In this document: positions 1-64,000 of the stretch, one piece after another | Position numbering within the stretch: the first letter of the stretch is position 1 | Layout: every line of letters starts with the position of its first letter | Assembly (NCBI RefSeq): GCF_008107695.1 | Contig: NZ_VIRG01000036.1 | Coordinates: 62,001 to 126,000, forward strand | Reading direction: 5' to 3' | Origin: Stappia sp. BW2 | GTDB taxonomy: Bacteria; Pseudomonadota; Alphaproteobacteria; Rhizobiales; Stappiaceae | Length of the DNA: 64,000 bases | Translations under genes and position numbers: made by a program | The notes under the pieces: generated by a model | What the model was told of the DNA's origin: nothing | Seen by the model: the letters and a program-made list of their open reading frames with translations, nothing else | Database searches by the model: none

Positions 1-1013
1 GCCCCTCGGCCAATCCGATGAAGCGCGTGCTTGCCTCGCGCATGATCCGCACCGACGTGCCGATGATCGACATTTTCAACTGCCTCGTGGAAAGCCAGAA
101 GATCCCGATCTTTTCGGTTTCCGGTGAGCCCTATAACCCGTTTCTGGCCCGGATCGGCATTCAGGCAGACGCCGACATCGTGGTGTTCGGCGGCTTGGGG
201 CTGATCTTCGACGATTATGCCTTCTTCCGGCAGCAGTTCGAGGATGCGGGCGTCTTCCCGCGCACTGTCATGTTCATCAACCAGGCGTCCGATCCGGTGG
301 TCGAGCGTCTGCAGGTTCCGGATATGGCGCTTGCGGTTGCTGAAAAATTCGCAGTCGAGGAAGGCAAGCGCGTGCTGGTGCTGCTCACCGACATGACCGC
401 CTTCGCCGATGCGATGAAGGAAGTTTCCATCGCCATGGAGCGGGTGCCCGCAAACCGGGGCTATCCGGGCGATCTTTATTCCCAGCTTGCCAGGCGCTAC
501 GAAAAGGCATGCGATTTCAAAGGCTCCGGCTCCGTCACCATCCTGACGGTCACCACGATGCCGGGCAATGATGTCACCCACCCGGTGCCGGACAACACCG
601 GCTACATCACCGAAGGCCAGTTTTATCTGCACAGCGGTGTGCTGGATCCCTTCGGCTCGCTTTCTCGATTGAAGCAGCATGTGATCGGCAAGGTGACGCG
701 TGAGGACCACAACCAGATCATGAACACCATGATCCGTTTCTATTCCGGAGCAAGGGACGCGGAACAGAAACAGTCGATGGCGTTCGAATTGTCGGAATAC
801 GACCGCCAGCTCCTGAAGTTCGGCGGCCTGTTCCGGCGGCGCTTCATGGATATCAACGTCGCCATCCCTCTGGAGGAAGCGCTCGACCTGTGCTGGCAGA
901 CGCTTGCCGAATGCTTTCAGCCGGAACAGCTTCTGATGAAGCAGGGGCTGATCGACAAGTATTTTCCGAAACCGAAACCTGTCGGTGGAACCTCTGACGA
1001 GGAGGCCGCCTGA
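1..1013 (+). CDS. atpB: V/A-type ATP synthase subunit B (5' end outside window)
   Basis: This is the C-terminal part of the non-catalytic B subunit of a V/A-type rotary ATPase. About 336 residues are visible, whereas the family is usually 430-470 long. The frame is already open at base 3 and continues through the first Met at 18, so the true start lies before the window. Typical landmarks are the stretch ending in [11 protein letters not shown], the [14 protein letters not shown] segment, and the [16 protein letters not shown] region at the A/B interface. B subunits bind nucleotide but hydrolyse little. The stop codon overlaps the ATG of subunit D (TGATG), which shows tight translational coupling. 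The matching catalytic A subunit is the last gene of the same operon instead of lying directly upstream of B. Confidence 0.95.
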
Positions 1014-1636
1014 TGGCAAGGCTCGCCCTCAACAAGTCGTCTCTGGCACGGGAAAGCGGACAGCTCTCGGAATACAAGCGCTTCCTGCCGTCGCTTGAGC
1101 TGAAGCGCCTCCAGATCATGGCCGAGCGCGCCAAGGCCAGGGAAACGGCCGTCCGGCTCGAGGCTGAATATGAAGAGCGTTTCAACGGCCTTGCGCGTTC
1201 CCTGCCGATGCTTGCCAACCAGCATGTCCCGCTGGAAGGGCTCGTGGTGCTGAAGCAGGTCGTTGTGGGCGAACAGAATCTCTCCGGAACCCGGCTGCCG
1301 GTGCTGGAGGATATCGAAGTCGAGACGGAACCCTACTCCCGTCTGGCGCGGCCGCATTGGGTCGACCCTTATGTCGACGGCATGCGGGAGCTTTTGCGGC
1401 TCAGCAAGGAAAGGGACATTGCCAGGGAGCGGATTGCCCGGCTGATTGAAGCCGAAGCGGTGATTTCGCGCAGGGTCAACCTGTTCGAGAAGGTGCTGAT
1501 CCCGCAGGCGGAACGCAACATCAAGAAGATCCGCATGGCCCTTGCCGACGCGGAACGCGATGCCGTTGTCCGCGCCAAGATCTCCAAACGCAAGACGGCA
1601 GCCCGCGCTGCCGAACCTTCGGTGGCCGACCTATGA
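1013..1636 (+). CDS. atpD: V/A-type ATP synthase subunit D (central stalk)
   Basis: This 207-residue protein matches the usual length of subunit D, the long coiled-coil rotor shaft that sits in the A3B3 head and turns with the membrane ring. The N-terminus ([14 protein letters not shown]) and the charged heptad-like helices at about residues 20-60 and 120-190 are typical. The middle is the shorter globular part. The ATG overlaps the TGA of subunit B, and its own end overlaps the start of subunit I (ATGA). The C-terminus is Lys/Arg-rich. No separate subunit F gene, the usual partner of D, is visible in the window. Confidence 0.92.
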   Translation: MARLALNKSSLARESGQLSEYKRFLPSLELKRLQIMAERAKARETAVRLEAEYEERFNGLARSLPMLANQHVPLEGLVVLKQVVVGEQNLSGTRLPVLEDIEVETEPYSRLARPHWVDPYVDGMRELLRLSKERDIARERIARLIEAEAVISRRVNLFEKVLIPQAERNIKKIRMALADAERDAVVRAKISKRKTAARAAEPSVADL

Positions 1637-3426
1637 CCATCGTCCCGCTCGTCAAGGTGAACCTGGTCGGCATCCTTGAAGACAAGGACAGGGTGCTGGA
1701 AGCCGCGCAGGAATTCGGCGCCTTTCATCTGATCCCCCTGACGTCAGCGCAAAAGGAACTGGAAGCCGTGCCGGCTGGCCGGGGGCGCGAGGCGAGCGAA
1801 GCCCTGCGCTGGCTCATGGACAGCAACGCGCAGCGTCGCCCCGTCACCCATCCTGACGGCTTCGACCTGGAAGCGGTCGTCCAACAGACGCTTGCCAATC
1901 GCAAGGCCATCCGTGACTGCGAGGACCGGCTGGCACGCCTTGAGCAGCGCATTCAGGACGTGGAGCCCTGGGGCGAGTTCAGCTTTTCCGACCTGGCCGA
2001 GATCGGCGACTACCGACTGTGGTTCTACGTGGTGCCCAATGCCAAGCTCAGGCAGGTCGATCCTGTCGGCAAGATCCTGGAAGTCGTCCATCGCGACAAG
2101 TATCGCAGCTACATTGTGCTGTTGTCCCCGGATGAACCGGAGGCAAAAGCCATGCCTGTACCCCGTGTTCACGTGGGGGCCGAGGCGCTTTCGGTGCTGC
2201 GGCGCCAATATGAAGATGCAGCCATTCAACAGGAAGAGCTGGAGCTGCAGCGACAGGCGCTCACCAAATGGCGGTTCGTGCTCGCCCAGAACCTTGCTGC
2301 GGCCAGAGACCATTCCGCCCGGCACAGGGTGGCGCTCGAAACTGCGGATACCGACAGGGTCTTCGTGCTTCAGGCCTGGGCGCGGCGGGATCAGCTTGCG
2401 GAGATCAGCAGGCTTGCGGACAGTCTCGGCATTGCCCTGCTGGTGACGGACGTCGAAGAAGCCGACACGCCGCCCACGCTTCTTGAAAACAGGCCGGCGC
2501 TGGAAGCGGGAGAGGATCTGGTGGAATTCTATCAGACCCCCGGCTACAGGGGATGGGACCCCTCGGCGATTGTCTATGTTTCCTTCGTGATCTTCTTTGG
2601 CATGATCATGACGGACGCAGGCTATGGCCTTCTCCTTCTCGTCTTGCTGTTTCTGTTCCGAAACCGCTTCAAGGGGTCCGCGCTGGGCCGCCGCATGTTC
2701 CGCATGTCGGTCTGGCTGATGATCTCCACGGCGGCCTTCGGTGTGGCAACGGGCAGCTATTTCGGTGTCACGCCTCCCGACGGAACGTTCCTGGCACACC
2801 TGAAGGTGCTTCACCTGAAGGATGTCAACACGATGATGAAGATCACGCTGGCCATCGGCGTGATCCACATCGTCATCGCCAACCTGATGCGCGCCTGGCA
2901 CGAACAGTCCCTGAGCGGACGCATGCAGCCTGCCGGCTGGTGTCTGGTGGCACTTGGCGGTCTGGCGACCTTTCTGGCGCAGGGCACCTCCCTGGATGTC
3001 GCCGGTCCGGTCGCTGTGGTTGCAGGGCTTCTGCTGGTCGGTATCTTCGGCAGCGACCGCAAGGTGACCTCGCTCAGGACCGGTGGCCTCAGGGTCTTCG
3101 ACGGGCTCGCGTCCCTGGCCCGTGTCGTCAACATCTTTTCCGACGTTCTCAGCTACATGCGCCTGTTTGCGCTGGGGCTTGCGGCAGCCTCGCTCGCCGA
3201 AACCATCAATTCGCTGTCGGGCCAGCTCAATCACGCGGTCCCGGGCGTGGGCCTCCTGATCGCCATCGCGGTCCTGGTGCTTGGGCACGCCATCAACATC
3301 GGGCTGGGGCTGATCGCCGGCTGTGTGCATGGTCTGCGCCTGAATGTCATTGAATTTTTCAATTGGGGTTTGAAGGACGAGGGCACGCCCTTCCGTCCCT
3401 TCAGGAAAGAGGAGACACGCCTGTGA
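1633..3426 (+). CDS. atpI: V/A-type ATP synthase subunit I (membrane stator, a-subunit homologue)
   Basis: This 597-residue protein has a soluble N-terminal half (about 1-300, helical stalk) and a polytopic membrane half. Subunit I forms the ion half-channels against the K ring. The segment DVLSYMRLFALGLAAASLAE contains the essential arginine (Arg510) of the ion path. Several hydrophobic segments run from about residue 310 to 585. The size is near the short bacterial form (600-650). The gene overlaps subunit D by 4 bp at its start, and its stop overlaps the GTG of subunit K. Confidence 0.93.
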   Translation: MTIVPLVKVNLVGILEDKDRVLEAAQEFGAFHLIPLTSAQKELEAVPAGRGREASEALRWLMDSNAQRRPVTHPDGFDLEAVVQQTLANRKAIRDCEDRLARLEQRIQDVEPWGEFSFSDLAEIGDYRLWFYVVPNAKLRQVDPVGKILEVVHRDKYRSYIVLLSPDEPEAKAMPVPRVHVGAEALSVLRRQYEDAAIQQEELELQRQALTKWRFVLAQNLAAARDHSARHRVALETADTDRVFVLQAWARRDQLAEISRLADSLGIALLVTDVEEADTPPTLLENRPALEAGEDLVEFYQTPGYRGWDPSAIVYVSFVIFFGMIMTDAGYGLLLLVLLFLFRNRFKGSALGRRMFRMSVWLMISTAAFGVATGSYFGVTPPDGTFLAHLKVLHLKDVNTMMKITLAIGVIHIVIANLMRAWHEQSLSGRMQPAGWCLVALGGLATFLAQGTSLDVAGPVAVVAGLLLVGIFGSDRKVTSLRTGGLRVFDGLASLARVVNIFSDVLSYMRLFALGLAAASLAETINSLSGQLNHAVPGVGLLIAIAVLVLGHAINIGLGLIAGCVHGLRLNVIEFFNWGLKDEGTPFRPFRKEETRL

Positions 3427-3872
3427 ACGAATTCGTTGTGGCGCTCGGCTGGTTTGGACTGTTCGCGCCAGTCGCCCTCGGCGCCATCGGCAGCGCCTGG
3501 GGCTGCGCCCTTGGCGGCAGCGCCGCGATCGGCGCCATGCTGGACAGCGACGGTGGCTATGGTCGGTTCATCGGCGTCTCGCTGATGCCATCTTCCCAGG
3601 TGATCTACGGCATCGTCATCATGTTCTCGCTGCAGCAGCCCACCATCGACGCGGCCAATGGCGCAGCGCTGTTCGGCATAGGGCTCTTGTCAGGCGTCAC
3701 CATGCTCTTCACCGGCATCCGCCAGGGAGAGGTTCTCGCCTCGGCCATTCACGCATCCAAGGCCAAACCGGAAATTTTCGGCATCTCGCTTGCTCCGGCA
3801 GCGGTGCTGGAGGGCTTCTCGGTCTTTGCTCTTGTCTTCGCACTGGTCCTGTCCGGTTCGATCCCCGCTTAG
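3423..3872 (+). CDS. atpK: V/A-type ATP synthase subunit K (proteolipid)
   Basis: This is the ring-forming ion-carrying proteolipid, 149 residues with four membrane segments in two hairpins. The start is GTG at 3423, which overlaps the subunit I stop and follows a GAAAGAGGAGA ribosome site; the open frame upstream lies inside subunit I. The ion-binding carboxylate is Glu130 in the last helix. Ser58-Gln59, Tyr62 and Gln101 fall at the positions of Thr64-Gln65, Tyr68 and Gln110 of Enterococcus hirae NtpK, which coordinate Na+. H+-type rings generally lack this polar set. The sequence therefore suggests, but does not prove, Na+ translocation. Confidence 0.93.
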   Translation: MNEFVVALGWFGLFAPVALGAIGSAWGCALGGSAAIGAMLDSDGGYGRFIGVSLMPSSQVIYGIVIMFSLQQPTIDAANGAALFGIGLLSGVTMLFTGIRQGEVLASAIHASKAKPEIFGISLAPAAVLEGFSVFALVFALVLSGSIPA

Positions 3873-3896
3873 GACCAGAAGGAAGAGGAGGCGGTT

Positions 3897-4598
3897 ATGT
3901 CCAAACATGACGCAGCAGATGATCTGGAGAATGCCGCCGGCGCCGGTGTCCAGGCCCTGATCGAGCGGTTGAAGTCCGAAGGCGTGGCCGCTGGCCAGTC
4001 GGAAGGCGATGCCATCCTGGCCAAGGCCCGGGAAAAGGCGGAGGCGATTGTCGCAGAGGCACGGCAGAAGGCGGATAGCCTGCTGGCCGAAGCAAGGGCG
4101 GAGGCCGCCCGCGAAAAGGCGGCAACGGAAGACGGGCTGAAGGTTGCTGCGCGTGATCTTGTCCTCAGCATGCGCAACGAGCTTGGCGACCGCATCCAGC
4201 AGGAAGCCGGGCGGCTGGTGGCAACCACGCTTGCCGACCAGGAATTCTTGAAGAACCTCATTCTGGCGATGGCCGCCAACGCAAAGGACAACGCCTCAGT
4301 CGGCAACGCCGAGCCGATGGAGATCGTCCTGCCGGAGAAGGTCGTCACCTTCGAGGAACTCAAGCAATCGCCGGAGGCGGTTGAACCGGGAACGCTCACC
4401 CACTTTGTCATCGCGCTGGCGGGCGAGGTGTTGCGGCAAGGGGTCACCTTCTCCACCGCGCCGGGCTTCGATGGCATCAAGGTGAAACTGACCGACAGGG
4501 ACGTTTCCATTGACCTGACCGAAGAGGCGATTGCGACACTTTTGAAGCGGCACCTGCAACCGCGCCTTCGGGCGGTGATGGAAGGGGTGCTGCGCTGA
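3897..4598 (+). CDS. atpE: V/A-type ATP synthase subunit E (peripheral stalk)
   Basis: This 233-residue protein has an N-terminal Ala/Lys/Glu-rich coiled coil (about 10-85, with repeats such as AKAREKAEAIVAEARQKAD) and a globular C-terminal domain. That is the build of the E subunit that anchors the peripheral stalk to the head. E normally pairs with a short G/H coiled-coil subunit, and no such gene is present here. A GAGGAGG ribosome site precedes the ATG. There are 24 bp between the K stop and this start, the largest gap in the operon, and one base separates its stop from the next gene. Confidence 0.85.
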   Translation: MSKHDAADDLENAAGAGVQALIERLKSEGVAAGQSEGDAILAKAREKAEAIVAEARQKADSLLAEARAEAAREKAATEDGLKVAARDLVLSMRNELGDRIQQEAGRLVATTLADQEFLKNLILAMAANAKDNASVGNAEPMEIVLPEKVVTFEELKQSPEAVEPGTLTHFVIALAGEVLRQGVTFSTAPGFDGIKVKLTDRDVSIDLTEEAIATLLKRHLQPRLRAVMEGVLR

Positions 4599-4599
4599 C

Positions 4600-5361
4600 A
4601 TGAGCGGGCCTCACCAATATATCGCGCTGGTCTCCAGCTTGCCCAATCTCGGCAAGCTGTTCTCGCGCAAGGGCGTGCCGATCTCCGGGTTCCGGCTGAA
4701 ACAGCGGCTGTCGATGCTGGAACCAGCGCATGCGAGCCTGCTGCGCGAGATGGTGGAAGTCACAGCCTGGGCGGGCGTTGCCGGATTTGACCGCGACATC
4801 GACGTGATCCGGCGGGCAAACAAGGTCCTCGCCGATCTCCAGGCCTATCCGGATCTGCAGCATCTGCTCGGTGCGCGCATGGAAACCCGCACGCTGATTG
4901 CGGCGCTGCGTCGCCGCCGGGACGGACAGGAAAACGCCGCCGACATCGAAAACTGGGGCATGGGCCGATGGTGCGCGCAGATCAAGGCGAACTGGAGCGA
5001 TCCGGCCTTCGGTCTCGGACACTTCATGCCCTGGGTCGGCGAGGCGCACCGGTTGATGCAGGCAGGCGATCACATTGCCATGGAACGCCTTGTGCTGACC
5101 CAGGTGTTCGATCAACTGGGGCACTATGGCAATCTCCATGAGTTCGATTTCGAAGCAGTCGCGATTTACGTGCTGCGCTGGGTAATCGTCGAACGCTGGT
5201 CGCGCTACGACGAGGCCGATGCCCGGGCCCGGCTGGCAACGCTTGTGGCGGCCGCCCTTGCAGGGCAGACGGAGGACGGCAAGACGAATGGCGGCCGCCA
5301 GGCCGGCCGGCAGGATCTTTTCTCAGACTTCACATCTGCCCTTGAGGGAGCCCCTTCATGA
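4600..5361 (+). CDS. DUF2764-like V-ATPase operon protein
   Basis: This 253-residue soluble protein has no catalytic motif that I can see. It begins YIALVSSLPNL, which resembles the start of the DUF2764 family. Members of that family sit between the E and A genes of V-ATPase operons in chlamydiae, spirochaetes and Bacteroidetes, and this gene is also placed E-x-A. The rest is mostly helical, with a conserved-looking WGMGRW motif near residue 140. Because the operon shows no recognisable C (d-type) subunit, this protein may fill that adaptor position between rotor ring and shaft. That role is inference. It starts 1 bp after the E stop and overlaps the A gene by 4 bp. Confidence 0.7.
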   Translation: MSGPHQYIALVSSLPNLGKLFSRKGVPISGFRLKQRLSMLEPAHASLLREMVEVTAWAGVAGFDRDIDVIRRANKVLADLQAYPDLQHLLGARMETRTLIAALRRRRDGQENAADIENWGMGRWCAQIKANWSDPAFGLGHFMPWVGEAHRLMQAGDHIAMERLVLTQVFDQLGHYGNLHEFDFEAVAIYVLRWVIVERWSRYDEADARARLATLVAAALAGQTEDGKTNGGRQAGRQDLFSDFTSALEGAPS

Positions 5362-7193
5362 CGAGCCATGTTCAGTTGCCGGAACCGACTGCGGAAATCG
5401 TCGCCGTTCAGGACGATCTCGTCACACTGTCGCCGCTCGGGTCTGCCCCCCTCATCAAGAACGAGGTGGTCTATATCATTCCGCACGGCCCGGAGCGGGA
5501 CGGCAAGCCGCGTGAATATCTGAAGGCCGAGGTTCTGCGCGTGCGCGGCAAGTCGGCGGAAGCACAGGTGTTCGAAAGCACTGCGGGCGTGCGGGTCGGT
5601 GACCAGGTGATCCAGAGCGGCGAGATGCTGTCGGTTGCCCTTGGACCGGGGCTGCTCAGCACCGTCTTCGACGGCCTGCAGAACCCGCTTGCCGACATTG
5701 CCGCCGAGCATGGTTTTTTCCTGCCGCGCGGTGTGCTCACCAACGCTCTTGACCAGAACCGCAAATGGTCATTCGAACCCAAGGTGAAGTCCGGTGACGT
5801 GGTGAAGGCCGGTGACACGCTCGGCACGGTTCCCGAAGGCCGGTTCGAACACCGGATCATGGTTCCCTTCGTCACCAGCGGCACCTGGACGGTGGACCGG
5901 ATCCGCGAAGGCACCTTCACCATCAACGAGGTGGTGGCGACGCTGAAAAACGAACGCGGCGAAACCCGTGACCTGACCATGGTTCAGCATTGGCCGGTTC
6001 GCCGGGCAATCCCCGAAGGCCTGGTCAAGGCCGGTCAGAGCGAGCGGCTCTACCCCAGCGAACCGCTGATCACCACCTTGCGTCTAATCGACACCTTCTT
6101 CCCCATAGCCCGCGGTGGCATGGGCTGTATTCCCGGTCCGTTCGGTGCGGGCAAGACGGTGCTGCAATCGCTGATTTCGCGCTTTTCGGCGGTCAACATC
6201 GTGATCGTGGTCGCCTGCGGCGAACGCGCAGGCGAGGTGGTGGAAACGATCACCGAATTTCCGCATCAGCCGGATCCGTCCGGAGACGGCACACTGATGG
6301 ACCGCACGGTCATCATCTGCAACACCTCTTCCATGCCGGTCGCAGCGCGTGAGGCCTCGATCTACACCGGCATCACCCTTGGCGAATATTACCGTCAGAT
6401 GGGCTATGACGTCCTCCTGATCGCCGACAGTACCTCCCGCTGGGCCCAGGCGATGCGCGAAACCTCCGGCCGGCTGGAGGAAATTCCCGGAGAGGAAGCC
6501 TTTCCCGCCTATCTCGACAGCGCCATCAAGGGCATCTACGAACGGGCAGGCGTGTTGCGCCTGGCCAGCGGCGAGACCGGCAGCCTCACCATGATCGGCA
6601 CCGTGTCTCCGGCCGGCGGCAATTTTGAGGAACCGGTCACCCAATCGACCCTTGGCACGGTCAAAACCTTCTTGGGCCTCTCGTCCGAACGGGCCTACAA
6701 GCGCTTTTATCCGGCGGTCGACCCGCTGCTGTCCTGGTCGCGGTATCACATTCAGCTCAACGACTGGTACCGCAAGAACATCGGCCCGGACTGGGTTCCC
6801 CGTGTTTCGGAGATGATCGAACTCCTGCGCAAGGGTGACGAGATCACCCGCATGATGCAGGTAACGGGCGAAGAAGGCGTCTCCACCGAGGACTTCGTCC
6901 TTCAGCAGAAGGCGCTGTTCCTGGATATGGTCTATCTGCAGCAGGACGCGTTTGACGATGTTGACGTGTCGGCCCCGCTCAAGCGCCAGCAGGAAACTTT
7001 CGACCTCGTCTACCGCATCGCCGGCACCGACTTCGCCTTCGATGACAAGGAAGCCGTCCGCAAGTTCTTCACCGAGCAGACGTCCCTCTTCAAGAACCTC
7101 AATTACGCCGCCGACGGCAGCCCGGACCGCAAGGAGCTTCTGGAGAAGATCAAGGCAAATGTCCGCGCCGCCCCGACCCATGTAACGGGGTGA
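5358..7193 (+). CDS. atpA: V/A-type ATP synthase subunit A (catalytic)
   Basis: This is the 611-residue catalytic subunit. The P-loop GPFGAGKT lies at residues 260-267, and ADSTSRWAQAMRE with the downstream EIPGEEAFPAYLDS segment forms the rest of the nucleotide site. The bulge (non-homologous region, roughly residues 115-200) that distinguishes A subunits from F-type beta is present. The start ATG overlaps the stop of the upstream gene. It is the last gene of the operon. No terminator hairpin was found directly after it; a REP-like repeat lies 30 bp downstream. A-subunit genes usually precede B, so the order here is rotated. Confidence 0.95.
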   Translation: MTSHVQLPEPTAEIVAVQDDLVTLSPLGSAPLIKNEVVYIIPHGPERDGKPREYLKAEVLRVRGKSAEAQVFESTAGVRVGDQVIQSGEMLSVALGPGLLSTVFDGLQNPLADIAAEHGFFLPRGVLTNALDQNRKWSFEPKVKSGDVVKAGDTLGTVPEGRFEHRIMVPFVTSGTWTVDRIREGTFTINEVVATLKNERGETRDLTMVQHWPVRRAIPEGLVKAGQSERLYPSEPLITTLRLIDTFFPIARGGMGCIPGPFGAGKTVLQSLISRFSAVNIVIVVACGERAGEVVETITEFPHQPDPSGDGTLMDRTVIICNTSSMPVAAREASIYTGITLGEYYRQMGYDVLLIADSTSRWAQAMRETSGRLEEIPGEEAFPAYLDSAIKGIYERAGVLRLASGETGSLTMIGTVSPAGGNFEEPVTQSTLGTVKTFLGLSSERAYKRFYPAVDPLLSWSRYHIQLNDWYRKNIGPDWVPRVSEMIELLRKGDEITRMMQVTGEEGVSTEDFVLQQKALFLDMVYLQQDAFDDVDVSAPLKRQQETFDLVYRIAGTDFAFDDKEAVRKFFTEQTSLFKNLNYAADGSPDRKELLEKIKANVRAAPTHVTG

Positions 7194-7222
7194 TTGGTCA
7201 GGTTTCGGGTTATTCGGATGCT

Positions 7223-7328
7223 CTCATCCTGAAGCAGCGCGAATGCACTGTGTCGAAGGATCGGCAGCATCCTCGGGCGCAAGTGGCCATCCTTCGAGAC
7301 GGACCTGCCGGTCCTCCTGAGGATGAGG
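7223..7328. repeat. REP-like palindromic element, copy 1
   Basis: The ends are CTCATCCTGA and TCCTGAGGATGAGG, which pair with each other. An inner pair, TCGAAGGAT and ATCCTTCGA, forms a second arm. The same outer arms occur at 39078 and 48861. The element lies in the 416-bp gap between the V-ATPase operon and the convergent nitroreductase gene. Nothing else in that gap could be recognised. Confidence 0.75.
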
Positions 7329-7609
7329 ATTGCTGTGCTTTGGGGTCGTATCGACGCAAAGGGTAGTGCGTTGAATTTCCCTGCCTTGGTGAAGCCGGGT
7401 CCATCAAGCTATAGGGCCTGATGATGCGCACCAATGTCACCGGACAAGCGAAGCGCCGATCCGGCGGCTACTCGCAGCGTCGCTTGATGGAGCAGCGGAA
7501 ATGCGATTTGAGGCTTGCCGCCACATCAGCAATCTGGAAATGAGCACGTCTCTGGTCTCATGCCGCTCACCCAGGGGTGACACATTGGAAGCCTGCCTCG
7601 GCGCGGCTG

Positions 7610-8311
7610 TCAGGCCTGCTCGTCGAACACGCTCAAGATCTCATCCAGTGGCTTCTTGATTTTGGCGACGGCCGGAACCGTTGCGTCTTTGGCGGGGTGG
7701 CCGACGGCGAGGATCATCACCGGTTTTTCAGCTTCCGGACGGTTCAGGATCCCGTTCAGAAACTTCATCGGGTTGGGCGTATGCGTCAGGGCCGAAAGGC
7801 CTGCATGGTGTAGCGCGGTGATCAGCACGCCGGTGGCGATGCCGACACTTTCCGGCACATAATAGTGTTTGTAGCGCGTGCCATCTTCAAAGGTGCCCCA
7901 ACGCTGCGCAAAGATCACGATCAGCCAGGGTGCTATGTCCAGATGCGGTTTGTTCGCATTGGTGCCGATCGGCTCCAGCGCCTTGATCCATTCGTCGCCC
8001 GCGCCGCCATCATAGAACTTGCGCTCTTCTTCCTCTGCGGCGAGGCGGATCTTGTGCTTCAGCCCGGCATTGGAAATTGCAACGAAATGCCACGGCTGGT
8101 GGTTGGCACCGCTCGGCGCTGTTCCGGCTGCGCGGATGCAGAGTTCGATGACGGAACGGTCCACCGGCCGGTCGGAAAAATGCCGTATCGTGTGACGGGT
8201 GCGCACCCCGTCATAAAAGTCCTGCGCACGCAGCAGCATTTCGTCGTCGTCGTATTGCCGCCGGTCAGGCAGCGGCAACGGCTGGTAATCCAGGGCTGAT
8301 TTGGAAATCAT
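7610..8311 (-). CDS. Nitroreductase-family flavoprotein
   Basis: This 233-residue protein of the FMN-dependent nitroreductase fold starts at MISKSAL. The motif RHTIRHFSDRPV near residue 36 is the FMN phosphate-binding signature, followed by APSGANHQPWHF, which contacts the isoalloxazine. The C-terminal part has the usual ILAVGHPA segment. Members reduce nitro groups, quinones or halogenated and other conjugated substrates using NAD(P)H. The sequence is closer to the iodotyrosine deiodinase-like branch than to NfsB by my reading, with low certainty. A Met seven codons upstream (8332) is an alternative start. It is a single gene on the minus strand, next to the RutR-type site of the divergent transporter gene. 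Confidence 0.85.
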   Translation of the reverse strand: MISKSALDYQPLPLPDRRQYDDDEMLLRAQDFYDGVRTRHTIRHFSDRPVDRSVIELCIRAAGTAPSGANHQPWHFVAISNAGLKHKIRLAAEEEERKFYDGGAGDEWIKALEPIGTNANKPHLDIAPWLIVIFAQRWGTFEDGTRYKHYYVPESVGIATGVLITALHHAGLSALTHTPNPMKFLNGILNRPEAEKPVMILAVGHPAKDATVPAVAKIKKPLDEILSVFDEQA

Positions 8312-8515
8312 GTTTTTTGTATCCACTCGCATTGCCGGCCCGCGGGTACATAAGGAATCCCGGCCGCGCAATCTCCTCCCAACATGTGGTTGGAAGTATG
8401 GACCGTCTAACCGGACGTCACGCAACTAAAAACAGGTCGACCCGCTTCACAACCGGAACCGGGGGCGCCTATGCTCACTCTGGAAACACCAAATGGCCTT
8501 GATCAAAAAATAACC

Positions 8516-8522
8516 TTGACCA
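8516..8522. promoter_or_regulatory. RutR-type half site
   Basis: TTGACCA matches one half of the RutR consensus. It begins 33 bp, about three helical turns, before the full site at 8549, so it sits on the same DNA face. Alone it would be weak evidence. Confidence 0.35.
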
Positions 8523-8548
8523 GAGACGGGGCACCTTTCTAGATTTTC

Positions 8549-8564
8549 TTGACCATTTGGTCAG
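8549..8564. promoter_or_regulatory. RutR-type operator upstream of binding-protein gene
   Basis: TTGACCATTTGGTCAG matches 13 of the 14 fixed bases of the RutR consensus TTGACCA-N2-TGGTCAA. RutR is the uracil/thymine-responsive TetR-family regulator of pyrimidine catabolism. The site is about 170 bp before the start of the NMT1-like binding protein and in the same neighbourhood as preTA. Confidence 0.7.
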
Positions 8565-8732
8565 CGCGGTTCGTTGAGAAGGCAAAATGCCCTAACGTGC
8601 AGGTGCGACCGAACTGCCGGATGCGGGCAAGGCGGCCGGGAACCGCTCGAAAGTCCGCATGGGCAGGGGTTTGATGTTCCAGAGAAGGGCAGGACCGATA
8701 CCGGTTCGCCCATAACCAATAGGGGAATGGCA

Positions 8733-9722
8733 ATGAAGGCATTGAAAAGTCTGGCGCTCGCGTCCGTCCTGGGCGTAAGCCTTGCGTCAGGCGCGGCCAA
8801 CGCCGCGGACGAGCTGACACTGCAGCTCAAGTGGGTCACTCAGGGCCAGTTTGCCGGCTATTACGTGGCCAAGGACAAGGGCTTCTATGAGGAAGAAGAT
8901 CTTGATGTAACGATCAAGCCGGGCGGTCCGGACATTGCGCCGCCGCAGGTCATCGCCGGGGGCGGTGCAGATGTGATCGTCGACTGGATGCCATCCGCCC
9001 TCGCGTCGCGCGAAAAGGGTGTGCCGCTCGTCAACATCGCTCAGCCGTTCAAGAAATCCGGCATGATGCTGACCTGCCTGAAGGAAACCGGCATCACCTC
9101 GCCGGAAGACTTCAAGGGCCGGACACTTGGCGTCTGGTTCTTCGGCAACGAGTATCCGTTCCTGTCCTGGATGAGCCAGCTCGGTATTCCGACTGATGGC
9201 GGTGAGGAAGGCGTGACTGTCCTCAAGCAGGGCTTCAACGTCGATCCGCTGCTGCAGAAGCAGGCCGACTGCATCTCCACCATGACCTACAATGAATACT
9301 GGCAGGTGATCGATGCGGGCATTCCGGCGGAAGACCTGATCGTCTTCAAATACGAAGATCAGGGCGTCGCCACGCTGGAAGACGGTCTTTACGTTCTGGA
9401 ATCGAGCCTGGACGACCCGGCAATGGTCGACAAGCTCGCCCGCTTCGTGAAGGCTTCCATGAAAGGCTGGGCCTACTCCGCCGAGCACCCGGAAGAAGCT
9501 GCTGAAATCGTTCTGGAAAACGACGCGACTGGCGCGCAGACCGAAAAGCATCAGATCCGCATGGTCGGCGAAATCAACAAGCTGGTTGATGGTTCCGACG
9601 GCAAGCTGGACATGTCTGCCTACGAGCGCACCGTGAAGTCCTTGCTCTCCGGTGGGTCCGATCCGGTCATCACCAAGGAGCCGGAAGGCGCAACTACCAC
9701 GGTCGTCACCGACAAGATGTAA
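8733..9722 (+). CDS. NMT1/THI5-like ABC transporter substrate-binding protein (pyrimidine-linked)
   Basis: This 329-residue periplasmic binding protein has a signal peptide (MKALKSLALASVLGVSLASGAANA, cleavage before ADE). The N-terminus LTLQLKWVTQGQFAGYYVAKDKGFY is typical of the THI5/NMT1 family, which binds pyrimidine precursors and related small heterocycles. The ATG at 8733 was chosen because AGGGG lies 7 bases before it; the ATG two codons upstream is too close. No permease or ATPase gene adjoins it, so it must share transporter parts encoded elsewhere. The cluster at 18026 is one candidate, since its binding protein is of the same family. The RutR-type operator upstream and preTA downstream suggest uracil or thymine uptake. 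Confidence 0.85.
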   Translation: MKALKSLALASVLGVSLASGAANAADELTLQLKWVTQGQFAGYYVAKDKGFYEEEDLDVTIKPGGPDIAPPQVIAGGGADVIVDWMPSALASREKGVPLVNIAQPFKKSGMMLTCLKETGITSPEDFKGRTLGVWFFGNEYPFLSWMSQLGIPTDGGEEGVTVLKQGFNVDPLLQKQADCISTMTYNEYWQVIDAGIPAEDLIVFKYEDQGVATLEDGLYVLESSLDDPAMVDKLARFVKASMKGWAYSAEHPEEAAEIVLENDATGAQTEKHQIRMVGEINKLVDGSDGKLDMSAYERTVKSLLSGGSDPVITKEPEGATTTVVTDKM

Positions 9723-9733
9723 AACGTCAATCG

Positions 9734-9765
9734 GGCAGCCGGAGCACTCCAGTGTTCCGGCTGCC
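9734..9765 (+). terminator. Hairpin after binding-protein gene
   Basis: A 10-bp perfect stem (GGCAGCCGGA / TCCGGCTGCC) begins 12 bases after the stop codon. There is no clear T run after it, so it may protect the 3' end instead of terminating transcription fully. Confidence 0.5.
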
Positions 9766-9852
9766 TCGGCCATATGCCTGACAAGGCACTAAAAATTAAA
9801 GGTTTCAACCCAGACTGCTGCGCTGACAAAGCTTTGGGGTTTTGAAAGCGCA

Positions 9853-12144
9853 ATGCACGATCTGTCTGGGGAATCAGGCAAATTCGATTCGGGTCATTCA
9901 GCGTCGGCAACGGCGCCCGACGAACTGCGCCCGACGCACTCAAGCCTGTTCGGCATTTCTTCCAGCCTTGTCATCATCCTGATGTTCTGCGCCCTTATTT
10001 TTTCCTTCGGTGCCGTGCTGTTCAAGGTCGTGGTGGCTGAACACGAAGCCGAGGCGCGGGAAACACGGTCAGTCGCTCGCGTTTTTGAAAACCACAAGCA
10101 ATTGCTGCTGCGCGAGATGGAGCGCTACGCCGCGTCCAACGCGGCCTATCAGAACATCGATACCAATCTGTCTCTGGACTGGATCAAGGCACGTTTCGGT
10201 GTCGACATGGCGTGGGATTTTGCCCACGACTACACGGTGCTTCTGGGCCGTGATGGTAAGATCGTCTTCTCTTCAAACGCCGGTGGCAACGAGATTGCCG
10301 AAGACTTTTCCACGCGGCTCCGGACACGTATCAACGGCACGCTGGAAAGCATCCGTGGCAACTACGTCAAAGCTCTGGTCCGGCGTGGATCGGGCGAGAT
10401 CCGTTTTGCCGGTGCCCTTGCCGATATCTCCGCCATCGACGTTGTCGAGATCGACAAGCTCCCCTACATCGTTGCGGCCTTCGCGGTCGTGCCGGATCCC
10501 GGCGGCATCGAGATGTCCTTCGGGCCCCCCAACGTTCTCGTGACAGCCTTTGAGATCGACCCGGCGCATCTCAGCAATCTTCTGTCCAGCCTGGCCCTCG
10601 ACAATCTGCAGCTGGCGTCTGATATCCCGGACGGCATGGTCGGCATTCCGGTGAAAAATGGCGCTGGGTCAGTGCTTGGTTACCTTGTCTGGCATCCGAT
10701 GAGCCAGGCTTCAAGGATCATCCTGTCCTCGCTTCCGGTCCTGTTGCTGTCTCTCGGCGTCATTCTGACCTTTGCCCTGATCGCGCTGCGGCAGAACGCC
10801 AACGCCAAGGCGCGGCTGGCAGCGCGCGAGCAGGAAGCCAGATATGCCGCCGATCATGATTCTCTGACCGGCTTCGTCACACGGCGGTATTTCCACGCCG
10901 CGGCCACCAAGAGGTTGACCGTGAGCGAGTATCAGCATCGTGGTGTCTGGCTGGTTTATCTTGATGTCGACAATCTCAAGCAGGTGAACGACATTCACGG
11001 TCATACCGTGGGCGACGCCCTGGTGGTTGCTCAGGCGGAACGCATCAGGTCCGTTCTCGGCCCGTCCGATCTTGTCGCCCGCAGCGGTGGCGACGAATTC
11101 CTGATCTTGACGGATCGCTGGCAAACCGCGGAACAGGCCGTTCAGGAAGCGGAGAAGCTGTTCGAGAAGCTGCGTCAGCCTTTCAAGTATGAAGGAAAGC
11201 GTATCGAGACGTCTGTCAGCGCCGGCATTGCCAACTTCCCCGATAACAGCCAGACGTTGACGGACCTGATCCGGGCGGCCGATATCGCCCTTCAGCGCTG
11301 CAAGATGGAGCAGAAAAGCTCGTTTCGTATCTACGACGAGCGGATGGACCATCACCTGCGCCAAATACGCGAAATCCGGGTGGAGCTGGATTCAGCGTTG
11401 CGCGAAGCGCAGTTCGAACTGTTTTACCAGCCGATCATCGACGCGCGGTCAGGCCAACTGGCTTTCTATGAGGCTTTGATCCGCTGGCGGCATCCGTATC
11501 GGGGTCTGGTGCAACCGACCCTGTTTCTGCCGATTGCCCAGGACGCCGGGCTCATGCCGGCTATCGGAGCCTGGGTTCTGGAGCGGGCACTTTGCGATGC
11601 CAGTAGCTGGACGAAGACCGGCGTGTCCGTCAACGTCTGTTCAAGCCAGATTCAAAGACCGAGTTTCGAGAAGAAAGTCGCCTTACTGCTGAAGAAATAC
11701 GATTTTCCGCCGGATCGCCTCATTCTGGAAATCACCGAGGACCTGATGTTGGAAGAATGCGCGCAGACACGGGAGACCATTGGCAAGCTGCGCGAGATGG
11801 GTGTTGGCCTTGCCATTGACGACTTCGGCACCGGATTTTCCAGCCTGAGCTACCTGCACAAATACAGCTTCGACAAGATGAAGATCGATCAGAGCTTCGT
11901 ATCGCGCATTGGTGAGGATGAGGAGGCCGACATGGTCGTCCGCTCCATGTTGAGCCTTGCCAAGGTGATGCACATGCAAAGCGTCGGCGAGGGCGTGGAG
12001 ACGGAAGCACAGCGAGATTTCCTGGCAGAGGCGGGCTGCGATTTCCTCCAGGGCTATCTGTTCGACAGGCCGCAGCCCCTTTCGGAGTTGAGGCCGCACG
12101 TTCCCTTTCAGGTGGCAAAGGCGCTACGCTCCGCAAGGGGGTGA
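9853..12144 (+). CDS. Membrane CHASE4-GGDEF-EAL cyclic-di-GMP enzyme
   Basis: This 763-residue inner-membrane signalling protein has a membrane segment at about 33-60, a periplasmic sensor region of CHASE4 type (about 65-285), a second membrane segment (about 290-315), then GGDEF and EAL domains. The diguanylate cyclase motif is intact (GGDEF, residues 412-416). The phosphodiesterase motif EALIRW starts at 540, with DDFGTGFSS, KIDQSF, EGVETEAQ and FLQGYLFDRP also intact, so both activities are possible. Which one dominates cannot be told from sequence. The RBS before 9853 is weak, but no better start is visible. It is a single gene, convergent with preA, and has no obvious link to pyrimidine use. 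Confidence 0.92.
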   Translation: MHDLSGESGKFDSGHSASATAPDELRPTHSSLFGISSSLVIILMFCALIFSFGAVLFKVVVAEHEAEARETRSVARVFENHKQLLLREMERYAASNAAYQNIDTNLSLDWIKARFGVDMAWDFAHDYTVLLGRDGKIVFSSNAGGNEIAEDFSTRLRTRINGTLESIRGNYVKALVRRGSGEIRFAGALADISAIDVVEIDKLPYIVAAFAVVPDPGGIEMSFGPPNVLVTAFEIDPAHLSNLLSSLALDNLQLASDIPDGMVGIPVKNGAGSVLGYLVWHPMSQASRIILSSLPVLLLSLGVILTFALIALRQNANAKARLAAREQEARYAADHDSLTGFVTRRYFHAAATKRLTVSEYQHRGVWLVYLDVDNLKQVNDIHGHTVGDALVVAQAERIRSVLGPSDLVARSGGDEFLILTDRWQTAEQAVQEAEKLFEKLRQPFKYEGKRIETSVSAGIANFPDNSQTLTDLIRAADIALQRCKMEQKSSFRIYDERMDHHLRQIREIRVELDSALREAQFELFYQPIIDARSGQLAFYEALIRWRHPYRGLVQPTLFLPIAQDAGLMPAIGAWVLERALCDASSWTKTGVSVNVCSSQIQRPSFEKKVALLLKKYDFPPDRLILEITEDLMLEECAQTRETIGKLREMGVGLAIDDFGTGFSSLSYLHKYSFDKMKIDQSFVSRIGEDEEADMVVRSMLSLAKVMHMQSVGEGVETEAQRDFLAEAGCDFLQGYLFDRPQPLSELRPHVPFQVAKALRSARG

Positions 12145-12170
12145 GCTGCAGTCTCCGGCAATTCTCCGAA

Positions 12171-12205
12171 CAAAAAAACGCGGGCGAGGAAGGATCCTGC
12201 CCGCG
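12171..12205 (-). terminator. Rho-independent terminator of preTA
   Basis: Read on the minus strand, CGCGGGC and GCCCGCG form a stem followed by seven T bases. It lies between the convergent preA and GGDEF/EAL genes and may serve both directions. Confidence 0.8.
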
Positions 12206-12230
12206 CTTGAGGTGACCGCCGAAACCTTGC

Positions 12231-13544
12231 CTATTCGGCAGCTTCCGTTACGGCCATCGGGTTATTGGGATGCGTCGTCCAGTTGGCGTAGTCTTTTTCA
12301 ACCGGCTTCTTGGTGCGCGGGTCGATGCTGCCGGCGGCCATGGATTCCATGGTGATGCAGCCCTCGATCGGGCAGACATTGACGCACAGATTGCAGCCGA
12401 CGCATTCCTCGTCGATCACCTCAAACTTGCGCACCCCGTCCACCATGTTGGTGATCGCCTGGTGGGATGTGTCCTCGCAGGCGATGTGACAGCGGCCGCA
12501 TTCGATGCACTGATCCTGATCGATCTTGGCCTTGGCGATGTAGTTGAGGTTGAGATACTGCCAGTCGGACACATTGGGCACCGCACTGCCGACGAATTGG
12601 TCGACGGACGTGTAGCCCTTGGTATCCATCCAGTCGCTGAGCCCTTCGATCATGTCTTCGACAACCCGGAACCCATAGGTCATTGCGGCCGTACAGACCT
12701 GCACCGAGCCTGCGCCGAGCGCCATGAACTCGGCTGCGTCGCGCCAGGTGGTCACGCCGCCGATGCCGGAGATCGGCAATCCGTGGGTTGCCGGGTCACG
12801 GGCGATTTCAGCAACCATGTTGAGCGCGATCGGCTTCACAGCCGGTCCGCAGTAGCCGCCATGGGCACCCTTGCCGTCGACGGCGGGTGACGGCGACATG
12901 ATGTCGAGATCGACACCCATGATGGAGTTGATGGTGTTGATCAGCGAGACAGCATCGGCACCGCCCGCCTTGGCGGCCTGCGCCGGCTTGCGGACATCGG
13001 TGATGTTCGGTGTCAGCTTGACGATGCAGGGCATGCGCGAATGCTGTTTCACCCAGCGGGTGACCATCTCGATATATTCCGGCACCTGGCCAACGGCGGA
13101 GCCCATGCCGCGCTCGCTCATGCCATGCGGGCAGCCGAAGTTTAGTTCGACACCATCGGCCCCGGTCTCTTCGACCCTCTTCAGGATGTCGATCCAGTTC
13201 TGCTCCTCGCAGGGCACCATCAGCGAGACGACAAGTGCCCGGTCCGGCCAGTCGCGCTTCACCTGCTTGATTTCGCGCAGGTTCACTTCCAGCGGCCGGT
13301 CGGTGATCAGCTCGATGTTGTTGAGGCCGATCAACTGGCGGTCCTTGCCGTGGATCGCCCCATAGCGCGGCCCGTTGACGTTGACGACCGGCGGATCTTC
13401 CCCAAGCGTCTTCCAGACGACGCCGCCCCAACCGGCCTTGAAGGCCCGGACGACGTTGTATTCCTTGTCCGTCGGCGGCGCGGACGCCAGCCAGAACGGG
13501 TTCGGCGATTTGATGCCGATAAAATCAGTACGCAAGTCAGCCAT
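12231..13544 (-). CDS. preA: NAD-dependent dihydropyrimidine dehydrogenase subunit PreA
   Basis: This 437-residue subunit reduces uracil and thymine to the 5,6-dihydro forms, the first step of reductive pyrimidine catabolism. Residues 1-330 form the dihydroorotate-dehydrogenase-like FMN barrel (NPFWLASAPPTDKEYN at the start, NFGCPHGMSERGMGSAVGQ in the active-site loop, KLTPNITDVRKPA). Two ferredoxin-type [4Fe-4S] motifs follow: CIECGRCHIAC near 345 and CVGCNLCVNVCP from 381. GGGAGA precedes the ATG. PreT lies 75 bp upstream on the same strand and supplies electrons from NAD(P)H. The later pathway genes for dihydropyrimidinase and beta-ureidopropionase are not in the window. Confidence 0.95.
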   Translation of the reverse strand: MADLRTDFIGIKSPNPFWLASAPPTDKEYNVVRAFKAGWGGVVWKTLGEDPPVVNVNGPRYGAIHGKDRQLIGLNNIELITDRPLEVNLREIKQVKRDWPDRALVVSLMVPCEEQNWIDILKRVEETGADGVELNFGCPHGMSERGMGSAVGQVPEYIEMVTRWVKQHSRMPCIVKLTPNITDVRKPAQAAKAGGADAVSLINTINSIMGVDLDIMSPSPAVDGKGAHGGYCGPAVKPIALNMVAEIARDPATHGLPISGIGGVTTWRDAAEFMALGAGSVQVCTAAMTYGFRVVEDMIEGLSDWMDTKGYTSVDQFVGSAVPNVSDWQYLNLNYIAKAKIDQDQCIECGRCHIACEDTSHQAITNMVDGVRKFEVIDEECVGCNLCVNVCPIEGCITMESMAAGSIDPRTKKPVEKDYANWTTHPNNPMAVTEAAE

Positions 13545-13619
13545 GGTGGCTCTCCCTCAAATCGGTGGCGCCGAGCGCGTCAGCTGCTGTCGGGCGCTCA
13601 GGTTCCAGGCGCGCAAGTC

Positions 13620-14966
13620 TCAGGCGGTCAGGGCAGCGTTGATGCTCTCGGCGGCAATCTTGCCGTCCTCGACAGCCGCAACCGTCAGGTCTTCACCGCC
13701 CTGCACGCAGTCGCCGCCTGCCCACACATCGGCGAGGCTGGTCTTGCGGTCCGCATCGACAACGATCCGCCCTCTTTCAAGGGTCAGGGCATCGCCAAGC
13801 TCCGTTTGCACCAGCGTCTGTCCAACGGCCTTGAACACCATGTCCGCTGGCAGGGTGATGACCTCGCCTGTGCCGGTCAGAGCACCGTCCTGATCCTGGG
13901 TCCGTTCCAGCTCAATCGCTGTAATTGCCCCGTTTTCACCGACAAGTCCCTTGGGCTGGGCCCAGGTCATGATGCGGACGCCGCTGGTCTGGGCCAGCTG
14001 TTGTTCGTACTCGGAGGCATTCATCCGGTCCTGGCCACGGCGATACGCGATCGTGACCTCTTCCGCGCCCAGCAGTTTGGTCTGGACTGCAATGTCGACC
14101 GCGGTCATGCCGCCGCCGATAACCACGATGCGCCGGCCAACCGGCAATTCGGACAGATCTTTCGCCTGACGCAGGTCGGCGATGTAGTCGACAGCGTCGA
14201 TGGCGCCGCTCTTGTCCTCGCCTTCCAGACCGAGCGCATTGACCCCGCCAAGACCGATACCGAGGAAGACGGCATCATATTCGGCGCGCAGGGTGGCCAG
14301 GTCCAGATTGCTGCCGAGCCGCATGCCGGTGCGCACGTCGATGCCGCCGATGGACAGGATGAAATCCACTTCTTTCGCGGCGAAGTCATCGACCGACTTG
14401 TAGGAGGCAATGCCGTATTCGTTCAGGCCGCCGGCCTTCTCGCGGGCATCGAACAGCGTGACGTTGTGTCCATGCACGGCCAGCCGGTGTGCGCAGGAAA
14501 GGCCTGCGGGTCCGGCGCCGACAACGGCGATCTTCTTGCCGGTCTCGGCTGCACGCGTGAAGGGCGTGGAGCTGAATTCCGACATGAAGTGATCTGTCGA
14601 ATATCGCTGAAGCTGGCCGATCTTCACCGGCTTGCCTTCGGCAACCTCCCGCACGCAGACCTCTTCGCAAAGCGTCTCGGTCGGGCAAACGCGGGCACAC
14701 ATGCCGCCCAGGATGTTCTGCGCGAAAATGGTTTTCGCGGCCCCGGTCGGGTTCCCGGTCGAGATCTGGCGGATGAACTGGGGTATGTCGATGCTGGTCG
14801 GGCAGGCCTGCATGCAAGGCGCGTCGTAGCAGAAATAGCAGCGGTCAGCCTCGACCTGAGCTTCGTGCTGGTCCAGCAGCGGGTGCAGGTCGCTGAAATT
14901 CTCAGCGTATGCGTCCTCAGGCAAGCGCCCGGCGGCGATGTCCGGGCCGGCTTTGGTCTGGGTCAT
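13620..14966 (-). CDS. preT: NAD(P)-dependent dihydropyrimidine dehydrogenase subunit PreT
   Basis: This 448-residue flavoprotein resembles the small subunit of glutamate synthase and the N-terminal half of mammalian DPD. It has Cys clusters for Fe-S centres (CYFCYDAPCMQACPT; ARVCPTETLCEEVC), a first dinucleotide fold (VVGAGPAGLSCAHRLA) for FAD and a second (VVIGGGMTAVDIA) for NAD(P)H. The ATG at 14966 has a good ribosome site (GGAG, 7 bases before). A TTG at 14999 would add 11 residues. It starts the preT-preA operon. A RutR-like palindrome sits 85 bp upstream (15051-15066), which fits control by pyrimidine supply. Confidence 0.94.
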   Translation of the reverse strand: MTQTKAGPDIAAGRLPEDAYAENFSDLHPLLDQHEAQVEADRCYFCYDAPCMQACPTSIDIPQFIRQISTGNPTGAAKTIFAQNILGGMCARVCPTETLCEEVCVREVAEGKPVKIGQLQRYSTDHFMSEFSSTPFTRAAETGKKIAVVGAGPAGLSCAHRLAVHGHNVTLFDAREKAGGLNEYGIASYKSVDDFAAKEVDFILSIGGIDVRTGMRLGSNLDLATLRAEYDAVFLGIGLGGVNALGLEGEDKSGAIDAVDYIADLRQAKDLSELPVGRRIVVIGGGMTAVDIAVQTKLLGAEEVTIAYRRGQDRMNASEYEQQLAQTSGVRIMTWAQPKGLVGENGAITAIELERTQDQDGALTGTGEVITLPADMVFKAVGQTLVQTELGDALTLERGRIVVDADRKTSLADVWAGGDCVQGGEDLTVAAVEDGKIAAESINAALTA

Positions 14967-15050
14967 GTAGATCTCCGGAAGGTTGGCGATCGTTTTCAAG
15001 GCGGCTTCCTTCGTTTGGTGAGGAAGCTCAGGAATGCATTGGAGGAAAAT

Positions 15051-15066
15051 TTGAACAGGTAGTCAA
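15051..15066. promoter_or_regulatory. RutR-like operator upstream of preT
   Basis: TTGAACAGGTAGTCAA matches 12 of 14 fixed positions of TTGACCA-N2-TGGTCAA. It lies 85 bp before the preT start, where a repressor could block the promoter. It supports the better site at 8549. Confidence 0.55.
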
Positions 15067-15339
15067 ATTTTTTTTGGAATGATTAAAAACTTGAGCTAAA
15101 AAATCAGCAATAAAATTACCGGAAAAACAGCGGCTTAAGGTGAAAAGTGCCCTGTGATGAAATTTACGCCATGGCGCAAAATCCGGCCTGGTGGCCGAAG
15201 TCAACGGTGATTTCATAGGGAGAAGGGTGCCCGGATCAGCACAAGCGCATGCGCAAGAGGCCCCGCGCACAGACATGCGTCGGGGCTGAGGTGTCAGCCG
15301 AGCGGATTGAAAGCCAGTCTTTGCCGAACAGTGTCCGGT

Positions 15340-15594
15340 TCAGTGTGACCGATGCGACAAGTGCAGCGGCACTGTCTGCCGGGGGCGATGCAAGCGCCCA
15401 GATGCATTCTGGAAACCAAGCGCAAGACCGACTGCGACCAGGGTCGCCGGCCAGAAGACCGAAGTGACCAGAACACCGAACAGTCGGCTTGGTGTGCTCA
15501 CTCCGCTATCGACCAGTTCCGAAGACGACAGGATCAGAAACACCAGCGTGACGGCGCCATAGGCGATGGCTCCCAAGAAGAACAGGAGATACAT
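15340..15594 (-). CDS. Small two-helix membrane protein, unknown function
   Basis: This 84-residue protein has two hydrophobic segments (about 3-22 and 37-61), a short polar loop between them and a basic His/Arg-rich tail. AAGGTGGG lies 8 bases before the ATG, which makes translation plausible. No family is recognised. It lies alone on the minus strand between the preTA operon and the cluster starting at 16099, so no function can be suggested from its neighbours. The tail composition is unusual and could be a chance extension of the frame. Confidence 0.5.
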   Translation of the reverse strand: MYLLFFLGAIAYGAVTLVFLILSSSELVDSGVSTPSRLFGVLVTSVFWPATLVAVGLALGFQNASGRLHRPRQTVPLHLSHRSH

Positions 15595-15902
15595 GTCGGT
15601 TACCCACCTTACATTGAACCCAATGCCGCATCCCGAGCCTCAATGCGGCGTCCTACCACCTGCATCACAGAGCAAACATTTGGTGTAAATGTGACCATTT
15701 CTCTTCATGGTAGATAAAACTTTGCTCAAACTTTTGGCGTTTTGAGCGAATTGGACACGCTTCCCAGGCGTCCATTGTGCCTGAAAACCGGGTTAGTCTT
15801 TTGGTTTTTCTATGGTTTTAGTTTTTGAAATTGTGACACTGAGGTCTTTTTCATCACTGCTATATCGGCAATGGAGCCTGTGGGCAGACTTGTGGAAATG
15901 AC

Positions 15903-15962
15903 GGCGCCTGGTCTGTTCTTCCGGGGTGCCCAAGCCTGCAACGTCCGGCAGGCGCCTTTTTT
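15903..15962 (+). terminator. Possible attenuator or sRNA terminator before creatininase gene
   Basis: GGCGCCTG (15903-15910) can pair with CAGGCGCC (15949-15956), followed by six T bases. A shorter competing hairpin pairs GCCTGC (15934-15939) with GCAGGC (15948-15953) before the same T run. No plus-strand gene lies upstream within the 300 bases back to 15595, so this looks like a leader attenuator or the end of a small RNA. It is not the end of an operon. No riboswitch class was recognised. Confidence 0.45.
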
Positions 15963-16022
15963 GGGGGACGCAAGGCAAGTCAGATCTACTGCGCGCAAAA
16001 AGGCAGCGGCCTGAAGACATAA

Positions 16023-16035
16023 TGATGCTTTTCAA
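16023..16035 (+). promoter_or_regulatory. LysR-type T-N11-A box, copy 1
   Basis: TGATGCTTTTCAA lies 76 bp before the creatininase-family gene. The identical 13-mer lies 88 bp before the binding-protein gene at 18026. It fits the T-N11-A pattern of LysR operators. Confidence 0.55.
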
Positions 16036-16098
16036 GTGTCGCGGACTTGCCTACCCCAAACAGGTAAGCATCACCGCAACAGACTTGGGGCAGCGCCA

Positions 16099-16896
16099 AT
16101 GGCCAAGTATTTCTTCTGGAACGAATTGAATGCCTCCGATTTTGCGGCACTCGATCCCGACCGGGTCATTGCCATCCTGCCGACTGCCTCGACAGAGCAG
16201 CATGGACCGCATCTGCCGATTGCGACCGATGTTGCCATCGCCCAGGGCATGCTGGCCGAAACGCGCAAACAATTGCCGGAAGATCTCGATATTCTTGTTC
16301 TGCCTGTGCAGGAGATCGGCAAGGCGAACGAGCACATTTATGGCCCGGGAACGCTTTCCCTTGCGGCCGAGCTTCTGATTCCGGTCTGGACCGCCATCGG
16401 CCAGAAAGTGTCGGAAGCCGGCATCCGCAAGATGGTGATCGTCAATTCCCATGGCGGCAACAACGACATCATCAGCATCGTCTCGCGAGAAATGCGCGTA
16501 CGCTACGAGATGGCTGTGCTGGTGACCCATTGGAGCCGCTTCGGCCACCCGGACGGCATGATTTCAGCACATGAGTCCAAATTCGGCATCCATGGCGGCG
16601 AGGTCGAGACCTCTTTGATGCTGCATTTCCGGCCAGACCTTGTGCGCATGGACAAGGCGGAGAACTTCGTCTCCAGGGCAGAGGAAATGCTGGAGAACTC
16701 GAAATACATCCAGCCGACACCGCCTCACGCTCTGGCCTGGATCGCGCATGACCTCAATCCGGCCGGTGTTGTTGGCGATGCTTCCAGGGGGACAGCCGAA
16801 AAAGGCGCGGCCATCAGCGCGCATCAAGCTGCCGGTTTCATTGAAATGCTGCGCGACTTTACCGCCTATCCGCTGGCCAACCTGTATAAGCCATAA
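16099..16896 (+). CDS. Creatininase-family amidohydrolase
   Basis: This 265-residue cytoplasmic metal hydrolase has the family ligands: TEQHGPHLP (Glu33, His35), Asp44 in IATDVAIA, the NSHGGNND motif, and Glu in GGEVETSLM. Creatininase-fold enzymes open cyclic amides or cleave formamide bonds; known members act on creatinine, on FAPy in riboflavin synthesis, and on peptide precursors. The ATG at 16099 follows GGGG at 8 bases. The gene ends 14 bp before the convergent LysR gene. Its shared upstream 13-mer with the ABC transporter operon suggests that it acts on the same imported compound. That compound is not determined here. Confidence 0.85.
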   Translation: MAKYFFWNELNASDFAALDPDRVIAILPTASTEQHGPHLPIATDVAIAQGMLAETRKQLPEDLDILVLPVQEIGKANEHIYGPGTLSLAAELLIPVWTAIGQKVSEAGIRKMVIVNSHGGNNDIISIVSREMRVRYEMAVLVTHWSRFGHPDGMISAHESKFGIHGGEVETSLMLHFRPDLVRMDKAENFVSRAEEMLENSKYIQPTPPHALAWIAHDLNPAGVVGDASRGTAEKGAAISAHQAAGFIEMLRDFTAYPLANLYKP

Positions 16897-16910
16897 CCTT
16901 CTCCCGTTGT

Positions 16911-17852
16911 TCAGACGGGCAAGCTTCCTTCCCGCTGCAATTCTTCCACCTGGGCAACGAGTTCCTGAAGCAGGAACTCGATGAAAAGGCTCGTCGCCGC
17001 GTCCATCGAGGCTCTTGCCCGCGTGAACAGCTTCATCGGCTGATGGTGCGTTCGCGCGGCGTTAAGCGGGCGGAAGACCAGCTCGCCCCGCCGGCATTCT
17101 TCCAGAACGTCGAGTGGATTGAGCAAGCTGATGCCGATGCCGCGCCGGACAAGCTGGCGAACTGTCTCCGAGGAATTCGTTTCCAGAATCGGCTCCACAG
17201 GGATCGGCACGGAAGACAGCACCAGGTTGATCACGTCCCGCAGGCTTGTGCCCGACTGGGCCAGGACAAGACGCTCCTGAACCACATCCACCAGATCGAC
17301 CGGACCGGTTTCCTGCGCCAGCTTGTGATCCGGTGGAACCACCGCACCGATGGGGATGTCGAAGGTGGCCAGTGTCCGCAGGCCCGGCGTTGCGGCGATG
17401 TTGAAGCCGAGACCGATGTCGACTTCGCCGGTTAGGACCGGATTGATCGTGGTCGTGCCGCCATCGCTGCGCAACTTGATGTGGACGCGCGGGTTCTTCT
17501 CGATGAACTTGGCAATGATTGCCGATAATGGCCCGGAGGCAAGGCCGACAGTCGTCACCAGCGAGACCTGACCTGCCTGCGGCATCTTCAACGCCCTGAT
17601 TCTGGTCTCAAGCCTGGCATAGTCCTTCAGAACGCCGCGGATATGCTCCACGCACAGCTCTCCGGCTGCGGTCAGCCTCAGTCCGCGCGGCAGGCGCTCG
17701 AACAGGGGCACACCGAATTCTTCTTCCAGTGCAAGGATTTGCCGGTTGATGGCAGAGGATGATACGTTGAGCCGGTCAGCGGCCTTCCGGATGGAGCCGC
17801 AGCGTGCGATCTCGTCCAGATACAGCAGTTTGCGGGAATGCAGCAGGGCCAA
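16911..17852 (-). CDS. LysR-family transcriptional regulator
   Basis: This 313-residue regulator has an N-terminal winged helix-turn-helix (about residues 5-62; GSIRKAADRLNVSSSAINRQILALEEEFG) and a C-terminal periplasmic-binding-like effector domain (about 90-300). It is transcribed away from the transporter operon and converges with the creatininase-family gene. LysR regulators usually control a divergent target, here the binding-protein gene at 18026. The 173-bp space between them holds a 7-bp inverted repeat and a T-N11-A box that also occurs in front of the creatininase gene. Confidence 0.92.
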   Translation of the reverse strand: MALLHSRKLLYLDEIARCGSIRKAADRLNVSSSAINRQILALEEEFGVPLFERLPRGLRLTAAGELCVEHIRGVLKDYARLETRIRALKMPQAGQVSLVTTVGLASGPLSAIIAKFIEKNPRVHIKLRSDGGTTTINPVLTGEVDIGLGFNIAATPGLRTLATFDIPIGAVVPPDHKLAQETGPVDLVDVVQERLVLAQSGTSLRDVINLVLSSVPIPVEPILETNSSETVRQLVRRGIGISLLNPLDVLEECRRGELVFRPLNAARTHHQPMKLFTRARASMDAATSLFIEFLLQELVAQVEELQREGSLPV

Positions 17853-17901
17853 CTTGTGCCTCCTTTTTGTGCACGCGGCACAATTGATCGCCAGAAATGG
17901 T

Positions 17902-17924
17902 AGCGATGACTATAAGGCATCGCT
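17902..17924. promoter_or_regulatory. Inverted repeat in LysR/transporter intergenic region
   Basis: AGCGATG and CATCGCT are separated by 9 bases. The site lies 50 bp from the LysR start, where autoregulatory LysR sites often occur. Confidence 0.45.
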
Positions 17925-17936
17925 GCAGGCGAATTT

Positions 17937-17949
17937 TGATGCTTTTCAA
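17937..17949 (+). promoter_or_regulatory. LysR-type T-N11-A box, copy 2
   Basis: This is the same TGATGCTTTTCAA as at 16023. With the preceding T it reads TTGA-N6-TCAA, an imperfect palindrome. It lies 88 bp before the binding-protein start. Confidence 0.55.
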
Positions 17950-18025
17950 CGTGCGCTGCAAGAGATCAAATATTTTCGGAAATGTGCGGTTTTACGGCAG
18001 TTTTGTTTTATCTGGAGGGTACGAA

Positions 18026-19036
18026 ATGACAGTTTTCCCATCTGCGAAGACGCTTCTCGCAGCGGTTCTTCTCACCGGAACCGCCACTCACCAGGCAATG
18101 GCGCTGGATGAGGTGAGCTATGGCACCAACTGGCTTGCCCAGGCGGAACACGGCGGTTTCTACCAGGCTGTGGCCGATGGCACCTACGAAAAATACGGAC
18201 TGAAGGTCACCGTCGTACCGGGCGGCCCGCAGGCTGCCAACGATGCGCTGCTGATCTCCGGCAAGATCGATTTCTACATGGGTGGAACGCTGAAGGGCTT
18301 CGACTACGTCAAGGAAGGCATTCCGCTGATCAACGTCGCCAGCATCTTCCAGAAGGATCCGCAGATCCTGGCCGCTCATCCGGACCAGGGCATCGACAAG
18401 TTCACGGACCTTGCCAAGCTTGAAACCATCTACATGGGCAAGGACGGCTACGTCACTTACTTCGAGTGGATGAAGAAGAACTTCGAAGGCTTCTCCGACG
18501 CCCAGTTCAAGCCCTACACCTTCAACCCGGCGCCGTTCATCGTCGATCCCAAGTCCGCGCAGCAGGGCTACCTGACGTCCGAGCCGTATGAGATCGAAAA
18601 CCAGGCCGGTTGGGCGCCGAAAGTGTTTCTTCTGGCCGACGAGGGCTGGACGCCCTATTCGACCATGATCACCACGTCCACGAAGCTGGTCGAGGAAAAC
18701 CCGGATCTGGTGCAGCGCTTCGTCGATGCCTCCATCGAGGGCTGGTACAACTACCTGTATGGCGACAACACCGCGGCAAACGAGCTGATCAAGAAAGACA
18801 ATCCGGAGATGACCGACGGTCAGCTCGCCTATTCCCTCAAGAAGATGAAGGAATACGGCATCGTCGATTCCGGCGACACGGAAGAAAAAGGCATCGGCTG
18901 CATGACGGACGAGCATTTCAAGGGGTTCTTCGATACGCTCGCGTCGATCGACGTCGTGGATGCCTCCCTTGATTACAAGAAGTCCTACACCACCGAGTTC
19001 GTGTGCAAGGGCGTCGGCCTCGATCTGAAGAAATAA
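18026..19036 (+). CDS. NMT1/THI5-like ABC transporter substrate-binding protein
   Basis: This 336-residue periplasmic binding protein has a signal peptide (cleavage near MALDEVS, residues about 22-25). YGTNWLAQAEHGGFYQAVADGTYEKYGL is the family's start and includes the aromatic and His positions that contact pyrimidine-like ligands in THI5 relatives. It begins a four-gene operon with ATPase, permease and deaminase. GGAGGG lies 7 bases before the ATG. It is a distant paralogue of the protein at 8733. The linked deaminase and oxidase suggest a nitrogen heterocycle as ligand, but the exact compound cannot be read from sequence. Confidence 0.88.
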   Translation: MTVFPSAKTLLAAVLLTGTATHQAMALDEVSYGTNWLAQAEHGGFYQAVADGTYEKYGLKVTVVPGGPQAANDALLISGKIDFYMGGTLKGFDYVKEGIPLINVASIFQKDPQILAAHPDQGIDKFTDLAKLETIYMGKDGYVTYFEWMKKNFEGFSDAQFKPYTFNPAPFIVDPKSAQQGYLTSEPYEIENQAGWAPKVFLLADEGWTPYSTMITTSTKLVEENPDLVQRFVDASIEGWYNYLYGDNTAANELIKKDNPEMTDGQLAYSLKKMKEYGIVDSGDTEEKGIGCMTDEHFKGFFDTLASIDVVDASLDYKKSYTTEFVCKGVGLDLKK

Positions 19037-19057
19037 GCCGGTTCCGGCACACCCATT

Positions 19058-19085
19058 CCGCTTCGCACGGCAGCGTGCGGAGCGG
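19058..19085 (+). other. Intercistronic hairpin between binding protein and ATPase genes
   Basis: CCGCTTCGCACG pairs with CGTGCGGAGCGG with one mismatch around a short loop. No T run follows. Such hairpins after a binding-protein gene usually raise the level of its mRNA relative to the membrane parts. Confidence 0.5.
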
Positions 19086-19109
19086 CCGCCTCCAGATACA
19101 GAGTTGAGT

Positions 19110-19949
19110 ATGGTCATCGCCGAACAGGGCAGCGCAGAAACGAAGACGCCGTCGGCCCGCAGTCTGAAATCGTCTCGCCCGCTGGTGGCGATGGACAATG
19201 TTTCGAAGGTTTTCTCCAACGGGACGCTGGCCTTGTCCGGTATGTCCATGACGGTCCGTCCCGGAGAGTTCATCAGCCTTCTGGGGCCCTCCGGCTGCGG
19301 CAAGTCGACCGCACTCAGGATCATCGCGGGCCTCGGTGGAGTATCGGAAGGCGAAATCGACTGGCCGAGCTTCCGGATCAACTCCAGGGGTCTTCCTGAC
19401 GGCGAAATCAGCTTCGTGTTTCAGGAACCGACGCTGATGCCCTGGCAGACCGTGTTCGGCAACGTCTATCTGCCCTTGCGCCTCAAGGGCGTTTCGAAAA
19501 AAGCGGCATCGGAGCGGATCCTGACCGCGCTGGAAAGCGTGGGACTGCAGGACTTCGCCGGCGCCTATCCGCGCGAATTGTCCGGCGGCATGAAGATGCG
19601 CGTCTCCATCGCTCGCGCGCTGGTAACCGAGCCCAAGCTGCTGCTGATGGACGAACCTTTCGCAGCGCTTGACGAGATCACGCGGCAGAAACTCAATGAC
19701 GACGTGCTGGCGCTTTGGAAGGCCACCGGCATCACGGTGATCTTCGTGACCCACTCCGTCTATGAATCCGCCTATCTGGCGAACCGCATCGTGGTGATGA
19801 AAGCGCGGCCGGGCCGCGTTCATTCGGATTTTCCCCTGCACACCAGCCTGGAGCGGGATGTTCAATACCGCACCTCCGAGGAATACAGGCAGGCCTGTGC
19901 GGAAGTCTCCACCATGCTGTTGGAAGCCATGGGAGGCGAGGAGCACTGA
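19110..19949 (+). CDS. ABC transporter ATP-binding protein, NitT/TauT type
   Basis: This 279-residue ATPase has Walker A GPSGCGKST, the signature LSGGMKMRVSIARAL, Walker B LLLMDEPFAALDE and the switch His in FVTHS. The first 35 residues are extra compared with most SsuB/TauB proteins. ATG at 19110 was taken; a TTG two codons upstream is possible. Its stop overlaps the permease start (TGATG). It powers the importer made with the permease at 19949 and the binding protein at 18026. Confidence 0.93.
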   Translation: MVIAEQGSAETKTPSARSLKSSRPLVAMDNVSKVFSNGTLALSGMSMTVRPGEFISLLGPSGCGKSTALRIIAGLGGVSEGEIDWPSFRINSRGLPDGEISFVFQEPTLMPWQTVFGNVYLPLRLKGVSKKAASERILTALESVGLQDFAGAYPRELSGGMKMRVSIARALVTEPKLLLMDEPFAALDEITRQKLNDDVLALWKATGITVIFVTHSVYESAYLANRIVVMKARPGRVHSDFPLHTSLERDVQYRTSEEYRQACAEVSTMLLEAMGGEEH

Positions 19950-20869
19950 TGTCCACAACCGCAAATGAAACGCTGACATCCCCCGACTTGCCGAAGGAAA
20001 CGGATGGCAAGGCGCAAGCCCTTGGCAAAAAGCAGTCATCGGCCCTCAAATTGCCGACAAAGGAAAGCGCAGCAGCGGCCAAGCGCCGGGAGCGTATTCT
20101 GACGGTGCTGGTTCCGATCTGCGTCATCGCCATCCTCATCGCCCTTTGGCAGATCCTGGTCACGGTGAACGATATTCCTCACTACATCCTTCCCGGTCCG
20201 GGGCTGGTGGTGAAATCGCTCATGTCGGACTGGCCTATCCTTCTGCCAGCCTTGTGGGTGACGACCAAAATCACCCTTGCCTCTCTCGCCCTGGCGCTGA
20301 TTGGCGGTGGCGGCATGGCGATCCTGCTTGTGCAGTCCCGCTGGATCGAGACGGCGCTTTATCCGATCACGGTAATTTTGCAGGTCACGCCAATCATCGC
20401 AATCGCGCCGCTGATCCTGATTTACGCACCGTCGACGCAGTCAGCGCTTCTGATCTGCGCCTTTGTCGTCGCCTTCTTTCCGATCCTGTCCAACATGGTT
20501 CAGGGGCTGAAGAGTGTTGATCATAACCTTCTGAACCTGTTTGAGCTTTATGGCGCTTCGCGCTGGCAGACGCTGATCTATCTGAAGCTGCCCGCCTCCC
20601 TGCCGTATTTCATGACCGGCCTGCGGATCGGTGGCGGTTTGGCGCTGATTGCCGCTGTGGTTGCGGAATTCGCGGCCGGATCGGCCGGGGCAGGATCGGG
20701 CCTAGCCTTCCGTCTTCTGGAATCCCAGTTCCGTCTCAATATTTCGCGTCTGTTCGCGGCGCTGTTCCTGCTTGCCAGCCTGGGTGTTCTGATCTTCGCT
20801 TTGACGTCCTTCATCTCCTGGTGGACGCTGCATCGCTGGCACGAAAGCAGCCTGAAGCGGGAAAACTGA
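19949..20869 (+). CDS. ABC transporter permease, NitT/TauT type
   Basis: This 306-residue inner-membrane permease has a long polar N-terminus (about 1-45) followed by about six membrane segments. The EAA loop near residues 190-210 (ELYGASRWQTLIYLKLPASLPYF) contacts the ATPase. It overlaps the ATPase gene at its start and the deaminase gene at its end, so uptake and catabolism are translated from one message. Confidence 0.93.
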   Translation: MSTTANETLTSPDLPKETDGKAQALGKKQSSALKLPTKESAAAAKRRERILTVLVPICVIAILIALWQILVTVNDIPHYILPGPGLVVKSLMSDWPILLPALWVTTKITLASLALALIGGGGMAILLVQSRWIETALYPITVILQVTPIIAIAPLILIYAPSTQSALLICAFVVAFFPILSNMVQGLKSVDHNLLNLFELYGASRWQTLIYLKLPASLPYFMTGLRIGGGLALIAAVVAEFAAGSAGAGSGLAFRLLESQFRLNISRLFAALFLLASLGVLIFALTSFISWWTLHRWHESSLKREN

Positions 20870-22173
20870 TGATGTTCAATCTTCCCAAAACCGGCCGGTT
20901 CGCACTGCGCACCGCAACCCTGCCCGCCGCTGTCACGCAAGGGGCAACGCTGCCTGCGCACGAAGGCTTGTCTTCCGCCGATCTGATCATCGCGGATGGC
21001 CGGATCGAGGCCATTCTTGCCGCCGGCAAAGCGCCTGCGGATCTCGAAAGCGTGGATCTGCAAAGGCGCATGGTCTGGCCCTGTTTTGCCGACATGCACA
21101 CTCACATCGACAAAGGCCATATCTGGGACCGGCAACCCAACCCGACGGGCGATTTCGACGGCGCGCTTGCCGCCGTCCGGGCTGACCGGGAGGCGAACTG
21201 GACGGCAAAAGACGTCGAAACACGCATGGACTTCTCCCTGCGCTGTGCCTATGCGCACGGCACCAGCCTCCTGCGCACCCACCTCGACAGTCTGGCGCCG
21301 CAGCACCGGATATCCTTCGAGGTTTTCGCCGACATGCGCGACCGCTGGAAAGACCGGATCGCCCTGCAGGCTGCCGCCCTGTTCCCGATAGACGCCATCG
21401 ATGACGAAGCTTACTTCTCCGATCTGGTGGAAGTCGTCGTGGCGACCGGTGGTCTGCTCGGCGGTGTCACCTTCCCGATGCCGGATCTTGCGCGAAGGCT
21501 CGATATCCTGTTTCGCACGGCCGCGGACAACGGTCTCGATATCGACCTGCATGTGGACGAGACCCAGGATGCCAACGTCCTGACGCTGCTCACCATTGCG
21601 GAAGCCAAGCTGCGCAACGGGTTTGAAGGTGCCGTTACGGTTGGCCATTGCTGCTCCCTCGCGCGGCAGGACGACGACAAGGCCAAGGCGACAATCGACA
21701 AGGTGCGGGAGGCGGGCCTGTCCGTCGTGTCCCTGCCTATGTGCAATATGTATCTGCAGGACAGGCACCCGGGCTGCACACCACGCTCGCGCGGTATCAC
21801 GCTGCTGCATGAGCTGCGCGCGGCAGGGGTGCCCGTGGCCGTCGCATCCGACAACACCCGCGATCCCTTCTATGCCTATGGCGATCTCGACATGGTGGAA
21901 GTGTTCCGCGAGGCTGTGCGCATCGCACATCTGGATCATCCGCTCGACGATGCGGCCAGGGTGGTCACCAGCCTTCCGGCGGACATTCTGCAAGTGCCCG
22001 AAGCCGGACGGATTGCCGAGGGGCTGGGTGCCGATCTCGTTATTTTCAACGCTCGAACGTGGAGCGAATTTCTGTCCCGTCCGCAGGCGGACCGCATTGT
22101 TATGCGGAATGGCATGGGCATCGACCGCTGCCTGCCGGATTATTCTGAACTTGACCCTCTGACGAAAGGCTGA
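20869..22173 (+). CDS. CodA-like cytosine/creatinine deaminase-family amidohydrolase
   Basis: This 434-residue TIM-barrel amidohydrolase is similar in layout to cytosine deaminase CodA. The metal and catalytic residues are present: His77 and His79 (HTHID), His228 and Glu231 (HVDET), His260 (VGHCCS) and Asp328 (ASDNTRDPF). CodA-type enzymes deaminate cytosine, and relatives act on creatinine, isoguanine or other ring amidines and imines. The start at 20869 overlaps the permease stop; a second ATG follows directly. With a creatininase-family hydrolase nearby, creatinine or a methylated pyrimidine are both reasonable guesses, but neither is shown. Confidence 0.85.
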   Translation: MMFNLPKTGRFALRTATLPAAVTQGATLPAHEGLSSADLIIADGRIEAILAAGKAPADLESVDLQRRMVWPCFADMHTHIDKGHIWDRQPNPTGDFDGALAAVRADREANWTAKDVETRMDFSLRCAYAHGTSLLRTHLDSLAPQHRISFEVFADMRDRWKDRIALQAAALFPIDAIDDEAYFSDLVEVVVATGGLLGGVTFPMPDLARRLDILFRTAADNGLDIDLHVDETQDANVLTLLTIAEAKLRNGFEGAVTVGHCCSLARQDDDKAKATIDKVREAGLSVVSLPMCNMYLQDRHPGCTPRSRGITLLHELRAAGVPVAVASDNTRDPFYAYGDLDMVEVFREAVRIAHLDHPLDDAARVVTSLPADILQVPEAGRIAEGLGADLVIFNARTWSEFLSRPQADRIVMRNGMGIDRCLPDYSELDPLTKG

Positions 22174-22175
22174 CG

Positions 22176-23582
22176 ATGGCCGACTACGAGACAATCAAGG
22201 CCGAACTTGACGGCATTGCGGTTGAGGACAATCCGCGTCTGGTTCAGGCGAAGAGCCGCGATTTCTACTGGTATTCGCCGGTTCTGAAGGCGCAGCTCGA
22301 CAATGTCACCGGTGATCTTCTGGTCTCGCCGAAAAACGAGGCTGAGGTCATCAAGGTGCTGAAAACGGCGTTCGCCCACGGTGTGCCGGTCACGCCGCGC
22401 GGTGCGGGCACGGGCAACTACGGCCAGGCGATGCCGCTCTCCGGTGGCATCGTGCTCGACATGTCGAAGATGGACGAGGTCAAGGAAATCGCGCCGGGCC
22501 GGGTCGTCTGCGGACCGGGCATCGTCATTGCCAAGCTGGACAAGATCACGAAGGAGCATTCCGGCCAGGAGCTGCGCTTCCACCCTTCAACGGCGCAAAC
22601 GGCGACCATCGGCGGCTTCATCGCCGGCGGGTCGGGCGGTGTCGGTTCGGTGCATTGGGGCGGTTTGCGCGATCTTGGCAACATCATGCGCCTGCGGATC
22701 GTCACCATGGAAGCCCAGCCCAGGGTGATCGAACTTTCCACCTGGGACTTGCAGAAGGTCAGCCATGCCTATGGCACCAACGGCATCATCACCGAAGTCG
22801 AAATGCCGCTGACGACGGCCCACGACTGGGTGGATGTGATTGTCGGCCATGAAACCTTCATGGATGCGGTGGTCTTTTCCGACAAGCTGGCACGCAGCAA
22901 CGGGCTTCTCTTGAAGGAAGTCGCGCCGATTGCCGCGCCCATCCCGTTCGAATATTTCACCCGGCACAAGCCTTGGCTGAAGGAAGGCGAGGCCGTTACC
23001 GTGTTGATGGTGGCGCCGCATTCCATGTCGGCAATGCTGGCCCTTGCCGAACGGATGAAAGGCGAGGTCCGCTTCCGCTCGGACGAAGTGGACAGCATGA
23101 AGGGCATTCCCCACGCCTATGAGCTTGCCTGGAACCACACGACGCTTCGGGCGCTGAAGTTCGACAACTCCTTCACCTATCTGCAGACCCAGTATCCCGG
23201 GCCGGACCATGTGGAGCTTGTGCGCAAGACGACCGAAATGTTCCCGGGCGAGATCTTCGGCCATCTGGAGTTCCTGCGTTTTGACGGTCAGGTCCAATGT
23301 TCCGGCTTGCCGCTGGTCCGCTACACGACGGAAGAACGGCTGGACGAGATCATTCGCCTGCACGAGGAAAACGGCTGCCGGGTGTTCAACCCTCACCGCT
23401 ATACGCTGGAAGAGGGCGGCATGAAGCAGACCGACCAGGTTCAGCTTGCCTTCAAGAAGGAGACCGACCCCAAGGGATTGCTCAATCCGGGCAAGATGAT
23501 CGCCTGGGACAATCCGGACTTCGACTTCGACGCGGGCAAGAACTACCTCTTCCCGGGCCTCCAGGCCTTTGCCGAGGCTTGA
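22176..23582 (+). CDS. FAD-binding (VAO/PCMH-type) oxidoreductase
   Basis: This 468-residue flavoprotein has the PP-loop of the vanillyl-alcohol oxidase fold at residues 74-88 (PRGAGTGNYGQAMPL) and the GGFIAGGSGGVGS segment that closes over FAD. The C-terminal half is not the common glycolate oxidase GlcD type by my reading; it ends with FNPHRYTLEEGGMK and LLNPGKMI. The acceptor and substrate are unknown. It lies 2 bp after the deaminase stop and 4 bp before a flavodoxin-type reductase, so it probably oxidises a ring intermediate of the same pathway. Confidence 0.85.
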   Translation: MADYETIKAELDGIAVEDNPRLVQAKSRDFYWYSPVLKAQLDNVTGDLLVSPKNEAEVIKVLKTAFAHGVPVTPRGAGTGNYGQAMPLSGGIVLDMSKMDEVKEIAPGRVVCGPGIVIAKLDKITKEHSGQELRFHPSTAQTATIGGFIAGGSGGVGSVHWGGLRDLGNIMRLRIVTMEAQPRVIELSTWDLQKVSHAYGTNGIITEVEMPLTTAHDWVDVIVGHETFMDAVVFSDKLARSNGLLLKEVAPIAAPIPFEYFTRHKPWLKEGEAVTVLMVAPHSMSAMLALAERMKGEVRFRSDEVDSMKGIPHAYELAWNHTTLRALKFDNSFTYLQTQYPGPDHVELVRKTTEMFPGEIFGHLEFLRFDGQVQCSGLPLVRYTTEERLDEIIRLHEENGCRVFNPHRYTLEEGGMKQTDQVQLAFKKETDPKGLLNPGKMIAWDNPDFDFDAGKNYLFPGLQAFAEA

Positions 23583-23586
23583 TCCC

Positions 23587-24168
23587 ATGCGCGTACTGGT
23601 TCTTCATTCCCACCCGCAGGAGCAGAGCTTCGGCCGGGCGCTCTATCACAAGACGTGCGACAGTCTCGCGAAGGCGGGGCACGAGGTTGATGGCTGCAAT
23701 CTCTACGAGGAAGGCTTCGACCCTGTCCTGTCCGCTCACGACAGGGACATCTATCATACGGTCCCTGAGAATCGGGAGCTGGTCGACAGCTACTGTCAGC
23801 GCCTGCTGGCGGCCGAGGGTCTGGTCATCTGCACGCCGGTCTGGAACTTCGGCTTCCCGGCCATGCTGAAAGGCTACTTCGACCGGGTCTGGCTGCCGGG
23901 TGTTTCGTTCCATCTGGAAGACGGAACATTGACCCCAACCCTTCGCCATATCCGCAAGATGGCGGCTGTCATGACCTATGGCGGCAGTCGGTGGCGGGCG
24001 TTTCTGGTCGGCGATCCGCCGCGCAAGATCGTCAAACGGGTCATCCGGGCACAGATCAAGATCGGCGCGCCGGTGAAGTATCTGGCCCATTACGACATGA
24101 ACAACTGCACGCCGGCCTCGACCGGCGCGTTTCTGGAGAAGGTCGGCGGGGAAATGGAGCGGTTCTGA
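23587..24168 (+). CDS. NAD(P)H dehydrogenase (quinone)-type flavodoxin-fold protein
   Basis: This 193-residue protein of the NQO1/MdaB flavodoxin-like fold has LVLHSHPQEQSFGRAL at the N-terminus for the FMN phosphate and ICTPVWNFGFPAMLKGYFDRVW for the flavin ring. Such enzymes pass two electrons from NAD(P)H to quinones or other acceptors. It is the last gene of the transporter-deaminase-oxidase operon and may recycle electrons or reduce a pathway intermediate. A 7-bp stem spans its stop codon. Confidence 0.85.
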   Translation: MRVLVLHSHPQEQSFGRALYHKTCDSLAKAGHEVDGCNLYEEGFDPVLSAHDRDIYHTVPENRELVDSYCQRLLAAEGLVICTPVWNFGFPAMLKGYFDRVWLPGVSFHLEDGTLTPTLRHIRKMAAVMTYGGSRWRAFLVGDPPRKIVKRVIRAQIKIGAPVKYLAHYDMNNCTPASTGAFLEKVGGEMERF

Positions 24169-24177
24169 TACCGCTCC
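24156..24177. terminator. Hairpin between convergent NQO-type and RidA-type genes
   Basis: GGAGCGG and CCGCTCC pair perfectly over an 8-base loop across the plus-strand stop codon. There is no T run, so termination is uncertain. Confidence 0.4.
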
Positions 24178-24189
24178 GGGCGGCTCTGG

Positions 24190-24594
24190 CTAAAAGACCT
24201 TCGCCGCCGTCACTTCCACTTCCACCAGAAAGTCCGGGCGCGTGAAACCGCCGACCACCAAAAGGGTCGAGACCGGTTTCAGCGCTCCGGTGTAGCGGTC
24301 GCGGACGGCCATATAGTCGGCGAAATCCTCTCGCCGCGTCACGAAGCCGGAAATGCGGATAACATCGTCAAAGCTCATGTCCGCCTCTTTCAAGATCGCG
24401 GCGATGGCTTCAAAACAGATTTCGGCCTGACCGGTCACGTCCGGCGGGATCGTGTCATCAGGCGCGATACCGAGCTGGCCGGAGGTCACCAGCAGGCTGG
24501 CGCCCGGCGGCACGTAAAGGCCGTGATTATACTGTCCGAAGGGCGTGCGGACGGAAGGCGGATTGAAGGGTTTCTTGTCGGTTGGACCGGCCAT
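24190..24594 (-). CDS. RidA/YjgF-family protein
   Basis: This 134-residue protein is of RidA (YjgF/YER057c/UK114) size and pattern, with the conserved Arg in GGFTRPDFLVEVEV that binds the carboxylate of enamine or imine substrates. RidA proteins hydrolyse reactive 2-aminoacrylate-type intermediates to keto acids and ammonia; RutC has a related role in pyrimidine breakdown. It is convergent with the oxidase operon. An inverted repeat (AGTTGCAT at 24613, ATGCAACT at 24666) lies just upstream and could be a regulatory site. A role in the neighbouring pathway is inference. Confidence 0.85.
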   Translation of the reverse strand: MAGPTDKKPFNPPSVRTPFGQYNHGLYVPPGASLLVTSGQLGIAPDDTIPPDVTGQAEICFEAIAAILKEADMSFDDVIRISGFVTRREDFADYMAVRDRYTGALKPVSTLLVVGGFTRPDFLVEVEVTAAKVF

Positions 24595-24737
24595 GATCGG
24601 GGAAACTCCGGAAGTTGCATCTGTCCCATATGTTCCGGCAAAAGGACCGGAAAGTCATTGAAAAAATGCAACTTTTCTGAGTTTGTACTGGCCGTGCAGC
24701 ACAGCGGCGCGCGCCCGGAATGATCTTGTGCCGGGAT

Positions 24738-26396
24738 CTATTCCGGGTACCAGAGTTTTGCCTTTTCCGCACCGCGTTCGATGATCACGTGACCGTTGGC
24801 AAAGACGCGGTAGCCGTGGCTCCAGTCGCCATCGGGCCACTTGATGCGCACATTGGCGCGCTCCGCCACGCCCAGGCCGAAATGAACGAAGCCCATCTGG
24901 CCGGATGCATGGCCCGCCCCCACCTGAATGTCCTTGGTGACAGTGCGGTTTCCCGTTTTGACGCTGATCTTGGCACCGACAGCGCGGGCATTGGGCTTGC
25001 CCGGCTGGCGCACTTCGACGGCCAGCCAGTTGCCCAGCTGCTTTGGTTCGTCAGCCGTACCCTGGCCAACGTTCCGGAACAGGCTGACCGGACCGGAGCG
25101 GTTCACGACCACCAGATCCATCAATCCATCCGCGTTGAAGTCTGCAAGTCCCGCGCCGCGGCCACGCCGGTTCAGTGCGATCCCGGCTGTATCGCCGGTC
25201 TCCACAAACTGCCCGTCCCATTGGCCGAGCAGCAGATTGTCCGGATCATAAGCGGCAAAGTCAGGCATCGCTTCCACGTTGCCCTTGGCGATGAACAGAT
25301 CCCAGAGCCCGTCGTTGTTGACGTCCTGAAACTCCGAGTGCCAGCCGGTAGAAGGTTTCAGGTCTTCTCCCGCATAGGGCCTGTGAGCGGTGACGCCGAG
25401 ATCGAAGGCAATGTCCTGATAGACCGGCACCGTCTCGTCCGATTCCGGATCGAGCTTCTGCAGCTTGGTGTCGCCCATGCTGGTGAGCGCATATTCGGGA
25501 AACCCGTCGACGTCGAGGTCGATGGAGGCAATGCCCATGCCCCAGATCTTCAGGTGTTGCCAGCCATCGGACTTGCGATAGGGGCGAGGCGGGCGGCCGG
25601 GTGGAACGGCCCAGAGCTGCTCTTCACCCCCGCGATAGTATTGCCGGTCATTGGAGATTCTGAGCGACGGCTCGCCGGAACGGTTCCAGTCGGTAAACAG
25701 CATCGACAAGCTGCAATAGCCGGGCGTGAGGCGGGTTGCCTCCGGATAGCGCACGCTGCCGTCTTCCGCCTTTTCCGGCCGGAACAGGAAGTTGTCGTGG
25801 CAGGTGCCCCAGGGCGAGCCGGGGGCGGAGCGGTCGACATAATTGCCGAAGGCGAGCGTCGGGTAGTCGAGCCCGGGTTCGTAGGTGGCGGAAAAGGCGG
25901 TGCTCCATTCGCGGCCGCCGTCAAACCTGAGTGCGCGGTTGGCAACCTCGAAGGTGCAGGCGCCCTTGCCTTCCAGGATCAGGTTTTCCCCCAGACGCAG
26001 GACGACAAGATCCAGAAGGCCATCGTTGTTGACGTCCAGCGGATAGGCGCCGAGCACGCCCTTCGCCTGCTTGTCGCTGAGGCCGGTGTCCAGAGCTGTG
26101 AACGTCAGCGGCCCCGCGACGCGGCTTTCATTACGGTAAAGCTGCGCCGGGTTCTTGCCGCCAGCAAAGAACAGATCCGGCTTGCGGTCGCCATCGCAAT
26201 CGAAAATCGCGGTGCCGCCACCGACGAAGAATTCCCAAGCACCGTCATAACTGTGTTCGATGCCCGCAGCGGCGGCCTCTTCCACAAACGTAGGAACGGG
26301 CGCAACGGACGTCTGCCGGGTATCGTCTGCCAGAGCGGGCGCAGCAGCGGACACCCCCAGCAACACGCCGGCTACGGAAAGAGCGAACCGTTTCAT
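24738..26396 (-). CDS. Secreted FG-GAP/VCBS plus ASPIC/UnbV (CRTAC1-like) protein
   Basis: This 552-residue exported protein has a signal peptide ending ALADD near residue 24, then beta-propeller repeats with Ca-binding-like DxDxDG motifs (FDCDGDRKPDL, DVNNDGLLDLVV, DLDVDGFPEY, DVNNDGLWDL, DFNADGLMDLVV). A C-terminal ASPIC/UnbV domain follows (about residues 460-545, VGAGHASGQMGFVHFGLG, then IKWPDG). The biochemical function is unknown. It overlaps the di-haem gene by 4 bp and belongs to the operon with the ROK regulator. The partner suggests a role in a periplasmic redox process. Confidence 0.85.
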   Translation of the reverse strand: MKRFALSVAGVLLGVSAAAPALADDTRQTSVAPVPTFVEEAAAAGIEHSYDGAWEFFVGGGTAIFDCDGDRKPDLFFAGGKNPAQLYRNESRVAGPLTFTALDTGLSDKQAKGVLGAYPLDVNNDGLLDLVVLRLGENLILEGKGACTFEVANRALRFDGGREWSTAFSATYEPGLDYPTLAFGNYVDRSAPGSPWGTCHDNFLFRPEKAEDGSVRYPEATRLTPGYCSLSMLFTDWNRSGEPSLRISNDRQYYRGGEEQLWAVPPGRPPRPYRKSDGWQHLKIWGMGIASIDLDVDGFPEYALTSMGDTKLQKLDPESDETVPVYQDIAFDLGVTAHRPYAGEDLKPSTGWHSEFQDVNNDGLWDLFIAKGNVEAMPDFAAYDPDNLLLGQWDGQFVETGDTAGIALNRRGRGAGLADFNADGLMDLVVVNRSGPVSLFRNVGQGTADEPKQLGNWLAVEVRQPGKPNARAVGAKISVKTGNRTVTKDIQVGAGHASGQMGFVHFGLGVAERANVRIKWPDGDWSHGYRVFANGHVIIERGAEKAKLWYPE

Positions 26397-27826
26397 TCGG
26401 CGATCTCCAGACTGCGCAGGAAGGCGATGATCGTCTGCTGTTCGGTTTCCGTCAGATCGGCATAGGCCTTGCGGCTGTCGGTTGCCTCGCCGCCATGGGC
26501 GAGAATGGCCTCATGCAGCGTCGTGAGATCGCCTCGGTGTCCGTAGGGGGCGGTGCTGCCGATCCCCCATAGCTCGGAGGTGAGGAACACGTCGCGGGCA
26601 ACGAAGCGTTGGGCCAGAAGTTCGTTGCCGAAGGTGTCGTTGGCTGCATCGGCAATCGTGTGGCGCTTCAGGTCGCCATAAAGGGGAACCAGCACGCGGC
26701 CCTGGTCGTCCCGCGGCAGGGCCTTGACCCAGTCCAGCGTGCCGAGATCAAGGTCCAGCGGCGCCGTCACATCGCTCTGGCGCAAGGTGCCGGCGGTGTC
26801 GAACGGACCCGGATCCTGAAAGATGAGACTTTCAAGCGGCAGTTCGGGAATGTGGCAGGCGCTGCAGCCAATTGCTCCAAAGAGCGTCTCGCCTTTGTCA
26901 GCGGCGTCCTGCCAGACATCCGGCAGATCCTGCTTTCGCGTCGGAGCCGGAAGGGTCGCCTGAAAGGCAACCAGCGCCGAGATCTGGCCGGGCGATATTT
27001 CGTTCGTATGGCCGTCACCGTCGAAATCGTCCGTACCCGTCCACACGGCGCCGAACCGCTCGGCGGCCTGCATGCCGTGGTGATCGTTGCTGGCATTCAC
27101 CGTGAACTGGCGAAGAGAGGCAAAGACGCCCTTCTGGCTGAAGGGCCGTACGGTCAGGTCATCGTCGATCCCGTCGAGGCGGGAAACGTCCAGGGTTCCG
27201 TCCGGAAAAGCGGTCAGCTGGCCGAAGGAAACACCTTTTGTCTTCAGGCTGACGGCCTCTTCCTGGCCGCTCGCCCGTGCCCGGACCAGCAGCTCGGTCC
27301 GCTGTCGGCGCAGGTCCGTGGTCATTTCCCGGGCAAGCAGCTCGATCAACCCGGCCCCCTGAACCGCAACCGTGTTGCGCTCGTTGGAAAACTGCGGATC
27401 GATCGTGTCGAAGTCAGCGCTTTCGAACCCTTCAGACACGAACACATTGGCGGTGAACGCACCGGAGCCACCGATGACAGGTTCATTGTGGCAAGACGAA
27501 CAGGAATTGGCGTCCATTCCAGCAAGGCGTTGGAATGCCTGGGGGGACTTGCGGCGCACTTTCGTGGGCACGATGGCCGCCGTCGCCTCCGGACGGCCCG
27601 CGCCATCCAGCGTGGTGAACTTGGCCTTGAAAAGCTCTTTGCCGAGCGGCTGCAGCACCTCGATCGCATCCTCGCCGGATTGCGCCAGCGCATCGATGTC
27701 GACATCTTCTTTGATCGCGCGTTCACTCCACGGCGCAGGGTCGGCGTGCGTGGCAGCGGAAAGGGCGAGGCCGAAGGAAAGGCTGAGGGCAAGGGTGGAA
27801 ACCGCCGGACGGAACAGGCCGGTCAT
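26393..27826 (-). CDS. Di-haem oxidoreductase family protein (periplasmic)
   Basis: This 477-residue exported protein has a signal peptide (cleavage near SAATHADP, about residue 28) and two haem c motifs: CSSCH at residues 109-113 and CSACH near 320. The segments AVQGAGLIELL and LWGIGSTAPYGHRGD, with LTETEQQTIIAFLRSL at the end, match the di-haem oxidoreductase (DHOR, formerly 'thiol oxidoreductase') family related to MauG-type peroxidases. It is translationally coupled to the CRTAC1-like gene downstream and begins directly at the end of the ROK gene. The substrate is unknown. Confidence 0.87.
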   Translation of the reverse strand: MTGLFRPAVSTLALSLSFGLALSAATHADPAPWSERAIKEDVDIDALAQSGEDAIEVLQPLGKELFKAKFTTLDGAGRPEATAAIVPTKVRRKSPQAFQRLAGMDANSCSSCHNEPVIGGSGAFTANVFVSEGFESADFDTIDPQFSNERNTVAVQGAGLIELLAREMTTDLRRQRTELLVRARASGQEEAVSLKTKGVSFGQLTAFPDGTLDVSRLDGIDDDLTVRPFSQKGVFASLRQFTVNASNDHHGMQAAERFGAVWTGTDDFDGDGHTNEISPGQISALVAFQATLPAPTRKQDLPDVWQDAADKGETLFGAIGCSACHIPELPLESLIFQDPGPFDTAGTLRQSDVTAPLDLDLGTLDWVKALPRDDQGRVLVPLYGDLKRHTIADAANDTFGNELLAQRFVARDVFLTSELWGIGSTAPYGHRGDLTTLHEAILAHGGEATDSRKAYADLTETEQQTIIAFLRSLEIAE

Positions 27827-29088
27827 GCGGTCGCCTCCTTGCCGTCAAGCCGGGCGATACGGTCTGAAAGCGATGTCGCGTTGCCCCGAAAATCCTTGTC
27901 GAGACGCTCCATGGACTGGGCGATCAGACCACTGCGGATGAAATCCTCGTTCCACGGCATCACATCCAGGGAGAAATTGTTTCTCAGGTCGGCGACCAGA
28001 GCTTCCTCCAGACCTTCCCACATGCCCTTTTCCATGAAGCAGAAGGCGCGCATGGCCGCACCGGTCAGCACAATGCGCTTTGGGTCGATCATCGCGATCA
28101 CCCGGGCAAGACCGTAGCCAAGAACCCGGCCAGCCTCATGAAAGGCACCGCAGGCATCCTTGTCACCGGAGCTGGCCAGTTCGATCAGCCGGGCAAGGCC
28201 GCTGACGCCTGCCTTGATGGTGCCCGGATCCGTGTTTTCCGGCAGGTGCGAGGCCGCGCGCACCAGCGCATAGTCGGACAGATAGGCCTCGAGGCACCCC
28301 TTCTTGCCGCAGCGGCAGAGGGCGCCGCCGGGCAGATGGTTGGCATGGCCAAATTCCGCTGCCGTGCCGCTTGCACCGGAAAACAGCCGATTGTCGAGGT
28401 AAAGACCCATGCCGACACCGTAATCGAGCATGATGACGGCGAAGGTGCCGCTGTAGCGTGCCGGATCCGACCAGTGCAGCGCTTCGGTGATCATGTTGGT
28501 ATCGTTGGAAATGTAGCAATCCGCGCCAAAGGCTTCGTGCAATGGTCCGACGACCGGGATCTTGCGTCCGGCAAAGGCGGGGCTCCAGGCCACGACACCT
28601 GTTTCCGTTTCAACGACGCCCTGCGCCGCAACGCCAATCTCCCGAACCCGCGAGGAACTTATCCCGGCTTCATCGAGGAACTGCCGAATTGTGCCAATCA
28701 GCGTTTCGGGAAAGCTGTCGGCATCTTCCGTGGCGCTGTCGAAATGGCAGCGCTCGCTGCGCACCACCTCGCCGGCGAAATTCACCAGGGCAAGGTCGAT
28801 GTTGTTCACCGAAAGACGCACGCCAATCGTGTAAACGACGTCCGGATTGAGTTTCAAAAGGGTGCGTGGCCGGCCGCGCGCCTGTGGCGTTTTCGGTTCC
28901 TCGCTCTCCAGGCTCAGGATCAGTTCCTGCTCAAGAAGGTCGGAGGTAATGGCCGTCACTGTCGCCGGACTCAGCCGCGTCGTCTGGCCGAGATCTATCC
29001 GGGCCATAGGGCCGTTCCGGCGCAGGGCCTGTAGAACAATACTTCTGTTTTGCCGCCGGATCTGGTCCCGGTCCGCCTTGCGTTTCAT
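27823..29088 (-). CDS. xylR: ROK-family transcriptional regulator, XylR-like
   Basis: This 421-residue regulator has an N-terminal helix-turn-helix (about 12-70, NGPMARIDLGQTTRLSPATVTAI) and a sugar-kinase-like ROK domain with the zinc motif CRCGKKGCLEAY near 255-267. It diverges from the xylose uptake and isomerase operon, which is the usual setting for the ROK repressor XylR that is released by xylose. Unusually, it is the first gene of an operon with a di-haem protein and a CRTAC1-like protein, so those two should be co-regulated with xylose use if autoregulation holds. Confidence 0.85.
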   Translation of the reverse strand: MKRKADRDQIRRQNRSIVLQALRRNGPMARIDLGQTTRLSPATVTAITSDLLEQELILSLESEEPKTPQARGRPRTLLKLNPDVVYTIGVRLSVNNIDLALVNFAGEVVRSERCHFDSATEDADSFPETLIGTIRQFLDEAGISSSRVREIGVAAQGVVETETGVVAWSPAFAGRKIPVVGPLHEAFGADCYISNDTNMITEALHWSDPARYSGTFAVIMLDYGVGMGLYLDNRLFSGASGTAAEFGHANHLPGGALCRCGKKGCLEAYLSDYALVRAASHLPENTDPGTIKAGVSGLARLIELASSGDKDACGAFHEAGRVLGYGLARVIAMIDPKRIVLTGAAMRAFCFMEKGMWEGLEEALVADLRNNFSLDVMPWNEDFIRSGLIAQSMERLDKDFRGNATSLSDRIARLDGKEATA

Positions 29089-29181
29089 GCTCGCTCAGCT
29101 CTTCCCACGGTGTTTCCTCTGCCCCGGGTTTCTCCCGGTTTTCCTGGTTCTCACCGGGTGTTTCAAACCCTGCGGAACAGT

Positions 29182-29193
29182 GTTTTGCAAAAC
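29182..29193. promoter_or_regulatory. Palindromic operator candidate upstream of xylF
   Basis: GTTTTGCAAAAC is a perfect 12-bp palindrome. It ends 4 bp before a TTGACA (29198-29203) that could be the -35 box of the xyl promoter. It lies between the divergent ROK and xylF genes. A 6-bp hairpin (GCGCCT/AGGCGC near 29274-29290) follows in the untranslated leader. Confidence 0.5.
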
Positions 29194-29357
29194 CATGTTG
29201 ACAGGAGCAACGCTTTCCTGCAACTTTTTTTCGGGTACCAAAAAAAATAACAATAAGGCTGTCCTATCTAAAGGCGCCTCGAAAAGGCGCTTCGACATCG
29301 ACGCATTTCTGGCACATCCGTCCGACGTGGGATGTGCCGACTGGAGGAAACATCGCA

Positions 29358-30389
29358 ATGCGTAAAATCACCACTTTGCTGGCGGGTGTTCTGCTGTCCG
29401 CAACCGCACTGAACCTTGCCCATGCAGAAGACATTGTTGTCGGCGTGAGCTGGTCCAACTTCCAGGAAGAACGCTGGAAGACCGACGAAGCCGCCATCAA
29501 GGGCGCACTGGAAGCTGCCGGCGCGAAGTATATTTCCGCCGATGCCCAGAGCTCTTCCGCAAAACAGCTTTCCGACGTTGAGGCGCTGATCGCACAGGGT
29601 GCGAACGCCCTTATCATCCTGGCTCAGGATTCCCAGGCAATCGGCCCGGCTGTGCAGGCTGCCGCCGATGAAGGCATTCCGGTCGTCGGTTACGACCGTC
29701 TCATCGACGATCCGCGCGCCTTCTACCTGACCTTCGACAACGTCGAAGTCGGCCGTATGCAGGCCCGTGCCGTTCTGGCCGCTGCGCCGAAGGGCAACTA
29801 CGTCATGATCAAAGGATCGCCGACTGACCCGAACGCGGACTTCCTCCGCGGTGGTCAGCAGGAAATCCTGCAGCCCGCAATCGACGCTGGTGACGTGACG
29901 ATCGTTGGCGAAGCCTACACCGATGGCTGGCTGCCGGCGAATGCGCAGCGCAACATGGAACAGATCCTGACTGCAAACGACAACAAGGTCGATGCAGTTG
30001 TTGCCTCCAACGATGGCACGGCCGGTGGTGTAGTTGCCGCTCTGACCGCGCAGGGCATGGACGGCATTCCGGTCTCCGGTCAGGACGGCGATCACGCCGC
30101 GCTGAACCGTGTTGCAAAGGGCACCCAGACCGTTTCCGTATGGAAAGACGCTCGTGAACTCGGCAAGGCGGCCGGTGAAATCGCCGTTTCGCTGGCCGAT
30201 GGCACCGAAATGTCCGCCGTCGACGGCGCGCAGACCTGGACGTCTCCGGACGGCACCGAGCTGACCGCCAAGTTCCTGGCACCGCTCCCGGTCACCAAGG
30301 ACAACCTGACGGCTGTGGTTGATGCAGGCTGGATCTCCAAGGACGATCTGTGCCAGGGCGTTGAAAACGGCCCGGCTCCCTGTAACTAA
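29358..30389 (+). CDS. xylF: D-xylose ABC transporter substrate-binding protein
   Basis: This 343-residue periplasmic sugar-binding protein has a signal peptide (cleavage after NLAHA, before EDIVVG). The core VGVSWSNFQEERWKTDEAAIKGALEAAGA and the DPNADFLRGGQQEIL region are typical of XylF. It binds xylose and delivers it to XylHG. GGAGGAAA precedes the ATG at 29358; an upstream Met in the same frame lacks this spacing. It is the first gene of the xyl operon, followed by a strong hairpin. Confidence 0.94.
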   Translation: MRKITTLLAGVLLSATALNLAHAEDIVVGVSWSNFQEERWKTDEAAIKGALEAAGAKYISADAQSSSAKQLSDVEALIAQGANALIILAQDSQAIGPAVQAAADEGIPVVGYDRLIDDPRAFYLTFDNVEVGRMQARAVLAAAPKGNYVMIKGSPTDPNADFLRGGQQEILQPAIDAGDVTIVGEAYTDGWLPANAQRNMEQILTANDNKVDAVVASNDGTAGGVVAALTAQGMDGIPVSGQDGDHAALNRVAKGTQTVSVWKDARELGKAAGEIAVSLADGTEMSAVDGAQTWTSPDGTELTAKFLAPLPVTKDNLTAVVDAGWISKDDLCQGVENGPAPCN

Positions 30390-30408
30390 TAACACTACGC
30401 TTAATGTG

Positions 30409-30436
30409 CGGCCCCGGTTATTCTAAACCGGGGCCG
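30409..30436 (+). other. Intercistronic hairpin between xylF and xylH
   Basis: CGGCCCCGGTT pairs with AACCGGGGCCG around a short A/T-rich loop, with no T run after it. It probably stabilises xylF mRNA or ends part of the transcripts, which would give more binding protein than permease. Confidence 0.7.
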
Positions 30437-30526
30437 TAACAACAAGGACTGCTGCTGAAGAAGCCGCACCCCGGGATGGGCCACCCGATGCGTAAGCGTA
30501 ATGGTCTCCAAGCAGGAGTAACCTCT

Positions 30527-31816
30527 ATGTCTGACACCGCTCTGTCAGGGCAGAAAAGCCCGACAGCACGAAACTTGTTTGCCGCATTGCAGCTCGACAC
30601 CCGGCTTCTCGGCATGATCGGGGCGTTCATCGTCCTGTGCCTGGTGTTCAATGTGATCACCGATGGCCGGTTCCTGACGCCGCGCAACATCTTCAACCTC
30701 ACGATCCAGACCGTGTCCGTCGCCATCATGGCCACCGGCATGGTGTTCGTGATCGTCACCCGCCACATCGATCTGTCGGTCGGCTCCGTGCTGGCAACCG
30801 TTGCGGCCGTCATGGCGGTGGTCCAGACCGATGTCCTGCCGCCGCTCCTGGGGCTCGGCAATCCGACCATCTGGATCCTGGCCATTCTGGCCGGTGTGGT
30901 CGTCGGTGTGCTGATCGGCGCGTTTCAGGGCTGGATGATCGGTTATCTCGGCATTCCGGCTTTCATCGTTACGCTCGGCGGCCTGCTGGTCTGGCGCAAC
31001 GTTGCCTGGTTCATCACCTCCGGCCAGACGATCGGCCCGCTCGACGAAACCTTCACCAAGATCGGCGGCATTGGCGGCACCATGGGGGAAACGGGATCGT
31101 GGATCTTCGGTATTCTGGCCGTGGCCGCAGCCTTGTGGATGCAGGTCTCCTCGCGCCGCCGCAAGGCCGCGCACGGCTTCCCGGTCAAACCCGGTTGGGC
31201 CGAGATCACCATGGGCGTCATCACGACCGCAGCCATTCTTGGGTTCGTCTGGGTGCTGAATTCCTATGACATTCCCACGGCGCGCCTCAAACGCATCTTC
31301 CAGGCTAACGGCGAAACCATGCCGGAAGGCCTGGTCATGGGCTACGGCATTCCCTATTCGGTGCTGCTTCTGATCGTGGTCACCGTGATCATGACCATTG
31401 TTGCCCGCCGCACGCGCCTCGGACGCTACATCTTCGCAACCGGTGGCAATCCGGATGCTGCGGAGCTGTCCGGCATCAACACCCGGTTCCTGACGGTCAA
31501 GGTGTTTGCCATCATGGGCGGCCTCAGCGCGCTCGCCGCGGCCGTCGCAGCTGCGCGCCTCGGCTTTTCGACCAATGACATCGGCACGCTGGACGAACTG
31601 CGGGTCATCGCCGCGGCGGTGATCGGCGGCACGGCGCTTGCCGGCGGTGTCGGCACGATCTATGGCGCCATTCTGGGCGCGCTGATCATGCAGTCGCTGC
31701 AGTCAGGCATGGCCATGGTCGGTGTCGATGCGCCGTTGCAGAACATCGTCGTCGGCACGGTGCTCGTTATCGCCGTCCTCGTCGACATCATCTATCGCAA
31801 GCGCACGGGAGACTAA
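30527..31816 (+). CDS. xylH: D-xylose ABC transporter permease
   Basis: This 429-residue polytopic permease is of the XylH/RbsC-type branched family, with about ten hydrophobic segments. RHIDLSVGSVLATVAAVMAV and GIPAFIVTLGGLLVWRN are family hallmarks, and the AAAVIGGTALAGGVGTIYGAILGALIM segment near the C-terminus contacts the ATPase. The start is ATG at 30527 after CAGGAG. The gene lies between xylF and xylG, with 3 bp to the next gene. Confidence 0.94.
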   Translation: MSDTALSGQKSPTARNLFAALQLDTRLLGMIGAFIVLCLVFNVITDGRFLTPRNIFNLTIQTVSVAIMATGMVFVIVTRHIDLSVGSVLATVAAVMAVVQTDVLPPLLGLGNPTIWILAILAGVVVGVLIGAFQGWMIGYLGIPAFIVTLGGLLVWRNVAWFITSGQTIGPLDETFTKIGGIGGTMGETGSWIFGILAVAAALWMQVSSRRRKAAHGFPVKPGWAEITMGVITTAAILGFVWVLNSYDIPTARLKRIFQANGETMPEGLVMGYGIPYSVLLLIVVTVIMTIVARRTRLGRYIFATGGNPDAAELSGINTRFLTVKVFAIMGGLSALAAAVAAARLGFSTNDIGTLDELRVIAAAVIGGTALAGGVGTIYGAILGALIMQSLQSGMAMVGVDAPLQNIVVGTVLVIAVLVDIIYRKRTGD

Positions 31817-31819
31817 GAC

Positions 31820-32608
31820 ATGGACGCGCCTCTCGTAGAAATGAAAGACATGTGCATCTCCTTTGGTGGGGTGCAGGCCGTGGATCATGTCACCGTCGAT
31901 CTTTATCCGGGTGAAGTTGTGGGCCTGCTTGGCCACAACGGCGCCGGCAAGTCGACCTTGATCAAGATCCTCTCCGGCGCCTACAAGGCCGACAGCGGCG
32001 AGATCCGCATCAACGGCAAGGAAGTGCACATTCACTCGCCGCGCGACGCGCGGGCGCAGAACATCGAGACGATCTATCAGACACTCGCTCTGGCGGACAA
32101 TCTCGACGCCGCGTCCAACCTGTTTCTCGGCCGTGAACTGACCTCGCCGCTTGGCTTCGTCGATGACGATGCCATGGAAGCGGAAACCCGCAAGATTATG
32201 GGCCGGCTCAATCCGAACTTCAAAAAGTTCCATGCGCCGGTGAAAGCCCTGTCGGGCGGTCAGCGCCAGTCGGTGGCCATTGCCCGCGCGGTCTATTTCA
32301 ATGCCAAGATCCTGATCATGGACGAACCGACTGCCGCGCTCGGTGTGCATGAAACGCAGATGGTGGCCGAACTCATCCAGGAACTGAAGAAACAGGGCCT
32401 CGGCATCTTCCTGATCAGCCACGACATCCACGACGTCTTCCAGCTTTGCGACCGTATCGCGGTCATGAAGAACGGTCAGCTTGTCGGCACCGCCCGCACC
32501 ACCGACGTCACCGACGATGACGTGCTCGGCATGATCATCCTCGGCAAGTGCCCGGAAGGGGCGACCCCGGGTCCTGGTGCCCTTGTGGACGATACAGTGG
32601 TCGGATAA
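31820..32608 (+). CDS. xylG: D-xylose ABC transporter ATP-binding protein, single-domain
   Basis: This 262-residue ATPase has Walker [10 protein letters not shown], signature [15 protein letters not shown] and Walker [13 protein letters not shown]. XylG of E. coli has two fused ABC domains (about 510 residues), but this form has one and would act as a homodimer, as seen in related sugar importers of alphaproteobacteria. It is not a truncation: the gene ends cleanly, and a 9-bp GC stem follows its stop at 32619. Confidence 0.92.
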
Positions 32609-32618
32609 ACCGGCCGGA

Positions 32619-32640
32619 CCCGCGGGCTCTTGCCCGCGGG
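32619..32640 (+). terminator. Hairpin between xylG and xylB
   Basis: CCCGCGGGC and GCCCGCGGG form a perfect 9-bp stem with a TCTT loop 11 bases after the xylG stop. A short mixed T/C tail follows. It may separate transport from metabolic genes or allow partial read-through. Confidence 0.55.
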
Positions 32641-32758
32641 GCTTCCTCATGGTTTGAACAGATGGCCTGGCCCCTGTTCAAACGGTGTGGAACCTCATGC
32701 CGAAGCCCGTTCAGGGGTCATCGGCATTCTTTTTGGTTCATTCTGAGGAACGCACCTC

Positions 32759-34210
32759 ATGTATATCGGTCTCGATATCGGTACGAGTTCGGTCAAAGCC
32801 ATTCTTCTTGGCGAGGACCAGTCCCTGATCGCATCGGCAACTGCGGAGCTGACGGTCGAGCGGCCGCATCCGGGCTGGTCGGAACAGGATCCGGACAGCT
32901 GGTGGCACGCTTGCGAAACCGTTCTGGACGCGCTCAAGGCGGCAGCGCCGCAGGCCATGGCGGCCGTGCGCGGCATTGGCCTGTCCGGCCATATGCACGG
33001 TGCCACGCTTCTGGATTCCTCCGGTACACCGCTGCGCCCGTGCATTCTGTGGAACGACGGCAGATCGGGCAAGCAATGCGCGGAGCTGGAAGAGGCCGAA
33101 CCGAAATTCCTGACGCTTGGCGGCAACCGGGTCATGCCGGGCTTCACCGCGCCCAAGCTGCAATGGGTGCGCGAGAATGAGCCGGAAGTCTTCGCCAGGA
33201 CCAAGATGGTTCTGCTGCCCAAAGACTATGTCCGCTTCAAGCTGACCGGCGACTACGTCGGCGAAATGTCGGATGCGGCCGGAACGCTCTGGCTGGATGT
33301 CGCAAAGCGCGACTGGAGCGACGCACTTCTGGCCGCTACGGGCCTGACCCGCGAGAACATGCCGCGCCTTGTCGAGGGCTCTGAAAGCTCGGGCACGCTC
33401 AAGGCAGAGCTGTGTGGCCGCTGGGGCATCGATGCCGCGCCGGTGGTGGCCGGTGGCGGCGGCGACAATGCCGCCTCGGCCTGCGGGGTCGGCGCGGTCG
33501 ATCCGGGGTCGGCCTTCGTCTCGCTCGGTACCTCCGGCGTGCTGTTCGTGACCAACGACCGTTTCTCGCCGAACGTGGACAGCGCAGTGCATGCCTTCTG
33601 CCATGCGGTGCCGGACACCTGGCACCAGATGGGCGTGATCCTGTCGGCCACCGACAGTCTCAACTGGCTGGCAAAAGTGCTGAAGCGCAGCCCGGGAGAC
33701 CTCACGGGTCTGGTTGGCAGGGTGGAAGGGCCTTCGCCAGTGTCCTTCATGCCTTATCTCGGCGGTGAACGGACACCGCACAACGATGTCGACATTCGCG
33801 CAGGTTTCTTCGGCATTTCGCACGCAACCGACGATGCCGAGCTCTGTCACGCGGTGCTGGATGGTGTCGCCTTCGCGCTCAAGGATTGTCTGGAAGCACT
33901 CAGCGTTGCCGGCACCAGCATCGATCGCGTTCTGGCGGTCGGCGGCGGATCACGGTCCACGGTCTGGCTGGAGATTATCGCCAGCCTGCTCAATGTTCCG
34001 GTCGACGTTCCGGTGGATGGCGATTTTGGCGGCTCGCTCGGGGCGGCAAGGCTCGGCCAGGCGGCCGCGCTTGGCACCACCGAGGGGATTTTCTCAAAAC
34101 CCGCTCTCAAGACCAGCATCGATCCGGTCCCGGCCCTCACACAAAGATACGCCGAAGGTTACGAGCGCTGGCGCAAGCTTTATCCGGCGCTCAAACAAGC
34201 CGGCTTTTAG
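32759..34210 (+). CDS. xylB: Xylulokinase
   Basis: This 483-residue FGGY-family sugar kinase phosphorylates D-xylulose to xylulose 5-phosphate. The phosphate-1 motif [15 protein letters not shown] is at the N-terminus, [13 protein letters not shown] near residue 78 is typical of xylulokinase, and [13 protein letters not shown] near 395 is the adenosine motif. TGAGGA precedes the ATG. It lies 25 bp upstream of xylA. Confidence 0.95.
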
Positions 34211-34235
34211 GAAACACTTTCAAGGAGATGACAAT

Positions 34236-35555
34236 ATGAGCACTGGGTTTTTCGGCGATCTGCAGCCGATCCAATACGCCGGTCCTTCCAGCACCGAGCC
34301 GCTGAGCTACCGTCACTACAACAAGGATGAAGTCGTCTTCGGCAAGCGCATGGAAGACCATCTGCGCCTTGCTGTCTGCTACTGGCACAGCTTCTGCTGG
34401 CCGGGGTCCGACCCGTTCGGCGGCGAGACCTTCAACCGCTCCTGGATGGCGGCCGGCGGCGACCCGATGGAACAGGCGAAACTGAAGGCGGATGTTGCCT
34501 TCGAGATGTTCCAGATCCTGGGCATGCCCTTCTTCACCTTCCACGACCGCGATATCGCGCCGGAAGGCCGGACGCTTGCCGAAAGCAATGCCAACGTCAA
34601 CGCGATTGCAGACATCTTCGAAAAGAAGATGTCGGATACCGGCATCAAGCTCCTGTGGGGCACGGCCAACATGTTCTCCAACCGCCGCTTCATGTCGGGG
34701 GCGGCCACCAATCCGGATCCGGACGTCTTTGCCTATGCCGCAGCGCAGGTGAAGAACGCGATGGACGTTACCTATCGCCTCGGCGGTGAGAACTATGTGC
34801 TCTGGGGTGGCCGTGAAGGCTACGAGACCCTGCTCAACACCAATATCAAACAGGAGCTGGACCAGTTCGGCCGCTTCCTCAACATGGTGGTCGAATACAA
34901 GCACAAGATCGGCTTCAAGGGCACGATCCTGATCGAGCCGAAGCCGCAGGAGCCGTCCAAGCACCAGTATGATTACGATGTTGCCACCGTCTATGGCTTC
35001 CTGAAGGCCTACGGACTGGAAAACGACGTCAAGATGAACATCGAGCAGGGCCATGCCATCCTGGCCGGTCACTCGTTCGAGCACGAGCTGCACATGGCGC
35101 GTTCGCTTGGCATCTTCGGCTCGGTCGACATGAACCGCAACGACTACCAGTGCGGCTGGGACACCGACCACTTCGGCATGAACGTGCCGGAACTGGCGCT
35201 TGCCTACTACGAGATCCTCATGGCGGGTGGTTTCACCACCGGCGGCACCAACTTCGACGCCAAGCTGCGCCGCCAGTCTCTCGACCCGGTCGACCTGATC
35301 CAGGCGCACGTCGGCTCCGCCGACGCGATTGCCCGGGGCCTGAAGGGGGCCGCAGCCATGATCGAGGACGGCCGTCTCAAAGGCTTCGTCGATGACCGTT
35401 ATGCCGGCTGGCAGAAACCGGAAAACGCTGACATCCTCAAGGGTGGTTCCTCGCTCGAGGCCCTGGCCGAACGCGTTCACAAGGCCGATCTGGAACCGCA
35501 GCCGAAATCCGGCAAGCAGGAATACCTGGAAAGCCTGGTCAACCTGTTCGTCTGA
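34236..35555 (+). CDS. xylA: Xylose isomerase
   Basis: This 439-residue class II xylose isomerase converts D-xylose to D-xylulose. The metal-binding and catalytic blocks are [10 protein letters not shown] (catalytic His/Asp), [32 protein letters not shown] and [25 protein letters not shown] precedes the ATG at 34236; the open frame runs further upstream inside xylB and is not used. It is the last gene of the operon and is followed by a strong terminator. Confidence 0.96.
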
Positions 35556-35561
35556 TCCGAT

Positions 35562-35599
35562 CTGCATCCGGAGCGCCGCGATTGGCGCTCCGGATGCAG
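35562..35599 (+). terminator. Terminator of the xyl operon
   Basis: CTGCATCCGGAGCGCC pairs perfectly over 16 bp with GGCGCTCCGGATGCAG, with a six-base loop. The hairpin starts 6 bases after the xylA stop; GCTTTAT follows, a weak T tail. Confidence 0.8.
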
Positions 35600-35660
35600 G
35601 CTTTATGTGTGTTCCTTCGGGGCTGGCCGCGGGCAATCGGCGGTTTGCCTCTACCGGTTT

Positions 35661-36623
35661 TCAGCCGTCCGCGAACTTTTCGCGGTACTCCCCGACGGTG
35701 GTGTTGAGATGTCGCTTGAACGCCCGCTGCATCTGCTGAAAATCGGTGAACCCGGAAACGCGGATTGCGCTTCCCACCGGCGCACCGCCGGACAGGACAT
35801 CCGCCGCCCGCTTGAGCCGATAGCGTTCGAGATATTTCACAGGTGATAGTCCCGCACTTGCCGAAAACCGCCGGGTCAGGGTCCTTGGCGTCAGGCCGGC
35901 AACCTCAGCCATCAGTTCCAGTGTCCAGTCGCGTTCGGGATTGTCCCGCAAGGCGTCCAGCAGCCGGCCGAGTTCACGGTCGCTGGAAAACTGCGCTTCA
36001 AGCAGGTCGGCAAACTGGGCCTGGCCGCCGGTTCGTTTCAGATAGACGACCAGCTCGCGGGCAACGGCAAGGGCGAGGGGGCTACCGTGGTCGATCTTGA
36101 TGACTTCCAGCGCCAGATCTATGCCTGAGGCGACGCCCGCGGATGTCATCACCTGGCCGTCTATGTGGTAGAGCTCGTCGGTGGACCACAGCACGTCCGC
36201 AAACTGCTGCCGGACCTGTTGGGCGCGTCGCCAATGGGTCGTGGCTTTGCGGCCTCTCAACAGACCCGCATTGGCCAGGATCAGCGCGCCGGAACAGATC
36301 GAGATAATCCGTCCGTCCTTCGATGCAGAAAACCGTTTTGCCAGGAAATCCAGGATACTCCCGTCGTGCATGGCACGATCGACACCGGTTCCGCCCGGAA
36401 TCAGGAGATCACGGTCGCCGTCGACGGCCGCGGTCGCATCCGCCTGCACGCGGAGCCCGCAGGAGGACGTAATCCCGGCACCGTCCATGGTGACGAAGCG
36501 CAGCCGATAGCGTTCGGTACCGTCCTCATTTGCGGAACTGAAAACCTGAACAGGGCCCGCCACATCCAGAATGTTCAGGCCGTCGAAAAGCAATACGTCG
36601 ATCAGGCGAAGTGAATTGTCCAT
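35661..36623 (-). CDS. GlxA-type AraC-family transcriptional regulator
   Basis: This 320-residue regulator has an N-terminal DJ-1/PfpI-like domain (about 8-185; LLIPGGTGVD and ISICSGALILANAGLLRGRKAT, where the nucleophile-position Cys is kept) and a C-terminal AraC-type double helix-turn-helix (about 215-315). The start is MDNSLRLID at 36623. The same frame stays open far upstream through the antisense of the next gene, but that is not coding. It diverges from an MFS transporter with 84 bp between them, so that transporter is its likely target. Confidence 0.88.
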   Translation of the reverse strand: MDNSLRLIDVLLFDGLNILDVAGPVQVFSSANEDGTERYRLRFVTMDGAGITSSCGLRVQADATAAVDGDRDLLIPGGTGVDRAMHDGSILDFLAKRFSASKDGRIISICSGALILANAGLLRGRKATTHWRRAQQVRQQFADVLWSTDELYHIDGQVMTSAGVASGIDLALEVIKIDHGSPLALAVARELVVYLKRTGGQAQFADLLEAQFSSDRELGRLLDALRDNPERDWTLELMAEVAGLTPRTLTRRFSASAGLSPVKYLERYRLKRAADVLSGGAPVGSAIRVSGFTDFQQMQRAFKRHLNTTVGEYREKFADG

Positions 36624-36707
36624 AATTGACGATACTATGTCATTATAGACAAGCGGTTCAACCGGTAAACAGGAGCAATCCCTCGCGTAACCGGTTTGGA
36701 CTGCGAC

Positions 36708-37886
36708 ATGTTCACGAGAAACTTTCTGCTCATCCTTCTTGCAAATATCGTGCTTGGGTCGGCAATGCCGATGCTGATCATCCTCGGAGGACTGGCCGGT
36801 GGCTGGCTTGCCCCTCGGGAGTGGCTCGCGACCGCACCGCCATCGACGCAGATGCTGATCGGGATCATCGTGGCAACGCCGGTTTCTCTTTTCATGGGAA
36901 GGTTCGGCAGGCGCGCGGGCTTCCTGCTGGGCGCCATGTGTCTGGTCGTTGGCGGTATCACCGCGGCAGTGGCGCTCGTTCTGCAGAATTTCCTCCTGCT
37001 CTGCCTCGCCCATGCGGCTCTCGGTGCCGCCTTGATCAGCGTGAACTATTTCCGGTTTGCCGCATCCGAGGCTGTTCCCGCAGGCCATCGGGCACAGGCG
37101 ATTTCCTTCACGCTGGCGTCTGGACTGGTGGCCGCATTGCTGGGGCCGCAACTGTTCAACGAAGCAAAGGATATCCTGGCGCCAACTCCGCTTGCCGGCG
37201 CTTATCTGGCAATCGCCGCTCTCGGAATTCTGGGGGCAGTGCCGGTCTGCTGGCTCAGGATGCCTGCATCGCGGGTAAAAGCGGCCCGCAGCGGAGCCGG
37301 TAGTGCGGTACGGATCCTGAGGCAAAACCCCAAAGCCACCTGGGCAATCGGCCTTGCCGCGCTGTCACAGGCGATGATGGTGCTCCTGATGACCCCGACG
37401 CCCTTGGCCATGATCGGGTGCGGCTTCGCCGAAGGCCAGGCCGCCGATGTCATTCGCTGGCATGTGGTGGCAATGTTCGCTCCGGGCTTTTTTACGGGGT
37501 CTTTGATCCGCCGCTTCGGCGGAACCAGAATTGCGGTTCTGGGGCTGGTCTTTCTGTTCGGGTCTGCGGTGACCGCTTGGTCCGGCATCGATTTGTTCGA
37601 ATTCTACGCAGCGCTCGTGCTGCTGGGCGTGGGGTGGAACTTCGGTTTCATCGGCGGAACGCATCTGTTGCAGGCCGCGTTGAGCGATGAGGAAAGGCCG
37701 CTGGTTCAGGGCGTAAATGATACGCTTCTTGCGATTTCATCTTCCGGAGCCTCACTTCTCGCCGGTGTGCTGTACGCCGGGACAGGCTGGACGGGCCTGG
37801 CTGCGGTGTCCGCGCCGGTGCTGGCCCTGCTCGCATTGATCCTGGCCCTCCGCTTTCGGGTTCGGCAAGCCCCCGCAAGGGCTTGA
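36708..37886 (+). CDS. MFS transporter
   Basis: This 392-residue protein has about twelve hydrophobic segments and the MFS loop 2-3 motif GRFGRRAGFLLGA near residue 65. It resembles drug or solute efflux permeases of the YbjJ/YfcJ kind, but the substrate is unknown. ATG at 36708 was used; TTG at 36696 is possible, and neither has a strong ribosome site. It diverges from the GlxA-type regulator and ends 14 bp before the convergent mmcB gene. Confidence 0.85.
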   Translation: MFTRNFLLILLANIVLGSAMPMLIILGGLAGGWLAPREWLATAPPSTQMLIGIIVATPVSLFMGRFGRRAGFLLGAMCLVVGGITAAVALVLQNFLLLCLAHAALGAALISVNYFRFAASEAVPAGHRAQAISFTLASGLVAALLGPQLFNEAKDILAPTPLAGAYLAIAALGILGAVPVCWLRMPASRVKAARSGAGSAVRILRQNPKATWAIGLAALSQAMMVLLMTPTPLAMIGCGFAEGQAADVIRWHVVAMFAPGFFTGSLIRRFGGTRIAVLGLVFLFGSAVTAWSGIDLFEFYAALVLLGVGWNFGFIGGTHLLQAALSDEERPLVQGVNDTLLAISSSGASLLAGVLYAGTGWTGLAAVSAPVLALLALILALRFRVRQAPARA

Positions 37887-37900
37887 GATAAAGCCTCTCC

Positions 37901-38464
37901 CTAGTAACTCTGGAACAGCCGCACACCGTCCGGATCGGACAGATTGTGCAGCCGGTGTGCGGCATGGCGAGCGAAGCGGAGCGTCACGGATTTTCGGGTG
38001 GCTGCCGCCAGTTTGTGTTCCGGCGCATCGCGCAGGATCTCGGCTCCATACCCGTCAGAAACAATCAGCCCGGCGTCCTCGGGAAAGATCTCCAGCGGAA
38101 CATCCGGATGGGTCGCGAAATAGAGGCGGTCGCAATGAAGCCGGTAGTCCGGCCACTTGGTGTCGGCCCGGAAGTCTGCAATCGAGGATTTGACCTCGAC
38201 AATCCAGAGTTCGTTTTTCGGCCCGAGCGCCAGAAGGTCGGCCCGGCGGGCGGATGCCAGGGTGACTTCCGGCAGGCAGGCGAAATCGAGCTGCCGCAAA
38301 AGACGCGCGGCTCCGCGCCAGACCTTCAGCGCGGTGTCCGACTGACGTCCATCCGTGAGCGGGTCATCCAGCTGGATCCGCCCCGCAATTGGCTGATGAT
38401 CGGGTTTCATGCGAATTTTGTTCCACATTTGTTCGTTTTTTGCAAGTTTCGCCGCCAGCAACAT
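37901..38464 (-). CDS. mmcB: MmcB-family DNA repair protein
   Basis: This 187-residue protein contains the MmcB/PD-(D/E)XK-like core: LPEVTLASARRADLLALGPKNELWIVEVKSS followed by FRADTKWPDYRLHCDRLYFA. MmcB of Caulobacter is an SOS-linked protein that works with the ImuB/DnaE2 mutagenic pathway. AGGAAAGG lies just before the ATG at 38464; Met codons at 38428 and 38410 are alternatives and closer to the usual family length. No LexA box was identified upstream, and it is a single gene. Confidence 0.85.
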   Translation of the reverse strand: MLLAAKLAKNEQMWNKIRMKPDHQPIAGRIQLDDPLTDGRQSDTALKVWRGAARLLRQLDFACLPEVTLASARRADLLALGPKNELWIVEVKSSIADFRADTKWPDYRLHCDRLYFATHPDVPLEIFPEDAGLIVSDGYGAEILRDAPEHKLAAATRKSVTLRFARHAAHRLHNLSDPDGVRLFQSY

Positions 38465-38546
38465 TGACCTTTCCTGCCAACATGCGCGATCTTGCGGCGC
38501 ATTGGATACTCCGGACAGATCTTGTCACTCCGGGAGGGGGTAGCGG

Positions 38547-39029
38547 TTGAACGGTTTCAAACGAAGTGCCTTTGTGGGCATTGCATTGGCGATGGCATGC
38601 GGGTCTGCGCTGGCAGGCAAGGGCGACCTGATGTTCAAGGTGCCGAAATCTGCACCCTTGATGCAGGGCCGCGCTCTGGATCTGCGTTTCGCGGATTTCG
38701 CACAAGGCATCTGGGTTCGCGATCAGCAGGACTGCCCGGCGCCGAGGATCGACCGGAGCCCGCCGGGCTCGACGCTTGCCATCTATCGTGGCCTTCTGGA
38801 AACCCCGGGCCGCATCTGCCAGGTCTATGGCGCCGAGAAGAGCGGCAAGACGACCCAGCGCGCAGCCATCAATTGCCTGCTGACGGATGGCGGCGAGGCG
38901 ATCGAACTGGTCACGGTGCAGCCAAGAGGCGCGGAAGGATTGATCGTTCAGGAAGGCGAGAAACCGCCGGTCCATTTCCGTTTCTGCGAAAAGATCGTGC
39001 CGATCCTGCAATCGTCAAACAGCAATTGA
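38547..39029 (+). CDS. Small secreted protein with four cysteines, unknown function
   Basis: This 160-residue protein starts at TTG (38547), a choice supported by GGAGGGGG six bases upstream. It has a signal peptide (MNGFKRSAFVGIALAMACGSALA, cleavage before GKG). The mature part of about 137 residues has four Cys (in DCPAP, ICQVYG, NCLLT and FCEK), enough for two disulfides, and no recognised domain. It is a single gene, divergent from mmcB. A REP-like element follows about 50 bp after the stop. Confidence 0.7.
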   Translation: MNGFKRSAFVGIALAMACGSALAGKGDLMFKVPKSAPLMQGRALDLRFADFAQGIWVRDQQDCPAPRIDRSPPGSTLAIYRGLLETPGRICQVYGAEKSGKTTQRAAINCLLTDGGEAIELVTVQPRGAEGLIVQEGEKPPVHFRFCEKIVPILQSSNSN

Positions 39030-39077
39030 TCTTCCTTTCCTGCCTGATTTGGAAACCGGAAGCCCTGAGCACAACAC

Positions 39078-39184
39078 CCTCATTCTGAGGTGCTGCAAAG
39101 CGGCGTCTCGAAGGATGGGCCACTTGCTCCGGAATATGCCGCCCATCCTTTAAGACAGCGCTGGCGCGCTTCCTCAGGATGAGG
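39078..39184. repeat. REP-like palindromic element, copy 2
   Basis: The outer arms CCTCATTCTGAGG and CCTCAGGATGAGG and the inner arms TCGAAGGATGGGC and GCCCATCCTTTAAGA have the same plan as at 7223. It lies between the small secreted protein and the SulP gene. Confidence 0.75.
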
Positions 39185-39255
39185 CAGGGGATAAGGACAG
39201 AACCATCTGTCGGCGGGGTGTCAGGTAATCATTCGCTTGTCGCCAGAGGGCCGGA

Positions 39256-41040
39256 TCAGATTTCCGGCCCGCTCCAAAGGTTCGATTTCGCGGCCTTCTT
39301 GGGCGTGCGGCTTTCCGAGATATGTGCCGTCAGCGGGTCGAGCGTGCACAGCGCGTCATATTGGCTGAGAAACACCTGTCCGCTCAGATGCTTCAGGAAA
39401 TCGGTTCGCTTCAGCCGGTCCATCACAGGTCCCTTCACTTCCGACAGGTGGAAGGAAACGCCGGAGTCCTGCAGGCGATGGTTGATTTCCTCAAGACTTT
39501 CCAGGGCGCTTGCGTCGATCTCGTTCACGGCCGGGCACATCAGCACAACGTGCTCGATGTCGGGCTTTTCGGCTACCAGCGCATAGATCCGGTCTTCCAG
39601 AAACCGCGAATTGGCGAAGAACAGGCTTTCATCCACCCGAAGCGTCAGCACCCGGTCGCCGGTGGCCACGGTGTGCCGGTCGACGTTCCGGAAATGCTCG
39701 GTTCCCGGCACCACACCGACGATGGCCATATGCGGACGGCTGCTGCGGTAGAGATAAAGCGCGATCGACAGGGCAACGCCGGTCACCACACCCGGCTCGA
39801 CGCCAAAGAACAACGTGATCAGGATCGTCGCCGCCATCGCGGTAAAATCGCTCTTCGAATAGGCGAACGTCCGCTTGATCGCGTCAAGGTCGACCAGAGA
39901 CAGAACGGCGACGATGATGGTGGCGGCCAGCGTCGCCTGCGGCAGATAGGTCAGCAGCGGGGTCAGGAACAAGGTAGCCAGCGCAATACCGACAGCGGTG
40001 AAGGCGCCCGCGGCGGGTGTTGCAGCTCCAGCGTCGAAGTTGACGACCGAGCGCGCGAACCCGCCGGTCACCGGATAGCCGCCAGAAATGGCGGAAGCGA
40101 TGTTGGAGGCCCCGAGGCCGATCAGCTCCTGGTCGGGCTCGATCCGCTGACGCTTCTTGGCGGCCAGCGTCTGGGCAACCGAAACGGATTCCACAAAGCC
40201 GATGACCGAAATCAGCAACGCGGGAGTGGCAAGGGCAAGCCACAGCTCGCTGTCGAAACCGGGCAGATGTGGCACCGGCAGACCGGAGGGAATGTCGCCG
40301 ATGATGCGCACGCCCTTGTCACCAAGCTGAAACGCGGCGGAGATAATCGTGGTCACGGCAACGGCCGCCACCGGCCCGGCCTTGGTGAGGATATCGGCAA
40401 AAAACGGTTTCATTCCCATGCCGAGCAACAGTTTCTTCAAGCCCTTGCGAACCCAGAAGAGAAAAGCGGTGGCAGAGACGCCAATTGCGAGGGTGATCCA
40501 GTTGATCTCGCCCAGATGCTGAAAGATCGAGCCCAGGTTTTCGTAGAGCGTATGCCCGCTCGCCCTGACCCCGAGGATATGCTTGAGCTGACTGGACGCG
40601 ATCAGCAGACCCGACGCGGTGATGAAGCCTGAAATCACCGGATGGCTCAGGAGGTTTGCCAGAAAGCCGAGCCGGAAAAACCCCATGGCGATCAGCATCA
40701 GGCCGGACAGGAAAGCAAGAATGATCGCCGCGCCCAGATATTCCGGGGTGCCCTGTTTGGCGAGTTCGCCAACGGCCGACGCCGTCATGAGCGAGACCAC
40801 GGCAACCGGTCCGACCGCCAGCGCGCGGCTGGTGCCGAAAAGGGCATAGGCGACAAGCGGGAGAATGGACGCGTAAAGCCCGACTTCCGGCGGCAGACCT
40901 GCCAGCAGCGCATAAGCAAGAGACTGCGGGATCAGCATGATCGTCACGATCAAGGCGGCGACGAGGTCGTTTGTCGCTGTTTCCTTGTCATAGCTTTTGC
41001 CCCAGTCGAGAATGGGCAGGTAGCGCTTGAGGCGGATCAT
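39256..41040 (-). CDS. SulP-family anion permease with STAS domain
   Basis: This 594-residue permease has a membrane part (about residues 20-430; GLYASILPLVAYALFGTSRALAVGPVAVVSLMTA is the SulP signature region) and a cytoplasmic STAS domain (about 460-570, VLMCPAVNEIDASALESLEEI). SulP proteins move sulfate, bicarbonate or other anions. As the last gene of a sulfide oxidation operon, export or exchange of sulfite or sulfate is a reasonable role, but this is inference. A 12-bp perfect hairpin at 41070-41097 separates it from the SQR fusion gene. Confidence 0.9.
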   Translation of the reverse strand: MIRLKRYLPILDWGKSYDKETATNDLVAALIVTIMLIPQSLAYALLAGLPPEVGLYASILPLVAYALFGTSRALAVGPVAVVSLMTASAVGELAKQGTPEYLGAAIILAFLSGLMLIAMGFFRLGFLANLLSHPVISGFITASGLLIASSQLKHILGVRASGHTLYENLGSIFQHLGEINWITLAIGVSATAFLFWVRKGLKKLLLGMGMKPFFADILTKAGPVAAVAVTTIISAAFQLGDKGVRIIGDIPSGLPVPHLPGFDSELWLALATPALLISVIGFVESVSVAQTLAAKKRQRIEPDQELIGLGASNIASAISGGYPVTGGFARSVVNFDAGAATPAAGAFTAVGIALATLFLTPLLTYLPQATLAATIIVAVLSLVDLDAIKRTFAYSKSDFTAMAATILITLFFGVEPGVVTGVALSIALYLYRSSRPHMAIVGVVPGTEHFRNVDRHTVATGDRVLTLRVDESLFFANSRFLEDRIYALVAEKPDIEHVVLMCPAVNEIDASALESLEEINHRLQDSGVSFHLSEVKGPVMDRLKRTDFLKHLSGQVFLSQYDALCTLDPLTAHISESRTPKKAAKSNLWSGPEI

Positions 41041-41069
41041 TTTTCTTGGCCTTTGTCGGGGCTGGTAGA

Positions 41070-41097
41070 AACACGAGCCGGGAAGCCGGCTCGTGTT
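41070..41097 (-). other. Intercistronic hairpin between SQR fusion and SulP genes
   Basis: AACACGAGCCGG pairs over 12 bp with CCGGCTCGTGTT around a four-base loop. The tail on the minus strand (TTCTACC) is a poor T run, so partial termination is more likely than a full stop. Confidence 0.6.
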
Positions 41098-41133
41098 GAA
41101 GGTTGGTGTATCGGGGCCCGTATGCCGGGCTTC

Positions 41134-42804
41134 TTATGCTGCCGTTACTTTTTCAGGCTTGGCCAGCCATTCCTTGCCACGCAGCATGGCGCGCCAATAG
41201 ATGGGAGGCAGGATGCGCTCCTTCAGGAGCCATGCAGTGCGCGTTGGCCTTGTTCCGTCCACCAGCCAACGCGGGAAGCTCGGCAACAGCGTTCCGCCAT
41301 AGCCGAACTCGGCCAGGACAATCTTGCCGCGCTCCACTGTGAGCGGACAGGAGCCATAACCGTCATATTGCGCTGTTGCGCTGTGACCTGCGATATCGGA
41401 GACGATGTTCTCGGCAACCACCGGTGCCTGTTTGCGCGCGGCCGCGGCCGTCTTGGCGTTCGGCGCGTTCATGACATCACCAAGGGACCAGATGTTATCG
41501 AAGGTCTTGTGGCGCAGTGTGGTCTGGTCGACGTCGACCCAGCCGGCGGCATCCGCCAGCGGCGAGACGCGGATGAAGTCAGGCGCCGTCTGCGGCGGCG
41601 TGACATGCATCATGTCGAAGTCGACCTCCACCTGACGCGCGTCCTTTTCCGGTTCCTTCACCTCGAACACGGCCTTTTTGGCAGGGCCGTCGACGGCAAT
41701 CAGATTGTGGAAGAAGTTGAGGTCGGCATCATAGCGCTTCACGTATTCCATCAGCGCGGGCACATAGTCCTTCACGCCGAACAGGACACCGCCAGCATTC
41801 ATGAACTGAATGTCGATCTTGTCGAGCGTGCCGGATTTCAGCCAGTGGTCGGCTGAGAGATACATGGCTTTCTGCGGTGCACCTGCGCATTTGATCGGCA
41901 TCGGCGGCTGGGTGAACAGCGCTTTGCCCTGCTTCATGTCCTTCACCAGTTGCCAGGTGTAGGGCGCCATGTCGTAGCGATAATTGGAGGTCACACCGTT
42001 CTTGCCGAGCGTGTCGACCAGGCCCTCCACCTTGTGCCAGTCGAGCTTCAGCCCGGGGCACACCACCAGACGCCCGTATTTGACCACCCGGCAACCGTCC
42101 AGAACGACGGCATTGTCCTTCGGTTCGAAGGCGGCGACGGCGGACTTGATCCAGTGAACGCCCTTGGGAATAAGGGATCCCATGGTCTTGGCAGTGTCAG
42201 GCGCGTTGAAGATGCCGCCGCCGACCATCGTCCAGCCCGGCTGATAGTAGTGGACGTCCGCCGGATCGATGATGGCGATCTCCAGATCCGACTTGCGGGC
42301 AAGCAGACTGGAGGCCACCGAGATCCCGGCTGCGCCGGCCCCCACGATGACGATGTCGAAACGAGCATCCTCGGTAGTCTCGGTCGGCGTGCGTCCGCCA
42401 TTGGCGATGCGCCGCACCACCCCCGCCATGTCGTAGCCGGCGGCCTTGGTTTTCGTGAGGATATCCGAAAGTGGCAGATTTTCGGCCTGCGACAGCGACC
42501 AGAGCGTTGCCGAGCGCGTGCCGGTCCGGCAATAGGCCAGGATTGGTTTCGGCAGGCTTTCCATCAACCGGCCGAACTCTTCTGCGTCCTCATCGCCGAC
42601 CTTGCCTGCGACGATGGGCAGGTAGCGCGCCTCAAGGCCGAGCTTTTTGGCAGCAACCTCGATTTCCTCGAACGAAGGCTGGTCGGCGCCTTCCCCGTCC
42701 GGGCGGTTGCAGATCACCGAGCGAAAGCCCTGCTGTGCAAAGTCGGCCACGTCCTCGGGTTTTACCTGGGGAGCTACCGATATCTGAGAATTGATTGCTT
42801 TCAT
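41134..42804 (-). CDS. DUF442 phosphatase/sulfurtransferase-like domain fused to sulfide:quinone oxidoreductase
   Basis: This 556-residue bifunctional protein has residues 1-115 as a DUF442 (TIGR01244-type) domain with the Cys loop YCRTGTRS (Cys92), as in dual-specificity phosphatases and rhodanese-like proteins. Residues 145-556 form an FAD-dependent SQR, starting with IVIVGAGAAGISVASSLLA. Both redox cysteines of the mitochondrial-type (type II) SQR are kept: Cys306 in KCAGAPQK and Cys486 in YGSCPL. SQR oxidises sulfide and hands the sulfur to an acceptor, and the fused domain may take it on. It lies between an MBL persulfide-dioxygenase-like gene and SulP. Two small hairpins lie in the 138-bp gap upstream. 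Confidence 0.9.
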   Translation of the reverse strand: MKAINSQISVAPQVKPEDVADFAQQGFRSVICNRPDGEGADQPSFEEIEVAAKKLGLEARYLPIVAGKVGDEDAEEFGRLMESLPKPILAYCRTGTRSATLWSLSQAENLPLSDILTKTKAAGYDMAGVVRRIANGGRTPTETTEDARFDIVIVGAGAAGISVASSLLARKSDLEIAIIDPADVHYYQPGWTMVGGGIFNAPDTAKTMGSLIPKGVHWIKSAVAAFEPKDNAVVLDGCRVVKYGRLVVCPGLKLDWHKVEGLVDTLGKNGVTSNYRYDMAPYTWQLVKDMKQGKALFTQPPMPIKCAGAPQKAMYLSADHWLKSGTLDKIDIQFMNAGGVLFGVKDYVPALMEYVKRYDADLNFFHNLIAVDGPAKKAVFEVKEPEKDARQVEVDFDMMHVTPPQTAPDFIRVSPLADAAGWVDVDQTTLRHKTFDNIWSLGDVMNAPNAKTAAAARKQAPVVAENIVSDIAGHSATAQYDGYGSCPLTVERGKIVLAEFGYGGTLLPSFPRWLVDGTRPTRTAWLLKERILPPIYWRAMLRGKEWLAKPEKVTAA

Positions 42805-42942
42805 GGGTCCTGTCCGCCTCCTCCCGGCGATGAAGTCGAGACCGGGTTACGCAGGGGCCCGCCCCGTGTTTGATACGGGGCTCTGGCCGACTGCTCCGGT
42901 TCTGTTAGAGGGCCCGCAGGAAGGCCCTGTTGAAGACCTCGA

Positions 42943-43836
42943 TCAGAGACCGTTCACCGGCACTTTCAGGAAGGTCTTGCCGCTATTGTCCGCGGGCGGC
43001 AGCTTGCCGGCGCGCATATTCACCTGCAGCGAGGGGATGATCAGCTTCGGCATATCGAGCTGGGCATCGCGTTCTGTCCGGAACTTGACGAATTCTTCCT
43101 TGGTCTTGCCGCCGCCAACATGGATGTTGTGTTCCTTTTCGGCGCCCACGGTGGTCTCCCACTGGATGTCGCGGCCATTCGGGCCGTAGTCGTGGCACAT
43201 GAACAGGCGCATATCGTCCGGCAGCGCCAACACCTTCTGGATGCTGTCGTAAAGTGTTGCCGCGTCGCCGCCCGGGAAATCGGCACGGGCCGACCCGCCG
43301 TCGGGCATGAACAGCGTGTCGCCGACAAAGGCCGCATCGCCCATAACATGCACCATGCAGGCCGGAGTATGGCCGGGCGTATACATGGCAAAGGCTGTCA
43401 TCTCGCCAATCTGATAAACATCGCCGTCAACAAACAGACGGTCGAACTGGCTGCCGTCGCGCTGGAACTCCGTGCCTTCATTGAACACCTTGCCGAAGGT
43501 TTCCTGAACCACGGTGATCTTGTCACCAATGCCCAGTTTGCCGCCCAGTTTCTGCTGGATATACGGCGCGGCCGACAGGTGATCGGCGTGGACATGGGTC
43601 TCGATCAGCCATTCCAGCTTGAGATCCTTCTCGCGGATAAAGGCGATGATCTGATCCGCATGGTCATAGGTGATGCGGCCGGCGGCGTAGTCGATATCCA
43701 TCACGCTGTCGACAACGGCGCAGGCGTTGGAGGCCGGGTCCTTGACCACGTAGCTGATGGTGTTGGTGGCCGGGTCGAAGAAGGGGGTGACGTCAGGTTT
43801 GACATCCATGTCGACCGGATAGTTCGAATTGCTCAT
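42943..43836 (-). CDS. MBL-fold persulfide dioxygenase-like protein (ETHE1/Blh type)
   Basis: This 297-residue metallo-beta-lactamase-fold protein has the metal motif THVHADH near residue 80, the ligand His in PGHTPACMVH, Asp in VGDTLFMPDGGSARADFPGG and His in CHDYGPNG. The pattern and length match Blh/persulfide dioxygenases, which oxidise glutathione persulfide to sulfite with one iron. In Blh of Agrobacterium and Xylella this domain is fused to DUF442; here DUF442 is fused to SQR in the next gene instead. The operon context strongly supports sulfide or persulfide removal. Confidence 0.88.
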   Translation of the reverse strand: MSNSNYPVDMDVKPDVTPFFDPATNTISYVVKDPASNACAVVDSVMDIDYAAGRITYDHADQIIAFIREKDLKLEWLIETHVHADHLSAAPYIQQKLGGKLGIGDKITVVQETFGKVFNEGTEFQRDGSQFDRLFVDGDVYQIGEMTAFAMYTPGHTPACMVHVMGDAAFVGDTLFMPDGGSARADFPGGDAATLYDSIQKVLALPDDMRLFMCHDYGPNGRDIQWETTVGAEKEHNIHVGGGKTKEEFVKFRTERDAQLDMPKLIIPSLQVNMRAGKLPPADNSGKTFLKVPVNGL

Positions 43837-43872
43837 ATCAGTCTCCCGTTTGTTTTTGCCGGCAGAGCCGGG

Positions 43873-44307
43873 TCAGGCCTTTGCGGGTTGCTGGCGATGG
43901 CCGAGGGTGATCATCCATCTTGCGGTCAAAATGCCCGCGACGATAGCACCGGCGGTCAACACAGGCTCCATGCCGAGGCCGAGCACCGGCACGAGGCCGC
44001 CCGGGCAGAAGCCGCTGAGGCCCCAGCCGATGCCGAAAACCGCCGAACCGCCGATCAGCTTGGCGTCGAGGTCGGTTGTTGTGGGCAGGGTGAAACCCTG
44101 AGCCAGCAGCGGTGTGTGCATCCGGAAGACCAAACGATAGCCGATGGCCGTGACAAGAAGCGCACCGCCCATCACGAAGGCAAGGCTCGGGTCCCAGGTA
44201 CCCGCCACATCGAAGAAGTTCAACACCTTGGCAGGGTCACCCATGCCGGAAATCAGGATGCCGCAGCCGAAGAGGAGGCCAATGGCAAAAGCGGAAAGCA
44301 GTTTCAT
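43873..44307 (-). CDS. YeeE/YedE-type (DUF6691) membrane protein
   Basis: This 144-residue protein has about four membrane segments and the motif LSGFCPGGLVP near residue 65, with a Cys that is conserved in the YeeE/YedE sulfur transport family. It forms the second half of a split transporter with the gene upstream. GGAGG, lying in the last codons of the upstream gene, is 8 bases before the ATG at 44307 and sets the start; an earlier Met would lie inside that gene. Likely substrate: thiosulfate or another sulfur anion. Confidence 0.85.
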   Translation of the reverse strand: MKLLSAFAIGLLFGCGILISGMGDPAKVLNFFDVAGTWDPSLAFVMGGALLVTAIGYRLVFRMHTPLLAQGFTLPTTTDLDAKLIGGSAVFGIGWGLSGFCPGGLVPVLGLGMEPVLTAGAIVAGILTARWMITLGHRQQPAKA

Positions 44308-44311
44308 GCCG

Positions 44312-44740
44312 TTATCCTCCAAAGACGTGTCGTGTCAGGTAGACGGTCACACCCGCAGTGATCACGAAGGTCACGGTGGCAACGATGGACCGTGCCGAGA
44401 GGCGCGAGATACCGCAGACACCGTGCCCGCTTGTGCAGCCGGAGCCATAGGTGGTGCCGATACCGGTCAGAAAACCGCCGACAACCAGCAGAAGCGGTGA
44501 GGACGGGACGGTGATTTCCGGCAACTGGCCCGTCACACCCAGCATGATCAGCGGGCTGGCAACCATGCCGGCCAGAAAGGCGGCGCGCCACGCCCAGTCC
44601 TGATTGAGCTGGGTCGTCAGAAATCCGCTGGCAATGCCGTTGATGCCGGCAATGCGCCCGAGCACAGCCATCAGGGCAACCGTGGCAATGCCGATCAGCG
44701 TTCCGCCCAGGAAACTCATAAGGGGTGTAAAGTCAGTCAT
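44312..44740 (-). CDS. YeeE/YedE-type membrane protein
   Basis: This 142-residue protein has about four membrane segments and the signature GSGCTSGHGVCGISRLS near residue 100, the Cys-containing loop of YeeE/YedE proteins that binds thiosulfate-like compounds. It is the first gene of the sulfide oxidation operon. AAGGGCGC precedes the ATG. An ATTC-N8-GAAT box lies 23-38 bp upstream, placed to block transcription. Similar pairs accompany bigR-blh operons in rhizobia and Xylella. Confidence 0.87.
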   Translation of the reverse strand: MTDFTPLMSFLGGTLIGIATVALMAVLGRIAGINGIASGFLTTQLNQDWAWRAAFLAGMVASPLIMLGVTGQLPEITVPSSPLLLVVGGFLTGIGTTYGSGCTSGHGVCGISRLSARSIVATVTFVITAGVTVYLTRHVFGG

Positions 44741-44762
44741 GATGCGCCCTTGATTACGATAT

Positions 44763-44778
44763 ATTCAAATATATGAAT
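44763..44778. promoter_or_regulatory. SqrR/BigR-type operator
   Basis: ATTC-AAATATAT-GAAT fits the ATTC-N8-GAAT pattern reported for the persulfide-sensing ArsR-family repressor SqrR of Rhodobacter, a BigR homologue. The palindrome extends to 44761-44780 (ATATTCA-N6-TGAATAT). It lies 23 bp before the operon's first start codon. No ArsR-family gene is in the window. Confidence 0.75.
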
Positions 44779-44780
44779 AT

Positions 44781-45043
44781 AAGAAAAAAGTATCAAGGGG
44801 TATTTTTAAGGGGCCACTGGAAAGGGAAGAAGCTAACCCCTCAGGAAACTGGCGGCTACACAAGCTTCTGGACACAAGATTGGCCAGTACAGCCGAAAGT
44901 CGCATTCGCAGAAACTGAAAAGGCTTTGGGCGACCTGATGAAGCCGCTCAATCGTCTGCCACCCGCAACCTCGACCCGCGTGCGGTTGCTTGCGGTCGTC
45001 TTAGTGCTTCTCTTCCGTGAACAGAGTGACTGTGACGAGACGG
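44781..45043. other. Intergenic region without recognised gene
   Basis: This 263-bp stretch follows the stop of the DedA/PAP2 gene and precedes the sulfide operon promoter. A plus-strand frame (44773-45087) crosses it but has no ribosome site or family, and it runs into the neighbouring gene. Nothing else was seen. Confidence 0.5.
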
Positions 45044-47122
45044 TCACCGGGCCCGAGGATTGGTCCGTGGCTTATCGGTCGGATTGACGTCGGACGGAGG
45101 CGTTGCAGGCACCGGCCCATAGTCAAAGCCGAGCACGACTTCGGTGCCGTCCGCCCGCGTTCGCGTTACCGCGCCGGGCAGCAGATGGGCCGGGTTGTCG
45201 GTCGACGCCGGCGTTTCGATATCCGTCTTGGGACCGGAAAATTCGCCCATCGGACGCAGGATGTCCTCATGCACCACGCTGCCAAGGTAAAGCGGATGCA
45301 GGTGTCCCGCATTCAGGATCGCATACTGGCTCGGCCAGAGCCGCAGCACCCAGCGACCGCTTTTTTCCGCGTCCGCAGACTGGTCCTTGCGGATGAGCAT
45401 GAGCTCCGGTTGCCGCCCGTTCTGGCTGCGCGGCAGGATCGGCAGGGAATCCGGCGGTGTCTTGCCTTCCACGAAACCGTTTGCGCTCGAGAGGGACCAT
45501 TTGGGTGGGATCTGCCAGCCATTGGCTTCCGAGATCTTAGCAAAGCGGTCCAGTGACCCGGAATACTGGATCACCAGCGGTTCTTCCGTATCGCCGTTCA
45601 GTTCGATGCGCTCCGAGGGCAAGGCCCGCCAGCCCGCCGCGAGCCAGCCTGCCGAGGTCAGCACTTCCTTGTGGGACCGCGGGTGATAGATTTGGAGGGC
45701 CTTCTCATAGCTATTCAACAGGTGCCAGGCACCAAAGATGCCGAGCGTCGCCACAACGATAGCGGCAAGCGTCGTCCGGCCGATCTTCTCGTTGTGGATC
45801 GGGCCGAACACGAAGGCGAAAGCCGAGACCATGCCGATGCCGAACAACAGCCCCGCCAGGACGTCCGACATCCAGTGAGCGCCGAGGTAGACGCGCGAAA
45901 AGCCGATGGTGATCACCAGCGTTGCGGCAACGGTAAAAATGCTGGCCTTGGCCCAGCGGCTGAGATCATGCGCGATCAGCACGGCGCAGATACCGTAGAG
46001 CACCGCGTTCAGCGTCGCGTGGCCGCTCGGAAAGCTGTAGGCGTCGGCCCCTGCATAAAGCTCGATAGGCCGCGACCGGTGCAGCATCATCTTGACCAGG
46101 GGCACGAACAGGGCGGTGCCGGCCATGGCAATGACGAAACCGATGCCGCGCCGCCAGGCTTTCCGCAGGAACAGATAGGCGGCAACCGCAACGGAGACAG
46201 CGGTCACCACGATGCCGTCTCCGAGAGAGGTCACAAAGATCATAATCCTGTCACCGACGGGGGTGCGCAGGCTGTCGAACAGGTTCAGGATGGCAAGGTC
46301 TGCCCGCACCATCGGTTCGCCGGGAGCGATTTCGCCGACGATCCAGAAGAAAGCCGGCAGGGAAATCAGCAGGATCAGCGCCGAGGCCAGCATACCGGCC
46401 GAGCGTGGGTGCATGGGATCGAAATTGAGTGCGATCCACCTCGAGACGCGGTCCTGGCGCCGGGCGATGCGTTTGATGATGGCCGCATGAGTGTTGGGAA
46501 ACAGCGGCAGAACGATCAGGATCAGCCAGCGGCCAAGCATCACCGCCAGAAAGACGATAACCAGCAATGCCCCGAGCACCAGCGCCAGCCGTCCGCTGAT
46601 CTGGCCGATGGCGCCTAGTGCCGAACCGGCGATGATGCCAGGAGCGATATGGGCAACCGTCCAGGCAAAGGCGGAGGTAATGTTGACCACCGAAAACCGG
46701 GTGAAATTCATGCCGGCCATGCCGGCGATGCCTGGAACCACCGATTTCACGCCGGGCACGAAACGGCCGATAAAGACGCTCTTGCCACCGTGCCTCTTGA
46801 AGAAATTCTCGCCGCTTTCCACGATGTCCGTGTATTTGTTCAGCGGCCACATCGTCTTGAGCTTGTCCTTGAAGGTGTAACCGATCCAGTAGGAGATCGC
46901 ATCGCCTGCGGTCGCGCCCAGGGTTGTCCAGATGAACAGAGGCACGGGATCCAGCTTGCCAAGCCCGACCAGCGTACCTGCACCCACCAGAACCACTGTC
47001 GTCGGCACGAACAGGCCGATCAGGAACAGCGCTTCGCCCATGGCGGCCAGAAAACAGATCAGACCTGCCAGGGATGGGTTGTCCGCGATGAAGGTCAGGA
47101 CGGGATCAAGGTATTCGGTCAC
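45044..47122 (-). CDS. DedA - PAP2 phosphatase - LssY_C fusion membrane protein
   Basis: This 692-residue protein has three parts. Residues about 1-210 are a DedA/SNARE-associated membrane domain (FIGRFVPGVKSVVPGIAGMAGMNF), the family of lipid scramblase-like proteins. Residues about 230-455 are a PAP2 phosphatase with KMMLHRSRP (near 341-349), SFPSGHA (362-368) and SRVYLGAHW (406-414), the three catalytic motifs. Residues about 480-680 resemble the LssY C-terminal domain. It probably dephosphorylates undecaprenyl pyrophosphate or a phospholipid and moves the lipid across the membrane. It is a single gene, divergent from the polyphosphate kinase gene. Confidence 0.9.
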   Translation of the reverse strand: MTEYLDPVLTFIADNPSLAGLICFLAAMGEALFLIGLFVPTTVVLVGAGTLVGLGKLDPVPLFIWTTLGATAGDAISYWIGYTFKDKLKTMWPLNKYTDIVESGENFFKRHGGKSVFIGRFVPGVKSVVPGIAGMAGMNFTRFSVVNITSAFAWTVAHIAPGIIAGSALGAIGQISGRLALVLGALLVIVFLAVMLGRWLILIVLPLFPNTHAAIIKRIARRQDRVSRWIALNFDPMHPRSAGMLASALILLISLPAFFWIVGEIAPGEPMVRADLAILNLFDSLRTPVGDRIMIFVTSLGDGIVVTAVSVAVAAYLFLRKAWRRGIGFVIAMAGTALFVPLVKMMLHRSRPIELYAGADAYSFPSGHATLNAVLYGICAVLIAHDLSRWAKASIFTVAATLVITIGFSRVYLGAHWMSDVLAGLLFGIGMVSAFAFVFGPIHNEKIGRTTLAAIVVATLGIFGAWHLLNSYEKALQIYHPRSHKEVLTSAGWLAAGWRALPSERIELNGDTEEPLVIQYSGSLDRFAKISEANGWQIPPKWSLSSANGFVEGKTPPDSLPILPRSQNGRQPELMLIRKDQSADAEKSGRWVLRLWPSQYAILNAGHLHPLYLGSVVHEDILRPMGEFSGPKTDIETPASTDNPAHLLPGAVTRTRADGTEVVLGFDYGPVPATPPSDVNPTDKPRTNPRAR

Positions 47123-47343
47123 AGGGTCGGTCGTATTGATCGAGAAAAGTCAAAAACAGTCAAATGTCAGGCCCTTTCGAAGATACGAATGAACCTGTTA
47201 GCGCTTCATATAGGCGCGCTGCTTCCCATCCGATAGCGAAAAATTAAAATCCGCCTTCTTTCGGCAAGAATGGAGCAAGAGATGGTTTTTTGTACGCTGC
47301 TGTTTCAAGATGCCGCCAATGTGTCTTTTCTATTGAGGTATTC

Positions 47344-48810
47344 ATGTTCGAATCTGCCCGCCTGCCGCAAAACATGGACAAGAAAACCTTCAAGAAACTG
47401 GAGCCGCAGTTACGTGAGGCACTGCTGGCGGCCCAGTTGCCAGTTGTCGAGAAACAGCCGTTTTCGACGATGATTCTGGTGGATGGCCTCGATGGAGCGG
47501 GCAAGGGCGAGGCAGTTGCCAGGCTGTATGGCTGGATGGATGCGCGCCACCTGGTCTGCAATGCCTATGGCGAAATGATGGACGAGGCCCGGCTGCGCCC
47601 ACCGTTGTGGCGCTACTGGCGCGATCTTCCGCCCAAGGGCGAAACCGCAATCGTGTTCGGAAGCTGGTATCAGACCGTTCTGCGCGACTGGATCTACAAG
47701 AAGATCGACGAGGATGCCTTCGACAAGGCTCTGAACCGGATCCGCCGGTTTGAGGAAATGCTGGCGAACGAGGATGTACTGATCCTGAAGTTCTGGTTCT
47801 ACCTGCCGAAGAAGGAACAAGAAGAACGGCTGAAGCACATCCAGAAAAAAAATGTCGCGCGCCACGTGCTGGCCGACTGGGCTGCATTGAAGCACCACAA
47901 GAAGGCAAGCGAAGCCGGCGAAAAGATCATTCTGGAAACCAGCAAGGGACATGCACCCTGGTTCGTCATTCCCTCGCAGGACCCGGAATACCGCGATGCG
48001 GCCCTGGCGCAGACAGTTGCCAACTCCATGAAGCTGAAGCTGGAGGACGGCGAGCCGCAGTCGATTGCCGCCCCGCCGGTTGTCGGTGGACTGCATCGGG
48101 AAACAGCCGTCGATGCCATCGACCTGACGGAAAAGCTGGACAAGGGCGAATACGAAGATCTGCGCGACAAGTACCAGAAGAAGCTGTCAGATCTGTCGGA
48201 CATGAAGTCCCTGTCCAAAACTGGCGTCGTGCTGGTGTTTCAGGGCAATGACGCGGCTGGCAAGGGCGGTGCGATCCGCCGGGTGATCCGCCCGCTCGAC
48301 CCGCGCATCTACAAGGTTCACCCGATTTCCGCCCCGAGCGACGAGGAAAAGGCCCGCCCCTACCTGTGGCGCTTCTGGCGACGCGTGCCTGCCAAGGGCC
48401 ATTTCGCCATTTTCGACCGGTCCTGGTACGAGCGCGTGCTGGTGGAACGGGTCGAAGGCTACGCCGGTCACGACGACTGGCTGAGGGCCTATAACGAGAT
48501 CAACGAATTCGAGCAGGAACTCACCGATTTCGGCTACATCGTCTGCAAATTCTGGCTGGCAATTTCCGAAGAGGAACAATTGCGCAGGTTCAAGGCGCGC
48601 GAGGACACCGCCTACAAGCAGCACAAGATCACCGACGACGACTGGCGAAACCGCCTGAAATGGGATCAATACGCCATCGCCGCCGGCGACATGATCGACC
48701 GCACCTCAACCCACTACGCCCCCTGGACGCTCGTTTCTTCCGAAGACAAGCGCCACGCCCGGGTCAAGGTACTGAAGACAATCTGCGACCGGCTGGAGGA
48801 AAAGCTTTAG
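47344..48810 (+). CDS. pap: Two-domain polyphosphate kinase 2 family enzyme (polyphosphate:AMP phosphotransferase type)
   Basis: This 488-residue protein consists of two PPK2 domains. The C-terminal domain has intact Walker A (GNDAAGKG, 301-308) and Walker B/lid (FDRSWYERV, from about 357). The N-terminal domain keeps a P-loop (GLDGAGKG, 48-55) but has FGSWYQTV in place of the DRSWYERV motif, so it is probably not catalytic. This tandem plan is that of class II PPK2 enzymes, which phosphorylate AMP to ADP from polyphosphate. GAGG precedes the ATG at 47344. It is a single gene, and a REP-like element follows. Confidence 0.9.
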   Translation: MFESARLPQNMDKKTFKKLEPQLREALLAAQLPVVEKQPFSTMILVDGLDGAGKGEAVARLYGWMDARHLVCNAYGEMMDEARLRPPLWRYWRDLPPKGETAIVFGSWYQTVLRDWIYKKIDEDAFDKALNRIRRFEEMLANEDVLILKFWFYLPKKEQEERLKHIQKKNVARHVLADWAALKHHKKASEAGEKIILETSKGHAPWFVIPSQDPEYRDAALAQTVANSMKLKLEDGEPQSIAAPPVVGGLHRETAVDAIDLTEKLDKGEYEDLRDKYQKKLSDLSDMKSLSKTGVVLVFQGNDAAGKGGAIRRVIRPLDPRIYKVHPISAPSDEEKARPYLWRFWRRVPAKGHFAIFDRSWYERVLVERVEGYAGHDDWLRAYNEINEFEQELTDFGYIVCKFWLAISEEEQLRRFKAREDTAYKQHKITDDDWRNRLKWDQYAIAAGDMIDRTSTHYAPWTLVSSEDKRHARVKVLKTICDRLEEKL

Positions 48811-48860
48811 CGAGTGGGCCTGGACCCTGTCGTGCCAAGGTGTGGACTCATAAATAGCAG

Positions 48861-48927
48861 CCTCATCCTGAGGAAGCGCGCAGCGCATCCTTTGAGACGG
48901 ACCTGACAGGTCCTCCTCAGGATGAGG
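48861..48927. repeat. REP-like palindromic element, copy 3 (short form)
   Basis: The ends CCTCATCCTGAGG and CCTCAGGATGAGG are inverted. The middle CATCCTTTGAGACGGACCTG is close to copy 1 (CATCCTTCGAGACGGACCTG), but the left inner arm is missing, so the element is shorter at about 67 bp. Confidence 0.75.
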
Positions 48928-48958
48928 ACTGGGTGGGTGAAGTGAAAAACCACCGTTC

Positions 48959-50137
48959 TCAGAGGGCGGTCGCCAGATAGTCCATTGCCGCCTGCACACC
49001 GCCGCGCCCGTGGGGAATGCCCAGTTTCTGAAAGCCGAGTTCGATGGCGGACAGGGTGCCCAGCAGCATGACTGCGTTGACGTGGCCCATGTGGGCAATG
49101 CGGATACCCTTGCAGGCGAGTTCGCCGATGGTTCCGCCAATGGTGACGCCGCAGACTTCCTTGGTGAAGGTTCTGAGCGCTGCCGCATCGCCTTCGTTGA
49201 ACCGCACCACGGTGACGGAGTTCGAGCGGGCGTGCGGATCTGTGATGTTGAAGTCGACAGCGCCCTTCTCCGCCCAGACCGCAACGGCCCGCCGGGTAGC
49301 CTCACCCAGAAGAGCGTGCCTGTGCCAGGTTTTTTCCAAGCCTTCCTCGAAAATGAGGTCGAGCGCCTTGTGAAAGGCGAACAGAAGGTGCTCGGGCGGA
49401 GTGCCACAATATTTCTGGTAGTGCTCCGGGCCCTGCCGGAACGTCCAGTCAGTGTAGTTGGTGCGAAGCTCCGCCGTCTCATGTGCCTTGTCGGCCTTCG
49501 GACCGGCCGCAACAAAGGAAAGGCCGGGTGGGCACATCAGGCCTTTCTGAGAGCCTGTCAGCGCCACATCGACGCCCCAGGCATCCATTTCGAACGGCAT
49601 GCAACCAAGCGAAGCGATGGTGTCGACCATGAGGAGTGCTGGATGCCCGGCGGCGTCGATGGCCTCGCGCAGGGCAGCAATATCATTCCAGACGCCGGAT
49701 GCCGTATCGACCTGAACCACCAGAATGGCCTTGATCTCGTGGGCCGTATCCTGTTTCAGGCGTTCTTGCAGCCGTGTGGGATCAACCCCCTTGTCCCAGG
49801 CACCTGGTAGAACCTCGATATCGAGGTCCAGAACATTGGCCGCTTCGCCCCACCCAACAGCAAAGCGGCCGGATTCCAGCACCAGTACCCTGTCGCCGCG
49901 TCTCAGCGTGTTGCACAGCGCGGCATCCCAGGCGCCATGGCCGTTCGCGGCGTAAATGTAGGTCTTGCCTTCGGTCCGGAACAGACGCTGCAAGCCGTGC
50001 AGGCAGAACCCCGTCGTTTCCAGCAGCGGACCTTCATAGATATCCATTGCCGGCCGGTGCATGGCTCGCAGGACCTCCTCCGGCACATTGGTCGGTCCTG
50101 GAATCATCAAAAATTCTTTGCCATTGCGAAGCGTCAT
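48959..50137 (-). CDS. Class V aminotransferase, serine-glyoxylate type
   Basis: This 392-residue PLP enzyme has the segment FLMIPGPTNVPEEVLRAMHRPAMD at the start, the PLP Lys in LTGSQKGLMCPPG and HRHALLGEATRRAVAVW near residue 280. All are close to serine-glyoxylate aminotransferase SgaA of methylotrophs. It converts serine and glyoxylate (or alanine/pyruvate) to hydroxypyruvate and glycine, and related enzymes use other amino donors. GAGGACC precedes the ATG at 50137; the frame is open further upstream without a ribosome site. It is a single gene. Confidence 0.88.
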   Translation of the reverse strand: MTLRNGKEFLMIPGPTNVPEEVLRAMHRPAMDIYEGPLLETTGFCLHGLQRLFRTEGKTYIYAANGHGAWDAALCNTLRRGDRVLVLESGRFAVGWGEAANVLDLDIEVLPGAWDKGVDPTRLQERLKQDTAHEIKAILVVQVDTASGVWNDIAALREAIDAAGHPALLMVDTIASLGCMPFEMDAWGVDVALTGSQKGLMCPPGLSFVAAGPKADKAHETAELRTNYTDWTFRQGPEHYQKYCGTPPEHLLFAFHKALDLIFEEGLEKTWHRHALLGEATRRAVAVWAEKGAVDFNITDPHARSNSVTVVRFNEGDAAALRTFTKEVCGVTIGGTIGELACKGIRIAHMGHVNAVMLLGTLSAIELGFQKLGIPHGRGGVQAAMDYLATAL

Positions 50138-50528
50138 GGCCGGGTCCTCATGTGAAGGCAGATCCTGAGCGGAGGGAATTGGGCAGCCGCGGCCACCGGA
50201 AGGGTTGTTGATTGAGAAAATTGCCTGCCTGCACGCATCCGTCAAGACGCCAGTTTCAGGGCCGGCACGTGGCGGTGTCATGATCTATCGGTTGTGCAGT
50301 TGCGAAATGGTGTGGGAAAGAGAGTCGCCGATCCGAAACGGCTTTCGCCCGGAAACGGTACGGGTGATAAGGGTTTGGTAATCAGCCTATAACAATGATT
50401 TATTTGATGGTGCTTTGCTGCTCCTGGGATCAGGTGTCATTTAGCTGAAAAGAAAATGTCTTGTTTCCTCTAAGTAAATTCTACAAGGTAGAGGCCTTAC
50501 GGTCTCGTCGTTTAGGCGTTGTTGCAGC
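50138..50528. other. Divergent promoter region
   Basis: This 391-bp gap lies between the divergent aminotransferase and N-formylglutamate amidohydrolase-like genes. It is A+T-rich in the right half (50390-50480), where promoters for the plus-strand gene are likely. I see no small gene, repeat or clear operator in it. Confidence 0.5.
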
Positions 50529-51614
50529 ATGATATTGGTTGAAGAAGGACAAAGTCCCCTTATTGTCTGCCTGCCCCATTCGGGCACGGATGTTCCCGAT
50601 GCAATCGAACAGAGGCTGAATGCCACTGGCCGGCTTCAGGCTGATCTTGCGTGGCGTCTGGAACGTTTGTTCGACTTTCAAGGTACGTTGGAAGCGACGG
50701 TAGTCCGCTCGACCATCTCCCGTTATGTCATTGACCTGGACCGGGATCCGAAGACCTCTATCAGTGTTGCGCAGGATCCTGCGCAGGCCCTTTGCCCAGT
50801 GACCACACTGGACGGCAAGCGCATTTATCAGGAGGGGACAGAGCCGGGCCCGACCGAGATCGAACAGCGCATACTGCTTTTCTACAATCCGTTCCGAAAG
50901 GCCCTGCGCCGCCAGATTGGCCGTCTCCTGCGCATTCATGGCAAGGTGATCTTGCTGGACTGCCAATCCATGCGTTCGCATATCAAGGGTGTGACCGAAA
51001 ATGGCTTGCCGCTTGTCAGCATAGGAACCGAGGGTGGAAAGTCATGCGATCCGGACCTGCGAAATGTGCTGGTCGGTTCGTTCGAGGGGCTTGAAGGCTT
51101 CACGGTCAGCGTCGATGAAACGATCCAGGGCGGCTTCATCAACCATACCTTTGGACGACCCAAACTCGGCCTGCATGCCATGACCTTGCTCTTGGCACAG
51201 CGTTCTTACCTGCGTCATGAATCTCCGCCGTTCGAGCCGGACAAGACGCGAATGGCGCGCCTGCAGACGGTCTTGCAGAATATGATGACCCGGCTGGTGG
51301 ACGCGACGTCGGTTAGTGGGGAGTCAATTGACGAGAACCAGGTCCAGGCCTTGCCGGTCGATATGCTTTCTCATGAAGCACCGGAAGTTGACGCCCCGAA
51401 CAATACCGCTGCTCAGGATAGCGCGGATAAAGCCGATCCGGCTGCCGAAAGCGCAGCAGAAACGCCGGAAGATCTTGCGGTAGACATGGCCGATGACCTG
51501 CTGGAAAAGGCGGAAATCATTTCCGTTGATGCAAAGCGCCCGACCCAGGCGTCCAGCACCCAGCCGAGCAAGGTCGAGGAAGGCCCCGTCACGCCCTTGC
51601 TGGTTGCCGAATAA
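50529..51614 (+). CDS. N-formylglutamate amidohydrolase-family protein with acidic tail
   Basis: This is a 361-residue protein. Residues 1-255 fit the N-formylglutamate amidohydrolase (HutG-like) family: VCLPHSGTDVP at the start, DLDRDP near 78, LLDCQSMRSH near 148, and VDETIQGGFINHTFGRP near 198. The family removes formyl or related acyl groups from amino acids. From about residue 265 the protein carries a roughly 95-residue tail rich in Ala, Asp, Glu, Ser and Pro that looks disordered and is not part of the family. No hut genes are nearby, so a role in histidine breakdown is not supported. Confidence 0.85.
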   Translation: MILVEEGQSPLIVCLPHSGTDVPDAIEQRLNATGRLQADLAWRLERLFDFQGTLEATVVRSTISRYVIDLDRDPKTSISVAQDPAQALCPVTTLDGKRIYQEGTEPGPTEIEQRILLFYNPFRKALRRQIGRLLRIHGKVILLDCQSMRSHIKGVTENGLPLVSIGTEGGKSCDPDLRNVLVGSFEGLEGFTVSVDETIQGGFINHTFGRPKLGLHAMTLLLAQRSYLRHESPPFEPDKTRMARLQTVLQNMMTRLVDATSVSGESIDENQVQALPVDMLSHEAPEVDAPNNTAAQDSADKADPAAESAAETPEDLAVDMADDLLEKAEIISVDAKRPTQASSTQPSKVEEGPVTPLLVAE

Positions 51615-51625
51615 GCTTCGGACAG

Positions 51626-52807
51626 TCAGACCACGTTCTTTTCCACAATCGGAGTTCCGGCGGTGAGACGGTCGAACCCAAGCGGCGAAAGATCCAGCGT
51701 CTGATAGCTGCCGGTCACGACCATTTCCGCCAGTCCGCGCCCGATCGCCGGGGATTGCTGCAGGCCGTGACCTGAAAACCCGAGCGCCAGATAGAACCCG
51801 TCCAGCCCCGCGACTGCACCGACAAAGGCGTTGTGGTCGAAGAGGTTCATGTCATAGCACCCTGCCCAGGCCGCGCCCGGACGGATGGCCTCGAACGCGG
51901 GAACCCGCGTCGCCAGCGTAGGCCAGATGTGCTCTTCGAAGAGCGCGTAATCGACATCGAAATCATGGCAGTCCGGATCCTGATCTTCAGGCGGCGCCGA
52001 ACCGCAGATATAGCCGGCGCCTTCCGGGCGCACATAGGTGCCGTTCGGATCGATCAGCAACGGAAAACGCTCAAGCTTGTCCTTGCATTCGAAAGTGAAG
52101 ACACAGCGCTTTTTCGAAACGATCGGCACGTCCAGCCCGGCCTGACGGCAAAGCTGGGCGCCGCCGGAGGCACCGGCGCAATTGACGATGACAGGCGTCG
52201 ACAGAGTTTCTCCGCTGGCAAGCGTTACAGTCCAGCCGCCGGCACCGTCTTTTTCGAGCGACGCCTTTGCGGCAAGATACTCCACACCCAGTGAGCGAGC
52301 CTTCTTTCGGAAGGCCTGCATCAGGCCGTAGCCGTCGAACCAGCCTTCTCCCGTGAGGCCGTGACAGCCTGCGGCAAGGTCGGACACTTCCAGCCAGGGA
52401 AATTTTACCTTCAGCCCGTCGGGTTCGAGAAAGGCGATATCCGCACCGAGCTCCTGCTGCAGGCGGTGGTTTTCCTGAAGGATGTCAAGCTTGTCCGGCG
52501 TCGCCAGAAACAGATAGCCACCTTCGTGAAGATCGATGACAGGCCGGTCGCCGCTCACATTCAGTACCGAGCCGATCTCCCGCAGGAAGCGGATGCCGTA
52601 AAGCGAGATCTCGATGTTGATGGCGCTGGAGAACTGCTGGCGGATGGACGCGGCCGACCGTGCGGACGCGCAGATCTCATAGGCGGGATCTGCCTCAATG
52701 ACGACGACGCGTCCGGAAAAATCCTCGCGCATGGCCAGGTGGCAGGCGACGGACGAGCCCATGACGGCTCCCCCCACGATGACGACATCTGCTGTCTGGT
52801 CCGCCAT
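51626..52807 (-). CDS. FAD-dependent oxidoreductase, DAO family
   Basis: This 393-residue flavoenzyme of the D-amino acid/sarcosine oxidase family begins with the dinucleotide fold VVIVGGAVMGSSVACHLA and has GFSGHGLQQSPAIGRGLAEMV near the C-terminus, the second FAD-contact region. It probably oxidises a secondary or D-amino acid; the substrate cannot be specified. GGAGG lies 4 bases before the ATG at 52807, so the longer frame upstream is not used. It converges with the N-formylglutamate amidohydrolase-like gene and follows the glutaryl-CoA dehydrogenase gene on the same strand after a 122-bp gap. Confidence 0.88.
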   Translation of the reverse strand: MADQTADVVIVGGAVMGSSVACHLAMREDFSGRVVVIEADPAYEICASARSAASIRQQFSSAINIEISLYGIRFLREIGSVLNVSGDRPVIDLHEGGYLFLATPDKLDILQENHRLQQELGADIAFLEPDGLKVKFPWLEVSDLAAGCHGLTGEGWFDGYGLMQAFRKKARSLGVEYLAAKASLEKDGAGGWTVTLASGETLSTPVIVNCAGASGGAQLCRQAGLDVPIVSKKRCVFTFECKDKLERFPLLIDPNGTYVRPEGAGYICGSAPPEDQDPDCHDFDVDYALFEEHIWPTLATRVPAFEAIRPGAAWAGCYDMNLFDHNAFVGAVAGLDGFYLALGFSGHGLQQSPAIGRGLAEMVVTGSYQTLDLSPLGFDRLTAGTPIVEKNVV

Positions 52808-52929
52808 GGAGCCTCCGAAAGCGCGGTCAGGAAAAACAATGGGCCTGCTGAAGCAAACCCTTGTCAAGAGAACCGAACGCGAGACGGGCGGCTGGGGCCG
52901 CCCGCATCAAATGTCATGCCTTCAGGGTC

Positions 52930-54147
52930 TTAAAAGAATGCCTGCAGGCCGGTCTGCGCACGACCAAGGATCAGCGCATGAATGTCATGCGTGCCTTCGT
53001 AGGTGTTGACCGTTTCCAGGTTCTGGGCGTGGCGCATGATGTGGTATTCTTCCTGAATGCCGTTGCCGCCATGCATGTCGCGAGACTGGCGGGCAATATC
53101 CAGAGCCTTGCCGCAGTTGTTGCGCTTGATCAGCGAGATCATTTCCGGCGCCGCCTTGCCGGCATCGAACAGCTGGCCGACACGCAGCGCTGCCTGGAGA
53201 CCGAGCGTGATTTCGGTCTGCATGTCCGCGAGCTTCTTCTGGAACAGCTGGGTTTGCGCCAGCGGGCGGCCGAACTGTTCGCGGTCGAGACCATACTGGC
53301 GAGCACGGGTCCAGCAATCTTCTGCGGCCCCCATGGCGCCCCAGGCAATGCCGTAGCGTGCACGGTTGAGGCAGCCGAACGGACCTTTCAGACCGGAGAC
53401 ATTCGGCAGGAGCGCATCTTCCCCAACCTCGACTCCGTCCATGACGATTTCACCGGTGATGGACGCGCGCAGGGAGAGCTTGCCGCCGACCTTTGGTGCG
53501 GTGAGACCTTTCATGCCCTTGTCGAGAACGAAGCCGCGGATGGCACCGTCATGCGCTTCCGACTTTGCCCAGACGACGAAAACATCCGCGATCGGCGCAT
53601 TGGAGATCCACATTTTCGAGCCGGTCAGCTTGTAGCCGCCGTCGATCTTTTCCGCACGTGTACGCATGCCGGCCGGGTCGGAGCCGGCATCGGGCTCCGT
53701 CAGGCCGAAGCAGCCGACAAATTCGCCGGTTGCCAGTTTCGGCAGATATTTCTGGCGCTGTTCTTCCGAACCGTAGGCATAGATCGGATACATCACCAGC
53801 GAAGACTGAACGCTCATCATGGAGCGGTAGCCGCTGTCGACACGCTCGATCTCGCGGGCAACCACGCCGTAGGCGACATAGGACGCACCGGCGCAGCCGT
53901 AGTCTTCCGGCAAGGTGACGCCGAGCAGGCCAAGTTCACCCATTTCGTTGAAGATACCCCGGTCGGTCTTTTCTTCCCGGTAGGCTTCGATAACGCGTGG
54001 CAGCAGTTGTTCCTGCGCGAAGGCGCGTGCCGTATCCTGGATCAGCTGTTCGTCTTCGTTGAGCTGTTCACGCAGGTGAAACGGGTCCTGCCAGTCAAAG
54101 GAACCGCCGCCTGCCGGTGAGGATTTAACGTTTGCGGGTGCGTTCAT
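52930..54147 (-). CDS. gcdH: Glutaryl-CoA dehydrogenase
   Basis: This 405-residue acyl-CoA dehydrogenase oxidises and decarboxylates glutaryl-CoA to crotonyl-CoA in lysine and tryptophan breakdown. [14 protein letters not shown] and [16 protein letters not shown] bind FAD and substrate, and the catalytic Glu is in [24 protein letters not shown], the arrangement of GcdH rather than straight-chain dehydrogenases. ATG at 54147 has GGGAG at 8 bases; an ATG two codons earlier is too close to it. A divergent LysR gene and a perfect palindrome between them suggest GcdR-like control. Confidence 0.92.
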
Positions 54148-54228
54148 GATCATGTCTCCCAGGCCATGCTCCGGCCGTTGATGTAAAGCCGTTTGACGGC
54201 CAGGGTCATTCTGTTTTCTCTAGTCTTG

Positions 54229-54246
54229 CTGCAATTTCAATTGCAG
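54229..54246. promoter_or_regulatory. Perfect palindrome between gcdH and lysR
   Basis: CTGCAATT-TC-AATTGCAG is an exact inverted repeat of 8-bp arms, 82 bp from the gcdH start and 59 bp from the LysR start. Its position and form suit a LysR operator that controls both genes. Confidence 0.7.
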
Positions 54247-54304
54247 AAAAGCGAAACCTCGTCCATCATTCATTACGAAATGGAATGAAGTGGGAAAAAT
54301 TGCC

Positions 54305-55228
54305 ATGCGCCGTGCCTTCGTCCCGCCGGCGGACACGCTGATTGCGTTCGAATGCGCGGCCCGGCATTTGAGCTTTACGCGCGCCGCGGAGGAGTTGCAC
54401 CTGACACAGGGTGCGGTCTCCAAGCAGGTGCGGCAACTGGAAGACCGGCTGGGCGTCGAGCTGTTTCGCCGGGTGCGCCAGCGCATTGTCCTGACCGACG
54501 CGGGCCGGATCTACCTGCACGACATCCGCGGCGCCCTGGAGCAGATGACGGCGGCCACGCGTCAGGTGATGTCCTACGCCGGCAGCGCGGACGTTCTGAA
54601 CCTTGCGGTTCTACCGACCTTCGGCACCCGCTGGCTGGCGCCGCGGATCGCCGAATTCGGCCGGCGCTATCCCGACGCGGGCTTGAACCTGAGTGTTCGA
54701 CTGCAGCCGTTCGACTTCGATGAGGAGCCCTTTGATGGCGCGATCCATCACGGCGACCCGGTTTGGGCGGGGGCGATTGCCGAACATCTGTTCGATGAGG
54801 AAGTTGTCCCGGTTGCCTCTCGCGTCTTTCGCGACCGGCACGAAATCCGCACACCTGCTGACCTGGCGCGTGTGCCGCGTCTGCAGCTGGCGACCCGTCC
54901 GCTCGCCTGGCGGCACTGGTTCGACCTTGCCGGCGTTGAAACGGATGCGGCTTTTCAGGGCGCGCGTTTCGAGCAATTCGTCATGATCTCGGAAGCAGCG
55001 ATCCACCACGCCGGGGCAGCGTTGATCCCGCGGTTTTTTGTCGAGACGGAATTGGCCTCCGGGCGCTTAGTCCGGCTTTTCGATCTCTCCCTGTCTCAAC
55101 AAACGGCCTATTATTTCGTTTATCCGGAAGGACGGACGATGCGGCCGGTTGTGTCGGCGTTCCGTAAATGGCTCATGGAGGAAGCCCGCAGCGCACGCAC
55201 GCGCCGAGAAACGATGCTGCCGGGCTGA
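54305..55228 (+). CDS. LysR-family regulator (GcvA-like), putative regulator of gcdH
   Basis: This 307-residue regulator has an N-terminal helix-turn-helix of GcvA type (FVPPADTLIAFECAARHLSFTRAAEELHLTQGAVSKQVRQLE) and an effector-binding domain from about residue 90. It diverges from gcdH with 157 bp between them, the usual arrangement for glutarate or lysine-responsive regulators near gcdH. GTG at 54290 is an alternative start; ATG at 54305 was chosen. Confidence 0.88.
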   Translation: MRRAFVPPADTLIAFECAARHLSFTRAAEELHLTQGAVSKQVRQLEDRLGVELFRRVRQRIVLTDAGRIYLHDIRGALEQMTAATRQVMSYAGSADVLNLAVLPTFGTRWLAPRIAEFGRRYPDAGLNLSVRLQPFDFDEEPFDGAIHHGDPVWAGAIAEHLFDEEVVPVASRVFRDRHEIRTPADLARVPRLQLATRPLAWRHWFDLAGVETDAAFQGARFEQFVMISEAAIHHAGAALIPRFFVETELASGRLVRLFDLSLSQQTAYYFVYPEGRTMRPVVSAFRKWLMEEARSARTRRETMLPG

Positions 55229-55496
55229 AGAAAGCGACAAACCATTACAGCTTTGATGGCTTTTGGGGTGTTTCCAGTTATTCGGTCAGCGGGAGAAATT
55301 GAAACGGACACGCGCAGGGGCCATCTTTCACCGGAACGATTACACCCAGTCGGCGTTTTTCAAAGGGATGCGAGCCCGGCAGGCCTGCCACACTTTCTGA
55401 CTTCCAAATAACAGTTCAGGGGTATCATCTGCCGCAGTGGTTGAACGGGTGTCGGCCGCGTTGGCGACCCGCAAAAGCGGGGACAAGGAGATTTCA

Positions 55497-56405
55497 TTGG
55501 AAAAGCACCATCTGCGTCTGATCCTCAACGGCAAGTCCGCCGATCGGGACGATGTCCGCAGCGCGGTCGAAGCCGTGCGGGACATGGGCCACAAGGTCTC
55601 CGTCCGTGTGACCTACGAGGCCGGCGATGTGGAAAGACTGGTTCGTGATGCTCTGCGCGATCATGAAAGCGACAGGATCGATACGCTTGTCAGTGGTGGT
55701 GGCGACGGCACCTTGAACGAGGTTCTGGACGCGGCCCTGCGTGATTTGAAAGATGGAGAAAAGCCGCCGTTCTCCTTTGCCGTTATGCCCCTCGGCACAG
55801 CAAACGACTTTGCTCATCACATTGGCCTCGACCCTGCGGACGTTACCTCCTGCCTGAGGTTCGCCGTGCGTGCATCCGCCAAGCCGACGGATATCGGCGA
55901 GGTCAACGGCTGCGTCTTCATAAACATGGCCACCGGAGGTTTCGGGACGCAGGTTACGTCGCAGACCGACCCGAACCTGAAACGGGTTCTGGGCGGTGCC
56001 GCTTATCTTTTCACCGGCCTGCAGCGGTTTTCTGAACTTTCCGCCTGCGAAGCACGCATCGAGGCGGAGGATTTTTCATGGGAGGGCTCGTTCCTGGCCC
56101 TGGCCATCGGCAACGGCCGCCGCGCTGGCGGCGGCATTCGCCTTTGTCCCGATGCGGTTCTGGATGACGGTTACCTGGATCTGACCATCGTCCCCTTTCC
56201 GCAATCGGGCAAGGTCATCGACCTGTTGTCAGCCCTGCTGGACAGCGGCGTGGAAGACATCAATGGCGGCCCGATCCAGCGCCGGGTGCGCAATCTGAAA
56301 ATCGACACCCAGCAGCCGGTGCAGTTCAATCTGGACGGCGAGCCAATGAATGGACAGTCCTGGCAGATTGGGATAAGGCACCACCAGATCGACCTCAGGC
56401 GTTGA
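55497..56405 (+). CDS. YegS/diacylglycerol kinase-family lipid kinase
   Basis: This 302-residue lipid kinase has the nucleotide motif SGGGDGTLNEVLDA near residue 65, PLGTANDFA near 100 and IGNGRRAGGGIRLCPDAVLDDGYLDL near 205. YegS phosphorylates phosphatidylglycerol in vitro; the natural lipid here is unknown. The start is TTG at 55497, set by AAGGAG six bases upstream and by a length close to E. coli YegS (299). The frame is open 20 codons further to a GTG without a ribosome site. Confidence 0.88.
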   Translation: MEKHHLRLILNGKSADRDDVRSAVEAVRDMGHKVSVRVTYEAGDVERLVRDALRDHESDRIDTLVSGGGDGTLNEVLDAALRDLKDGEKPPFSFAVMPLGTANDFAHHIGLDPADVTSCLRFAVRASAKPTDIGEVNGCVFINMATGGFGTQVTSQTDPNLKRVLGGAAYLFTGLQRFSELSACEARIEAEDFSWEGSFLALAIGNGRRAGGGIRLCPDAVLDDGYLDLTIVPFPQSGKVIDLLSALLDSGVEDINGGPIQRRVRNLKIDTQQPVQFNLDGEPMNGQSWQIGIRHHQIDLRR

Positions 56406-56499
56406 CGGTCGCTGCACCCGGCAGGCTGAAACGACGTCTTTCCGTCAGCCGTGCAAGGTGCGGGAAGGCGCAGGGCACCGCTTTCAAGAGACGGACAGT

Positions 56500-57234
56500 A
56501 TGGACGAATACCAGCTCAAGAATTTTCTCAAGTTCGCACCCGCCAGGCTGGGGCTCGCCCCGAAGAAACACCTGCTTGTCCACATTCCCAAGAACGGCGG
56601 CATGTCGGTGCGCCATGCCAAGGCGCTTGAGAACAAGCTGGTGCTCGCCAACCGCAGGCGCCTCAAAAGCAAAGCCTATGCCGACGCTCTTATGACCTTC
56701 ATGAAAGATCGTGGCTTTCATACGGGCTATGAGCACGCCCGGCTGCGGGATATCGACCTTTCGGTGCGCGCAGGCACAGTGCCTTTTGCCGTTGTCCGCA
56801 ACCCCTGGGCACGAACGTTTTCAAGATTCAAATTCTACCTTCAGACCAGCGGATCTCACGAGGCTGAACTCGATCTCACGGTGAAGGGTTTCGAGGAATT
56901 CCTGGAGACGCGCCACGAGTGGGGCCAGGTCGACTTTTTCTGGCACCGCGCCTCGCTCGGCTGGTACCCGCAAACCGACTATGTGGTCGATGAAACGGGG
57001 GAGGTGGCGGTCAATATTCTGCGCCAGGAAAAACTGGGCCCGGAACTCGCGAACTACCTGGGTGCGGAAGACACGCTTGAAAAGCGCAACATCTCCCGCA
57101 ATGCCTTTGCGAACCAGAGAGAGTTCTACACCGACCGGAACATCGGCATCGTTGCCGACTGGTATGAATCCGAGATCGAGCTGTTCGGCTTCGATTTCGA
57201 TACACCGGCCAAGCGGAACGTCTTTTTCAGCTGA
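56500..57234 (+). CDS. Sulfotransferase-family protein
   Basis: This is a 244-residue protein. LLVHIPKNGGMSVRHAK near residue 30 is the 5'-phosphosulfate loop and VVRNPWARTFSRFKFYL near 105 the 3'-phosphate motif of PAPS-dependent sulfotransferases of the carbohydrate type. It has no membrane segment. It may sulfate a surface glycan or lipid made by the cluster downstream. The ribosome site before 56500 is weak, and the earlier Met at 56458 is possible. Confidence 0.82.
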   Translation: MDEYQLKNFLKFAPARLGLAPKKHLLVHIPKNGGMSVRHAKALENKLVLANRRRLKSKAYADALMTFMKDRGFHTGYEHARLRDIDLSVRAGTVPFAVVRNPWARTFSRFKFYLQTSGSHEAELDLTVKGFEEFLETRHEWGQVDFFWHRASLGWYPQTDYVVDETGEVAVNILRQEKLGPELANYLGAEDTLEKRNISRNAFANQREFYTDRNIGIVADWYESEIELFGFDFDTPAKRNVFFS

Positions 57235-57273
57235 CCCTGGCGCCAAACACTTCCGCATGCCTGTGGAGAGGTC

Positions 57274-58017
57274 TTACTCAGTCCGGCTCCACACGCTGTT
57301 TCCGTCGATAACTTCCTTGGTTATACCGAGTGCATCGCGGTGCTCGCGGCCGATGTCGACCGCCACATAGTCCCGCCGCGCCCCAATGAACCTGTTTCTG
57401 AATTGCGCTGTATAGGCATTCAGGTCCGGGTTCATGTAATTCAGCTGCTTTTCCGGATCGAGTTTCTCATCCATCAGTTCCGCGCACCTTGCGGCGAAAT
57501 CGCTGCGCAGGAAGGAAGGACTGGTGCCGAAAATCGGCCGCTTTGTGTTGAGGCCCTTGCCAAGATCCATTCCGAGGAAGGTCTTGCGGCCGGGCTCAAA
57601 ATGGTAGAGGGATCTGTACCCCCAGTTCTTCTCGCGCGTCATCAGGCTGACCTGCCGAACATTGCGTGTCATTGCCCGTTTGACTTCTTCCGGGTGAACA
57701 TCGCGGTTGAGCATCCAGTCGTCTTCCAGGTGAAGGCACCAGTGGGCAGCCGGCTGGCGCCAGAGCCAACGGATCGCTCTTGTGAAATGGGAGGCCTCCG
57801 GCTTCCTGGCGACAACGTTGGTGAAATGCCGCTTGCAGATCGTCTCGCAAGCATCAACCTCCACGGGCCCGCCTTCAAAGGGGTCGATGTTGACGTAAAG
57901 TGCGCCGATCTCAAAATTCTTGAACAATCGCTTCGAAAAACTCGCGAGTGTTTTCTCCAGCAACGACGGCCTGGCTCCGGAAACCAGAAGAACATCGATT
58001 TTCACTGTGTCTGTCAT
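57274..58017 (-). CDS. Glycosyltransferase-like protein
   Basis: This 247-residue protein has a GT-A-like start (VKIDVLLVSGARPSLLEKTLASF) and the acidic motif LHLEDDWMLN near residue 95, like the metal-binding DxD of family 2-type transferases. The rest does not match a family that I can name. It lies convergent with the sulfotransferase gene and divergent from gmd, in a surface-polysaccharide setting. A TTG five codons upstream is another possible start. Confidence 0.6.
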   Translation of the reverse strand: MTDTVKIDVLLVSGARPSLLEKTLASFSKRLFKNFEIGALYVNIDPFEGGPVEVDACETICKRHFTNVVARKPEASHFTRAIRWLWRQPAAHWCLHLEDDWMLNRDVHPEEVKRAMTRNVRQVSLMTREKNWGYRSLYHFEPGRKTFLGMDLGKGLNTKRPIFGTSPSFLRSDFAARCAELMDEKLDPEKQLNYMNPDLNAYTAQFRNRFIGARRDYVAVDIGREHRDALGITKEVIDGNSVWSRTE

Positions 58018-58418
58018 TAATCTCGTCTGCAAAAGAAATTGCGAGAAACGACCGAGAAGCCTTTCGCTCTTGAAATCGTCCGGTGGCTTCCGGCGGAGTT
58101 TGTCGTGCCATCGTGTCTATGCCAAGCCTTCAGCGCTACATCCAGCGATCATTGGTCTGCATACCGCTGTTTTGTTACCTCATTTTTCGTCTCAGCGCCG
58201 TGTTTGAGTTACGCGTGACCAAGGGTTCTCTTTCAATTGGTTTTGGAACCGATTATAACCCCCGGAATCTTCGGTGCGAAATGAGATCCGGTCAGACCTA
58301 CCCGGATGACCCACTGGTTGCGAACACTGCCCAGATACTTGCGCCGTACAATGAAACGCATACCCGTATTGCTTCGTGAAGACGCTTTTACGGAGTTGGA
58401 TTGAGACAAAAGAGTCCT
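58018..58418. other. Intergenic region upstream of gmd
   Basis: This 401-bp gap lies between the divergent glycosyltransferase-like gene and gmd. It probably contains both promoters. I see no conserved hairpin, repeat or small gene with a ribosome site in it. Confidence 0.45.
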
Positions 58419-59477
58419 ATGCAAAAAACAGCTCTCATCACCGGTATCACTGGCCAGGACGGCGCCTATCTCGCAGAACTGCTGCTTGAGAAAGGCTACA
58501 CGGTTCACGGTATCAAGCGGCGGTCTTCGTCCTTCAATACGGGACGGATCGACCATCTTTACCAGGACCCGCACGACCGTGATGTGAAGCTGCACCTCCA
58601 CTACGGAGACATGACGGATTCCACCAACCTCATCCGCATCATGCAGGAAACGCAGCCGGACGAGGTCTATAATCTGGCCGCGCAGAGCCACGTTCAGGTG
58701 TCCTTTGAGACCCCGGAATATACGGGAAACGCCGACGCGCTTGGCACCCTGCGCCTGCTTGAGGCCATCCGTCTTCTCGGATTGAGCGAAAAAACGCGTT
58801 TCTACCAAGCCTCCACCTCAGAGCTTTACGGCAAGGTGCAGGAAGTTCCGCAGTCGGAAACGACTCCCTTCTATCCCAGAAGCCCCTATGCTGCGGCAAA
58901 ACTCTACGCTTACTGGATCGTCGTCAACTACCGCGAAGCCTACGGCATACACGCCAGCAACGGCATCCTTTTCAACCACGAAAGCCCAATCCGCGGCGAA
59001 ACCTTCGTAACCCGCAAGATCACCCGTGCCGCCGCCGCGATCAAGCTGGGCCTTCAGGACAAGCTTTACCTTGGCAATTTGGACGCCGAACGCGACTGGG
59101 GCCACGCAAAGGACTACGTCCGTGGCATGTGGCTGATGCTGCAGCAGGACAAGGCGGATGACTATGTTCTGGCGACGGGAGAAAAACACTCGGTTCGCGA
59201 ATTTGTCGAACTTGCCTTTGCCGAACTGGACATCGGTATCCGCTGGGAAGGTAGCGGTGTAGACGAACAAGGATTCGACACGAAAACTGGAAAAGCAGTG
59301 GTTTCTGTCGATTCGCGCTATTTCCGACCGACAGAAGTTGATCTGCTGCTCGGTAATCCAGAAAAGGCGAAAAATGCACTTGGCTGGACACCTACAACAC
59401 CGTTTCGCGACATGGTCAAACAGATGGTCCGAAGCGATCTCAAATCGGTGCCGGAGGACCTGAAGAATGGGTCTTAA
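58419..59477 (+). CDS. gmd: GDP-mannose 4,6-dehydratase
   Basis: This 352-residue extended short-chain dehydrogenase makes GDP-4-keto-6-deoxy-D-mannose. [37 protein letters not shown] contains the NADP fold and the Arg-Arg that selects NADP. The catalytic triad region is STSELYG and [15 protein letters not shown] (Tyr-x3-Lys), and [19 protein letters not shown] is also typical. Start at 58419 by homology; TTG at 58401 has a better ribosome site (GGAG) and would add six residues. Its product feeds both the Fcl/ColC-type enzyme next to it and the ColD-like enzyme at 61762. Confidence 0.95.
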
Positions 59478-59513
59478 GCGTCTTCGATCAAAGCTGGTTG
59501 AGGACATGGCAGC

Positions 59514-60503
59514 ATGACCGGCACCTCGGAAACTGGACAAGCCCTGGAAACTCCGTTTGACCTTGCAGGCAAGCGTGTTTTTGTTGCGGGCCATACCGGG
59601 ATGGTCGGCAGTGCGATTGTGCGGCGCTTGATGTCAGAAGACTGTGAAATCTTGACCGTGCCCAGCCGGGAACTCGACCTGCGAAGGCAGGCAGACGTTG
59701 AAAACTGGATGTCGGAGATGCGCCCGAATGTGGTGTTCCTGGCTGCAGCAAGAGTTGGTGGTATCCTGGCAAATAGCACCAGACCGGCGGAATTCCTGTT
59801 CGACAACCTAATGATTGAGAGCAACGTCATTCACTCAGCTTATCAATCGCCGGTCGACAAGCTCGTTTTTCTGGGCTCCACCTGCATTTATCCCAAAATG
59901 ACTTCACAACCAATCCGGGAAGAGAGTCTTCTTTCGGGCCCGTTGGAGCCGACAAACCAATGGTACGCGCTGGCTAAGATCTCTGGCATCAAGCTCTGTG
60001 AGGCCTACCGGTTGCAATATGGTTGCGATTTCATTTCTGCTCAGCCGACAAATCTCTATGGGCCTGGTGACAACTATGATCTGCAATCGAGCCATGTATT
60101 GCCCGCGCTTTTGCGCAAAGCACATGAAGCCAAAACGTCTGGCAGGGATTTTCTGGAGGTGTGGGGAGACGGTTCACCTTTGCGGGAGTTTCTGCACGTA
60201 GACGATCTGGCAGACGCTGTTGTTTTTCTGGCCAAACGCTACTCTGATCCGATGCCGGTGAATGTCGGAACCGGTAAGGAAATCAGCATCAGGCAACTCG
60301 CAGAATTGATCTGCGACATTGTTGGTTTTGAGGGCGAATTGGCATTTGATGCGAGCAAGCCAAACGGCACACCGCGAAAACTGACCGACACGTCACGGCT
60401 GACTGCGCTTGGCTGGGCCGAGTGCCGGTCACTTGCCTACGGATTGCGAGAAACCTACCGGGATGCTTTCCTTGAAAACAGTTGCGGTGTTCGTACGTCA
60501 TGA
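59514..60503 (+). CDS. fcl: GDP-L-fucose synthase-type epimerase/reductase
   Basis: This 329-residue short-chain dehydrogenase has the fold VFVAGHTGMVGSAIVRRL, AAARVGGI, STCIYP and the catalytic Tyr-Lys in NQWYALAKISGIKLCEAYR, followed by PTNLYGPGDNYD and REFLHVDDLADA. The best-known role is 3,5-epimerisation and reduction of GDP-4-keto-6-deoxymannose to GDP-L-fucose. ColC, which makes GDP-L-colitose, belongs to the same family and cannot be excluded given the ColD-like gene nearby. The N-terminus is about 12 residues longer than in E. coli. It overlaps the next gene by 4 bp. Confidence 0.9.
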   Translation: MTGTSETGQALETPFDLAGKRVFVAGHTGMVGSAIVRRLMSEDCEILTVPSRELDLRRQADVENWMSEMRPNVVFLAAARVGGILANSTRPAEFLFDNLMIESNVIHSAYQSPVDKLVFLGSTCIYPKMTSQPIREESLLSGPLEPTNQWYALAKISGIKLCEAYRLQYGCDFISAQPTNLYGPGDNYDLQSSHVLPALLRKAHEAKTSGRDFLEVWGDGSPLREFLHVDDLADAVVFLAKRYSDPMPVNVGTGKEISIRQLAELICDIVGFEGELAFDASKPNGTPRKLTDTSRLTALGWAECRSLAYGLRETYRDAFLENSCGVRTS

Positions 60504-61744
60504 GTGCTGAAGCGCTTTCTTCCAAAGTCCCAAAACTTTTGGTCGTTGAGCCCAAACTGATCAGAAACCGCGGTCATCACCATACACAAATCACTGCTCT
60601 GAAGACATTGTTCCCAGATTACCGACTGCACCTAATTGCAGGCGAGGGCTACGACGGTTTTGCGGGAAAAGCCACAGCCACGTTATCTACAGCCGCTATT
60701 GAGAAGGCGAAACTTCACTGGCACTTCAGGCACGGCAAACTACGACGAAAGGCAGTGGCGTTTTTGCGTGCTGTGTTCGATGGGGGCATTGCGTCCTACC
60801 CATCCTCACCTTTTGGTGACACAATCTTGGAAGTGTGTGAGCAACTTCAATTTGACGCATATGACAAGGTGATCATTCCTTCCACAAATCTGGACGCGTT
60901 GGAATCAGTCGCTGACCTAGTCTCAAAACTTGGCGAAAAGGCACCTCAGATTTGCATGCGCCTCCTAGATCCGACCCTTGGAGATCCAAAAGAACGCCGC
61001 CGGTTGCAGAGAATGAATGTTCTTCAAGAGGTAATCCAACGTTCTGCAAAAGTTCGACTGTTTAGTGAAACAGGTGAACTCGCCAACTATATGGAGCAGC
61101 GATTCGGTCTGTCTGTTACCAGAGGCTTTTACCTGACATGCAGCATTAATCCGCTGGAGCCGACCCGCAAGGCTGCTGGACAGTACGACACGTTTCGTGT
61201 TGGCCTCCTCGGCGCACCGCGTCCAGGCAAAGGTTATGAACGGGCAGCAGCAATCGTGAAAGAACTGTCTTCAATGCTTGATGGAGCCAGCCTAGGGCTA
61301 CAGGTCGAGGTTCTGCTTCAAGGTTCTGATGACGACTATGCTGAAGACGGCGTTTATGCCTTTGCGAAGAGCTTTCCTTCGACAGCTGATAAGCTGTGCG
61401 TCACGTGCATTTCGAACCGGCTTGATCCTGAAGACTTTGAGGAACTGTTTCTTTCGACAGATCTGATCCTTTTACCCTATGATATAGGTGTCTACGGGCT
61501 TCAGGGCTCAGGACTTGTTCAAGATGCTGTCGCCGCAGAGAAGATTATCGTTCATTCAAAGGGCATTTCCATGCAGGATTTTCTCTCGCACGGAAATGCA
61601 AATGCTGTAGTTAGCAATCGCGAATTCGCTGAAGCTATCCTTGAAGCTGCAACAAATCTGTCCAGATACACAAGTGGGTGCGTAACTGCCAAGAAATATT
61701 TCAGTAAGCTTTTGATTGAGCATCCGCTACTATATTCACCCTAG
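60500..61744 (+). CDS. Glycosyltransferase, family-4-like
   Basis: This 414-residue protein has a C-terminal GT-B-like half: FRVGLLGAPRPGKGYERAAAIVKEL near 235 resembles the start of a family-4 nucleotide-binding domain, and LILLPYDIGVYGLQGSGLVQDAVA near 330 is where the E-x7-E motif would be, though the acidic pair is not clear. The N-terminal half is not recognised. The ATG overlaps the fcl stop, so they share a message. Base and codon use are more A+T-rich than in the genes before 60 kb. Confidence 0.65.
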   Translation: MSAEALSSKVPKLLVVEPKLIRNRGHHHTQITALKTLFPDYRLHLIAGEGYDGFAGKATATLSTAAIEKAKLHWHFRHGKLRRKAVAFLRAVFDGGIASYPSSPFGDTILEVCEQLQFDAYDKVIIPSTNLDALESVADLVSKLGEKAPQICMRLLDPTLGDPKERRRLQRMNVLQEVIQRSAKVRLFSETGELANYMEQRFGLSVTRGFYLTCSINPLEPTRKAAGQYDTFRVGLLGAPRPGKGYERAAAIVKELSSMLDGASLGLQVEVLLQGSDDDYAEDGVYAFAKSFPSTADKLCVTCISNRLDPEDFEELFLSTDLILLPYDIGVYGLQGSGLVQDAVAAEKIIVHSKGISMQDFLSHGNANAVVSNREFAEAILEAATNLSRYTSGCVTAKKYFSKLLIEHPLLYSP

Positions 61745-61761
61745 ACTTCTCTTGGTGCTGC

Positions 61762-62931
61762 TTACGTAGGGATGGCTACCCGAGTAAATATCTCGACGAT
61801 ACGCTCAATATCTGTTCGCGTGATATTGTGATGGTTTGGCAAGTATATGCCGTAGTCATGGACTTTGTCGGCATTCGCAAGAGTCAACGCTCCTTGCGTT
61901 TTTAGCCAGAAAGGATGACGTGCGATGTTCCCGCAGATAAGCGGACGGCACTCTATTGACGCGGCCTTGAGCACCTCAAAGACTTCCAGGCGGTTCTTTA
62001 CGAATGTTCCATACGCAAAAGATGACAGTGTACTAGTGTTGCTTATTTGCTGAAAATAATCAGGAAGCATTGCGGCGTAACAAGCAAAGTTGTCACTACG
62101 AGTTTTTATTATTTTGTCAATTTTTTTTAATTGAGACCTTCCTATGAACGCCTGCAAGTCCGTGGATCTAAGATTGTAACCAGGATAATAAAACGTATAC
62201 AGGTTTCGAAATTCATCAATCTCATACTCAGATGTTAGAGCATCACGTCTTTCCGGAGACAAGTCCCGAGACCAACCGTGTGACCTTAAAGAAAGCATGA
62301 CCTGATGCAGATCGGAATCATCCGTGACCACCATGCCGCCTTCGATCGTGGAAATGTGGTGCCCATAGTAAAAGGAAAATGAACCGGTTGCTCCAATCGT
62401 ACCGAGTTTCTTGCCCTTGTACTCACTGCCGAGTGCCTCGCAGCTATCTTCCAGCAGAATGACATCATGCCGTTTACAAATGTCCAGGATTTCATTCATA
62501 TGATTAGCGTGGCCAAGGACATGGCACAAAATCAGCGCGGATGGTTTTTCTTTTTCGCAAATCTCTTCGAGATGAACGAGGTTGAGGCCAAGATTAGCCT
62601 CGTCACAGTCGCACAAGAACACCTCTAGGCCGAGTTGCATCAATGGAGCGATGGTTGTCACCCAGCTAACAGACGCCGCGACGACCTTATTACTCCTAAG
62701 CCTGCCTGCTTCTTTGAGCGAAGCGATCATAAGTAGATTTGAAGAGGATCCTGAGTTTGTGAAGACAGCGTGCTTGCTTCCGATCCAGTCACTGAACTCC
62801 TGTTCAAACTCAATTGTTTGAGCTGACTTCGTCAGCCGATTTCCTTCCAGTATCCACTCACATAATGTGCTGAGTTCTTGCTGCGAAATTGTGTCTTCCG
62901 CGAGCGTGATTGGTTTGATTGCGTCCGTCAC
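61762..62931 (-). CDS. ColD-like sugar 3-dehydratase (DegT/DnrJ/EryC1/StrS family)
   Basis: This 389-residue protein is of the sugar aminotransferase fold. The lysine that normally binds PLP is replaced by His191 in SFSFYYGHHISTIEGG, as in GDP-4-keto-6-deoxymannose 3-dehydratase ColD and in RfbH. LRSHGWSRDL near residue 215, PGYNLRSTDLQAFIG near 250 and IECRPLICGN near 340 also resemble ColD. Such enzymes remove the 3-hydroxyl, giving a 3,6-dideoxy sugar. With Gmd encoded nearby, the substrate is probably GDP-4-keto-6-deoxymannose. It overlaps the GT2 gene by 4 bp, in an operon read from beyond the window end. Confidence 0.82.
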   Translation of the reverse strand: MTDAIKPITLAEDTISQQELSTLCEWILEGNRLTKSAQTIEFEQEFSDWIGSKHAVFTNSGSSSNLLMIASLKEAGRLRSNKVVAASVSWVTTIAPLMQLGLEVFLCDCDEANLGLNLVHLEEICEKEKPSALILCHVLGHANHMNEILDICKRHDVILLEDSCEALGSEYKGKKLGTIGATGSFSFYYGHHISTIEGGMVVTDDSDLHQVMLSLRSHGWSRDLSPERRDALTSEYEIDEFRNLYTFYYPGYNLRSTDLQAFIGRSQLKKIDKIIKTRSDNFACYAAMLPDYFQQISNTSTLSSFAYGTFVKNRLEVFEVLKAASIECRPLICGNIARHPFWLKTQGALTLANADKVHDYGIYLPNHHNITRTDIERIVEIFTRVAIPT

Positions 62932-63719
62932 CTTTTCATCAAGCCCTTCAGTCGTCGGATCTTTTTAAGGAGTTTGAGTTCTTTGTAATAACGTTTTACT
63001 TCTTTATACGCATCATTGATTTTTTGCTTTTTTTTCGGATCCGACTTTGCATCAATTGTGATCGATTGTGGATGTGCCTGAAAAGTGGCAAGCGGCTCTT
63101 TGACAAAGCCTAACTTCTCGTACTTCAACAGAGATAGCAACGTCACCAAGCAATCGGGCCCGACCCCGTGATATTCAGCTTCCGACAATGGCAATCGCCC
63201 CTGGTAAAGGGTATCAATTAAGATCTGCTTCCGGTACACAGCGGCACCTGGAGAGATAAGGGACGAGAGAATCTTTTTCTCAAGCATGCCGACGGGGTAA
63301 ACACCAGTTGTCGGCAGCCATTCATCGAACTGGATGTCGAGAACCTGTTCGGTGCCTTCCCGAACTACCCTTGCTGCGGTGAAGACGAACCCAGTCTTCG
63401 CATCAAATTGCTGTAGGCACGCTTCTACGAATGTCGGCTCAATCCAGTCGTCGTCATACTGAAGATGGACGAATTCAGAACTTGCATGCAGAACTCCTTC
63501 AAGCCAGCAAAAATGCGGGCCAAAATCACGCTCCCGACGGATATAGGTGATGGCTTCCCCGAATGATTTTGCAACGTCGGGCGTATCATCGCTTGACCCG
63601 TGATCAACGACAATCACTTCGCATTTTACTGTCTGGTCCAAAGAGGTCTGAATGGCTTTCGGCAGCAAATGGGCACGGTTATATGTCGGGATAACGATGG
63701 AAGTTCTGGCTTGGTCCAT
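62928..63719 (-). CDS. Glycosyltransferase family 2
   Basis: This 263-residue transferase has the start TSIVIPTYNRAHLLPKAIQTSL, VVDHGSSDDTPDVA for nucleotide binding, LQYDDDWIEP as the DxD metal motif and a basic C-terminus (KKIRRLKGLMKR). It adds a sugar from a nucleotide donor to a growing surface glycan; acceptor and sugar are unknown. It is coupled to the ColD-like gene by a 4-bp overlap and starts 1 bp after the stop of the upstream epimerase gene. Confidence 0.9.
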   Translation of the reverse strand: MDQARTSIVIPTYNRAHLLPKAIQTSLDQTVKCEVIVVDHGSSDDTPDVAKSFGEAITYIRRERDFGPHFCWLEGVLHASSEFVHLQYDDDWIEPTFVEACLQQFDAKTGFVFTAARVVREGTEQVLDIQFDEWLPTTGVYPVGMLEKKILSSLISPGAAVYRKQILIDTLYQGRLPLSEAEYHGVGPDCLVTLLSLLKYEKLGFVKEPLATFQAHPQSITIDAKSDPKKKQKINDAYKEVKRYYKELKLLKKIRRLKGLMKR

Positions 63720-63720
63720 A

Positions 63721-64000
63721 TCAGTCCTGTGCCGCGCTGGAACCCAAAATAGAAGTCAGCAATCTTGTGTCGGCCACGAGTGTGTTTGAAACTCCCTTAG
63801 AAACAATTTCAAGTTTCCGTTCACTCAGGGATTGAACAAAATCGCGGATTTTCACGGCCCTGCCGGAGGCAACGTTCACGACGCCTTCAGCACGTTTCAA
63901 GACCAGTCTGGCGATCAGTTCGGCTGCGTCCTCGGCAGTAAGAAAGTCTCTTATGCTATCAGCCCCCGCCAACTCAAACGGCTTACTGAGATCCTCTTCA
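63721..64000 (-). CDS. NAD-dependent epimerase/dehydratase, C-terminal fragment (5' end outside window)
   Basis: About 93 residues are visible; the frame stays open to base 64000, so the gene continues beyond the window. The pattern SIRDFLTAEDAAELIARLV, then GVVNVASGRAVKIRDFVQSL, is the C-terminal substrate region of extended short-chain dehydrogenases such as nucleotide-sugar epimerases and reductases. Next to a ColD-like dehydratase it could be the enzyme that finishes the deoxysugar (a ColC-like or 4-ketoreductase role), but the catalytic part is not visible. Confidence 0.75.
   Translation of the reverse strand, partial: EEDLSKPFELAGADSIRDFLTAEDAAELIARLVLKRAEGVVNVASGRAVKIRDFVQSLSERKLEIVSKGVSNTLVADTRLLTSILGSSAAQD

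What the first reader, a model, noticed from the sequence alone, without database searches (positions are those of the whole stretch)
39256..44780. Sulfide oxidation operon under a SqrR/BigR-type box but without the regulator
The operon YeeE-YeeE-MBL-DUF442/SQR-SulP has a perfect ATTC-N8-GAAT site 23 bp before its first gene. BigR/SqrR genes usually adjoin such operons, but no ArsR-family gene is in the window. The regulator must act in trans.
Basis: partly seen in the sequence, partly recalled or inferred. Interest (0 to 1): 0.6.

Follow-up and report, generated by a model that had tools for sequence, protein, structure and literature searches.

The report
Sulfide-oxidation operon with a distant repressor
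This marine bacterium carries an ordinary set of genes for removing toxic hydrogen sulfide, and comparison with its relatives points to a sulfur-sensing repressor encoded far away on the genome as the likely switch.

Summary
The operon and the site are real. On the minus strand run yeeE1, yeeE2, an ETHE1-like MBL, a DUF442/type-II SQR fusion and SulP. A TATATTC-N8-GAATATA palindrome over the likely -10 box lies 22 bp before yeeE1. The bare motif is not rare (about one chance hit per window), but a TTC-N8-GAA site precedes yeeE1 in 42 of 45 genomes of the genus (Roseibium/Labrenzia). No ArsR match lies on the window's 515-kb contig. Elsewhere the genome has two SqrR/BigR-type ArsR proteins with both sensor cysteines: SoxR in a sox cluster, and an orphan between an L,D-transpeptidase gene and creA. 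Among 66 family genomes with no SqrR-type ArsR found beside yeeE1, the box is present in 50 of 50 with the orphan and 0 of 16 without. Four genomes keep the box with the orphan as their only SqrR-type ArsR. The orphan is the best trans candidate, but few independent losses carry this, only one (G084) in a clearly matching operon, and SoxR cross-control is not excluded. 'Acts in trans' is supported; 'regulators usually adjoin such operons' is not, for DUF442-SQR operons (0 of 80 by tblastn). New member of a known kind, modest interest.

The parts
44763..44778 (.). Operator-like palindrome ATTC-N8-GAAT; extended arms TATATTC-N8-GAATATA at 44760-44781
   Evidence: conserved before yeeE1 in 42 of 45 same-genus genomes
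44768..44796 (-). Sigma-70-like promoter TTGATA-17-TATATT; the -10 lies in the centre of the palindrome
   Evidence: 2 promoter-like sites found in the region, 1.7 expected by shuffles; a promoter-like pair overlapping the site recurs in 39 of 41 sites
44312..44740 (-). yeeE1, half-size YeeE/YedE-type membrane protein (sulfur transport family)
   Evidence: PF04143 E=1.3e-7
43873..44322 (-). yeeE2, second half-size membrane protein (DUF6691)
   Evidence: PF20398 E=1.3e-39
42943..43836 (-). MBL-fold protein, ETHE1/Blh-type persulfide dioxygenase by similarity; HVHADH motif
   Evidence: human ETHE1 chain E=4.5e-20
41134..42804 (-). Fusion of a DUF442 sulfurtransferase domain with a type-II (human-like) sulfide:quinone oxidoreductase
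   Evidence: PF04273 E=1.5e-27, TIGR01244; human SQOR chain E=1.5e-95 over residues 149-544
39256..41040 (-). SulP-family anion transporter with STAS domain
   Evidence: PF00916 E=7.7e-108, PF01740

Best explanation
A sulfide-detoxification operon repressed in trans by an orphan SqrR/BigR-family ArsR protein encoded between an L,D-transpeptidase gene (next to cysS) and creA, on another contig (G000:C28:149131-149469). Without sulfide the reduced dimer sits on TATATTC-N8-GAATATA over the -10 box and blocks RNA polymerase. When sulfide raises persulfide or polysulfide, the two conserved cysteines are bridged by sulfur, the repressor lets go, and SQR (sulfide to persulfide), the dioxygenase (persulfide to sulfite), the DUF442 sulfurtransferase, the YeeE halves and SulP are made. 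Shown here: genes, site, its conservation, its overlap with a promoter-like sequence, the orphan with both cysteines, and the shared presence and absence of orphan and box. Inferred from studied relatives: DNA binding, sensing chemistry, repression, enzyme activities and transport.
For: Two SqrR/BigR-type ArsR proteins in the genome; the orphan matches R. capsulatus SqrR (E=7.8e-20) and Xylella BigR (E=1.6e-18) with both cysteines aligned; both cysteines in 41 of 41 orthologues; orthologues form one clade, 100/99. Box before yeeE1 in 42 of 45 same-genus genomes; the 3 without it (G015, G016, G084) are the 3 without the orphan, and in these cysS and creA are neighbours with no orphan hit between them. 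No SqrR-type ArsR found beside yeeE1: orphan present, box in 50 of 50; orphan absent, box in 0 of 16. G086, G048, G049 and G051 have the box and no second SqrR-type ArsR at E<=1e-12. The site overlaps a promoter-like sequence in 39 of 41 cases.
Against: Kinship: the orphan-less set is G015+G016 (sisters), G084, and 15 genomes of one genus, so about three events. Only G084 keeps a clearly matching operon (MBL 85%, SQR 79%); the yeeE1 hits of G015 and G016 (48-58%) and of g22 (41-55%) may belong to different operons. G102 and G091 have the orphan but no box, beside an adjacent ArsR. The orphan has no such site within 400 bp upstream in 41 loci and no sulfur genes as neighbours. The sox clusters carry the same core site, so the motif does not tell the two paralogues apart. 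No binding or induction data.
Confidence: 0.57

Rival explanations
1. SoxR of the sox cluster (near G000:C104:90506-90856), alone or together with the orphan, represses the operon, so that thiosulfate and sulfide oxidation are controlled together.
For: SoxR is the closer match to R. capsulatus SqrR (E=1.7e-31 against 7.8e-20). TTC-N8-GAA sites (score 8 or more) occur in intergenic or flanking parts of 5 of 6 sox clusters examined, including that of this genome (L066:12091-12112). In Hyphomicrobium, SoxR and sHdrR bind the same DNA fragments (PMC12423496, passages).
Against: G086, G048, G049 and G051 keep the box with no second SqrR-type ArsR. G016 has SoxR in a sox cluster but no box before yeeE1 or before the MBL gene. 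This does not exclude a shared role where both are present.
Confidence: 0.27
2. The palindrome is not an operator: it is a chance AT-rich pattern around a conserved -10 box, or belongs to another kind of regulator.
For: The bare motif is common, and the -10 lies inside it, so part of the conservation is the promoter.
Against: The arms and the N8 spacing persist while the interior varies, and the -10 lies in the centre of the site in 30 cases but on its left arm in 7. The score reached was matched in at most 1% of shuffled upstream regions. No sigma-54-like TGG-N9-TGC or GG-N10-GC in the 300 bp upstream.
Confidence: 0.1

Closest known systems
SqrR regulon of Rhodobacter capsulatus
   Same: Two-cysteine ArsR repressor of sulfide-oxidation genes; site described as ATTC-N8-GAAT (PMC9774250, passages); represses sqr and a rhodanese gene, released by persulfides (PMC9995734, passages).
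   Different: The proposed regulator here is a separate clade of the subfamily with about 44% identity to the SoxR paralogue, which is the closer match to SqrR; the target is an operon with yeeE halves, dioxygenase and SulP.
bigR operon of Xylella and Agrobacterium
   Same: DUF442 sulfurtransferase, ETHE1-type dioxygenase and a transporter under a two-cysteine ArsR repressor (PMC5823870, passages).
   Different: No regulator gene in the operon; DUF442 is fused to SQR instead of to the dioxygenase.
SoxR/sHdrR pair of Hyphomicrobium denitrificans
   Same: Two paralogous sulfane-sulfur-sensing ArsR repressors in one alphaproteobacterium (PMC12423496, PMC10451225, passages).
   Different: The second paralogue here lies in no sulfur cluster but beside an L,D-transpeptidase gene and creA.
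DUF442-SQR operons of other Alphaproteobacteria
   Same: All 80 kept relatives carry the fusion over nearly its full length; most also have MBL and SulP next to it.
   Different: The yeeE pair is found in only 22 of the 80, and the AT-rich TTC-N8-GAA box before yeeE1 only in the 8 Roseibium/Labrenzia loci.

Membership tests
SqrR/BigR subfamily of ArsR (orphan regulator) | ArsR-type winged helix and sequence similarity to SqrR and BigR | tested here: met
   HTH_5 over cut-off; SqrR E=7.8e-20, BigR E=1.6e-18
SqrR/BigR subfamily of ArsR (orphan regulator) | Two conserved sensor cysteines | tested here: met
   Aligned with both SqrR and BigR cysteines; 41 of 41 orthologues
SqrR/BigR subfamily of ArsR (orphan regulator) | Groups with SqrR or BigR in a tree | tested here: inconclusive
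   Own clade; the SqrR reference falls on the SoxR side and BigR on a long branch; few columns
SqrR/BigR subfamily of ArsR (orphan regulator) | Persulfide-released binding to ATTC-N8-GAAT DNA | not testable with these tools
   needs binding assays
bigR operon | Regulator gene bigR in the operon | tested here: not met
   No ArsR match on contig C39
bigR operon | Blh: DUF442 fused to the ETHE1-type dioxygenase | tested here: not met
   DUF442 is fused to SQR; the MBL protein stands alone
Type-II (human-like) SQR | Similarity to human SQOR with the two catalytic cysteines (roles recalled) | tested here: met
   E=1.5e-95; KCAGAPQK and GYGSCPL align with the human cysteines
ETHE1-type persulfide dioxygenase | MBL fold with HxHxDH motif and similarity to known dioxygenases | tested here: met
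   HVHADH in the sequence; ETHE1 chain E=4.5e-20; activity not testable here

The most novel reading that the evidence does not exclude
Regulator turnover at one operon: within one bacterial family, yeeE sulfide operons are run by at least three different two-cysteine ArsR lineages (a divergent HlyU-like neighbour in genus g23 and G044, another upstream neighbour in G015/G016, and the unlinked orphan near cysS and creA elsewhere), with the operator kept, moved by 8 bp against the promoter, or lost in step with the regulator.
Probability: 0.38. Interest if true: 0.45.

Novelty: new member of a known kind. Interest (0 to 1): 0.33.

Why it matters
It names a testable regulator for sulfide detoxification in a marine genus that lives with corals and algae, and offers a comparative case of a repressor that is unlinked from its operon. 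It also corrects the expectation that DUF442-SQR operons normally carry their own BigR/SqrR gene.

Tried and rejected
Motif rarity as evidence: rejected, because the bare ATTC-N8-GAAT is expected about once per window.

A divergent ORF at 44773-45087 (+) as a hidden regulator: rejected; no Pfam or NCBIfam match, and its last 23 residues resemble the C-terminus of a DUF1176 gene present in several relatives.

An ArsR elsewhere on the same contig: none at E<=0.001.

A site before the orphan's own gene: looked for, none at score 8 or more in 41 of 41 loci. A first attempt failed to find the start in most loci and was not used.

A library search for 'DUF442' with 'SQR' listed 3 papers, of which passages of one, PMC5823870, were seen.

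A regulon from genome-wide motif scans: inconclusive; 26 loose places, not followed gene by gene. The second exact TATTC-N8-GAATA place (C50:66528) was not followed up either.

The 2017 SqrR and 2007 BigR papers were not held, so the ATTC-N8-GAAT consensus is taken from passages of PMC9774250.

Limits of the counts: 83 of 84 yeeE1 genomes (G062 not fetched); second yeeE1 copies of G069 and G090 dropped; G052 counted as box-positive by hand because its site lies just beyond the 220-bp span; G023's orphan is a fragment at a contig end and was counted as present; genomes outside the tree were called orphan-positive from identity and score; the box was counted at score 8 or more, while the shuffle control (mononucleotide shuffles) used 9 or more; 'adjacent ArsR' means a tblastn hit (E<=1e-6, orphan and SoxR queries only) in the locus held, which for 30 loci had only 1.5 kb a side.

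Full report
What is there. The window is bases 62001-126000 of contig C39 of a 6.44-Mb draft genome. Its SQR is 96% identical to that of Roseibium aggregatum IAM 12614, whose contig length (278,618) equals that of G002:C40, so the genus is Roseibium/Labrenzia. Five genes run on the minus strand: yeeE1, yeeE2, an ETHE1/Blh-type MBL protein, a fusion of DUF442 with a type-II SQR, and a SulP-STAS transporter. They fit oxidation of sulfide to persulfide and on to sulfite; activities and transport steps are inferred from relatives.

The site. ATTCAAATATATGAAT lies at 44763-44778, 22 bp before yeeE1. About 1.15 such motifs are expected per window by chance, so the motif alone proves little. In 42 of 45 same-genus genomes a TTC-N8-GAA site with AT-rich or symmetric flanks is found upstream of yeeE1, and in 41 of these 42 the top-scoring one starts 35-42 bp before the ATG. 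Shuffled upstream regions reached a score of 9 in 0 to 1% of trials. The N8 interior varies while the arms stay. A promoter-like TTGATA-17-TATATT overlaps it (the scan alone is not above chance). A promoter-like pair overlaps the site in 39 of 41 cases; the -10 sits in the centre of the palindrome in 30 and on its left arm in 7, so site and promoter have shifted against each other by 8 bp between subgroups.

No local regulator. No HTH_5 or HTH_20 match lies on C39. Elsewhere there are two SqrR/BigR-like proteins, 45% identical to each other. One is SoxR on C104, inside a sox cluster. The other is an orphan on C28 that lies between an L,D-transpeptidase gene and creA, with cysS (recognised by eye) beyond. 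Both keep the two sensor cysteines. In G003 the operon (0.56 Mb), a SoxR-type gene (1.95 Mb) and the orphan (4.59 Mb) lie far apart on one 6.17-Mb contig.

Which regulator. Orphan orthologues form one clade (41 rows, support 100/99), apart from SoxR and from the ArsR genes that stand beside yeeE1 in other members of the family (few columns, deep forks unsure). I examined 83 of the 84 family genomes with a yeeE1 hit. With no SqrR-type ArsR found beside yeeE1, 50 of 50 orphan-bearing genomes have the box and 0 of 16 orphan-less ones do. With an adjacent ArsR (17 genomes), 13 have orphan and box, 2 have the orphan but no box (G102, G091), and 2 have neither (G015, G016). Fisher's p is 1.2e-15 for the first set but ignores kinship. 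The orphan-less genomes are G015 and G016 (sisters, support 100/98), G084 (place unresolved), and 15 genomes of genus g22, so there are about three events. In G015, G016 and G084 cysS and creA are neighbours and the orphan is missing from its usual place.

Strength of that pattern. G084 is the cleanest case: its operon clearly matches (MBL 85%, SQR 79%), and both orphan and box are absent. The yeeE1 hits of G015 and G016 (48-58% identity) and of g22 (41-55%) are more distant and may belong to other operons; G016 has a separate MBL-SQR-SulP locus, also without a site upstream of MBL. On the other side, G086, G048, G049 and G051 have the box and no SqrR-type ArsR other than the orphan at E<=1e-12. 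The orphan is therefore the best candidate. SoxR cannot be excluded as a partner: 5 of 6 sox clusters examined carry a TTC-N8-GAA site, and paralogues share sites in Hyphomicrobium (PMC12423496, passages). I set the odds of the orphan reading at 0.57; the weak orthology of most orphan-less cases is why it is not higher.

In the 80 kept DUF442-SQR loci of named genomes, six ArsR queries found no SqrR-type gene in the flanks held (at most 5 kb a side, shorter in some). A family HMM found one weak hit in a downstream flank (L322, E=1e-7). An adjacent two-cysteine ArsR is seen in 14 genomes of g23, in G044, G015 and G016.

What is known. SqrR represses sqr and a rhodanese gene in R. capsulatus (PMC9995734, passages), and its recognition site is given as ATTC-N8-GAAT (PMC9774250, passages). 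The bigR operon couples DUF442 and ETHE1 activities (PMC5823870, passages). Nothing here departs from that kind of system. What is added is a likely trans regulator and its presence and absence in step with the operator. The library searches made listed no paper whose title or shown abstract describes control of this operon in Roseibium; most listed papers were not opened and only part of each listing was shown.

Noticed in passing
window 45013-45081 (+): Likely remnant of a DUF1176-type gene: the end of the ORF at 44773-45087 matches (23 residues, 43%) the C-terminus of a 349-379 aa protein encoded divergently from yeeE1 in relatives such as L086 and L074.
   Followed up: partly
L066:5028-13311 (own contig C104): A sox gene cluster with soxR, soxS, two full-length YeeE/YedE-type transporters and a second MBL protein; a TTC-N8-GAA site lies between the MBL gene and the second transporter at 12091-12112.
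   Followed up: partly
G014, G015, G022: In these same-genus genomes the SQR query matched only its DUF442 part (residues 2-134 at most) as its best hit, so DUF442 seems to stand alone there.
   Followed up: partly
L218, L222, L224, L233 (genus g22, upstream of yeeE1): Upstream regions hold a different motif, TATATTAG with a nearby CTAAT or CTAAA (for example in L218), perhaps the operator of another regulator.
   Followed up: no
yeeE1 upstream regions of 39 genomes: The -10 hexamer lies in the centre of the palindrome in 30 genomes but on its left arm in 7, a shift of 8 bp between operator and promoter.
   Followed up: partly
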